Below the pieces are notes generated by a model that was given only the letters and a program-made list of their open reading frames with translations, was not told where the DNA came from and made no database searches. DNA of 32,581 nt from Verrucomicrobiota bacterium (lineage in GTDB: Bacteria > Verrucomicrobiota > Verrucomicrobiia > Verrucomicrobiales > DEV007): assembly GCA_030625775.1 (NCBI GenBank), contig DAOUQC010000059.1:1-32581 (forward strand), written 5' to 3'. The position numbers and the translations under genes were made by a program. Of this stretch, positions 1 through 32,581 are shown piece after piece. Each line of letters opens with the position of its first letter. Position 1 is the stretch's first letter.

Positions 1-1
1 C

Positions 2-295
2 GACCCCTTTGAAATTGTCATTGGCACAAGCAAAGACCACGCCATCATGAAGGGAGTCAATCTCACCAAATCTGCCCGTCTCTATCGATCCGGTCCGTTG
101 AAATCAGGAACCACCACATTACTTGTAAGCGTAGCGAAAAAAGATCAGCCTTCCGAACCCCTGGCATGGACTCATCATTACGGCAAAAACAAAGCCAAGG
201 TTTTTTATACCTCTCTCGGCATCGTCGAGGATTTTAAAAATCCCGCTTTCCGTAAATTGCTAATCAACGCCGTAGCATGGGCCAGTAAGCCCTAG
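2..295 (+). CDS. ThuA-like domain protein, C-terminal fragment
   Basis: The frame is open from the left edge, so the gene starts outside the window and only about 97 residues are visible. They read like the end of a ThuA-like (trehalose-utilisation type, glutamine-amidotransferase-like fold) domain: an early DPFEIVIG segment, an HxIMKG-like turn, then WTHHYGKNKAKVFYTSLG and a closing NPAFRKLLINAVAWA helix. In Verrucomicrobiota and Planctomycetota such domains are common in secreted or sugar-related proteins, and their biochemical role is poorly defined. It ends 41 nt before the convergent pdxH. The family call is fairly secure; the full architecture cannot be seen. Confidence 0.75.
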   Translation, partial: DPFEIVIGTSKDHAIMKGVNLTKSARLYRSGPLKSGTTTLLVSVAKKDQPSEPLAWTHHYGKNKAKVFYTSLGIVEDFKNPAFRKLLINAVAWASKP

Positions 296-336
296 TTCAA
301 TGTGGAGAGCTTTGTAAGCTGTTCCCTTGCCGCCCT

Positions 337-978
337 TCACGGCGAGAGTCGCTCTATCTCCCAGCCCCCCTCTTCACCCCGGCTATACAAAAAGCGGTCG
401 TGAATCCGACTCTCTCCCCCTTGCCAGAATTCGAATGATTTCGGTTCGATGCGATAGCCGCCCCAGAACGGCGGCAGCGAAACATCGCCCTTGGTGAAAC
501 GCGCTTTAATCTCAGCCAGCTTGCTCTCCAGAACTTGACGCGATGAGATCACCGAGCTTTGCCGGGATATCCATGCCCCCAACTGGCTGTCCTTCGGACG
601 TTTGAGAAAATACTTCAAGGACTCTGTCGCCGACACCTTGACCGCACAACCTTTCACAATCACCTGGCGCTGCATGGTCAACCAGGGAAACAGCATACTC
701 ACCTGGTTATTGCCCTCGATTTCCATCGCCTTGTGGCTTTCGTAATTGGTGAAAAATACCAGCCCATCCTTATCAAAGTATTTCAACAAGACGGTGCGTA
801 AGGAAGGTTGCCCATCCTCATTCACTGTCGCCAGACTGAATGCATTTGGTTCATGCACCTCCGATTCACAAGCTTGCTCGAACCAGCTGGAAAACTGTTC
901 AAAAGCATCACCTTTCAAAGAAGAGCGCCGTAGTTCCTCTTCGGAATAATCCAACCGCATGTCTGATAAATCCATCAT
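337..978 (-). CDS. pdxH: Pyridoxamine/pyridoxine 5'-phosphate oxidase
   Basis: Cytoplasmic FMN-dependent oxidase that makes pyridoxal 5'-phosphate in vitamin B6 synthesis and salvage. The 213-residue product has normal family length. It shows the N-terminal MRLDY segment, the FMN-binding region (PSLRTVLLKYFDKDGLVFFTNY, then SHKAMEIE), a VIVKG strand, the SRQSSVISSR segment and the C-terminal FWGGYRIEP...FWQGGESRIHDR signature. The ATG at 978 is chosen because it overlaps the TGA of the upstream PQQ-propeller gene in a 4-nt ATGA, which implies translational coupling. An ATG at 993 would add five residues. The pairing of a B6 enzyme with an exported propeller has no obvious metabolic logic. Confidence 0.93.
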   Translation of the reverse strand: MMDLSDMRLDYSEEELRRSSLKGDAFEQFSSWFEQACESEVHEPNAFSLATVNEDGQPSLRTVLLKYFDKDGLVFFTNYESHKAMEIEGNNQVSMLFPWLTMQRQVIVKGCAVKVSATESLKYFLKRPKDSQLGAWISRQSSVISSRQVLESKLAEIKARFTKGDVSLPPFWGGYRIEPKSFEFWQGGESRIHDRFLYSRGEEGGWEIERLSP

Positions 979-2210
979 TTTTTCCCAATACAATACAAGT
1001 GCTTGTCTCCACGCAGGTAAAACCTGCCGTCATAAACTGCGGGTGAAGCATTCATTTTCTCCCCCAATTGGTTTTGCACAACTAAATCAAATGTTGGCCC
1101 GGGTTTCACCACCGTCATGATCCCCTTGTCAGATATAAAATACGCCAGCCCATTCGCTGATATCAATGAAGCACTGTGACGTTTTGGTAATTTTTCTTTC
1201 CACAGTTTCTCCCCGGTCTCGGCAATAAAACAACTGGCCACTCCCTTGTCGGATACCATCAGCAAATAGTCCCCGACCAAAACAGGACTCGGCACGTAAG
1301 AGCAGTCGTCAGTCGTCCTCCAACCCACATGGGTCTCGGTGACATTGCCGCTCCCGCGTGGATCGATAGCCAGGAGATGGCGCTCGGGAAAACCACAGGT
1401 CATGAAAAGATTTTTCCCATTATAGACAATCGAAGCCACATACTGCTCCGTCGGGCCATCGATCACCCAATGCTGCTTGCCGCTATCCGGATCATAACTG
1501 GCAACGGATTTACTGCCCGACAAAATCATTTGATTGCGCCCATCGATTTTGCGAATAATCGGCGTGCAATAACTGCGGGTTTTGTTGGGGCGACTGGTTT
1601 TCCAAATCGTCTCACCCGTCTTCCGGTCAAGAGCGACAATATAAGCCTCGCCATCGTGATCCCCGTTGATAATCACTTTATCCTTCCACAAAACCGGGCT
1701 GGCACAGTAACCGTGTACACTGGAAAAAACACCGGGATGTTTTTTCCAGATCTCCTTGCCCGCAAAATCATAAGCCGCCACGAACATCTCTTTGTCATCC
1801 AGAAAACTCACATACACCAAGTCCCCATCCGTCGCCGGAGTGCTCGAGGCATAACTATTGAGCGGATGAATATGCTCGATGGGAGCCTTCACCACCGTTT
1901 TCTGCCATAGGATTTTCCCGTCCTCGCGATCAAGACTGATCAATATGCGCTCCTGGCTGTCCTTCACAGCCTCAACCGCAAAAATCCGATCCTGCCAGAT
2001 GATGGGCGAAGCATGCCCCTTGCCCGGCAGTGCCGTTTTCCAGATCACATTACCCGGCACACTCCATTTGACCGGAAGATCAGTGTTCTCTTCAACCGTG
2101 CCGTCACCGCGCGGTCCACGCCAGCCTGGCCAGTTCTCTGCGGCTCCGGCAGAGATCGACATCGCAGACAAACAAATGATTTGAATAGTCAAAAACAAAT
2201 AGTGCTTCAT
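975..2210 (-). CDS. Secreted PQQ-binding-like beta-propeller repeat protein
   Basis: A 411-residue exported protein. The ATG at 2210 begins a clear Sec signal peptide (MKHYLFLTIQIICLSAMS, cleavage near AGA-AEN). The frame stays open upstream to 2324, but that stretch has no signal-peptide character. The mature protein opens with WPGWRGPRGDG and carries repeated blades with the W-x-x-x-L/T and ALDRKTGETIWK pattern of PQQ-type propellers, ending in GDKHLYCIG. Such proteins are abundant in Verrucomicrobiota and Planctomycetota and many have no known substrate, so dehydrogenase activity should not be assumed. It is divergent from a paralogue starting at 2301 and coupled to pdxH downstream. Confidence 0.85.
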   Translation of the reverse strand: MKHYLFLTIQIICLSAMSISAGAAENWPGWRGPRGDGTVEENTDLPVKWSVPGNVIWKTALPGKGHASPIIWQDRIFAVEAVKDSQERILISLDREDGKILWQKTVVKAPIEHIHPLNSYASSTPATDGDLVYVSFLDDKEMFVAAYDFAGKEIWKKHPGVFSSVHGYCASPVLWKDKVIINGDHDGEAYIVALDRKTGETIWKTSRPNKTRSYCTPIIRKIDGRNQMILSGSKSVASYDPDSGKQHWVIDGPTEQYVASIVYNGKNLFMTCGFPERHLLAIDPRGSGNVTETHVGWRTTDDCSYVPSPVLVGDYLLMVSDKGVASCFIAETGEKLWKEKLPKRHSASLISANGLAYFISDKGIMTVVKPGPTFDLVVQNQLGEKMNASPAVYDGRFYLRGDKHLYCIGKK

Positions 2211-2300
2211 GATGAATGAAAAAACATCATTCCCCAAGGGAATCAACCACAAAGCATCCTCCGCTTGTTTTTCCACTGGACCCGCTCTATTTTCCAAAGC

Positions 2301-3590
2301 ATGAAGCATCAATCCCCCCTTCAATGTTTGCTGTTGTCCACGACTCTGGTCATATTCTCAACCCTGAACCTCTCCGCCGGAAACTGGCCCTCGTGGCGTG
2401 GTGACAATGCTGGTTCTGGAATTACACCGGAAACAGACCTGCCCCTTGAATGGGATCAAAAAAAGAATGTCATCTGGCGCATTGATCTTCCCGATCGAGG
2501 CAATTCCACTCCGGTGATCTGGAAAGACCGGATTTTCATCAATCAAGCAGTGGAGGATGACGATTTCAGAGGGGTCATGTGCTTCAACAAAAAGAATGGA
2601 AGCCTGCTGTGGAAAAAAGGAGTCACTTATACCCGGAAAGAAAAAACCCACCCCTCCAATCCCTACTGCTCGGCATCACCGGCAACGGATGGTGAACGAG
2701 TGATCATCTCATACGGATCGGCGGGTATTTACTGCTACGATCTGGATGGCAAGGAACTGTGGAAACGAGATTTTGGCCCCATCAGCCACACATGGGGAAA
2801 CGCTGCCTCACCCGTCATTTATGGTGACTTGTGCATCTATTACCATGGCCCGGACAAGGCCAATGGCCTGCTCACGGCTCTCGACAAAAAAACCGGAAAA
2901 ACGGTTTGGGAATTCAAGGAACCTGAATGGAAACCAATCAAAAGAACCGACGGCTTCAAAGGCCGTGACGAAGGCGGAGTCATCGGCTCATGGAGCACAC
3001 CGATCATCGTGCCTGGGAAATCAGGAGATCAGTTGGTGATGAGTTTCCCTATGCAGGTCAAAGCCTTTGATCCAAAATCAGGCAAAAAACTCTGGACCAG
3101 TGACGGCTTGAACCCACTGGTTTATACCTCCCCGATGTTTGGCAATAACACCGTTGTGGCGATGGGCGGATATTACGGCAATACCGTTACCGTAAAAACC
3201 AGCGGCGAAGGTGACGTCACCCAAACTGAACGAATCTGGCATAAAGTTCGCGATCAGGGAGGCATCGGAACTGGCGTGATCAAAGGGGATCAGATCTATT
3301 TCCAGGATAGCAGCGGCCAACTTTATTGCGCAGAGCTGCAAAGTGGCAAGGTCCTGTGGAAACAAAAACTTCCAGGCAAAGCACGGACCTGGGGCTCGCT
3401 ACTGCTATCAGGCGATCAGATCTACACTCTCAGTCAGTCAGGCGAAACGGTGATTTTTAAAACCAATACAAAAAGCTACGAACAAATTGCCCACAACCAG
3501 ATCGACGAAAAAACCAACTCATCGATTGCTGTGTCCGACGGTCAACTTTTCATCCGAACCTGGAAAGGCTTGTGGTGTATTGGGAAATAA
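2301..3590 (+). CDS. Secreted PQQ-binding-like beta-propeller repeat protein (paralogue)
   Basis: A 429-residue exported protein. The start at 2301 gives a signal peptide (MKHQSPLQCLLLSTTLVIFS, then LSAGNWPSW); a start at 2265 would add 12 residues that do not fit one. The mature N-terminus WPSWRGDNAGSGITPETDLPLEW closely parallels that of the divergent neighbour, so the two are paralogues. Blades repeat the pattern AFDPKSGKKLWTSDG, AELQSGKVLWKQKLPG and end in RTWKGLWCIG. The sulfatase at 3607 follows after 16 nt, suggesting co-transcription and a shared extracellular carbohydrate-related role. That role is inferred from context only. Confidence 0.85.
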   Translation: MKHQSPLQCLLLSTTLVIFSTLNLSAGNWPSWRGDNAGSGITPETDLPLEWDQKKNVIWRIDLPDRGNSTPVIWKDRIFINQAVEDDDFRGVMCFNKKNGSLLWKKGVTYTRKEKTHPSNPYCSASPATDGERVIISYGSAGIYCYDLDGKELWKRDFGPISHTWGNAASPVIYGDLCIYYHGPDKANGLLTALDKKTGKTVWEFKEPEWKPIKRTDGFKGRDEGGVIGSWSTPIIVPGKSGDQLVMSFPMQVKAFDPKSGKKLWTSDGLNPLVYTSPMFGNNTVVAMGGYYGNTVTVKTSGEGDVTQTERIWHKVRDQGGIGTGVIKGDQIYFQDSSGQLYCAELQSGKVLWKQKLPGKARTWGSLLLSGDQIYTLSQSGETVIFKTNTKSYEQIAHNQIDEKTNSSIAVSDGQLFIRTWKGLWCIGK

Positions 3591-3606
3591 CCCCTCTACT
3601 TTTTCG

Positions 3607-5028
3607 ATGAAATTCTCGTTCAACATGCTGCTGCTCACTGCCGTCCTCGTTTGCAGCGCATTCCACAATTCAGCAACAGGCGCCGAGCACCTCAACCTGA
3701 TTGCCATCTGCACCGATGACCAGGCCCGCTGGGCGATGTCCGCCTATGGCAACAAAGAGGTCCAAACTCCGAATATGGACCGCATCGCTTCCGAGGGAGC
3801 GCTATTCCTCAATGCATTCTGCAACACTCCCGTCTGCTCTCCCTCCCGTGCGACTTACCTCACCGGTCGTTATTCTACCGAACTAGGAATCACCGATTAC
3901 ATCAATTCCCAGGAGGGAAGATCCGGAATCGGTCTCAAGGCTGCGACTTGGCCCGCAGCGCTGCAAAAGGCCGGTTACGCCACTGCCCTGATCGGCAAAT
4001 GGCACCTCGGCGAGCAAGCACACTTTCATCCCACCCAGTTGGGCTTCGATTATTTCATGGGAAACCTGCACGGTGGCACCCGGCCAATGAACCCCACTCT
4101 GGAAATAAACGGCAAAAACAAAACACTCAAGGTTTCGCTGCCTGACTTTATGACCGATGACGCCATGCGCTGGATTGGCGAACAACAGTCTGCTAACAAG
4201 CCATTCTCCCTCAACCTTCACTTCCGGGCACCTCACAGCCCTTATTTGCCGGTTCCGCCGGAAGACTCAGCTCACTACAAGCAACTCGACCCCCAAAACA
4301 TCCCCAACCTTAAAAACCTAGATGTCGAACACACAAAAAAACAGCATCGCGATTATTATTCATCGATCTCATCCGTTGATCGCAACATCGGCCGCCTGCT
4401 CGACTTCCTCGACACCAAGGGGCTCAGTAAAAACACTGTTGTGCTTTTCACCTCGGATCATGGATACAACCTTGGCCGTCACTACATCTCCACCAAGGGC
4501 AATGGCATCTGGTTAGCCGGAGGCCCCACTCCCGGAGCGCCCGGTCGCCCCAATATGTGGGACACTTCGGTGAGAGTGCCCCTGGCCATTCGCTGGCCCG
4601 GCGTGGTGAAACCCGGAACCCAAATCGAACAAGCCGTTTCCTTTGTCGACTTCTACAAGACGATGCTCGGCATTCTAGATGTTCCGCTGCCAAAAGACCT
4701 GTCACTGCGTGGAAATGATTTCTCCCCTCTGCTGCGAGGCAAAACCCTCCCCAATCCAGAATACGTGTTTGCCCAATACGATCACCACAATGTTGGGCTC
4801 GCATACCTGAGGATGATTCGCTCTCACCAATACAAACTGGTTCGCCACTTCCACAGCAACGGCAAAGATGAATTTTATGACCTGGAGAATGACCCTGGGG
4901 AAACGAAGAACCTGTTTCGTAGAGTCAACAAAGATCCCGAGCTCAAAAGCATTCGCGATCAAATGAATTCCGCTTTGCAGCAATGGATGATATCAATCAA
5001 TGATCCGCTGTTGAAAGATCCATACTAA
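3607..5028 (+). CDS. Secreted Cys-type sulfatase (family S1)
   Basis: A 473-residue exported arylsulfatase-type enzyme that would remove sulfate esters from a polysaccharide or glycan. The ATG at 3607 starts a signal peptide (MKFSFNMLLLTAVLVCSAF, cleavage near ATGA). The CSPSR motif at residues 77-81 is the site where Cys77 is converted to formylglycine. Other alkaline-phosphatase-superfamily marks are the metal-binding TDD near residue 36, GKWHLG, and FTSDHGYNLGRH. The maturation enzyme is not in this window. The frame is open back to 3487 inside the PQQ gene, but that extension is a shadow. The precise sulfated substrate cannot be assigned. Confidence 0.92.
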   Translation: MKFSFNMLLLTAVLVCSAFHNSATGAEHLNLIAICTDDQARWAMSAYGNKEVQTPNMDRIASEGALFLNAFCNTPVCSPSRATYLTGRYSTELGITDYINSQEGRSGIGLKAATWPAALQKAGYATALIGKWHLGEQAHFHPTQLGFDYFMGNLHGGTRPMNPTLEINGKNKTLKVSLPDFMTDDAMRWIGEQQSANKPFSLNLHFRAPHSPYLPVPPEDSAHYKQLDPQNIPNLKNLDVEHTKKQHRDYYSSISSVDRNIGRLLDFLDTKGLSKNTVVLFTSDHGYNLGRHYISTKGNGIWLAGGPTPGAPGRPNMWDTSVRVPLAIRWPGVVKPGTQIEQAVSFVDFYKTMLGILDVPLPKDLSLRGNDFSPLLRGKTLPNPEYVFAQYDHHNVGLAYLRMIRSHQYKLVRHFHSNGKDEFYDLENDPGETKNLFRRVNKDPELKSIRDQMNSALQQWMISINDPLLKDPY

Positions 5029-5054
5029 AAATACGAACTCGCAAAAGTAGCCTG

Positions 5055-5300
5055 ATGAGTTACCTTGATGCCATGACAGCAGAAGCTCTCTTGGAAGAAA
5101 ATGTTCGCTATGACCGTGGTGGAAATCCTGTCGAAGTTGTCATTCCCTACGCAGACTTTATCGACTTTATCGAATCCTATGGGCTGGATTTGAGCGATAC
5201 TGAAAAATCAAATATTCGCGAGGCACGGACAGATATTAAAAGCAAGCATTTTGAAAACTTTGTAAGTGCAGAGGAAGCCAAACGCCAGCTAGGGATTTGA
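5055..5300 (+). CDS. Probable type II antitoxin
   Basis: An 81-residue, charged and mostly helical product with the block VEVVIPYADFIDFIESY and a C-terminal SAEEAKRQLGI tail, as found in small antitoxins whose disordered C-terminus wraps the toxin. I cannot place it confidently in Phd/YefM or another named family. Its TGA (5298-5300) shares one base with the ATG of the toxin gene, the standard arrangement for a bicistronic toxin-antitoxin unit. Such antitoxins usually repress their own promoter with the toxin as co-repressor; no operator was identified here. Confidence 0.75.
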   Translation: MSYLDAMTAEALLEENVRYDRGGNPVEVVIPYADFIDFIESYGLDLSDTEKSNIREARTDIKSKHFENFVSAEEAKRQLGI

Positions 5301-5590
5301 TGCACCGTTACATCCTCTCGCGTAGTGCATTAAAATCCATACGACCTATCCCGAAACCGAGAGCAAAACAGATTATTGCCGCCTTTGACGAACCGGTTTC
5401 TACAGAAAAACCAGCTGAACACCGTAATGTCAAAGCAATGAAAGGCACTTGGAGCGGTATGTATAGAATTAGAATTGGCGAATACCGTGCCCTATTTGAG
5501 ATAATCCCTGATCCGGACTCCAAACCCGAACACAAGCTGCTGCTGTTGAGCATTGAAGCTATAAGAACCCGGAGTGGGATTTACGGCTAA
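5300..5590 (+). CDS. RelE/ParE-superfamily toxin
   Basis: A 96-residue protein with the RelE/ParE layout: an N-terminal strand and helix (YILSRSALKSIRPIPKPRAKQI), a central KAMKGTWSGMYRIRIGEYRALFEI segment typical of the family's beta-sheet, and a short C-terminal strand. RelE members cleave mRNA on the ribosome and ParE members poison gyrase; the sequence alone does not decide between them. The ATG at 5300 overlaps the antitoxin stop by one base; a TTG at 5297 is an alternative. The final residues (RTRSGIYG) are short of some homologues, and another reading frame is open just after the stop. Confidence 0.82.
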   Translation: MHRYILSRSALKSIRPIPKPRAKQIIAAFDEPVSTEKPAEHRNVKAMKGTWSGMYRIRIGEYRALFEIIPDPDSKPEHKLLLLSIEAIRTRSGIYG

Positions 5591-5592
5591 AA

Positions 5593-5690
5593 GGGATTCG
5601 TATTGTAGGATTCATTAACGGAGAAGTTGTGAGGCTTACGGATGAAGAATATATCAACATGTTGATATCTCTAAACTCAAAAAAGGCGAG
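5593..5690 (+). pseudogene. Possible coding remnant after the toxin gene
   Basis: Directly after the toxin stop a different frame (plus two relative to the toxin) reads GIRIVGFINGEVVRLTDEE followed by YINMLISLNSKK, with no in-frame ATG before it. The composition looks protein-like and soluble. It could be the tail of a decayed neighbour or a frame-shifted extension. The stretch is short and chance is not excluded. Confidence 0.25.
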
Positions 5691-5695
5691 CCCTC

Positions 5696-6328
5696 CTACA
5701 CCAACTTCCCGTCATCCAGGAAAAACTCCTTATCCGCAATCAAATCAGCTTCCCGCCGACTGTGAGTGATATGCAAGGCTGTAATCCCGTGCTCCTTCAC
5801 CACTGAGCGAATCAATTCCACCATGCCTTCGTGTGTCTCTTCATCGAGCGCACTCAAAGGTTCATCCAGACACAAAACCTTCGGCCTGACTGCCAAAGCA
5901 CGGCCCAGCGCCACCCGTTGGCGTTCTCCTCCGCTCAAACCAAAGGGCTTGCGTTCCAGAATACTCTCGATACCCAATTCCTCGGCCAATTCCGGCACCC
6001 TCTTATCAATCTCTTTTTTCGCCCAGCCCTGAACCTTCGGCCCGAAGGCCAATTGCTGGCGCACGCTCATCGTCGCAAACAAGGCCCCATCCTGTGGCAC
6101 AAAACCAATCCCCCGCTCTCCCGCCCGCAAATGGGTCACATCCCTACCCATCAAAGTAATCTTCCCGCTTAGCACTTCTTTCAAACCGCAGATCGCTTCC
6201 AAAATCGTCGTCTTGCCACAACCCGTTTTCCCCATCAACACCCCGTGTTCACCAGTAGGCACCTCGAAGGAAATACCTTCAATGCAAAAGTCCCCGGCCC
6301 TGACTGAAAGTTGTTCAACCGAAATCAT
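5696..6328 (-). CDS. ModC-like molybdate/tungstate ABC transporter ATPase
   Basis: A 210-residue ABC ATPase with Walker A (GKTGCGKTT), Q-loop (GFVPQDGALF), signature LSGGERQR, Walker B (VLCLDEPLSALDE) and H-loop (HITHSR). It would power uptake through the ModB-like permease just upstream in the operon, whose TAA lies two bases before this ATG. It is much shorter than full ModC (about 350 residues) because it lacks the C-terminal TOBE regulatory domain that senses oxyanion. It is the last gene of the nine-gene minus-strand cluster. Substrate assignment (molybdate, tungstate or sulfate) rests on the ModA-like partner. Confidence 0.85.
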   Translation of the reverse strand: MISVEQLSVRAGDFCIEGISFEVPTGEHGVLMGKTGCGKTTILEAICGLKEVLSGKITLMGRDVTHLRAGERGIGFVPQDGALFATMSVRQQLAFGPKVQGWAKKEIDKRVPELAEELGIESILERKPFGLSGGERQRVALGRALAVRPKVLCLDEPLSALDEETHEGMVELIRSVVKEHGITALHITHSRREADLIADKEFFLDDGKLV

Positions 6329-6330
6329 TT

Positions 6331-7227
6331 TTACAGCACATACTTTTTACGACTCCCTCGATCCCACATTCTGACGGCGATCAAAACCACCACCGCAATC
6401 GTCACCATCATCAGCGATACGATCACCGCCCCTTCCAGATTACCTATACTGATCTCCAAAAATACCGAAGAAGACAACACTTCGGTGCGTCCACGTATTG
6501 TTCCGGCAAAGACCAGAATGGGGCCAAATTCCCCCATCGCCCGGGTCCACGCCAGAGTCCCTGCGGTTGAAATTCCCCGCCAGGCCTCGGGCACCACCAC
6601 CCGAAAAAATGCCTGTGATCGATTACAACCCAAAGTCAGAGCCACCTGCTCGGCCCGTGGACTGATCTGGTCAAACGTATTGCGCATGGTGCGAACCGCA
6701 AAGGCCGCCGCCACGGTGAACTGGGCAAGAATCACCGCCGGCACTTTGTATGTGATGCCTGCCTCCATACCTTCTGGCATGAAGGGGCCAAAAATCTTAC
6801 CGAACATTTCTTCAAAACTCGGACCATCTATGCCAAACCACTCCCAGGGCGGCATCTTATTAAACAAAATCAACAGACTCAAACCCACCACCAGTGGTGG
6901 CAATACAATTGGAATATCCAATGCCGCATCGATTACCGTTTTGCCGCGAAAATCATAACGGGACAACAGATAGCCAATCGGCAGGGCCACAATCACCGAC
7001 ATGATCGCTGTCACCGTGCAAGTGAACAAAGTCAGCTTCACCGATTTCTGAATATATTCATCCCCCAGTATCCCCTTGAATTCCTCCCACCCCACATTGC
7101 TCACTGAATAGAACACATCGGCCATCAGCATCCCACCAATCAACAGCAGATACATCACGGCAATGCCTATCATTGCCGAAAAAAACGGAATGTCCGAGCG
7201 AACTCTAATTGGTGAAGGGTTCGCCAC
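6331..7227 (-). CDS. ModB-like ABC transporter permease
   Basis: An inner-membrane permease of the molybdate/tungstate/sulfate ABC family. With the GTG at 7227 it has 298 residues, and the hydrophobic segments begin at IPFFSAMIGIAVMYLLLIGG. The EAA loop that contacts the ATPase is clear (EAWRGISTAGTLAWTRAMGEFG). An ATG at 7281 keeps the frame open and would overlap the upstream lipoprotein gene by 50 nt. I prefer the GTG four bases after that gene's stop, but this is not certain. It is flanked by its predicted binding protein upstream and its ATPase downstream, in standard A-B-C order. Confidence 0.85.
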   Translation of the reverse strand: MANPSPIRVRSDIPFFSAMIGIAVMYLLLIGGMLMADVFYSVSNVGWEEFKGILGDEYIQKSVKLTLFTCTVTAIMSVIVALPIGYLLSRYDFRGKTVIDAALDIPIVLPPLVVGLSLLILFNKMPPWEWFGIDGPSFEEMFGKIFGPFMPEGMEAGITYKVPAVILAQFTVAAAFAVRTMRNTFDQISPRAEQVALTLGCNRSQAFFRVVVPEAWRGISTAGTLAWTRAMGEFGPILVFAGTIRGRTEVLSSSVFLEISIGNLEGAVIVSLMMVTIAVVVLIAVRMWDRGSRKKYVL

Positions 7228-7231
7228 AGTC

Positions 7232-8761
7232 TCAGTTCTCTTTTTTGTCCTCGCCTTTGCCCAGTTCCCAGCGGAAACCATGTTTCATGAACTGTCCCTT
7301 GCCTTGGGCAGACACGGCAGCATCAAAAAATCGATCCAGTAAATAACGATGCTGCGAGTTTTTGGCGACCGCATATGGCTGGTGGGCGACTGCATTGGGT
7401 CGCCCGATTCCAACAATCTCATAATCATCCACCGTCGACTGGCTGGCCATGGCATTGCTTTTATAAACGATCACCGCATCCAGCGATCCCGTCTTGACCT
7501 GGTTGACCAGAAAATCACCAGTCGGGGAATCCATCTTGATATTCCCCGAGTCCACCACCTTCTGATACAGTCCCTCATCCTCCAGCAGAAACTTGGTCAA
7601 AAATCCCAGCGCTGATTTTTGTGGATGGGCGAACCCCAGTTTGAGTCCGTCTTTTGGCAAATCCGTCAGTTTGTAAATCCCCTTTGGATTTCCTTTTTCG
7701 GTGAGAATCACCATTTCATTAGCGGATACCAGAGTTGATTCGAGGAAACGTTCCTCAACCATTTTCATGAATTTTACATCACAGGAAAAATACGCATCGG
7801 GTTTTTCCCCGGCTTTCATCTGCGATACCAACACCCCGCAACCATTATACACCGGCGTGATCGTCACCCCCTCGCGTTTTTCAAAAGCCTTAATCGTATC
7901 CTGAATCGCCGGTCTCAACATCGCCCCACTGAATAACAAAATATCAGGCACCTTTGCCCAGACATCCCCATCGATGATTTCATAACCCTCTGCCTTGAAT
8001 ACTGGCAAGCCCTTGTCTTTTGCCGTGAGATAACGACAAAACCTCAAAGCCTCGGTCGGCTGCTTGGAAGCCTTCAAAACCCCCACCGTGATATTTTTTT
8101 TCTCTGCCTCAAATTCCGGCAAGCTGATAAAATCAATTTCCTCGTACTGATGAGCCAGGGCATCCCAACAAACCACCACATCCACTGTCCCCAACTTCAA
8201 AGCATTTGCCAACTCGTTGACCGTCGGCAATAACACCGTGGGTTTCACATTCTTCCAGATGCCATGTTTGCTGAGAACCTTCTTGGTGAACTTACCCACC
8301 GAAGCGGCATCGGGGTTGGCAATGCCTACTTTCAAATCATCACGAGCCAAATCCTCCAACTTGCTCAAACCCTTGGGATTCCCCTTAGGCACCCCGAAAC
8401 CCGCGCGCATGAATGCCACCGGCATGGTTTCAGCCACCAGTTTTTTACCTTTGGCAATATCAGTATAACCCGAATCAGCGGCTAAATAGATATCACCCGG
8501 TGCAATCTCCAAACTGCTCAACAAGGTACCCGAACCACCATATTGCAGTTGAACCTTGACCCCGTATTCTTCTTCATACTTCTTGGCAATCGCAGCAACC
8601 GGCGCCTTTATTCCCGCTGCGCAAAACATCACCACCGCCTTGCTCGAACTCTCGCCTGCTCCTCCACAAGCCACCAGAAGCAATGCAGGCAAAAACAGAG
8701 CCACTGCCAATCTCAGTGCGAGACCAGCCTGCAAACGAATTTTTCTAAAAAAATAAAACAT
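7232..8761 (-). CDS. Tandem ModA-ModA substrate-binding lipoprotein
   Basis: A 509-residue lipoprotein. The signal peptide ends in the lipobox LLVAC followed by GG near residue 32. Two periplasmic binding-protein-2 modules of the molybdate/tungstate type follow. Module 1 runs from about residue 40 to 265 (VVMFCAAGIKAPV, YGGSGTLLSSLE, GDIYLAADSGYTD). Module 2 runs from about 275 to 490 (ILLFSGAMLRPAI, YNGCGVLVSQM, KPDAYFSCDVKFM). Both contain the GNPKG turn and a PDAASVG/PQKSALG hinge-like segment. Typical ModA proteins have one module of about 250 residues. The ATG at 8761 shares one base with the stop of the E1-like gene and has GGAAA upstream, so it is preferred to 8776. Confidence 0.88.
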   Translation of the reverse strand: MFYFFRKIRLQAGLALRLAVALFLPALLLVACGGAGESSSKAVVMFCAAGIKAPVAAIAKKYEEEYGVKVQLQYGGSGTLLSSLEIAPGDIYLAADSGYTDIAKGKKLVAETMPVAFMRAGFGVPKGNPKGLSKLEDLARDDLKVGIANPDAASVGKFTKKVLSKHGIWKNVKPTVLLPTVNELANALKLGTVDVVVCWDALAHQYEEIDFISLPEFEAEKKNITVGVLKASKQPTEALRFCRYLTAKDKGLPVFKAEGYEIIDGDVWAKVPDILLFSGAMLRPAIQDTIKAFEKREGVTITPVYNGCGVLVSQMKAGEKPDAYFSCDVKFMKMVEERFLESTLVSANEMVILTEKGNPKGIYKLTDLPKDGLKLGFAHPQKSALGFLTKFLLEDEGLYQKVVDSGNIKMDSPTGDFLVNQVKTGSLDAVIVYKSNAMASQSTVDDYEIVGIGRPNAVAHQPYAVAKNSQHRYLLDRFFDAAVSAQGKGQFMKHGFRWELGKGEDKKEN

Positions 8762-9522
8762 CACAATTTTCCACAAACTTTACAATCGGGGTTTCGAACA
8801 ATTGCCACTTTCTGCAACTTCATCGCCACAGTGTCAAAGTGAATCAATCGACTCAAGTTTACGCCAGACATTCCCGTGATCAATTTTATTCCTTCTATCG
8901 CTCCTATGTTGGCGATCAGAGCCGAGACCGCTCCAACCACCGGGAAACGACGTTTCCAATGAGGCGGCAACTCTGGATACAGGCAGGCCAGACAGGCTGT
9001 TTCACCCGGCACAATGGGGATCACCTGCCCTTCCATATTGAACATCGCACAATCAATCAGTGGTTTCCGCTGGTTCACACACTCCCTATTCATCAAAAAA
9101 CGCTCTTCGAACAATGGTGCCGCATCAAAAACAATATCTGCGCGTGCCACCAAACCCGCTGCATTGTCCTCAGTGATATTTTCCGCCACTGTCTCAACTT
9201 CAACATGGGGATTGAAAGCGCTTAAAGTTGCCGCAGCGGCATCCACTCGGGTTTTCCCCAGATAGTCGTGCTGCATCAGAGTCTGCCGATTCAAATCATC
9301 CGGCTTCAAATTTCCACCATGAACCAGAATCAGCTTGCCGATCCCTGCCGCCGCCAGTGACATGGCCAGCGGCCCACCCAAACCACCTATCCGCGAAACC
9401 AGCGCGGTGGTATTGCGCAACTTCACTTGTCCCTGCTCACCCAATCCGGGCACGTCCAATTGCCATTCATAGATCTGCCGATCACGATCCGACAGTTCAA
9501 ATCCGCTCCCAGTATCTTCCAT
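8761..9522 (-). CDS. MoeB/ThiF/HesA-family E1-like adenylyltransferase
   Basis: A 253-residue cytoplasmic enzyme that would adenylate the C-terminal glycine of a ubiquitin-like sulfur carrier, here most simply the MoaD-like protein encoded upstream. Visible marks are the N-terminal RDRQIYEWQL helix, the nucleotide-binding RIGGLGGPLAMSLAAAGIG loop, the DLNRQ segment that positions ATP, and zinc-binding CLAC and CKVC pairs. A candidate conserved Cys lies in ETACLAC. Length and layout fit MoeB without a rhodanese domain. The ATG at 9522 is used because the 9534 alternative is TTG. It is the first gene after the palindromic gap and is tightly joined to the tandem ModA gene. Confidence 0.88.
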   Translation of the reverse strand: MEDTGSGFELSDRDRQIYEWQLDVPGLGEQGQVKLRNTTALVSRIGGLGGPLAMSLAAAGIGKLILVHGGNLKPDDLNRQTLMQHDYLGKTRVDAAAATLSAFNPHVEVETVAENITEDNAAGLVARADIVFDAAPLFEERFLMNRECVNQRKPLIDCAMFNMEGQVIPIVPGETACLACLYPELPPHWKRRFPVVGAVSALIANIGAIEGIKLITGMSGVNLSRLIHFDTVAMKLQKVAIVRNPDCKVCGKL

Positions 9523-9565
9523 TGTGATGCACAAAAAAACTCAACTATTCAGACCTTCAATTTCC

Positions 9566-9645
9566 ACCATGAATGGCTTGAAGGGCATGAAGATAACTGA
9601 ACAAAAAACATCTGCCTTTCTTCATGCTCTTAAATCCTTCATGGT
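9566..9645. repeat. Large imperfect palindrome inside the minus-strand cluster
   Basis: The 157-nt gap between moaD and the E1 gene holds nested inverted repeats. ACCATGAA (9566-9573) pairs with TTCATGGT (9638-9645), and GCATGAAGA (9585-9593) pairs with TCTTCATGC (9619-9627). The bases between can also pair apart from a few mismatches and one bulge, giving arms of about 27 nt around a 25-nt A-rich loop. It could be an intra-operon processing or attenuation hairpin, or a copy of a dispersed repeat. The complementary arms are seen directly; the function is inferred. Confidence 0.7.
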
Positions 9646-9679
9646 AATTTTTCATATCCTGGATTCTTTACCCACTTCT

Positions 9680-9961
9680 CTACCCGCCGGCGATAGGCGT
9701 CATCAGCATCAAGACCTTCACTGCTGACAAGTCCAGATTATCCTTGTCTCCTGCCGCCTGCTCACCATCCAGCGCAGCTAATAATGTTGAGCGGATCCGG
9801 CCATTATCATCAAACACCAATTCCCTGAATTTTTCGCCGTAGTTCTCTGCCAACCCTTTCAAAATCGAGCCAAGAGTTTCACCACCTCTCAATTCCACTT
9901 GCTCCTCGGATACGCCCGTCACCGAAGCCAACTGACCGGTATAATCGATGGTTAACTTCAT
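9680..9961 (-). CDS. MoaD/ThiS-family ubiquitin-like sulfur carrier
   Basis: A 93-residue beta-grasp protein whose last residues are TPIAGG, the diglycine tail that E1-like enzymes adenylate and sulfur donors convert to thiocarboxylate. The sequence begins MKLTIDYTGQLASVTG and has the VELRGGETLGSILKGLAENY segment typical of MoaD. It would supply sulfur to molybdopterin if a MoaE partner exists elsewhere; ThiS-like or other carrier roles are possible. Its ATG overlaps the TGA of the LolD-type gene by 4 nt (ATGA), so it is coupled to the ABC genes and not to the E1 gene, which lies 157 nt further on. Confidence 0.88.
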   Translation of the reverse strand: MKLTIDYTGQLASVTGVSEEQVELRGGETLGSILKGLAENYGEKFRELVFDDNGRIRSTLLAALDGEQAAGDKDNLDLSAVKVLMLMTPIAGG

Positions 9962-10683
9962 GAGTCGCCTTCCTCCTTGTCTGACTCCCCCTGATCGGAT
10001 TCGAGCAAACGCCCGGCATCAAGGTGCATCGAAGATTTTGCCGCCGCACGAGCACGGTCATCGTGTGTCACCATGATCACCGCCCCTCCCTCATCGGCAA
10101 AATCCGCCAAATGCTGCAAAATAATTTCGGAATTCTCCGGATCGAGATTCCCGGTCGGCTCATCGGCCAAAACCAATTCCGGCGCACGCAGCAAAGCACG
10201 TGCCAGCGCCACCCGTTGCTGCTCACCGATACTAAGCTTTGACGGCACATGGTGCAGACGATGACCGATGTTGAACTTTTCCAACAAGTCATGTGCCCGC
10301 TCCCGCATCGAAACATCGTCCACTGATTGGCTCACCAGATCCCCGACCAATACATTATCCAACACATCGAGGTAGGGAATCAGATGAAATTGCTGAAAAA
10401 CAAAACCCACATGAGCGGCGCGAAAAGTCGCTCGCCCCTCGGCATTCAACTCATAGGGATTTTTACCCGCTATTTCGATAATCCCTTCACCCGGTGAAAG
10501 CAAAGCTCCAGTCATCAATAACAAAGTCGACTTCCCGCAGCCACTCGGACCGTGCAAGGCAACAAAATCGCCCGCTTGCACCTCGAATGAAACATCGTTC
10601 ACCGCATGAACCTCCCCCTCGGCAGTCACAAATCGTTTGTGCAGACCTCTTGCTTTCACTGCTGGATGGCGGGCTTCAGTCAT
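9958..10683 (-). CDS. LolD/MacB-type ABC transporter ATPase
   Basis: A 241-residue ABC ATPase of the lipoprotein-export/MacB/FtsE group, with Walker A (GPSGCGKST), Q-loop (FVFQQFHLIPYLDVLDN), signature LSIGEQQR, Walker B (LVLADEPTGNLD) and H-loop (MVTHD). It should form a mechanotransmission-type complex with the FtsX-like permease encoded immediately before it, whose stop lies 8 nt inside this reading frame when the ATG at 10683 is used. An ATG at 10695 would add four residues. The tail after residue 225 is acidic (ESDQGESDKEEGDS). Cargo is unknown; the neighbours point to an envelope function. Confidence 0.9.
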   Translation of the reverse strand: MTEARHPAVKARGLHKRFVTAEGEVHAVNDVSFEVQAGDFVALHGPSGCGKSTLLLMTGALLSPGEGIIEIAGKNPYELNAEGRATFRAAHVGFVFQQFHLIPYLDVLDNVLVGDLVSQSVDDVSMRERAHDLLEKFNIGHRLHHVPSKLSIGEQQRVALARALLRAPELVLADEPTGNLDPENSEIILQHLADFADEGGAVIMVTHDDRARAAAKSSMHLDAGRLLESDQGESDKEEGDS

Positions 10684-11956
10684 GGCGTAATACATCTGCT
10701 GGATCTTTCTGGGCAGCCATCAAAGAGGGCAACCAGGCGGACACCGCCGCCAAAACCGGTGCTGCTACCAAGGCCACCAACCAATCACTGCCAGCAAGCA
10801 CATCCCCCATCGCAACGCCTTGAAAAAAGCGCTCCTTGAGCAAAGGGTAAGTGATAACAAAAGCGGTCACCCCGGCGATGGCCCCTAACAAGCCTGCCAA
10901 CACGGCCCGTGAAAGAAAAGCCGACAGGATAATCTTCGAACCCACCCCGATCGCCCGCAAAACCCCGATCTCCATCACCCGCTCCCGCACATTCATCAGG
11001 GACAGCATCGCAATCCATACCATCGCAAACAACAATACGATCGGCAGCAGAATGCCCGCAAATTTTTCCCGCTCTGCACTCGATTGCGTCCGATGTGATT
11101 TGGCGGCAGCGATTTGTTTCTCAGCCGTCGCCTTGGCCTTGGTTCGTGATTCCGCACGGGCCAGTGCCGTGCTCCCGGTCTCAGTGATCTGGGTATCGGG
11201 CAAAATCTGCATCAACTCCGCACGAATTTCTCCCAGACGATCCAAAGTCGCACAATTACACTCGAGCGCTTGAATCGCGTTGATCTGCCCTTGTTTGCCC
11301 AACAGTTCCTGACACTCGCTCAAATTCATCCACATGGTGATGTCATCCTTGGTGCCTCTCTCCGGGTAGGCCTTGCCCAGCTTGAACTTCTTACCCTTGA
11401 ATACCAACTCATCCCCTTCTTTAAGATCCAAACTGCGGTGCAGCTCATAACCGAGAACCAAGTCGCCCTTTTTCACCGGATCAATCAAGGGTGATTTCGG
11501 ATCGCGATGCGCCAGGGGCACCTCACCTCGAACCCCTATCAAAATCACCGTGCGTTTTTTCTCCGGCCACTCCAGCTTCTGGGTCAGACTCGGCAACAAA
11601 TGATTCACCGTCACAATTTTCGAATTTGCCAAAGTCGTTGCATACTCTTCGGGCATGGTTTTTGAAGCATAACCCTGATCATAGACCTCACTCATGTCCT
11701 GGTCCTTGGGAAAAATGTAGATATTGAAACCCAGCCCCTTCATTGTTTTGCGAATATCATCCTCCAACTGCTTCATCTCCTGCTGGGTATCCGCTTCCAT
11801 CTTTGCAATGATTCGATCTGAATTCAGATCGTAAGATCGCATCGCCGCCAGTGTAGCCAGAACACAAGTGACGGCTAAAGCCACTCCTGCAAGAGTGAGA
11901 AAAAAGTTTGTCTTGCGGTGAGAAATTTCCCGCGTCACCAGCCTACTCAAGTTCAT
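10676..11956 (-). CDS. FtsX/MacB-type ABC transporter permease
   Basis: A 426-residue membrane protein with one N-terminal transmembrane helix (NFFLTLAGVALAVTCVLATLA), a large extracytoplasmic domain of about 250 residues, and three C-terminal helices (GILLPIVLLFAMVWIAMLSL, then two more), the usual FtsX-superfamily topology. The segment NVRERVMEIGVLRAIG before the third helix is a family hallmark. The ATG at 11956 is one base after the stop of the preceding gene and avoids the overlap that 11995 would create. It is partnered with the downstream LolD-type ATPase. Whether it moves lipoproteins, a small molecule, or transmits force to periplasmic partners is unknown. Confidence 0.88.
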   Translation of the reverse strand: MNLSRLVTREISHRKTNFFLTLAGVALAVTCVLATLAAMRSYDLNSDRIIAKMEADTQQEMKQLEDDIRKTMKGLGFNIYIFPKDQDMSEVYDQGYASKTMPEEYATTLANSKIVTVNHLLPSLTQKLEWPEKKRTVILIGVRGEVPLAHRDPKSPLIDPVKKGDLVLGYELHRSLDLKEGDELVFKGKKFKLGKAYPERGTKDDITMWMNLSECQELLGKQGQINAIQALECNCATLDRLGEIRAELMQILPDTQITETGSTALARAESRTKAKATAEKQIAAAKSHRTQSSAEREKFAGILLPIVLLFAMVWIAMLSLMNVRERVMEIGVLRAIGVGSKIILSAFLSRAVLAGLLGAIAGVTAFVITYPLLKERFFQGVAMGDVLAGSDWLVALVAAPVLAAVSAWLPSLMAAQKDPADVLRHD

Positions 11957-11957
11957 A

Positions 11958-13220
11958 TCAGTCGGCGTTTTTCTTGAGCAGCACTGTTCCGGCAACTATA
12001 ACAATGACCACCGCCCCGATAATCAGGAGCATGGGCGATACAGGCATTCCCCCACCTTTGGAATCGGAAGCTATGTCTGTAACAACGGGCGCCTCCCCCT
12101 CCTCAGCACTGGACGATGGCGCCGCGCTTGTCGTTGCTCCGCCCTCTGGCGGGCCTGCGGCATGACTGCCTTTCATCGACTGGCCGCCGTCCTTGTTTTT
12201 TGCCATCAAAGCCGCCGTGCCTTCCAGCGGAGGCAACATCTTGTCGATAATCACCTGGCTGCCTTCCATCGCGGCATCCCAATCCATCGCCACCAGCAAA
12301 TCCATTCCAGGGTTCTGATCCTTCACCTCACAGGAACAAGCTCCGGTCAGGTAGGCTGAATGCTCAATAACATTGTCATAGTTAAGCCCCAACCCAATCA
12401 GCGGCTCCAGAATCCTCCCCCGGCCGAAAACCGGAAATGCCATCGGCTCATTGGCATACTCCCCAAGATCATCTTCCAGATTCAACAACATCTGTAAAAA
12501 CACTTCCTCGGCCAAATCCTGCCGTGAAATCCTCATCACTGAAAAGCCGATTTTCAAGGGAACATCCGAGCGCAATACATTCTCTTCATCTCCCGGGCGG
12601 ATCTGTTTCAGCTTCTCCGTATCATTTTTCCCAATGACACCATCCGGCAGCTCCAGTTTCTTGGCGACTTTTTTAGCATTTTCAATCAAGGACTTTTCCG
12701 CCGCATCATCTTTCTCCGCATCGCCACTTTCCACCAGCAGCCATGCTGCTGATTCGCCGGTCAAAATCCGCTTCACTAATTCCTTGCGCACCGGCGACTG
12801 CACGATCTTGTGGGCATTCTCAATCGTCGCATCCCCACTCCAGATAGGTTTGGTCAAAAATCCACGCATCTTGCCCGGATAAAAAAGATCCATGCGTGCC
12901 ACACTGCTGTCGTTTTCACCATCAGCATTCACTTTGACCGTGATATTTGCGGGAAAATCCTCATCATTTGCCGCATCCCGCAAAGCCTTCAACGCCTCCT
13001 CTTCCGCAGGCTTCAGTCCTCCCTTCGCCGGCACGCAGACCAATTCATAGGAATCCGAAGCCCATCTCTCAAGTGCATAACGAAAGACCGGCACCTGGCA
13101 GGCAAGCAGAATACCTGCCCCGGATAGACTCAAGAACAAAACAAGGGCAAAGAACCACCGGGGTAAGGTGGACGAGTAGGGGGAATTTATTTTTACAAAC
13201 ACGGCGCGGTAATCTGGCAC
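11958..13220 (-). CDS. Unknown doubly membrane-anchored protein with CSC motif
   Basis: About 420 residues that I cannot assign to a named family. There is an N-terminal transmembrane segment (RWFFALVLFLSLSGAGILLAC), a soluble region, a Pro/Ser/Ala/Gly-rich linker around residues 345-390 and a C-terminal transmembrane helix (MLLIIGAVVIVIVAGTVLL) before KKNAD. Recognisable blocks are CQVPVFRYALERW, SPVRKELVKRILTGESAAW, FPVFGRGRILEPLIGLGLNY and TGACSCEVKDQNPGMDLL. The middle resembles thioredoxin-fold proteins weakly. From memory, similar blocks occur in planctomycete proteins near ABC genes, which I cannot verify here. The GTG at 13220 sits directly against GGGAGG, so the start is uncertain; a GTG at 13202 is an alternative. 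Confidence 0.75.
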   Translation of the reverse strand: MPDYRAVFVKINSPYSSTLPRWFFALVLFLSLSGAGILLACQVPVFRYALERWASDSYELVCVPAKGGLKPAEEEALKALRDAANDEDFPANITVKVNADGENDSSVARMDLFYPGKMRGFLTKPIWSGDATIENAHKIVQSPVRKELVKRILTGESAAWLLVESGDAEKDDAAEKSLIENAKKVAKKLELPDGVIGKNDTEKLKQIRPGDEENVLRSDVPLKIGFSVMRISRQDLAEEVFLQMLLNLEDDLGEYANEPMAFPVFGRGRILEPLIGLGLNYDNVIEHSAYLTGACSCEVKDQNPGMDLLVAMDWDAAMEGSQVIIDKMLPPLEGTAALMAKNKDGGQSMKGSHAAGPPEGGATTSAAPSSSAEEGEAPVVTDIASDSKGGGMPVSPMLLIIGAVVIVIVAGTVLLKKNAD

Positions 13221-13304
13221 CCTCCCAGCCTAAGTTCAAGCGCACTTTGCTGAATGATGGTGAATGCCGCTGCCATATTAAAATTGCCAAGCCCCAGTCT
13301 TATT

Positions 13305-14852
13305 TCACTTTGGAAAAATCGGGGTAAAATTCCACAGCTGATTCAACAATCCCTTGGGTTGAGCCACTGCATCCTGCAACACACCTTTGTAAACCACCCG
13401 AATCACATAACCCAGGTCACGTTCCGGGTGAATTACGCCCCCTTCCAGACGTGGTGGCACATCATACAAAAACTCAAGCACCTCAGGTTGATCAATCGTC
13501 CAATCGGGTAAAATCGAAATCCAACGCACCTCCGGCTCACCCGATTGAATCAAGTGAACCTTTTCAGCATCCGCCAGATCAAAAAAGAAAACCTGGATTT
13601 CAACCTGTGAAGGATCAATCGCCTGGGGAGCCTTTTCTTTGGTCGCCTTTTTTTTGGTCGCTTTAGTATCATCCTCCTCATCACTCCCACCTTTCATCGC
13701 TTCACTTTTCGCCTCACGTCTGGAAATAGGCAATACCAGCCGCAGCCTGCCGGGCTCTTTTTTCTTTTCTCTGGCCGCCTCTCCTCCTGCCAAATCAGCC
13801 AGCAGGGAAAGATCCACATCTTCGATTTTGAGCAGAGCCTTGCTGGTTTTTTCCAGGGCTACACGCTTTTTGAGCTCGGCATCGATAAATTTCACATACC
13901 GTTTCACACCATCAGCCGTCAGTTTGGCAACCTTGGCGGGATCCAGTTCACGCCCCAACTCCAACTGGATTGCCGGATAATGTGCTGCCTGAAGGGCCGG
14001 ACTGCGCCCAAAGCGAATCCCGGCATCCTTCCCGCCCGCTCCCGAGACAATATTACCCTGAATCAAAGTCGCCAAGGCCAGATTTTCCGCATCGAACAGA
14101 TTGCCGGCAAAAACCGTTTGCTCAGCTTTTGAAGTCGCCCCCCCCACATGCACCGGCGCACCAGCTGAAGCGAGAATCACCGAGCGAATCTCATCCTTCG
14201 ACACCCCTTTTGCCCCGGCAACCACCCGCAGCATTAACGAACCTCCCACTCCCCCGGAATGACGCACCTTCATCGAGACCGGCTGCCCTGGCAAGGTCAC
14301 CCCCCACGGTCCGGAGGCGGTTCCCACCCGCACTTCCACATTTTCTATCCGCAGATGCTCTCTGAGCAACTCGATGACCACATCCGCATTGGCCACCCCT
14401 TCCCCGGAAGCATTTTCGATCAAAATATGCCTTACCGGGCTCGGTTGCATATGACTGGTCGGCCTGAAGATCAAATCCATCACTCCGCGCAAATCAGCGA
14501 CCGATACGATCGCCGTTCGACCTTTGCCCTCGATTGGATACTGCAATTCATAACGTAAGCCGTTGACCTTAAACTCGCGACTTCCCAATTTTGCTTTTAT
14601 TACAACAGAAGGGCTCACTAGAAAAACATGCCCACTGCGCACTTCCGCAGAACGAAAACCATACATTTTTGCCACATTCTCCACCGTCACATAGGGACGG
14701 TAATGCCTCATCACCACGCTCCACTTCGATGCCTGATCCGCTCCCTGCACCAAAACACCTCCCCAGCAAATGATCAGCAGCCCCAAAAAGCTGCTGCTTT
14801 GCCTGCGAAACGAGCGCCAGGCTCTATTTCGAGTTTCACCTATTCGAATCAT
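13305..14852 (-). CDS. Degenerate Amidase_3-like protein with copper-amine-oxidase-N-like domain
   Basis: A 515-residue exported protein. The ATG at 14852 starts a signal peptide ending near VQG-ADQ. Residues about 43-130 resemble the copper amine oxidase N-terminal-like domain (YVTVENVAKMYG, a VNGLRYELQYP hairpin). About 138-340 follows the N-acetylmuramoyl-L-alanine amidase (Amidase_3) order: an ILI strand, a long helix, VEVRVGT, then NLALATLIQ, KDAGIRFG and YPAIQLELG. The DPGH and SIHxN zinc-ligand motifs are absent; only the late Glu of QLELG fits. A Lys-rich linker and a C-terminal beta-rich domain follow. It is the promoter-proximal gene of the cluster and probably a non-catalytic envelope protein. 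Confidence 0.65.
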   Translation of the reverse strand: MIRIGETRNRAWRSFRRQSSSFLGLLIICWGGVLVQGADQASKWSVVMRHYRPYVTVENVAKMYGFRSAEVRSGHVFLVSPSVVIKAKLGSREFKVNGLRYELQYPIEGKGRTAIVSVADLRGVMDLIFRPTSHMQPSPVRHILIENASGEGVANADVVIELLREHLRIENVEVRVGTASGPWGVTLPGQPVSMKVRHSGGVGGSLMLRVVAGAKGVSKDEIRSVILASAGAPVHVGGATSKAEQTVFAGNLFDAENLALATLIQGNIVSGAGGKDAGIRFGRSPALQAAHYPAIQLELGRELDPAKVAKLTADGVKRYVKFIDAELKKRVALEKTSKALLKIEDVDLSLLADLAGGEAAREKKKEPGRLRLVLPISRREAKSEAMKGGSDEEDDTKATKKKATKEKAPQAIDPSQVEIQVFFFDLADAEKVHLIQSGEPEVRWISILPDWTIDQPEVLEFLYDVPPRLEGGVIHPERDLGYVIRVVYKGVLQDAVAQPKGLLNQLWNFTPIFPK

Positions 14853-14942
14853 CAAAATCCACTCTACGCAGAACTTGGCCAGAACCCACAATTAATGCAA
14901 GAAAATCCTAGACTGCCCCCTTGACCCTTAGTAGCATTCCAC

Positions 14943-15992
14943 GTGAAAAACTTCACCGAACTGCTCAACGCCAATTGCTCCAGTGACCCTGCCCAACAGC
15001 AGGAGCCAACCACCGAGCTGTTTCCAGCCGAGTTACTTGGTGATGACCTTGAGGGAATTGAAAATGAAATCGCCCGTCAAGCCGAAGCCTTCGACCCGGC
15101 TGTCGCACCCTACATTTCCTACATCTGCAACAACAAGGGCAAGCGCATCCGCCCGGTGCTGACTTTCCTCGCCGGCGGCGCCACGGGAGGAAATACCGAT
15201 GCCCACACCAAACTGGCCACTACCTTGGAGCTGATCCATATGGCCACACTCGTTCATGATGACATCATCGACGAAGCCAAAATCCGGCGCCAGGCACCCA
15301 CCGCCAACGCAAAGTGGGGAGCCTCCCTCAGCGTCCTGCTGGGCGACAGCCTGTTTTCCCAGGCCCTGCTGCTCTCAACCGAATTTGATGATGCATCCAT
15401 TGGCCGCTCGATCGCCCAGGCAACCAAGGATGTCTGCACCGGGGAAATCATCCAGACCCAACGACGTTTTGACTTCCAGCTTTCGCGTGAGGATTATTTC
15501 GAAATCATCCGACTGAAAACCGCCGCTCTTTTTGCCGCTGCCATGGAACTCGGCGCACGCCTGAATGGGCAAAGTGAAACGGTGCAGAGGAAATTGTGTG
15601 ATTATGGTATGAAGATCGGCACCGCATATCAAATTTTTGATGACTGCCTCGACCTGACCGGTGATGAAAGCACCGTGGGAAAAACCCTGCGCACCGACCT
15701 CAACAAAGGCAAACTCACCCTGCCCGTCCTCAACCTGATTGAACAAGCCTCCTCTCAACAGCGAGCCAAACTCAACAAGCTTTTGATTCAGAAAGAGCCC
15801 ATAGATATCTCCACTCTCGGCAGCATCGCTGACTACGAAGGCTCCATCGAAGCCGCTGTTCAAACAGCCAAAGACCTCGTCAACGAAGCCCGCGAATGCC
15901 TCGATATTCTGGAAGACAACGACTACACTGACGCCCTGGGCCAGATCACCCTCTACCTCGACGGTCTGCTCGACAGCTGTTGCGAAAGCTGA
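14943..15992 (+). CDS. trans-polyprenyl diphosphate synthase
   Basis: A 349-residue isoprenoid chain-elongating synthase that condenses isopentenyl diphosphate onto an allylic primer, for quinone side chains or related lipids. The first aspartate-rich motif is DDIID (residues 106-110) followed by RR, and the second is FDDCLD (Asp233-Asp237). GKRIRP near residue 66 binds diphosphate. Length fits octaprenyl/heptaprenyl synthases (IspB/HepT type) better than the farnesyl enzyme IspA. The start is GTG at 14943, 90 nt from the divergent amidase-like gene. Chain length cannot be told from the sequence alone. The C-terminus ends in DSCCES. Confidence 0.9.
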   Translation: MKNFTELLNANCSSDPAQQQEPTTELFPAELLGDDLEGIENEIARQAEAFDPAVAPYISYICNNKGKRIRPVLTFLAGGATGGNTDAHTKLATTLELIHMATLVHDDIIDEAKIRRQAPTANAKWGASLSVLLGDSLFSQALLLSTEFDDASIGRSIAQATKDVCTGEIIQTQRRFDFQLSREDYFEIIRLKTAALFAAAMELGARLNGQSETVQRKLCDYGMKIGTAYQIFDDCLDLTGDESTVGKTLRTDLNKGKLTLPVLNLIEQASSQQRAKLNKLLIQKEPIDISTLGSIADYEGSIEAAVQTAKDLVNEARECLDILEDNDYTDALGQITLYLDGLLDSCCES

Positions 15993-16052
15993 GGACTCTG
16001 AGGAATAAAGACATGGGGCACATAGATTTGCCTTCTGCTGTCTTATACCATT

Positions 16053-18296
16053 TCAGCGTATTCCTAGCCCTCGAACACCTACGCCCCGAACGTCTATTGG
16101 TTCAAAACCCAGCTTGCCTACCACCGCACCTGCTCCCACCCGGAAGTCATTGCCCTCCGGATCCACAAAACCGGGATCAATGCTCACACTGTTTTTCTCC
16201 ACTCCCCGCTCCCTTTGCCCTTGCAGAAATTCGGCGGCCCACTGCTTGTCCGCCGAATTAAAATAAAGGTTCCGATCTGCTTTGCATGAACTCAAGCTGG
16301 CGGGCGGCTGCAAGCGCTTGCCGCGTTTCCACGCTTTTTGATGCTCATACAAAATCGCCTGCCCGGCCTCTCTCGATACAAACAAATTACCCTGCACTCT
16401 AGATCCTGTAACGGGAGCACTGGGAAAAATAATGAACCCCCGTTGATGCACCACTTCCACCCCGCCAGGTGTCCGTGACCTCAAATCGTAAACAATATTA
16501 TTCACAATATCATTCCTTCCCTTGCTGATAAAACCCTCTCCGCAACAACGGGCGATCACATTTTTTTCAATCAACACCCCGTGCTGATCATCATCGCAAC
16601 GAATCGCCGCGTTCATGTTCGGGCTGGTGACATCGTGGATGAAATTATGATGCACATGATTCCCCCTCCCTGTTCCTGAAACATAAATCGCATTGCCATC
16701 GCCCATCTTCTCCATGCAATGATGGATGTCATTGTAGGCGATGGTATTGAGGCGTCCATGCATCAAAGGCTCCCGGTTCTGCCAACTGCGCTCCTCACCC
16801 TCGAGCAACAGATTCAACTCATCCCAACGCACCGTGCGGCTTGCCTCCTTGTCACCGGCACGATCCAGTTGAGTTCGCCCGCTCACCACGATCGCAGTGT
16901 AAGGCACATGATGAATCGTATTATGCACAAGCCGGTTGTGACCACTCTGCCAGATAAAAATCGCCGGGGAATGTTTCCACAAACGACCGATATGATGGAA
17001 TTCCGAATCAGCGATCACGTTGTCGCGGTTGACGTCTTTCATCCCCATGCCATAGCCCGCCATCAACACACCCACTCCTCCGAGATTGGAAAACTCACAA
17101 CGCCGGATCTCGTTCCGTTGGCAATGCAAATCCAAACGAATCCCTGCCGCAGCGCTGTCTACAAATTCGCATTGTGTAAACATGCAATCCTCCGCCCCAC
17201 GCAATCTGACCATGGCGGTTGCCTTGTCATACATCTCCCAATCATGTTGCAGGCCCTTGCCCGACTTGTCCGCATCCCAGGCAAAAGCATTGCCTTGAGT
17301 AAAGGTCAGCCCATGAAAACTCAAACCCGTCACCGGCCGGTCCTTGAGATCCGTTGCATCAATCTCCCCCTTGATCGCAATCAACTCCGTCCCCCTGCCC
17401 ACCACGATTTCCTTCCCCGGCTTTTTCCCATCCGGTGGCCACAGATAGAGCTTTCGCTTTTTGCTATCGTGAACCCATTCACCGGGTTCATCCAGCACAC
17501 TAAGCACATTCTCTACCCATAAGGTTCCGGCGGGAAAATAAGAAAGCGGGGGCGGAACCATGGCGTAAGTCGCCGGCTCAACGGTTCGTAACAGACCGCT
17601 TTCCGCATCGACACTTTCCACGGACAAGCGATTCATCACCCAGGGGTATTTCGGCACCAGTTCAATACTCGCCCCACGAAAATCCCCGATCTTTTTCACC
17701 AAGGCCCCCGGCAAATACAGATGCCGCAAATCAATCGCCCGACGAAAGCGATAAGGCACATTATCGGGAACTTTCCCCAGCGGAACCACCCCTTCGCTTC
17801 TCGCCCGGGGCAACATTTTTTCCCCATCGAACAAAGCTCTGATTTCCCTCCACTTATCAGGCACGTCGATCTGCCAGACATTCTCCCTGTCCGTTTTTTC
17901 CCACTCACCAGGCAAAGGGGCCGCCCCACTCAAAACCGCTTTCTCTCCCGGAAAACTCGCATATACCACACGCGATCCGGGCCCCGCGCTGTCCCGCAAA
18001 GAAAATACCACCGCCTCCTGCATTCGATACACCCCTGCCCGCAGCCACACCCTGATTTCCCTGCCCCCGGCCCTGTCCACTTCCCTCACTGCATCCCTTG
18101 CTCTCGCCAGAGTGGCAAAAGGAGCGGCCTTGCTGCCCGGCTGTTGATCACTGCCATAGGGGGCAACAAAAAATTCAAGCTTGTCCGCAGCATGCACCCT
18201 ATGTCCACCCAACAACAGACACAGCCCTAGCCAAATCAGAACATGTGTTTTATCAGGCCGCCAACAGCAGCCTAGCGGTTCAATCAATGATGCCAT
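16053..18296 (-). CDS. Secreted right-handed parallel beta-helix protein (GH141-like)
   Basis: A 747-residue exported protein, probably acting on a plant- or algal-type polysaccharide. The ATG at 18296 precedes a signal peptide (HVLIWLGLCLLLGGHRVHA, then ADK). The mature part starts with FFVAPYGSDQQPGSKAAPFATLARARDAVR and WLRAGVYRM, typical of pectate-lyase-like beta-helix proteins. The helix region runs from about residue 340 to 640, with repeating turns such as RRCEFSNLGGVGVLM, NTIAYNDIHHCMEKMG and HHNFIHDV. The whole plan resembles GH141-type proteins; catalytic residues cannot be assigned by eye. The frame stays open another 185 codons upstream across the divergent gene, which is a shadow. 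Confidence 0.8.
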   Translation of the reverse strand: MASLIEPLGCCWRPDKTHVLIWLGLCLLLGGHRVHAADKLEFFVAPYGSDQQPGSKAAPFATLARARDAVREVDRAGGREIRVWLRAGVYRMQEAVVFSLRDSAGPGSRVVYASFPGEKAVLSGAAPLPGEWEKTDRENVWQIDVPDKWREIRALFDGEKMLPRARSEGVVPLGKVPDNVPYRFRRAIDLRHLYLPGALVKKIGDFRGASIELVPKYPWVMNRLSVESVDAESGLLRTVEPATYAMVPPPLSYFPAGTLWVENVLSVLDEPGEWVHDSKKRKLYLWPPDGKKPGKEIVVGRGTELIAIKGEIDATDLKDRPVTGLSFHGLTFTQGNAFAWDADKSGKGLQHDWEMYDKATAMVRLRGAEDCMFTQCEFVDSAAAGIRLDLHCQRNEIRRCEFSNLGGVGVLMAGYGMGMKDVNRDNVIADSEFHHIGRLWKHSPAIFIWQSGHNRLVHNTIHHVPYTAIVVSGRTQLDRAGDKEASRTVRWDELNLLLEGEERSWQNREPLMHGRLNTIAYNDIHHCMEKMGDGNAIYVSGTGRGNHVHHNFIHDVTSPNMNAAIRCDDDQHGVLIEKNVIARCCGEGFISKGRNDIVNNIVYDLRSRTPGGVEVVHQRGFIIFPSAPVTGSRVQGNLFVSREAGQAILYEHQKAWKRGKRLQPPASLSSCKADRNLYFNSADKQWAAEFLQGQRERGVEKNSVSIDPGFVDPEGNDFRVGAGAVVGKLGFEPIDVRGVGVRGLGIR

Positions 18297-18356
18297 GAAT
18301 AACTGTAATCTAAACTCATTGCCGATCAGCAAAAAAAATGCCACCTTCTCCACACT

Positions 18357-19322
18357 ATGAAGTCCAAGCCCCAGAATTCCGATCCTTCCCCCATCGCCCG
18401 TCGTGACCTTTTGCTCTCTGCCGGAGTCCTCGCCGGCGGCCTGGCCTGTGCCAGCGCCCCCACCCTTCACGCACAAAAGAAACCTTCCACCAAACCTTTC
18501 ACCTACTGCCTGAATACCAGTACCATCCGCGGCCAGGAACTCTCCATCGAAGAGGAAATCGACGTCACCGCCAAAGCCGGTTACGACGCCATCGAGCCCT
18601 GGTTTCGCAAGATCAACCCCTACATCGAAAAGGGAGGCTCTCTCAAAGATCTGCGCAAACGCATCGATGACCACGGACTGACGGTTGAAAGCTCCATCGG
18701 GTTTGCCAAATGGATCGTCGACGATGACAAAGTGCGCGCCGCAGGTCTCGAAGAAGCCAAGCGAGACATGGACACCATCGCCCAACTCGGCGGCACACGC
18801 CTCGCCGCTCCACCCGTCGGAGCCACCAAGGAACCCGGTCTCGATTTGCACAAAGCTGGAGAACGCTACCGCGCGCTGCTGGAACTCGGTGATGAAATGG
18901 GCATCGTGCCCCAGGTCGAAGTCTGGGGTTTTTCCAAAAATCTTTACCGCTTGTGTGATTCCACTTCAGTTGCCATTGCCGCTGACCACCCGAAAGCCTG
19001 CCTGCTCACCGATGTCTATCATCTCTACAAAGGCGGATCAGCCTTTGAAGGGCTTCGTTTGCTCGGCCCCGAATCCCTGCAAGTAATTCACATGAATGAT
19101 TACCCGGACATCCCGCGCAACAAAATCGGTGATGCCGACCGCGTGTTCACCGGTGACGGCGTCGCCCCACTGGAGCAGGTATTTGAAATTTTTAGAACCA
19201 TCGGAGCTCAACCCGTGCTTTCGCTCGAACTGTTCAACCGCGAATACTGGAAAATGGATGCCTACGAATGCGCAAAAACGGGCCTTGATAAAATGAAAGC
19301 CAGCGTGGCAAAATACGCTTGA
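18357..19322 (+). CDS. Tat-exported sugar isomerase/epimerase-like TIM-barrel protein
   Basis: A 321-residue protein of the xylose isomerase-like TIM-barrel superfamily. The leader carries a twin-arginine motif (ARRDLLLSAGVLAGG) and a cleavage site near LHA, so it should be exported folded, probably with its metal. The barrel shows SIEEEIDVTAKAGYDAIEPW, IVPQVEVWGF (metal-ligand Glu), LLTDVYHLYKGG, VIHMNDYP and LSLELFN, which supply the usual Glu/Asp/His ligands. It diverges from the beta-helix gene by 60 nt and its TGA abuts the stop of the SGNH hydrolase gene. A role in processing sugars released outside the cytoplasm is inferred. Confidence 0.85.
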   Translation: MKSKPQNSDPSPIARRDLLLSAGVLAGGLACASAPTLHAQKKPSTKPFTYCLNTSTIRGQELSIEEEIDVTAKAGYDAIEPWFRKINPYIEKGGSLKDLRKRIDDHGLTVESSIGFAKWIVDDDKVRAAGLEEAKRDMDTIAQLGGTRLAAPPVGATKEPGLDLHKAGERYRALLELGDEMGIVPQVEVWGFSKNLYRLCDSTSVAIAADHPKACLLTDVYHLYKGGSAFEGLRLLGPESLQVIHMNDYPDIPRNKIGDADRVFTGDGVAPLEQVFEIFRTIGAQPVLSLELFNREYWKMDAYECAKTGLDKMKASVAKYA

Positions 19323-20036
19323 TCACTTCCTGCTTTTTTCTCCATCCCCGGCCCCGGTCAAGGCCTGCCGTATGACCCCGGCCACCTGCCGGCTCTGCAC
19401 CTCCACCCCCGCTTTGCTCCAGTGAAATTTATCCCCGTGCATTAGGTCGAGTTTATCACTCATCAACCGGTAAAGATCGTCCGTTTCGATGCCATAGCTC
19501 TTCATCACTCGCTCGGCAATAACATTGCGCTCAATGATCGTCGGATTATTCACCGGATCCAAGCGACTCGGCTCTCCTTTCACTGAAATCTGGGTAGTGC
19601 TGCACCAGATCAGTTTTGCTTGTGGAGCCCCCTTGCGGAAAACCTCGACATACTTTTTCAACAGCGGCTCGTATTGACCTTCCGGAATCCGTCCTTCAGG
19701 CCAACCATGCAACCCTATGTTAAAATGAATCACATCGTAAGGCCCTTGCTGCAATACTGTCTTCAAATCCGCATGCAGCGTTGGACTCTTCACATTCATC
19801 CCCGTCACCCAGGCATCCACTGCCACTTTTCCCGCCAGAGCTTTGCCCACCGATCCGCGATAGCTATTTACAATCGAATCACCAATCAGTAACACACGCG
19901 GCAGCTTTTCATCCTTCTCATCACTCTTGTATATCCCCCATGGTTTTCCATTGGAGTGTAGCCCCAGCTTCACATCATTCGCACCCGCAATCGCAGTCAC
20001 CCCCATCAGGATCAATAACAAAAATCGAATTTTCAT
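19323..20036 (-). CDS. Secreted SGNH/GDSL-family hydrolase
   Basis: A 237-residue exported esterase-like protein. The ATG at 20036 starts a short signal peptide (MKIRFLLLILMGVTAIAGA). Visible SGNH blocks are block I IGDSIVNSYRG (nucleophile Ser), the NIGLHGWPEG region supplying the oxyanion-hole Asn, and a late DKFHWSKAG with the catalytic Asp and His. Such enzymes often remove acetyl or other acyl groups from polysaccharides, which fits the neighbouring beta-helix and TIM-barrel genes. The start at 20045 in the same frame is TTG and was not used. It converges with the TIM-barrel gene with no spacer. Confidence 0.85.
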   Translation of the reverse strand: MKIRFLLLILMGVTAIAGANDVKLGLHSNGKPWGIYKSDEKDEKLPRVLLIGDSIVNSYRGSVGKALAGKVAVDAWVTGMNVKSPTLHADLKTVLQQGPYDVIHFNIGLHGWPEGRIPEGQYEPLLKKYVEVFRKGAPQAKLIWCSTTQISVKGEPSRLDPVNNPTIIERNVIAERVMKSYGIETDDLYRLMSDKLDLMHGDKFHWSKAGVEVQSRQVAGVIRQALTGAGDGEKSRK

Positions 20037-20045
20037 AATGGTCAA

Positions 20046-20297
20046 AGCTTAAGCCTTATTTTTGAGCAAAGCAACATCAACACTAACTGATGTAATGGAT
20101 ATATATTAATATTATAGAGCAAAGCGAGCCATCAGCCTGCAGAAGTTCCGCCACGACCAGGTCACCTTTCGAGACCATTAGCCCGCTTGGACAGACGCTC
20201 CTGAATCAGAGTAATCAGCTCGTTGTGACTTACCGCCCTTATTCGCCTTATCTTCGTTATCTTCCGTATCGAGGGTGTCGTTTGTGATGACTTAACA
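20046..20297. other. Intergenic stretch without recognised gene
   Basis: There are 252 bases between the SGNH hydrolase and GH32-like genes, both on the minus strand. It contains an AT-rich segment (TATATATTAATATTATAG around 20101) that could hold a promoter for the SGNH gene, and a more GC-balanced part near 20130-20290 that looks weakly coding on the minus strand but is broken by stops. A decayed gene remnant is possible; I could not name it. Confidence 0.4.
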
Positions 20298-21770
20298 CTA
20301 CTCCGCCGCAGCTTTTGTGTAGATAGAGTTCATCTTCCAAGAAGAAATGGCCTTAACCGCCACGTCACCGCCTTTGCTGAATAAACTGACGTGAATATCT
20401 TTTGGATTATACTCGTGCCAGGCCACTGCAGCTTGGCGGTCGTTGGCAAAAACCTCGATCATGCTCTTGTCGATAAAGATACGCAAGGTGAGGTCTTCTC
20501 CTTTCTTCAACTCGAACGGAGGATTGATATAGCCAACTGTCAAGGTCTTGCTCGCGTGGTGGGAAGCGATCGTAAAGCCATTACTCCCATCTTCACCACA
20601 CAGCACCTTGATCCCGAACTCACTAGCCGAAGGGGCGTCCAGAACGAGCTCTAGTTCCATCGTATCACCGGCAATCTCCTTCAGGAGGTAAGCTGTATCA
20701 CTTTTTACCGTAATATTCCGCTCTCGCTTTGGATCAGTCCGTAGCTGCTTTAGCTCACGTAAGGGTTTAATGCGCAACACCCCATCCTCTGGAAGGCTTA
20801 GCTCGCGGGGAAGAGATTGGATACCCGGCTGAAGCTTGCCGTTCACTAGTTCATTAAAGTTCTTCGCTCTGTCAACTTTTTGCATTTTGTTAACCCACGG
20901 CGTGCACCATGCCCACATCACCCGTCGGCCGTCGGGTGTCAATAGTGATTCCGGAGCAAAAAAATCCCACCTGGCCCAGTTCATTAAAGCGTGATGATCC
21001 GGTAGAAACTTCTCATCTCTGAACTCACCGAGATAATAGCGAGCGCCCAGGCCGTGACTGATACACAGAAGCATCCACTTGTCACCGATTTTAAACATGT
21101 TGGCGCAGGAAGTATCTTCGTCTTTGGGTACCCCCAGACCTTTCGGAAAGTTCGGGTGAAACAACTCGCCAAGAAACTCCCACTGTTTGAGATCCTTGGA
21201 TTTTGCCAGGGTCGGGTTTGCTCCGCCGCCGAGAGAGTAATAGGAGTTGTCCATCAGCCAGCAATCGGGATCCCAGTGCCGCATTTCCGCCGGCTTGCCG
21301 TCAGTCGTCTGCGGTTCTACCGGGATGGGTTCAGACCATTCGTTCAGGTCATCGTCCAGCGCAAAGGCGATCTGGTTCCTGCCGGAACCCTGGCCGTGAT
21401 AGATGATTGCAGGCTTGCCGTCCTTAGTCAGGAACGCAGTTCCACTGAACATTCCATGTCCTGTCTTGGGCGGTGTGAGCACGGTTGGGTGCCATTTCCA
21501 ATGAACCATATCCCTGCTCGATACGTGAGCGAAGGAGTGCCCCTTGCTCTGGTAGATATAGTGTAGATGATAGCGCCCTTTGTAGAATATGGTACAGTTT
21601 GGATCTGCAGGGATCGCCTTGTCAGGTCCTGGATGCGCCAGGTGGTAAGTCAGCCAGGTCTCTGGCAGATTCTCCGGCATCACAGGCCTATCCCGGGTTG
21701 TTTCCGGTATCTGTGCATCACACACGGCGGTGATCAGAATAGTGATGAGTCCTGTTATATATGCTTTCAT
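20298..21770 (-). CDS. Secreted GH32-like glycoside hydrolase
   Basis: A 490-residue exported protein with the GH32 plan: an N-terminal five-bladed propeller and a C-terminal beta-sandwich (LTLRIFIDKSMIEVFANDRQAAV). The signal peptide is MKAYITGLITILITAVCDA. Asp56 of ADPN fits the nucleophile and the HWDPD motif (165-169) the transition-state Asp. FSGTAF at 108-113 is a further family block. The usual EC(P) motif with the acid/base Glu is replaced by EDTSCAN (218-224), where Ser precedes the Cys and Glu218 lies four residues before it. Fructan hydrolysis is the default guess, but substrate and activity are uncertain. Confidence 0.85.
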   Translation of the reverse strand: MKAYITGLITILITAVCDAQIPETTRDRPVMPENLPETWLTYHLAHPGPDKAIPADPNCTIFYKGRYHLHYIYQSKGHSFAHVSSRDMVHWKWHPTVLTPPKTGHGMFSGTAFLTKDGKPAIIYHGQGSGRNQIAFALDDDLNEWSEPIPVEPQTTDGKPAEMRHWDPDCWLMDNSYYSLGGGANPTLAKSKDLKQWEFLGELFHPNFPKGLGVPKDEDTSCANMFKIGDKWMLLCISHGLGARYYLGEFRDEKFLPDHHALMNWARWDFFAPESLLTPDGRRVMWAWCTPWVNKMQKVDRAKNFNELVNGKLQPGIQSLPRELSLPEDGVLRIKPLRELKQLRTDPKRERNITVKSDTAYLLKEIAGDTMELELVLDAPSASEFGIKVLCGEDGSNGFTIASHHASKTLTVGYINPPFELKKGEDLTLRIFIDKSMIEVFANDRQAAVAWHEYNPKDIHVSLFSKGGDVAVKAISSWKMNSIYTKAAAE

Positions 21771-21833
21771 TATTTATTACAACGTTCAGGATGACACGCC
21801 CTTTGGGATGTCGTCCAGCCACTTGTTCCAGAT

Positions 21834-22202
21834 TTAATATCCTTGAAATCTCCAATTTGAATATCCAAGTTCAGCTTTATTTTTCTTAACAAAATTATCG
21901 AGTTTATTTTGAATTTCCTCAGGCATGTTTGTGTCGAAAGCCAGGTCAAAAATAACCCCTTCCGATACGACAACCCTCCCATCCCAAGATATTCTTACTT
22001 TTTGCTTACGCCGTGGATGCAACAAAAGGTCGTTAAGGATATTATCATAATTTTCATATTTACGAGTCTTAATGCCAGAGCCAATCTCATGAACGACCCT
22101 ATTAACGATGCCCCTTCCGCGCATACCTGAAAACTCATACAAAGATAGCACCACGCCAAAGATAATTACGACTACAACAAGAGAGAACCGCCTTTTTTTC
22201 AT
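21834..22202 (-). CDS. Small membrane-anchored protein of unknown function
   Basis: A 122-residue product that I do not recognise. It begins with KKRR and a single hydrophobic helix (FSLVVVVIIFGVVLSLYEF), consistent with an N-in membrane anchor. A basic and polar soluble part of about 95 residues follows, containing KVRISWDGRVVVSEG and a helical FDTNMPEEIQNKLDNFVKK segment. The short clean helix-plus-domain layout suggests a real gene. The region is AT-richer than its neighbours and contains small orphan ORFs, so recent acquisition is possible. Confidence 0.6.
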   Translation of the reverse strand: MKKRRFSLVVVVIIFGVVLSLYEFSGMRGRGIVNRVVHEIGSGIKTRKYENYDNILNDLLLHPRRKQKVRISWDGRVVVSEGVIFDLAFDTNMPEEIQNKLDNFVKKNKAELGYSNWRFQGY

Positions 22203-22308
22203 CTTGAACAGTCTTATTACATTACCCCCTACCCATTAACATTTTACACAGAACAGCTCACTGATTACAGGGGCAAGTGGTCCTACCTGGACAGACTCTG
22301 CCCCCACA

Positions 22309-22338
22309 CATCGCTTCCGACTTTAGTCGGAAGCGATG
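22309..22338. repeat. Perfect 14-bp-arm inverted repeat
   Basis: CATCGCTTCCGACT (22309-22322), a TT centre, then AGTCGGAAGCGATG (22325-22338) are perfectly complementary. The flanks (CACA before, TTGTG after) can extend the stem across a bulge. No T-run follows on either strand, so a simple intrinsic terminator is unlikely. It lies between two small minus-strand ORFs and looks like a REP-type palindromic unit. Confidence 0.8.
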
Positions 22339-22377
22339 CCTTGTGAAAGAATATTATTGGTTTAACTCTTAAGAAAA

Positions 22378-22566
22378 TCAGAAAAATATATCGGGGAATA
22401 TCGAACCTACCAGGTCTCTATTTTCTACCCAGTGACAAAAATCCGTCTCGCGCTTGAAGTCAGGGGAAGTTCCGGACTTGCCCTTTGGATTAACTCTGAT
22501 CCAATCCAAATAACGCTGCCAATCAGAGCCCTCCGCTTCGCCGGATAAATCACTTGCACTATTCAT
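22378..22566 (-). CDS. Small hypothetical protein
   Basis: A 62-residue acidic ORF with Trp-rich pieces (GSDWQRYLDWIRVNPKGKSG, then CHWVENRDLVG) that I do not recognise. It is supported by AAGGA ten bases upstream of the ATG, inside one arm of a perfect inverted repeat (22576-22605). Its length gives no statistical support by itself, so it may be spurious. If real, it is probably transcribed alone or with the small membrane protein further downstream on the same strand. Confidence 0.4.
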   Translation of the reverse strand: MNSASDLSGEAEGSDWQRYLDWIRVNPKGKSGTSPDFKRETDFCHWVENRDLVGSIFPDIFF

Positions 22567-22575
22567 ATGAACAGT

Positions 22576-22605
22576 ATCCTTGTAAGGTTCCGCTTATACA
22601 AGGAT
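22576..22605 (-). promoter_or_regulatory. Inverted repeat covering the RBS of the 62-aa ORF
   Basis: ATCCTTGTA (22576-22584) and TACAAGGAT (22597-22605) are perfect 9-bp inverted arms with a 12-nt spacer, ending ten bases from the start codon of the minus-strand ORF at 22566. In the transcript the arm nearest the gene contains the AAGGA ribosome-binding sequence, so folding would hide it. A dimeric-protein operator is the alternative reading. Confidence 0.55.
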
Positions 22606-22697
22606 TAATTTTGGATTCACTCATAATTCGCACTATCGGCCCCCTGAATGGCTAACTCACCATAAAACAGACCCGAAGTCGGGCAAAACCGCTAAAA

Positions 22698-22711
22698 ACT
22701 ACATCTTGTAG
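22698..22711 (+). promoter_or_regulatory. NrdR box 1 upstream of nrdR
   Basis: ACTACATCTTGTAG contains CTACA-TCT-TGTAG, a dyad matching most of the published NrdR-box pattern (acaCwAtATaTwGtgt). A near-identical copy starts exactly 33 bp downstream, about three helical turns, as is usual for tandem NrdR boxes. Binding is inferred. Confidence 0.7.
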
Positions 22712-22722
22712 CAATTTTGCGA

Positions 22723-22751
22723 TTGACACCACTACATCTTGTGGGCATTCT
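22723..22751 (+). promoter_or_regulatory. Predicted nrdR promoter
   Basis: A perfect -35 hexamer TTGACA (22723-22728) is followed 17 nt later by CATTCT (22746-22751), a weak -10. NrdR box 2 lies inside the spacer, so NrdR binding would block RNA polymerase. Transcription would begin about 10 nt before the ATG at 22770, leaving almost no leader. Confidence 0.55.
22731..22744 (+). promoter_or_regulatory. NrdR box 2 overlapping the nrdR promoter
   Basis: ACTACATCTTGTGG differs from box 1 by one base and is in the same orientation. It occupies most of the spacer between the predicted -35 and -10 elements, the expected position for a repressor site. Confidence 0.7.
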
Positions 22752-22769
22752 CAGGATTGAGTCTCAGTA

Positions 22770-23255
22770 ATGCGTTGCCTTAAATGTAATAGTCTAGAAG
22801 ACAAGGTGATCGATTCCCGTTCCAGCAAGGACGGCTTATCGATCCGCCGTCGTCGTGAATGCCTGGAGTGCAGCCATCGCTTCACCACCTACGAGCAAGT
22901 TGAGCGTAACGAATTCCAGGTCGTTAAGCGCGACAGCCTCCGGGAGCCCTTTCGGCCGGAAAAATTGCTCTCAGGAATGATAAAAGCCTGTGAGAAGCGC
23001 CCCGTTCCTGTCGAATTGCTCGAGGCCGCAGTTGAAGAAATTGCCAACGAACTGGCTTCGGAAAATCTCAGGGAGATCCCCTCCCGCATGATCGGCCCCA
23101 AGGTGATGAGCAAACTCAAGCACATCGACCAGGTCGCCTTTGTTCGTTACGCCTCTGTTTACCGTCAGTTCGAGGACGTCGGTGAATTCATCGATGAAAT
23201 CCAATCCCTCGAGCGCCAACCCGTCAACGAACGACTGCAGCCCGACCTTTTTTGA
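22770..23255 (+). CDS. nrdR: Transcriptional repressor NrdR
   Basis: A 161-residue repressor of ribonucleotide reductase genes. The N-terminal zinc ribbon has Cys3, Cys6, Cys31 and Cys34 with the conserved VIDSRSSKDGLSIRRRREC stretch between them. An ATP-cone domain follows from about residue 46 (VVKRDSLREPFRPEKLLSGM to QVAFVRYASVYRQF), which senses ATP/dATP. Length and motifs are fully typical. Two NrdR-box-like sites over its promoter indicate autoregulation. No ribonucleotide reductase gene is in this window, so the targets lie elsewhere. Confidence 0.96.
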   Translation: MRCLKCNSLEDKVIDSRSSKDGLSIRRRRECLECSHRFTTYEQVERNEFQVVKRDSLREPFRPEKLLSGMIKACEKRPVPVELLEAAVEEIANELASENLREIPSRMIGPKVMSKLKHIDQVAFVRYASVYRQFEDVGEFIDEIQSLERQPVNERLQPDLF

Positions 23256-23309
23256 TCCCGCACCTTTCCGCCCTTCATTCCCATTGCTACCCGCGCAACC
23301 GAGCCGCCA

Positions 23310-24214
<905 letters not shown>

Positions 24215-24311
24215 ACGGGAACAGGCCAAAGTAATTTACTTTTGAGGGAGAGATTCAGATGTGTAAAAACTTCATTTGCTGCCAATCCTTTTCACAGCGA
24301 TATTTCCTGCG

Positions 24312-24776
24312 ATGAAATCGCTTTCTAAAACCCTGCTGTCCGTCTTCTGCCTCTGTTTGTTTGTAAGTTGTGGCGGTCGCAACTTTGACTCCTCGTGGCA
24401 ACAAACGAATAAAAAATACCAAACAGGTAGCCGCAATCCCGTCACCGGCCCCTGGGAAGGCACCTGGCTCAGTGCCGCGAATGGGCACAAAGGAAAATTG
24501 CGCTGTGTCATCAGCCCTATCGAAAAAACAACAGCAAGTGGCAGCTATCTCTTCCGTTACTGGGCCACATGGGCGGGACCTTTGCAAGGGGGCTTTGACG
24601 CCGAATTTGATGTTGAAAAAATGGGCAGCCAATACCACGTGCAGGGAACGCATGATCTTGGCACCTTTGGTTCCTTTCAACATGAGGGTGTCATTCAGGG
24701 CAACAACTTCGAAGCAACTTATCGCTCATCCAGTGGAGACCACGGCACCTTTAATCTGCACCGCCCAGAGCAATAA
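24312..24776 (+). CDS. Small secreted lipoprotein of unknown function
   Basis: A 154-residue product starting at the ATG at 24312. The signal peptide MKSLSKTLLSVFCLCLFVSC ends in a lipobox (LFVSC, then GG), so the Cys near residue 20 should be lipidated. The mature part opens with a Gln/Asn-rich stretch and then PVTGPWEGTWLSAANGHKG, with beta-strand-rich repeats (GTHDLGTFGSF, EATYRSSSGDHGTF) reminiscent of small beta-barrel or lipocalin-like folds. I cannot assign a function. The gene stands alone, convergent with the gluzincin gene. A start at 24276 would place 12 odd residues before the signal peptide. Confidence 0.78.
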   Translation: MKSLSKTLLSVFCLCLFVSCGGRNFDSSWQQTNKKYQTGSRNPVTGPWEGTWLSAANGHKGKLRCVISPIEKTTASGSYLFRYWATWAGPLQGGFDAEFDVEKMGSQYHVQGTHDLGTFGSFQHEGVIQGNNFEATYRSSSGDHGTFNLHRPEQ

Positions 24777-24781
24777 TTCCC

Positions 24782-24805
24782 ATTCATCATTCATCATTCA
24801 TCATT
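24782..24805. repeat. Heptanucleotide tandem repeat across a stop codon
   Basis: ATTCATC is repeated three times (24782-24802) followed by a partial ATT. The stop codon of the minus-strand gluzincin gene (24794-24796) lies within it. A change of one unit would leave the upstream coding frame intact but could alter the last residues or the 3' untranslated sequence. Confidence 0.75.
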
Positions 24806-26305
24806 CCCCTCCTTCTCCCGCGGCGCCGCAAAAGAAACCTTTACTCCGATTTCCGCATAAGCAGCAGTCACATCCTCCTTCATTTTCTCCACGTCACGCT
24901 CACTCATCAGCGCTGGTTTTGCCCGGGCATTGGCAATAGCAAACACATCGATCGGCCCCTGCCCCTTGTTCACCTTGAGAATCTCAGGCACCTCCAGCTT
25001 TTTGGGTGCCTTTAACACCATAAGCGGTTTTTCCCCCACCTCGACACGGTCTTCTGCTACTACCCCGTCAGCAATCTGTTGATTGTGTTTTTTGATCCGC
25101 TCATTGTAAGCCGCCCCATTCTCCCTGAAAGTTTTGACTGCCAGATTATACGCATTCACCTGCTGGTTAAATTTCTCCCGCTTTTTTTCAAATCCTTTCA
25201 CCGCAGCATTGTATTCATCGATGAACAAATTCGTATCTGTTTTTGCCCTGCCCATCAATTTCAGATAAGCCGCAACAGCCTCCCCGTGCCCACCACGATC
25301 CATACGAACGAAGTAGTGCACCCACAGCATCGCCGATAAATAATCCTCCATCCTGCCTTCCCAGGCTCCTTCATCGTTGGAGTTTGATAAATCTGCAGGG
25401 CTGATCATCTCCATCTCCAGGCCCCGGTATTTGGTCTTCAGCCGCTCCTTTAAACCACGGGTCGAATTCCTGAACTCAAAACGTCCGTTTTGATAGGGCA
25501 CCGAAGCAATATATTCCGCCATACCTTCCGTGAACCACATGGGCGTCAATACCAACCAGTCGTGCATCATTTGATGAGTGATCTCATGAATCAATGTCGA
25601 AGTATCCGCCGTACGTTTCAGAGTCATCTGGCTGCCTTTTTTTACTGCCCCAATCGATACATACGGCACCCATATTTTTTTCCGTTTTGCCAGATAGATT
25701 CCAGCCACTCTCAAATTTGGCCCCACCGAGACGTAATTGGCTATCTCATCCTGAAAAGATTTGGAAGTCATGAATCGTGCCCTGAATTTAACATCACCAC
25801 CTGGAGGCCGGGGATTCAATCCCAGGGGAAGCATCCGCACAGCTTGATAGGTAGCTTCAAAAATTTTAGCTGACTCTGAAATGAATGATTTACCCACTTC
25901 CTCCTCCGACACAAAAACATAGTGCTCCGTTTTGAACTCAAAAGGCCCACCTTCTACTTTCACCGGCAGGTCAATGCGGGTTTCTTCCGGCATGGCTTTT
26001 GTTTCAAAGTCCCTGCCCGCTTTTTCCATGGTCGTGAGATACTCTTGATCCGCCGCACTCAACTGATCCGTCTGCACAGATAGCTCCCTACCATTTTTCA
26101 ATCGCAATTTGACCTTTGTGCCATCCAGGCCCATCAGCGAAGCCTGCACTTTTTTCCCCTGTGAACTTGTCCACTCCCGCAGCGGGTTTTTTTCCTGAGC
26201 CGATACTGTAGCCGGAGCATTCGATAATAAAACCAACAGCCCCAGGTAAAGCACCCTCAAAACCATGTGGACTGCGGGTAAATGATGTGAAGTGCTGTTA
26301 TTCAT
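24794..26305 (-). CDS. Secreted SHD1-domain protein with gluzincin (DUF1570-like) motif
   Basis: About 503 residues, exported by a signal peptide (VLRVLYLGLLVLLSNAPATVSA, then QEK). Residues about 45-95 resemble the SLA1 homology domain 1 (REWTSSQGKKVQASLMGLDG, then LSAADQEYL), frequent in Planctomycetota and Verrucomicrobiota. A later HEITHQMMHDW with a downstream WFTEGMAEY matches the HExxH plus Glu zinc-ligand layout of gluzincin peptidases of the DUF1570 type. A basic helical segment near residues 360-420 may be a coiled coil. Either ATG 26305 or 26320 could be the start. The substrate is unknown. The stop lies in a heptamer repeat. Confidence 0.8.
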   Translation of the reverse strand: MNNSTSHHLPAVHMVLRVLYLGLLVLLSNAPATVSAQEKNPLREWTSSQGKKVQASLMGLDGTKVKLRLKNGRELSVQTDQLSAADQEYLTTMEKAGRDFETKAMPEETRIDLPVKVEGGPFEFKTEHYVFVSEEEVGKSFISESAKIFEATYQAVRMLPLGLNPRPPGGDVKFRARFMTSKSFQDEIANYVSVGPNLRVAGIYLAKRKKIWVPYVSIGAVKKGSQMTLKRTADTSTLIHEITHQMMHDWLVLTPMWFTEGMAEYIASVPYQNGRFEFRNSTRGLKERLKTKYRGLEMEMISPADLSNSNDEGAWEGRMEDYLSAMLWVHYFVRMDRGGHGEAVAAYLKLMGRAKTDTNLFIDEYNAAVKGFEKKREKFNQQVNAYNLAVKTFRENGAAYNERIKKHNQQIADGVVAEDRVEVGEKPLMVLKAPKKLEVPEILKVNKGQGPIDVFAIANARAKPALMSERDVEKMKEDVTAAYAEIGVKVSFAAPREKEGNDE

Positions 26306-26535
26306 GTCTTGCGAGACCATAACAAGCCTGCCGTGCTTACGTCAACCTAAGGACGAGGGATTTACTTCCACATTGCCCCTCCCCCTTGCACGCTAAATTC
26401 AGCCCGGATCTAAAACGAAAGATGATCATCCATGGTCTGATCCATCCCTACTCTTTCACTTGAAATACTACCCGGATATCAAGTTTGATTTTTTCAGCAA
26501 TTTTGGCCCGAATACTGCTTGCGCATAAGGGCATC

Positions 26536-26549
26536 GAAGGAGAACCTTC
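26536..26549 (+). promoter_or_regulatory. Hairpin over the rpoN ribosome-binding site
   Basis: GAAGG (26536-26540) and CCTTC (26545-26549) form a 5-bp stem with an AGAA loop. It includes the only plausible Shine-Dalgarno sequence (AAGGAG, 26537-26542), 13 nt before the ATG at 26556. A folded leader would reduce initiation. The stem is short and could be chance. Confidence 0.45.
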
Positions 26550-26555
26550 CTTCAC

Positions 26556-27983
26556 ATGGCGCCGGAACAGCGATTTGAGACTTCCCAATCGCAATCGTTG
26601 CAACAACAGCAGACGATCGCACCGCAGATGCAGCAAAGCCTGCAGCTGTTGCAAGCCCCCACACTGGAACTTCGCAGCATGATCCAGCAGGAGCTGGAAA
26701 TCAATCCCGTGCTCGAAGACGAAACCACCGAGATCTCACTGGAAGAACAACCTCCTCCGGAAGACAATGACGACGGCTTTGACGATGAATTCGCCGAAAT
26801 TTCACAACTGGATGATGACTGGAGGGAATACCTCGCCGAAAGCAGGATCACCACGCCTCGCCGAGATGATGCCGATGAAAAACACCAGTACCTGATCGAT
26901 TCCCTGTTCGAAAAAAAGACCCTGCAGGAATACTTGATGGACCAACTCGGCCTGGCTGACCCCACTCCTGAGATACGAAAAATTGCCCGGATCTTAATCG
27001 GCAGCATCGACAACAACGGTTTCCTGCAAAGCAGCCTCGAGGACCTCTGCTTCCAACTGGGCATCCCCCTGCCCGATCTCGAAGAAGCTCTGGAATTGAT
27101 ACAAGAATTTGATCCTGTAGGAGTAGGGGCCGGTGATTTGCGAGAATGCCTCTTGATCCAATTGCAACGCCTGGGCAAGGAAAACAGCCTCGAATATCGT
27201 ATCGTCGATCAATACCTGGACGAACTTGCCCGCAAGCGCTTTCCCGTCATCGCAAGAAAACTCAAAGTCACTCCTGAAAATGTCAATCGCAGCGCCGATT
27301 TCATCGCCACCCTGGATCCCAAACCAGGCAGCCGTTTTTCACCTGATACCAACACCTATGTCACCGCCGACGTAAGCGTCGAAAAAAACAGCACTGGTGG
27401 TTACAACATTACTTTGGATAATGATCAAATCCCCCGGCTGCGTATCAGCTCGGCTTATAAGGAGATCATGGCTCAATCCAATCGTGATAAAAACGCCCGG
27501 GCCTACATTCGTGATAAAATTCGCAATGGCAAATTCCTGATTCGCAGTATCCGTCAGCGCCAGCAAACCATCGAAAAAATTACCCGTGAGATTGTCACCC
27601 GCCAACAGGATTTTTTCGATCTCGGCCCCGCCCACCTCAAGCCGATGAACATGGCCCAGGTTGCAGAAGCCGTCGGGGTACATGAAACCACCGTCAGCCG
27701 GGCGGTATCAGGAAAATACATGACCACCCCTTATGGCCTCTTTGAAATGAAATATTTTTTCACCTCGGGATACCAAACGGAATCCGGCGAATCCCTCAGC
27801 AATACCAGTGTCAAACAGGCCCTGTTACAAATTGTCGAAAACGAAAATCCAAAAAAACCGCTCAGTGATGAAAAACTGGTCTCCGCGCTGAAGGAACAGG
27901 GCATTAAAATTGCCCGTCGCACTGTCGCCAAATATCGAGATGCCCTGGACATTCTGCCCTCCCATTTGCGCAAGTCCTATTGA
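26556..27983 (+). CDS. rpoN: RNA polymerase sigma-54 factor
   Basis: A 475-residue alternative sigma factor recognising -24/-12 promoters and needing AAA+ activators. Region I is the Gln-rich N-terminus (LQQQQTIAPQMQQSLQLLQ, then ELEINPVLEDE), which activators contact. Acidic region II spans about residues 60-120. The core-binding domain follows, then a helix-turn-helix region (MAQVAEAVGVHETTVSRAV) and the RpoN box ARRTVAKYR at 453-461. The length is normal. The 250-nt gap upstream of it carries no recognisable gene. No sigma-54 activator is in the window. Confidence 0.96.
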   Translation: MAPEQRFETSQSQSLQQQQTIAPQMQQSLQLLQAPTLELRSMIQQELEINPVLEDETTEISLEEQPPPEDNDDGFDDEFAEISQLDDDWREYLAESRITTPRRDDADEKHQYLIDSLFEKKTLQEYLMDQLGLADPTPEIRKIARILIGSIDNNGFLQSSLEDLCFQLGIPLPDLEEALELIQEFDPVGVGAGDLRECLLIQLQRLGKENSLEYRIVDQYLDELARKRFPVIARKLKVTPENVNRSADFIATLDPKPGSRFSPDTNTYVTADVSVEKNSTGGYNITLDNDQIPRLRISSAYKEIMAQSNRDKNARAYIRDKIRNGKFLIRSIRQRQQTIEKITREIVTRQQDFFDLGPAHLKPMNMAQVAEAVGVHETTVSRAVSGKYMTTPYGLFEMKYFFTSGYQTESGESLSNTSVKQALLQIVENENPKKPLSDEKLVSALKEQGIKIARRTVAKYRDALDILPSHLRKSY

Positions 27984-28052
27984 TTATTTTTTTCAAATCC
28001 CTGAAAAAATGTCAGGACAAAACCCGCAAATCGAGGAAGATACTCCGATTCC

Positions 28053-29117
28053 ATGATCACAGAAGAAACCGTAAAAGAAAAACTCAGCCAGGTGAACTAC
28101 CCAGGGTTCAGCCGGGACATCGTCTCGTTTGGTTTGGTGAAAGGCATCTCGATAAACGGAGAAGATGTTACCGTCAAAATTTCCATCGCCACCCGCGATC
28201 CGAAAATTCCTGCCGATATTTATAAAGCTGCACGTGAAGCTCTTGATGCCATTGACGGGATTGGCCAGGTGGATCTGGATATCGACATTCAGGATCCTCC
28301 GCAAAATGCCGGTAGCGGAGCCGCTGGAGGGGGCCAGGTCGACAAACAGGGCATTCCCGGCATCAAACATGTCATCGCTGTAGCCAGTGGCAAAGGCGGG
28401 GTTGGCAAATCAACCGTCGCCTCGAATCTCGCTATCGCCTTGCAAAAAAGCGGTGCCAAAGTCGGCCTCTGTGACTGTGATCTCTACGGCCCCAGCATGC
28501 CGACGATGTTTGGATCGAATGAACAACCGATGGCCACCGCCGACAACCGCATCATACCGATTGAAGCCCATGGGCTCAAAATCATCTCGATGGGATTCCT
28601 GCTACAGGACGACTCGCCGGTCATCGTCCGCGGCCCTTTGGCCACCAAATACACTCAACAATTTTTGCGCCAGGTGGAGTGGGGTGAACTGGATTACCTG
28701 ATCCTTGATCTGCCTCCGGGCACCGGTGACATCCAACTCACCATCGTGCAAACCGTTGCGCTCGATGGCGCGGTCATCGTCACCACTCCCCAGGAAGTGG
28801 CACTCATCGATGCACGCAAAGGAACGGCTATGTTCGCCAAAGTCAACGTGCCTATTTTAGGCATGATCGAAAACATGAGCTGGTTCGACTGCCCGAGTGA
28901 TGGCGAGCGCTATTACATCTTCGGGCAGGACGGCGGTAAAAAAGAAGCTGAGCGTCTCGGCGTTCCATTGATCGGCCAGATCCCCATCAACATCGAAACC
29001 AGAGAATGCGGAGACCAGGGGCAACCCATCGCTTTGTTACCACCTGAACGAAACACCGTCAGCGCCGCTTTCTCAGAAGTTGCCTCCAAGGTCAGAGAAA
29101 AAGTCGAGCCTGCTTAG
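28053..29117 (+). CDS. Mrp/ApbC-type P-loop ATPase (iron-sulfur cluster carrier family)
   Basis: A 354-residue cytoplasmic ATPase of the Mrp/NBP35 family. Residues 1-80 are a MIP18-like (DUF59) domain. The deviant Walker A is GKGGVGKST near residues 113-121, followed by CDCDLYGPSMP, GPLATKYTQQFLRQVEWGELD and LDLPPGTGD. The CPxC motif that normally holds a bridging Fe-S cluster is present only as C280-P-S-D283, with the second Cys missing. It starts 69 nt after rpoN and ends before a string of hairpins. The cluster-carrier function is therefore uncertain, although similar CP-[DS]-[TD]-G variants are known. Confidence 0.9.
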   Translation: MITEETVKEKLSQVNYPGFSRDIVSFGLVKGISINGEDVTVKISIATRDPKIPADIYKAAREALDAIDGIGQVDLDIDIQDPPQNAGSGAAGGGQVDKQGIPGIKHVIAVASGKGGVGKSTVASNLAIALQKSGAKVGLCDCDLYGPSMPTMFGSNEQPMATADNRIIPIEAHGLKIISMGFLLQDDSPVIVRGPLATKYTQQFLRQVEWGELDYLILDLPPGTGDIQLTIVQTVALDGAVIVTTPQEVALIDARKGTAMFAKVNVPILGMIENMSWFDCPSDGERYYIFGQDGGKKEAERLGVPLIGQIPINIETRECGDQGQPIALLPPERNTVSAAFSEVASKVREKVEPA

Positions 29118-29132
29118 ACTTCCTAATATACT

Positions 29133-29212
29133 CAGCACGCAAGTGCTGATGTAGCGCGGACAGGCGGGCCGCGTATGCTATCGCCGTCAAAGGCAGTGCT
29201 ATGCTTTTGACG
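29133..29212. repeat. Series of three stem-loops after the Mrp gene
   Basis: TCAGCAC-GCAA-GTGCTGA (29133-29150) has a 7-bp stem and a GNRA-type loop. CGCGG/CCGCG (29156-29173) forms a weaker stem. CGTCAAAGGCA/TGCTTTTGACG (29185-29212) forms an 11-bp stem with one G-U pair. No U-run follows any of them. They may stabilise the 3' end or represent a palindromic repeat element. Confidence 0.55.
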
Positions 29213-29342
29213 CTTCCCCCCTTTGATCCCAAGCCTTCCTCCGGTTTTTTATTAGCTTTCCGCAACCTTTTGCAAAAGCTGTGGTTTAAAACTCAACGAC
29301 ATCACCACAAAGAGTGATCAATAAACCTCAAACTACGAAAAT

Positions 29343-29996
29343 ATGAAACAACAATGGATCACCGCAGCCATCGCCGCTGCCTCAATCGGCCTTATCGGCA
29401 CAGGCAGCCTCATGGCTGAAGGAAAAGAACGAGGCCAGGGACAGGGGAAAGGGCGCCCCGACCGGGAAGAAATGCGCAAAAAAATGCTCGAAAAATTCGA
29501 TGCGGATGGTGATGGAAAACTCGACGAAGAAGAACGAGGTAAAGCCAAAGCAGCGATGCAAAAAAGAGGGGCTGAAAAATTCGCCAAGGCCGACAAAAAT
29601 GGTGACGGCAAACTCACCGAGGATGAAGTGCCCGCCGAAGCCTGGGCCCGCTTGTCAAAAGCCGACAAAGATGGCGATGGGGCGGTCAGCAAAAAAGAAA
29701 TAGCAGCTGCTCATGCCGCCCACGGAGGAAAAGGCGGACCGGGAGGAAAAGGCGGACCAGGAAAACCTGGCGGTAAAGGTGGCAGAAAAGGTAACCCCAT
29801 CAAGCAGTTTGATAAAAATGACGATGGAAAACTCGCTGAGGATGAAGTCCCTGCGGAAATCTGGGCCCGCATGTCAAAAGCCGACAAAAATGCCGACGGT
29901 TTCGTTTCCGCCAAAGAGCTGGAACACGCTCACAAAAACCGCCCGGGAGCCGGTGGAGGAAAAGGCAAAAAAAAGAAAAAAGAAACTGATTCCTGA
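29343..29996 (+). CDS. Secreted EF-hand calcium-binding protein with duplicated module
   Basis: A 217-residue exported protein. The signal peptide ends near SLMA-EGK. There are five EF-hand loops: D53-E64 (DADGDGKLDEEE), D84-E95, D108-E119, D157-E168 and D181-E192, most with ideal Ca2+-ligand positions. Residues 84-127 and 157-200 are a tandem duplication (both contain GKLTEDE/GKLAEDE, then VPAE.WAR.SKADK) separated by a Gly/Lys-rich linker (128-150). The C-terminus is a run of Lys. Secreted EF-hand proteins of this sort are common in Verrucomicrobiota and may bind Ca2+ at the cell surface; the partner is unknown. A strong terminator follows. Confidence 0.88.
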   Translation: MKQQWITAAIAAASIGLIGTGSLMAEGKERGQGQGKGRPDREEMRKKMLEKFDADGDGKLDEEERGKAKAAMQKRGAEKFAKADKNGDGKLTEDEVPAEAWARLSKADKDGDGAVSKKEIAAAHAAHGGKGGPGGKGGPGKPGGKGGRKGNPIKQFDKNDDGKLAEDEVPAEIWARMSKADKNADGFVSAKELEHAHKNRPGAGGGKGKKKKKETDS

Positions 29997-30017
29997 GAAA
30001 CAGTATACACATAACAC

Positions 30018-30057
30018 CTCCGGTGTGCGCCAGTCATGGTGCCACCGGAGTTTTTTT
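30018..30057 (+). terminator. Rho-independent terminator of the EF-hand gene
   Basis: CTCCGGTG (30018-30025) pairs perfectly with CACCGGAG (30043-30050), with a 17-nt loop, followed by seven Ts (30051-30057). It begins 22 nt after the stop codon. The reverse strand also reads a stem but has no matching T-run. Confidence 0.9.
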
Positions 30058-30099
30058 GTGCCAATTTATAACTGTGACTAAGAAAGACTCCTGCCATAG

Positions 30100-30879
30100 T
30101 CATTCACAATACCGACGACGATAGGCCGCGGGCGTCGATCCCAATTGTTTGACAAATTGCTTACTGAACGCACTCTGATCGCAAAAACCAAAATCAACAG
30201 CTATCGATGCAATCGGTTCATCTGTTTCACGTAAAAGTACCGCCGCCCCCTGAATCCGATTGCGCAGGATAAATGCCTGTGCGCTCATCCCCAACGCCTC
30301 CCGAAATCTCCGGTGAAGTTGACGTTCTGAAACTCCACTGCGGCGCGCCAGCTCAGCTACTGATATCAAACTCTCTTCCCGAACGATTTCGATGGAACGC
30401 GCCACTGCGGAATACGAGGCAATCATTTTTTTACTGCCTTCGTAAGTCCGAAAAATCCCCATAACCCCAATAACCTCTCCTTTGTCATCATACAACGGAC
30501 TCTTGGTAGTCGAATACCAATCAAGATTTCCCAACTCATCAAGAAGCACTTCAACCTGATTCACCAGTGCTTGCCCGGTTTCCATAACTTTGCGATCATC
30601 CCTCACAAAGCGATCTGCCAACTCATCCGGATAGCGATCATGATCGGTCGTCCCTACGATCTCCGACCGATCCTTCAAACGTAAACGGCAGACCAAGGCA
30701 TCGTTTGCATAGATGAATCTGCCCTGAGCATCTTTTATGAAAAAACAAACATCCTTCAGACGGTCAAATAGTTGAACCAACTGATCACAGGACATGTTAT
30801 TAAGAAAATTTTCTGGGCTCAAAAGCAGGGCAATTGTCTGATTATTACCAAACAATGTCCTCTCACCACAATATTTCAT
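30100..30879 (-). CDS. PAS-AraC transcriptional regulator
   Basis: About 259 residues. The N-terminal half (about 30-145) is a PAS domain (LFDRLKDVCFFIKDAQGRFI, then GTTDHDRYPDELADRFVRDD and MGIFRTYEG); the C-terminal half is an AraC/XylS double helix-turn-helix (SVAELARRSGVSERQLHRRF, then ASIAVDFGFCDQSAFSKQFV and STPAAYRRRY). The sensed signal is unknown. It diverges from the sulfatase gene by about 77 nt, so it may control that gene in response to a sulfated-glycan-related cue, which is an inference. The start at 30879 is uncertain; an internal ATG at 30795 would drop 28 residues. Confidence 0.88.
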   Translation of the reverse strand: MKYCGERTLFGNNQTIALLLSPENFLNNMSCDQLVQLFDRLKDVCFFIKDAQGRFIYANDALVCRLRLKDRSEIVGTTDHDRYPDELADRFVRDDRKVMETGQALVNQVEVLLDELGNLDWYSTTKSPLYDDKGEVIGVMGIFRTYEGSKKMIASYSAVARSIEIVREESLISVAELARRSGVSERQLHRRFREALGMSAQAFILRNRIQGAAVLLRETDEPIASIAVDFGFCDQSAFSKQFVKQLGSTPAAYRRRYCE

Positions 30880-30956
30880 CTATTTTTTATGATAATTTAT
30901 AATCACCGGTCAAAATACTCTTGCCGATAAATACCAAAAATACACCCTTAAGCCTC

Positions 30957-32581
30957 ATGCGATTTTTAGCCTACATTTATTTCGTCGTAACCGTCATACC
31001 TTGCCCCCAAGCCTCGGGCCAGGACCGCCCTAACATCCTCTACATCATGTCCGACGATCACACGGCGCCCGCGATCGGTGCCTACGGCAGTCGTCTCGCA
31101 AGTTTAAATCCAACTCCAACGATCGACCGTCTCGCCAAAGAAGGCATGTTGTTTGAAAATGCTTTTTGCACTAACTCTATTTGCTCACCGAGTCGCGCCT
31201 GCGTCATCACCGGGCAATACGCGCATACCAACGGAGCCTATGACCTCGGTGGTAAGATCGAAGCCGACCGCCAGTATCTGGCAATCGAAATGAAAAAAGC
31301 AGGATACCAAACTGCCATGATCGGCAAATGGCATCTTAAGAAGGAACCCGCTGCCTTTGATTTTTATTCCGTGCTTCCCGGACAGGGAAAATATCACAAT
31401 CCCGAATTTCGAATTCGTGGAGACAAACCCTGGCCAAAAACCCTGATAAAATTTGATGGTATGCATTCATCCGATGCCATCACTGATCAAACGATCAAAT
31501 GGCTCAGCGAAGGCAGGGATTCCAAGAAACCGTTTTTTCTTATGCATCACTACAAAGCCCCTCACGATTATTTTGAGCATGCAGAGCGTTACAATGATTA
31601 CCTGAAGGACACTGACATCCCCGAACCAGAAAACATGTGGACCCAGCCTCAATTTGGCTCACTCGCTACTCTGGGCAAAAACCGAGAACTCATTCCTCAC
31701 ATCGGCACCTCGATTGGAAACCGCAACCCGCGTCGCTCCTATGCCTCTGATCTGCCCAGACTGTTTGCCAAGGATTACCCAAAGGACTATGACTCCTCCA
31801 AGCTGAGCGATGATCAGATCAAGCGCATGGCCTATAACGTTTATCTGAAAAATTACCTGCGCTGTGTCAAAGGCGTCGATGACAATCTGGCCCGTCTATT
31901 TGCCTATCTGGAAAAAAGCGGTCAAATGGACAACACCGTCATCATTTACACTGGTGACCAGGGATTCATGCTCGGCGAGCACGACTACCAGGACAAACGT
32001 TGGATGTATGAAGAATCCATGCGCATGCCTTTCCTGATTCGCTATCCTAAGAGTATTCCTGCCGGATCCCGCACGGATGCGATTGTCGAGAATGTGGATT
32101 ACGCTCCAACGATGCTGGCCTTTGCCGGGGTCAAAACGCCAGACTACATGCAGGGACGAAGCTTCAAAACCATCTGTGAAGGAGCCGCCGAACCGGCTGA
32201 CTGGAAAAAGGCTGCCTACTATCGTTACTGGATGCACATGGCTCACCATGACAACCCGGGTCATGTCGGCATCCGCACCAAAAAATTTAAGCTTATCTAT
32301 TACTACGGGGCGAACTACAAAGGAGAATACCGCACCCCGCCTGCCTGGGAGCTCTACGACATGAAAAACGACCCCACTGAAGTGACCAACTTGTATGACA
32401 ACCCTGAATACGCTTCGATCATTGCAAAATTAAAAATACAATTCGCCGCTCTGCGCAAAAAAGTAGGTGACACTGGTGAAGATTTTCCCCAGCTTGAGAA
32501 CATCGTCCAGGAGTTCTGGAATTATGATGCCTCGAATCGCGCCAAGGCAGAAGAACTCTCGACAAGCTATCTCAACACACG
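30957..32581 (+). CDS. Secreted Cys-type sulfatase, C-terminus off the window
   Basis: The frame is open from the ATG at 30957 to the right edge, 541 complete codons, near the usual length. The start lies in a short signal peptide (MRFLAYIYFVVTVIP) with cleavage near QASG. Sulfatase marks are MSDDH near residue 35, the formylglycine motif CSPSR with Cys at residue 76, IGKWHLKK, YTGDQGFMLGEHD and a C-terminal WELYDMKNDPTE block. The product resembles family S1 sulfatases acting on polysaccharide sulfate. It is divergent from the PAS-AraC regulator. The exact specificity and the stop codon cannot be seen. Confidence 0.92.
   Translation, partial: MRFLAYIYFVVTVIPCPQASGQDRPNILYIMSDDHTAPAIGAYGSRLASLNPTPTIDRLAKEGMLFENAFCTNSICSPSRACVITGQYAHTNGAYDLGGKIEADRQYLAIEMKKAGYQTAMIGKWHLKKEPAAFDFYSVLPGQGKYHNPEFRIRGDKPWPKTLIKFDGMHSSDAITDQTIKWLSEGRDSKKPFFLMHHYKAPHDYFEHAERYNDYLKDTDIPEPENMWTQPQFGSLATLGKNRELIPHIGTSIGNRNPRRSYASDLPRLFAKDYPKDYDSSKLSDDQIKRMAYNVYLKNYLRCVKGVDDNLARLFAYLEKSGQMDNTVIIYTGDQGFMLGEHDYQDKRWMYEESMRMPFLIRYPKSIPAGSRTDAIVENVDYAPTMLAFAGVKTPDYMQGRSFKTICEGAAEPADWKKAAYYRYWMHMAHHDNPGHVGIRTKKFKLIYYYGANYKGEYRTPPAWELYDMKNDPTEVTNLYDNPEYASIIAKLKIQFAALRKKVGDTGEDFPQLENIVQEFWNYDASNRAKAEELSTSYLNT

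Follow-up and report, generated by a model that had tools for sequence, protein, structure and literature searches.

The question raised by this locus is whether a gene whose product resembles the N-acetylmuramoyl-L-alanine amidases of the Amidase_3 family, without their zinc ligands, still has a part in cell wall metabolism, and whether that part is tied to the FtsX/LolD-type transporter genes nearby. The gene lies on the minus strand (13305 to 14852) of a 32,581-nucleotide stretch of DNA from a bacterium of the Verrucomicrobiota (order Verrucomicrobiales), which is referred to here in its full length as the window. A preliminary description, made from the letters alone, had taken the product for a degenerate amidase and had proposed a scaffold or activator comparable to EnvC, acting with an FtsX-type permease.

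The gene encodes a protein of 515 amino acids (ATG at 14852, stop at 13305), or of 528 if an alternative TTG start 39 bases upstream is used. Residues 1 to 37 (14742 to 14852, minus strand) form a probable signal peptide, judged by eye from a charged start and the hydrophobic stretch SFLGLLIICWGGVLV; hydropathy peaks at 2.33 in a 15-residue window, and cleavage is possible after VQG (also by eye). The features that follow, all on the minus strand, are an N-terminal domain common to intact amidases (N-domain; residues 44 to 131, 14460 to 14723), with a mean identity of 29% to 18 canonical proteins; a degenerate Amidase_3 domain (residues 139 to 325, 13878 to 14438), recognized by hhalign and hmmsearch with shuffled controls; a charged linker (residues 331 to 409, 13626 to 13862); and a C-terminal domain (residues 410 to 515, 13308 to 13625). 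The preliminary description had the resemblance to amidases run down to a final QLELG; this motif is present and includes Glu298, but 215 residues follow it, including the separate C-terminal domain. Full-length proteins of the same layout (here called fusion proteins) were found in 9/74 genomes of the family to which the window belongs, and the fusion type was found in 12/13 genomes of a second family of the order, with a full-length copy in 11 and a copy broken into two pieces in the twelfth. Among 386 genomes searched, those of other families gave no match with E below 1e-60, and among 384 genomes of the class, the only matches reaching the C-terminal end were in G000 and G075. A hydrophobic N-terminal stretch was present in the window protein and in 20/20 full-length members, and the window protein appears to be exported.

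The window protein matched no NCBIfam family and gave no direct match to PF01520 in Pfam, where its sole match was to ribosomal L26 (E 0.028), which is below the cut-off and irrelevant; PF01520 was matched by 14/20 of its relatives, and PF07833 (Cu_amine_oxidN1) was matched in the N-domain of 2/20. A search of the whole genome identified a sole close paralogue (E 4.8e-13), encoded by L002:1375-2409:- on contig C83, which is an intact Amidase_3 protein of 344 amino acids (PF01520, E 5.3e-46) with the same N-domain. The two proteins have in common the amidase domain, the N-domain and a GN-D-EN-ALAT segment, whereas the window protein has lost all three ligand columns (both His and the ligand Glu) and two stretches of its paralogue and carries the linker and the C-terminal domain in addition. 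When the window and G055 copies were compared by hhalign with 17 canonical proteins, the result was 99.4% (E 5.4e-22) over 292 columns. Because this span takes in the common N-domain, the comparison was redone on the amidase region alone, which gave 95.5% (E 1.5e-8) with the two-sequence query and 98.0% (E 2.7e-13) with a query of the six-member group described below; the best E values among column-shuffled controls (40 per query) were 0.014 and 0.005, respectively. In hmmsearch, the amidase domain of the window protein scored 34.8 bits, compared with 7.6 bits for the best of 999 shuffled sequences. Two AlphaFold2 predictions from two-row alignments (the window and L004, the latter probably from the G055 genome) had mean pLDDT values of 35.0 and 39.8, too low to be informative about the fold. 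Identification of the window protein as a pseudo-amidase is strongly supported by these profile comparisons, and the degenerate Amidase_3 of the preliminary description is borne out by the homology, the shuffled controls and the relatives. Besides the window gene, its genome contains four PF01520 genes, three of them with intact motifs by eye. The product of L171:4397-5839 in the same genome (C137), with 480 amino acids and a weak Amidase_3 match of 39.8 bits, keeps IDPGH and CLHFN motifs by eye.

The active-site columns were fixed by a profile of canonical proteins aligned with solved amidases, e.g., 4RN7, 1JWQ and AmiC (4BIN). The first-His and Glu ligand region is reduced in the window protein to the remnant IENASGEGVANAD (residues 145 to 157, 14382 to 14420, minus strand), in which IDAGHG has become IENASG, with Ser149 in the first-His column, and a stretch present in canonical proteins is deleted, leaving a gap in the ligand-Glu column. 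In the segment SLMLRVVAG (residues 205 to 213, 14214 to 14240, minus strand), SVHFN has become RVVAG, and the second-His column, which we take to be a zinc ligand, is occupied by Val211. Only the catalytic-Glu column is kept, AILFEGG being represented by AIQLELG (residues 294 to 300, 13953 to 13973, minus strand) with Glu298; a 12-residue stretch that follows this position in canonical proteins is absent. The His-Glu-His zinc ligands are thus lost, with 3/4 active-site positions gone, and the loss read from IENASG and an RVVAG-like segment in the preliminary description holds in aligned columns. Between the second-His and catalytic columns, the segment VFAGNLFDAENLALATLIQG (residues 247 to 266, 14052 to 14111, minus strand) is kept in both degenerate and intact relatives. 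Its N251 and L260 are invariant among 20 relatives, and the GN-D-EN-ALAT pattern is retained, some rows differing from it by single residues. The naming of zinc-ligand and catalytic columns is based on the CwlD residues His49, Glu65 and Glu199 given in the available part of the source (PMC8496864).

The full H-E-H-E set occurs in 0/20 full-length fusion proteins, compared with 20/21 comparison rows, the odd row being L140, which was entered as canonical and proved degenerate; 17 further loci comprised 14 with H-E-H-E, two degenerate and one partial. The fusion proteins have H-E-H-R (3), R-E-H-N (1), G-E-R-R (6, three of them near-identical), G-E-R-K (4) or no ligand (6), counts that exclude the G117 copy, which is broken into two pieces (L113 and L114; R, E, H, N). 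The ligand-less six are the window protein and the copies from G055, G068 and G071 to G073, in which neither His column contains a ligand and the Glu column is gapped; columns in this six-member group rest on a loose alignment, and with another set of rows the outcome was the same apart from small differences in the letters. A check of the zinc ligands in orthologues, called for in the preliminary description, therefore returned no full set in aligned columns, and no displaced but complete site was seen. His residues near the lost loop of the window protein (RPTSHMQPSPVRH) were considered as part of a shifted zinc site and are not common to G068. It is very improbable that the protein is still an enzyme, working through Glu298 and other residues or through another metal. 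The glutamate in the catalytic column, which is also present in G071 to G073 (only 5/20 fusion members in all), is consistent with such activity, but none of the three ligand columns is retained, the catalytic position is occupied by Phe in G068, and the 14 relatives that keep the Glu ligand have Arg, Lys or Asn in place of the catalytic Glu. Without the metal site, Glu298 is not meaningful.

In a phylogenetic tree, a branch that had 100/100 support and recurred in 200/200 bootstrap trees separated the 20 fusion rows from the others, and the six-member group was likewise set apart by a branch (100/100, with long-branch warnings). Addition of six more canonical or degenerate rows left the fusion split with a support of 94/92, long branches being present. 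The root is the midpoint used for drawing; L113, L114, L138 and L139 are excluded from both trees, L140 from the first, and the near-copies L106 and L107 from the enlarged one. Ligand-poor proteins with an N-domain and an amidase domain and without the C-terminal domain are encoded by L140:894-2288 (G052) and L200:550-1551 (G053). These sit among the canonical rows of the tree, and their active-site loss was probably a separate event. At L190:1-1698 (G032:C242), a caspase domain (PF00656, E 1e-29) is joined to an N-domain and a ligand-poor amidase-like domain, on a very long branch whose placement is unsure. Since ligand-poor proteins also occur in G052, G053 and G032, the scaffold has apparently been put to noncatalytic use on more than one occasion. 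Tentatively, the N-domain/Amidase_3 scaffold of this order may have been made secreted and noncatalytic repeatedly (in the fusion group, the G052/G053 pair and G032), giving a periplasmic layer of wall control without a recognizable FtsX-EnvC system.

The window gene and its G055 copy differ by dN 0.134 and dS 1.26, for a dN/dS of about 0.11 (NG86) or 0.06 (YN00), values that are rough because dS is above 1; the ratio of about 0.11 is somewhat above those of three neighbor genes (0.06 to 0.08). By this rough estimate, the pseudo-amidase appears to be under purifying selection. A decaying or mispredicted gene, as might be suspected from the lack of an NCBIfam or relevant Pfam match, is extremely unlikely in light of this ratio, of a reading frame that is uninterrupted in the window, G055 and more distant copies, and of a C-terminal domain that is 60% identical to that of G068. 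Identity to G068 is 36% in the N-domain, 35% in the later part of the amidase domain and 14% in the lost-ligand region. Of the five regions compared between the window and G055, the lost-ligand region is the most similar (92% identity) and the linker the least (59%). Given this similarity, the lost-ligand region may serve a separate function and not be a relic.

The surroundings of the gene were considered next to these results. A polyprenyl diphosphate synthase gene (14943 to 15992, plus strand) is divergent from the pseudo-amidase gene, an arrangement kept in 3/20 full-length loci (window, G055 and G068); by eye, no other neighbor in the full-length loci recurs beyond close relatives. With no neighbor shared across the family, the gene context gives no pointer to wall regulation. 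On the other side, the FtsX and LolD-type genes are on the same stretch, as the preliminary description stated, but they do not adjoin the pseudo-amidase gene: a gene for a conserved 420-amino-acid protein (11958 to 13220, minus strand) intervenes and precedes the permease. This protein has no Pfam or NCBIfam match and is not part of the pseudo-amidase system. The FtsX-like permease, of LolC/MacB type (10676 to 11995, minus strand; PF02687), is below all NCBIfam cut-offs, its best models including LolCE at 34.5 bits (cut-off 362), and FtsX models gave 26.3 and 18.6 bits (cut-offs 225 and 255). The LolD-type ABC ATPase (9958 to 10695, minus strand; PF00005) scored 189 bits with LolD (cut-off 308) and 180 bits with FtsE (cut-off 265). 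The order downstream of the pseudo-amidase gene (5696 to 13220) is the 420-amino-acid protein, permease, ATPase, MoaD, MoeB, a ModA-type protein, ModB and ModC, the last two named by eye. The permease belongs to a molybdate/molybdopterin-type cluster that looks like a different system. To our knowledge, the coupling of a LolC/MacB-type transporter to molybdate and molybdopterin genes is unusual. The ModA-type protein (7232 to 8776) contains two TIGR01256 stretches and may have two substrate-binding halves in one chain. By eye, two small adjacent genes at 5055 to 5590 resemble a toxin-antitoxin pair with a toxin of RelE/ParE type.

Control of the protein, as an EnvC-like scaffold, by the transporter cluster is, in our judgment, highly unlikely. 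In the window and G055, the genes are on the same strand and closely spaced, which would allow co-transcription. The permease was matched in 29 genomes of the family, and in the seven loci chosen from these, the 420-amino-acid protein, permease and ATPase were together in 7/7 (accompanied by MoaD, MoeB and ModA in 5/7), but the pseudo-amidase gene was present in 0/7. In G054, a genome of the same genus, the permease is 87% identical and the cluster is preceded by a different frame, with the contig ending 409 bases upstream of it; no copy of the pseudo-amidase gene was found in this genome, which is 73% complete. The reverse pattern also occurs, as G068 and G071 to G073 have the gene and no permease homologue at 1e-10. 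A homologue at this threshold (E <= 1e-10) is present in 3/9 family genomes with the gene (G000, G055 and G063), in G063 on another contig, and FtsX/LolD genes are near the gene in 2/20 full-length loci (the window and G055, one genus; several contigs are short). The FtsX_ECD domain (PF18075) had no match in the genome of the window, in a search whose control was positive in only 7/14 genomes, such that a divergent FtsX could escape it; the same genome has five M23 genes. The FtsX link suggested at the outset is thus not upheld: on present evidence, FtsX/LolD is not a partner, and the partnership was rejected on gene context and family models.

The C-terminal domain offers a different lead. 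It is all that the window protein has in common with a 378-amino-acid TPR protein of the same genome (L003:1429-2565:-), which is reached from the domain with E 4.2e-4 by the window sequence alone and with 57.9 bits by a profile, and it is covered by none of the Pfam matches of the relatives. In 16 loci of relatives (blastp; some contigs are cut), the gene for this TPR protein was found in 15, a receiver-like gene in 13, a gene for a 303-amino-acid protein in 9 and an intact amidase gene in 6. This cluster gives a weak hint that the C-terminal domain is linked to wall hydrolysis or its control. On C133 of the genome of the window (L170:4505-11348), the gene for the TPR protein with this C-terminal domain is followed by a receiver-like gene, a gene for a 303-amino-acid protein, an intact amidase of 225 amino acids and an NAD(P)HX-type gene. 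A domain without a Pfam match here that recurs in a TPR protein is a second lead from this locus. The weak hint at wall control also bears on the possibility, which we hold to be tenable though doubtful, that the window protein is a structural or peptidoglycan-binding surface protein without regulatory function, with the amidase fold serving as a wall-binding module only. Retention of the N-domain and C-terminal domain, the variability of the active-site region between genera (14% in G068, against 36% and 60% in the end domains) and the varied neighbors are consistent with such a protein; set against this is the occurrence of the TPR cluster with an intact amidase, and the present findings do not separate a structural role from that of a regulator.

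The explanation that we favor, and regard as somewhat probable, is that the secreted pseudo-amidase is a noncatalytic binding factor that acts in the periplasm in wall remodeling. The zinc-binding and cutting parts have been lost, yet selection keeps the gene, so the protein probably binds rather than cuts. The starting point would be a duplicate of an Amidase_3 protein with the N-domain, which would have gained the C-terminal domain and lost catalysis; in the group of the window, the zinc site would have been lost as well. Judged from the sequence, the product would be exported and unable to hydrolyze peptidoglycan, and the parts used for binding may be the N-domain and the GN-D-EN-ALAT segment, both retained, together with the C-terminal domain. 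The protein would most likely be a periplasmic adaptor or competitor that binds peptidoglycan or a partner of the intact amidases.

Inactive wall hydrolases that act as regulators have so far been mostly members of the LytM family, whose degenerate activators reportedly include DipM, together with the cytoplasmic CwlM. The window protein has no match to the LytM (M23) domain PF01551 at E <= 1 and no Pfam match to peptidoglycan-binding domains of the CwlM type. In the available text of PMC4946905, EnvC and CwlM are inactive relatives of wall hydrolases that act as regulators, and the mycobacterial CwlM is a degenerate amidase homologue that activates MurA. CwlM has an amidase fold, degenerate zinc residues and a noncatalytic role (PMC4946905), which correspond to the putative amidase fold, the lost zinc ligands and the probable binding role of the window protein; as described there, however, CwlM is cytoplasmic and phosphorylated and is without a secretion signal, whereas the window protein appears to be exported, belongs to another phylum and has other accessory domains. 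In E. coli amidases, according to the portion of PMC10268282 at hand, a blocking helix of the regulatory domain gates the zinc and an interaction helix binds EnvC. The likeness to EnvC is one of principle only, that of an inactive wall-hydrolase relative as a regulator (PMC4946905 and PMC10268282, in the parts available); EnvC is of the LytM/M23 family, whereas the window protein is an Amidase_3 relative with an unsupported FtsX partner. A further comparison is with CwlD and GerS, as CwlD is an Amidase_3 protein that relies on a partner protein for its function (PMC8496864, available part). CwlD keeps its active residues and is an enzyme, whereas the window protein has lost residues of the kind of His49, Glu65 and Glu199, the columns being assigned by motif without alignment to CwlD. 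The window pseudo-amidase may be comparable in principle to CwlM and EnvC and would be a member of neither system. A literature search for Amidase_3 combined with the word stem Verrucomicrobi- returned no papers. A secreted group of zinc-less Amidase_3 proteins with graded loss of the site would give a stepwise record of the passage from an enzyme to a binding protein and would offer a way to approach control of the cell wall in a phylum that has received little study.
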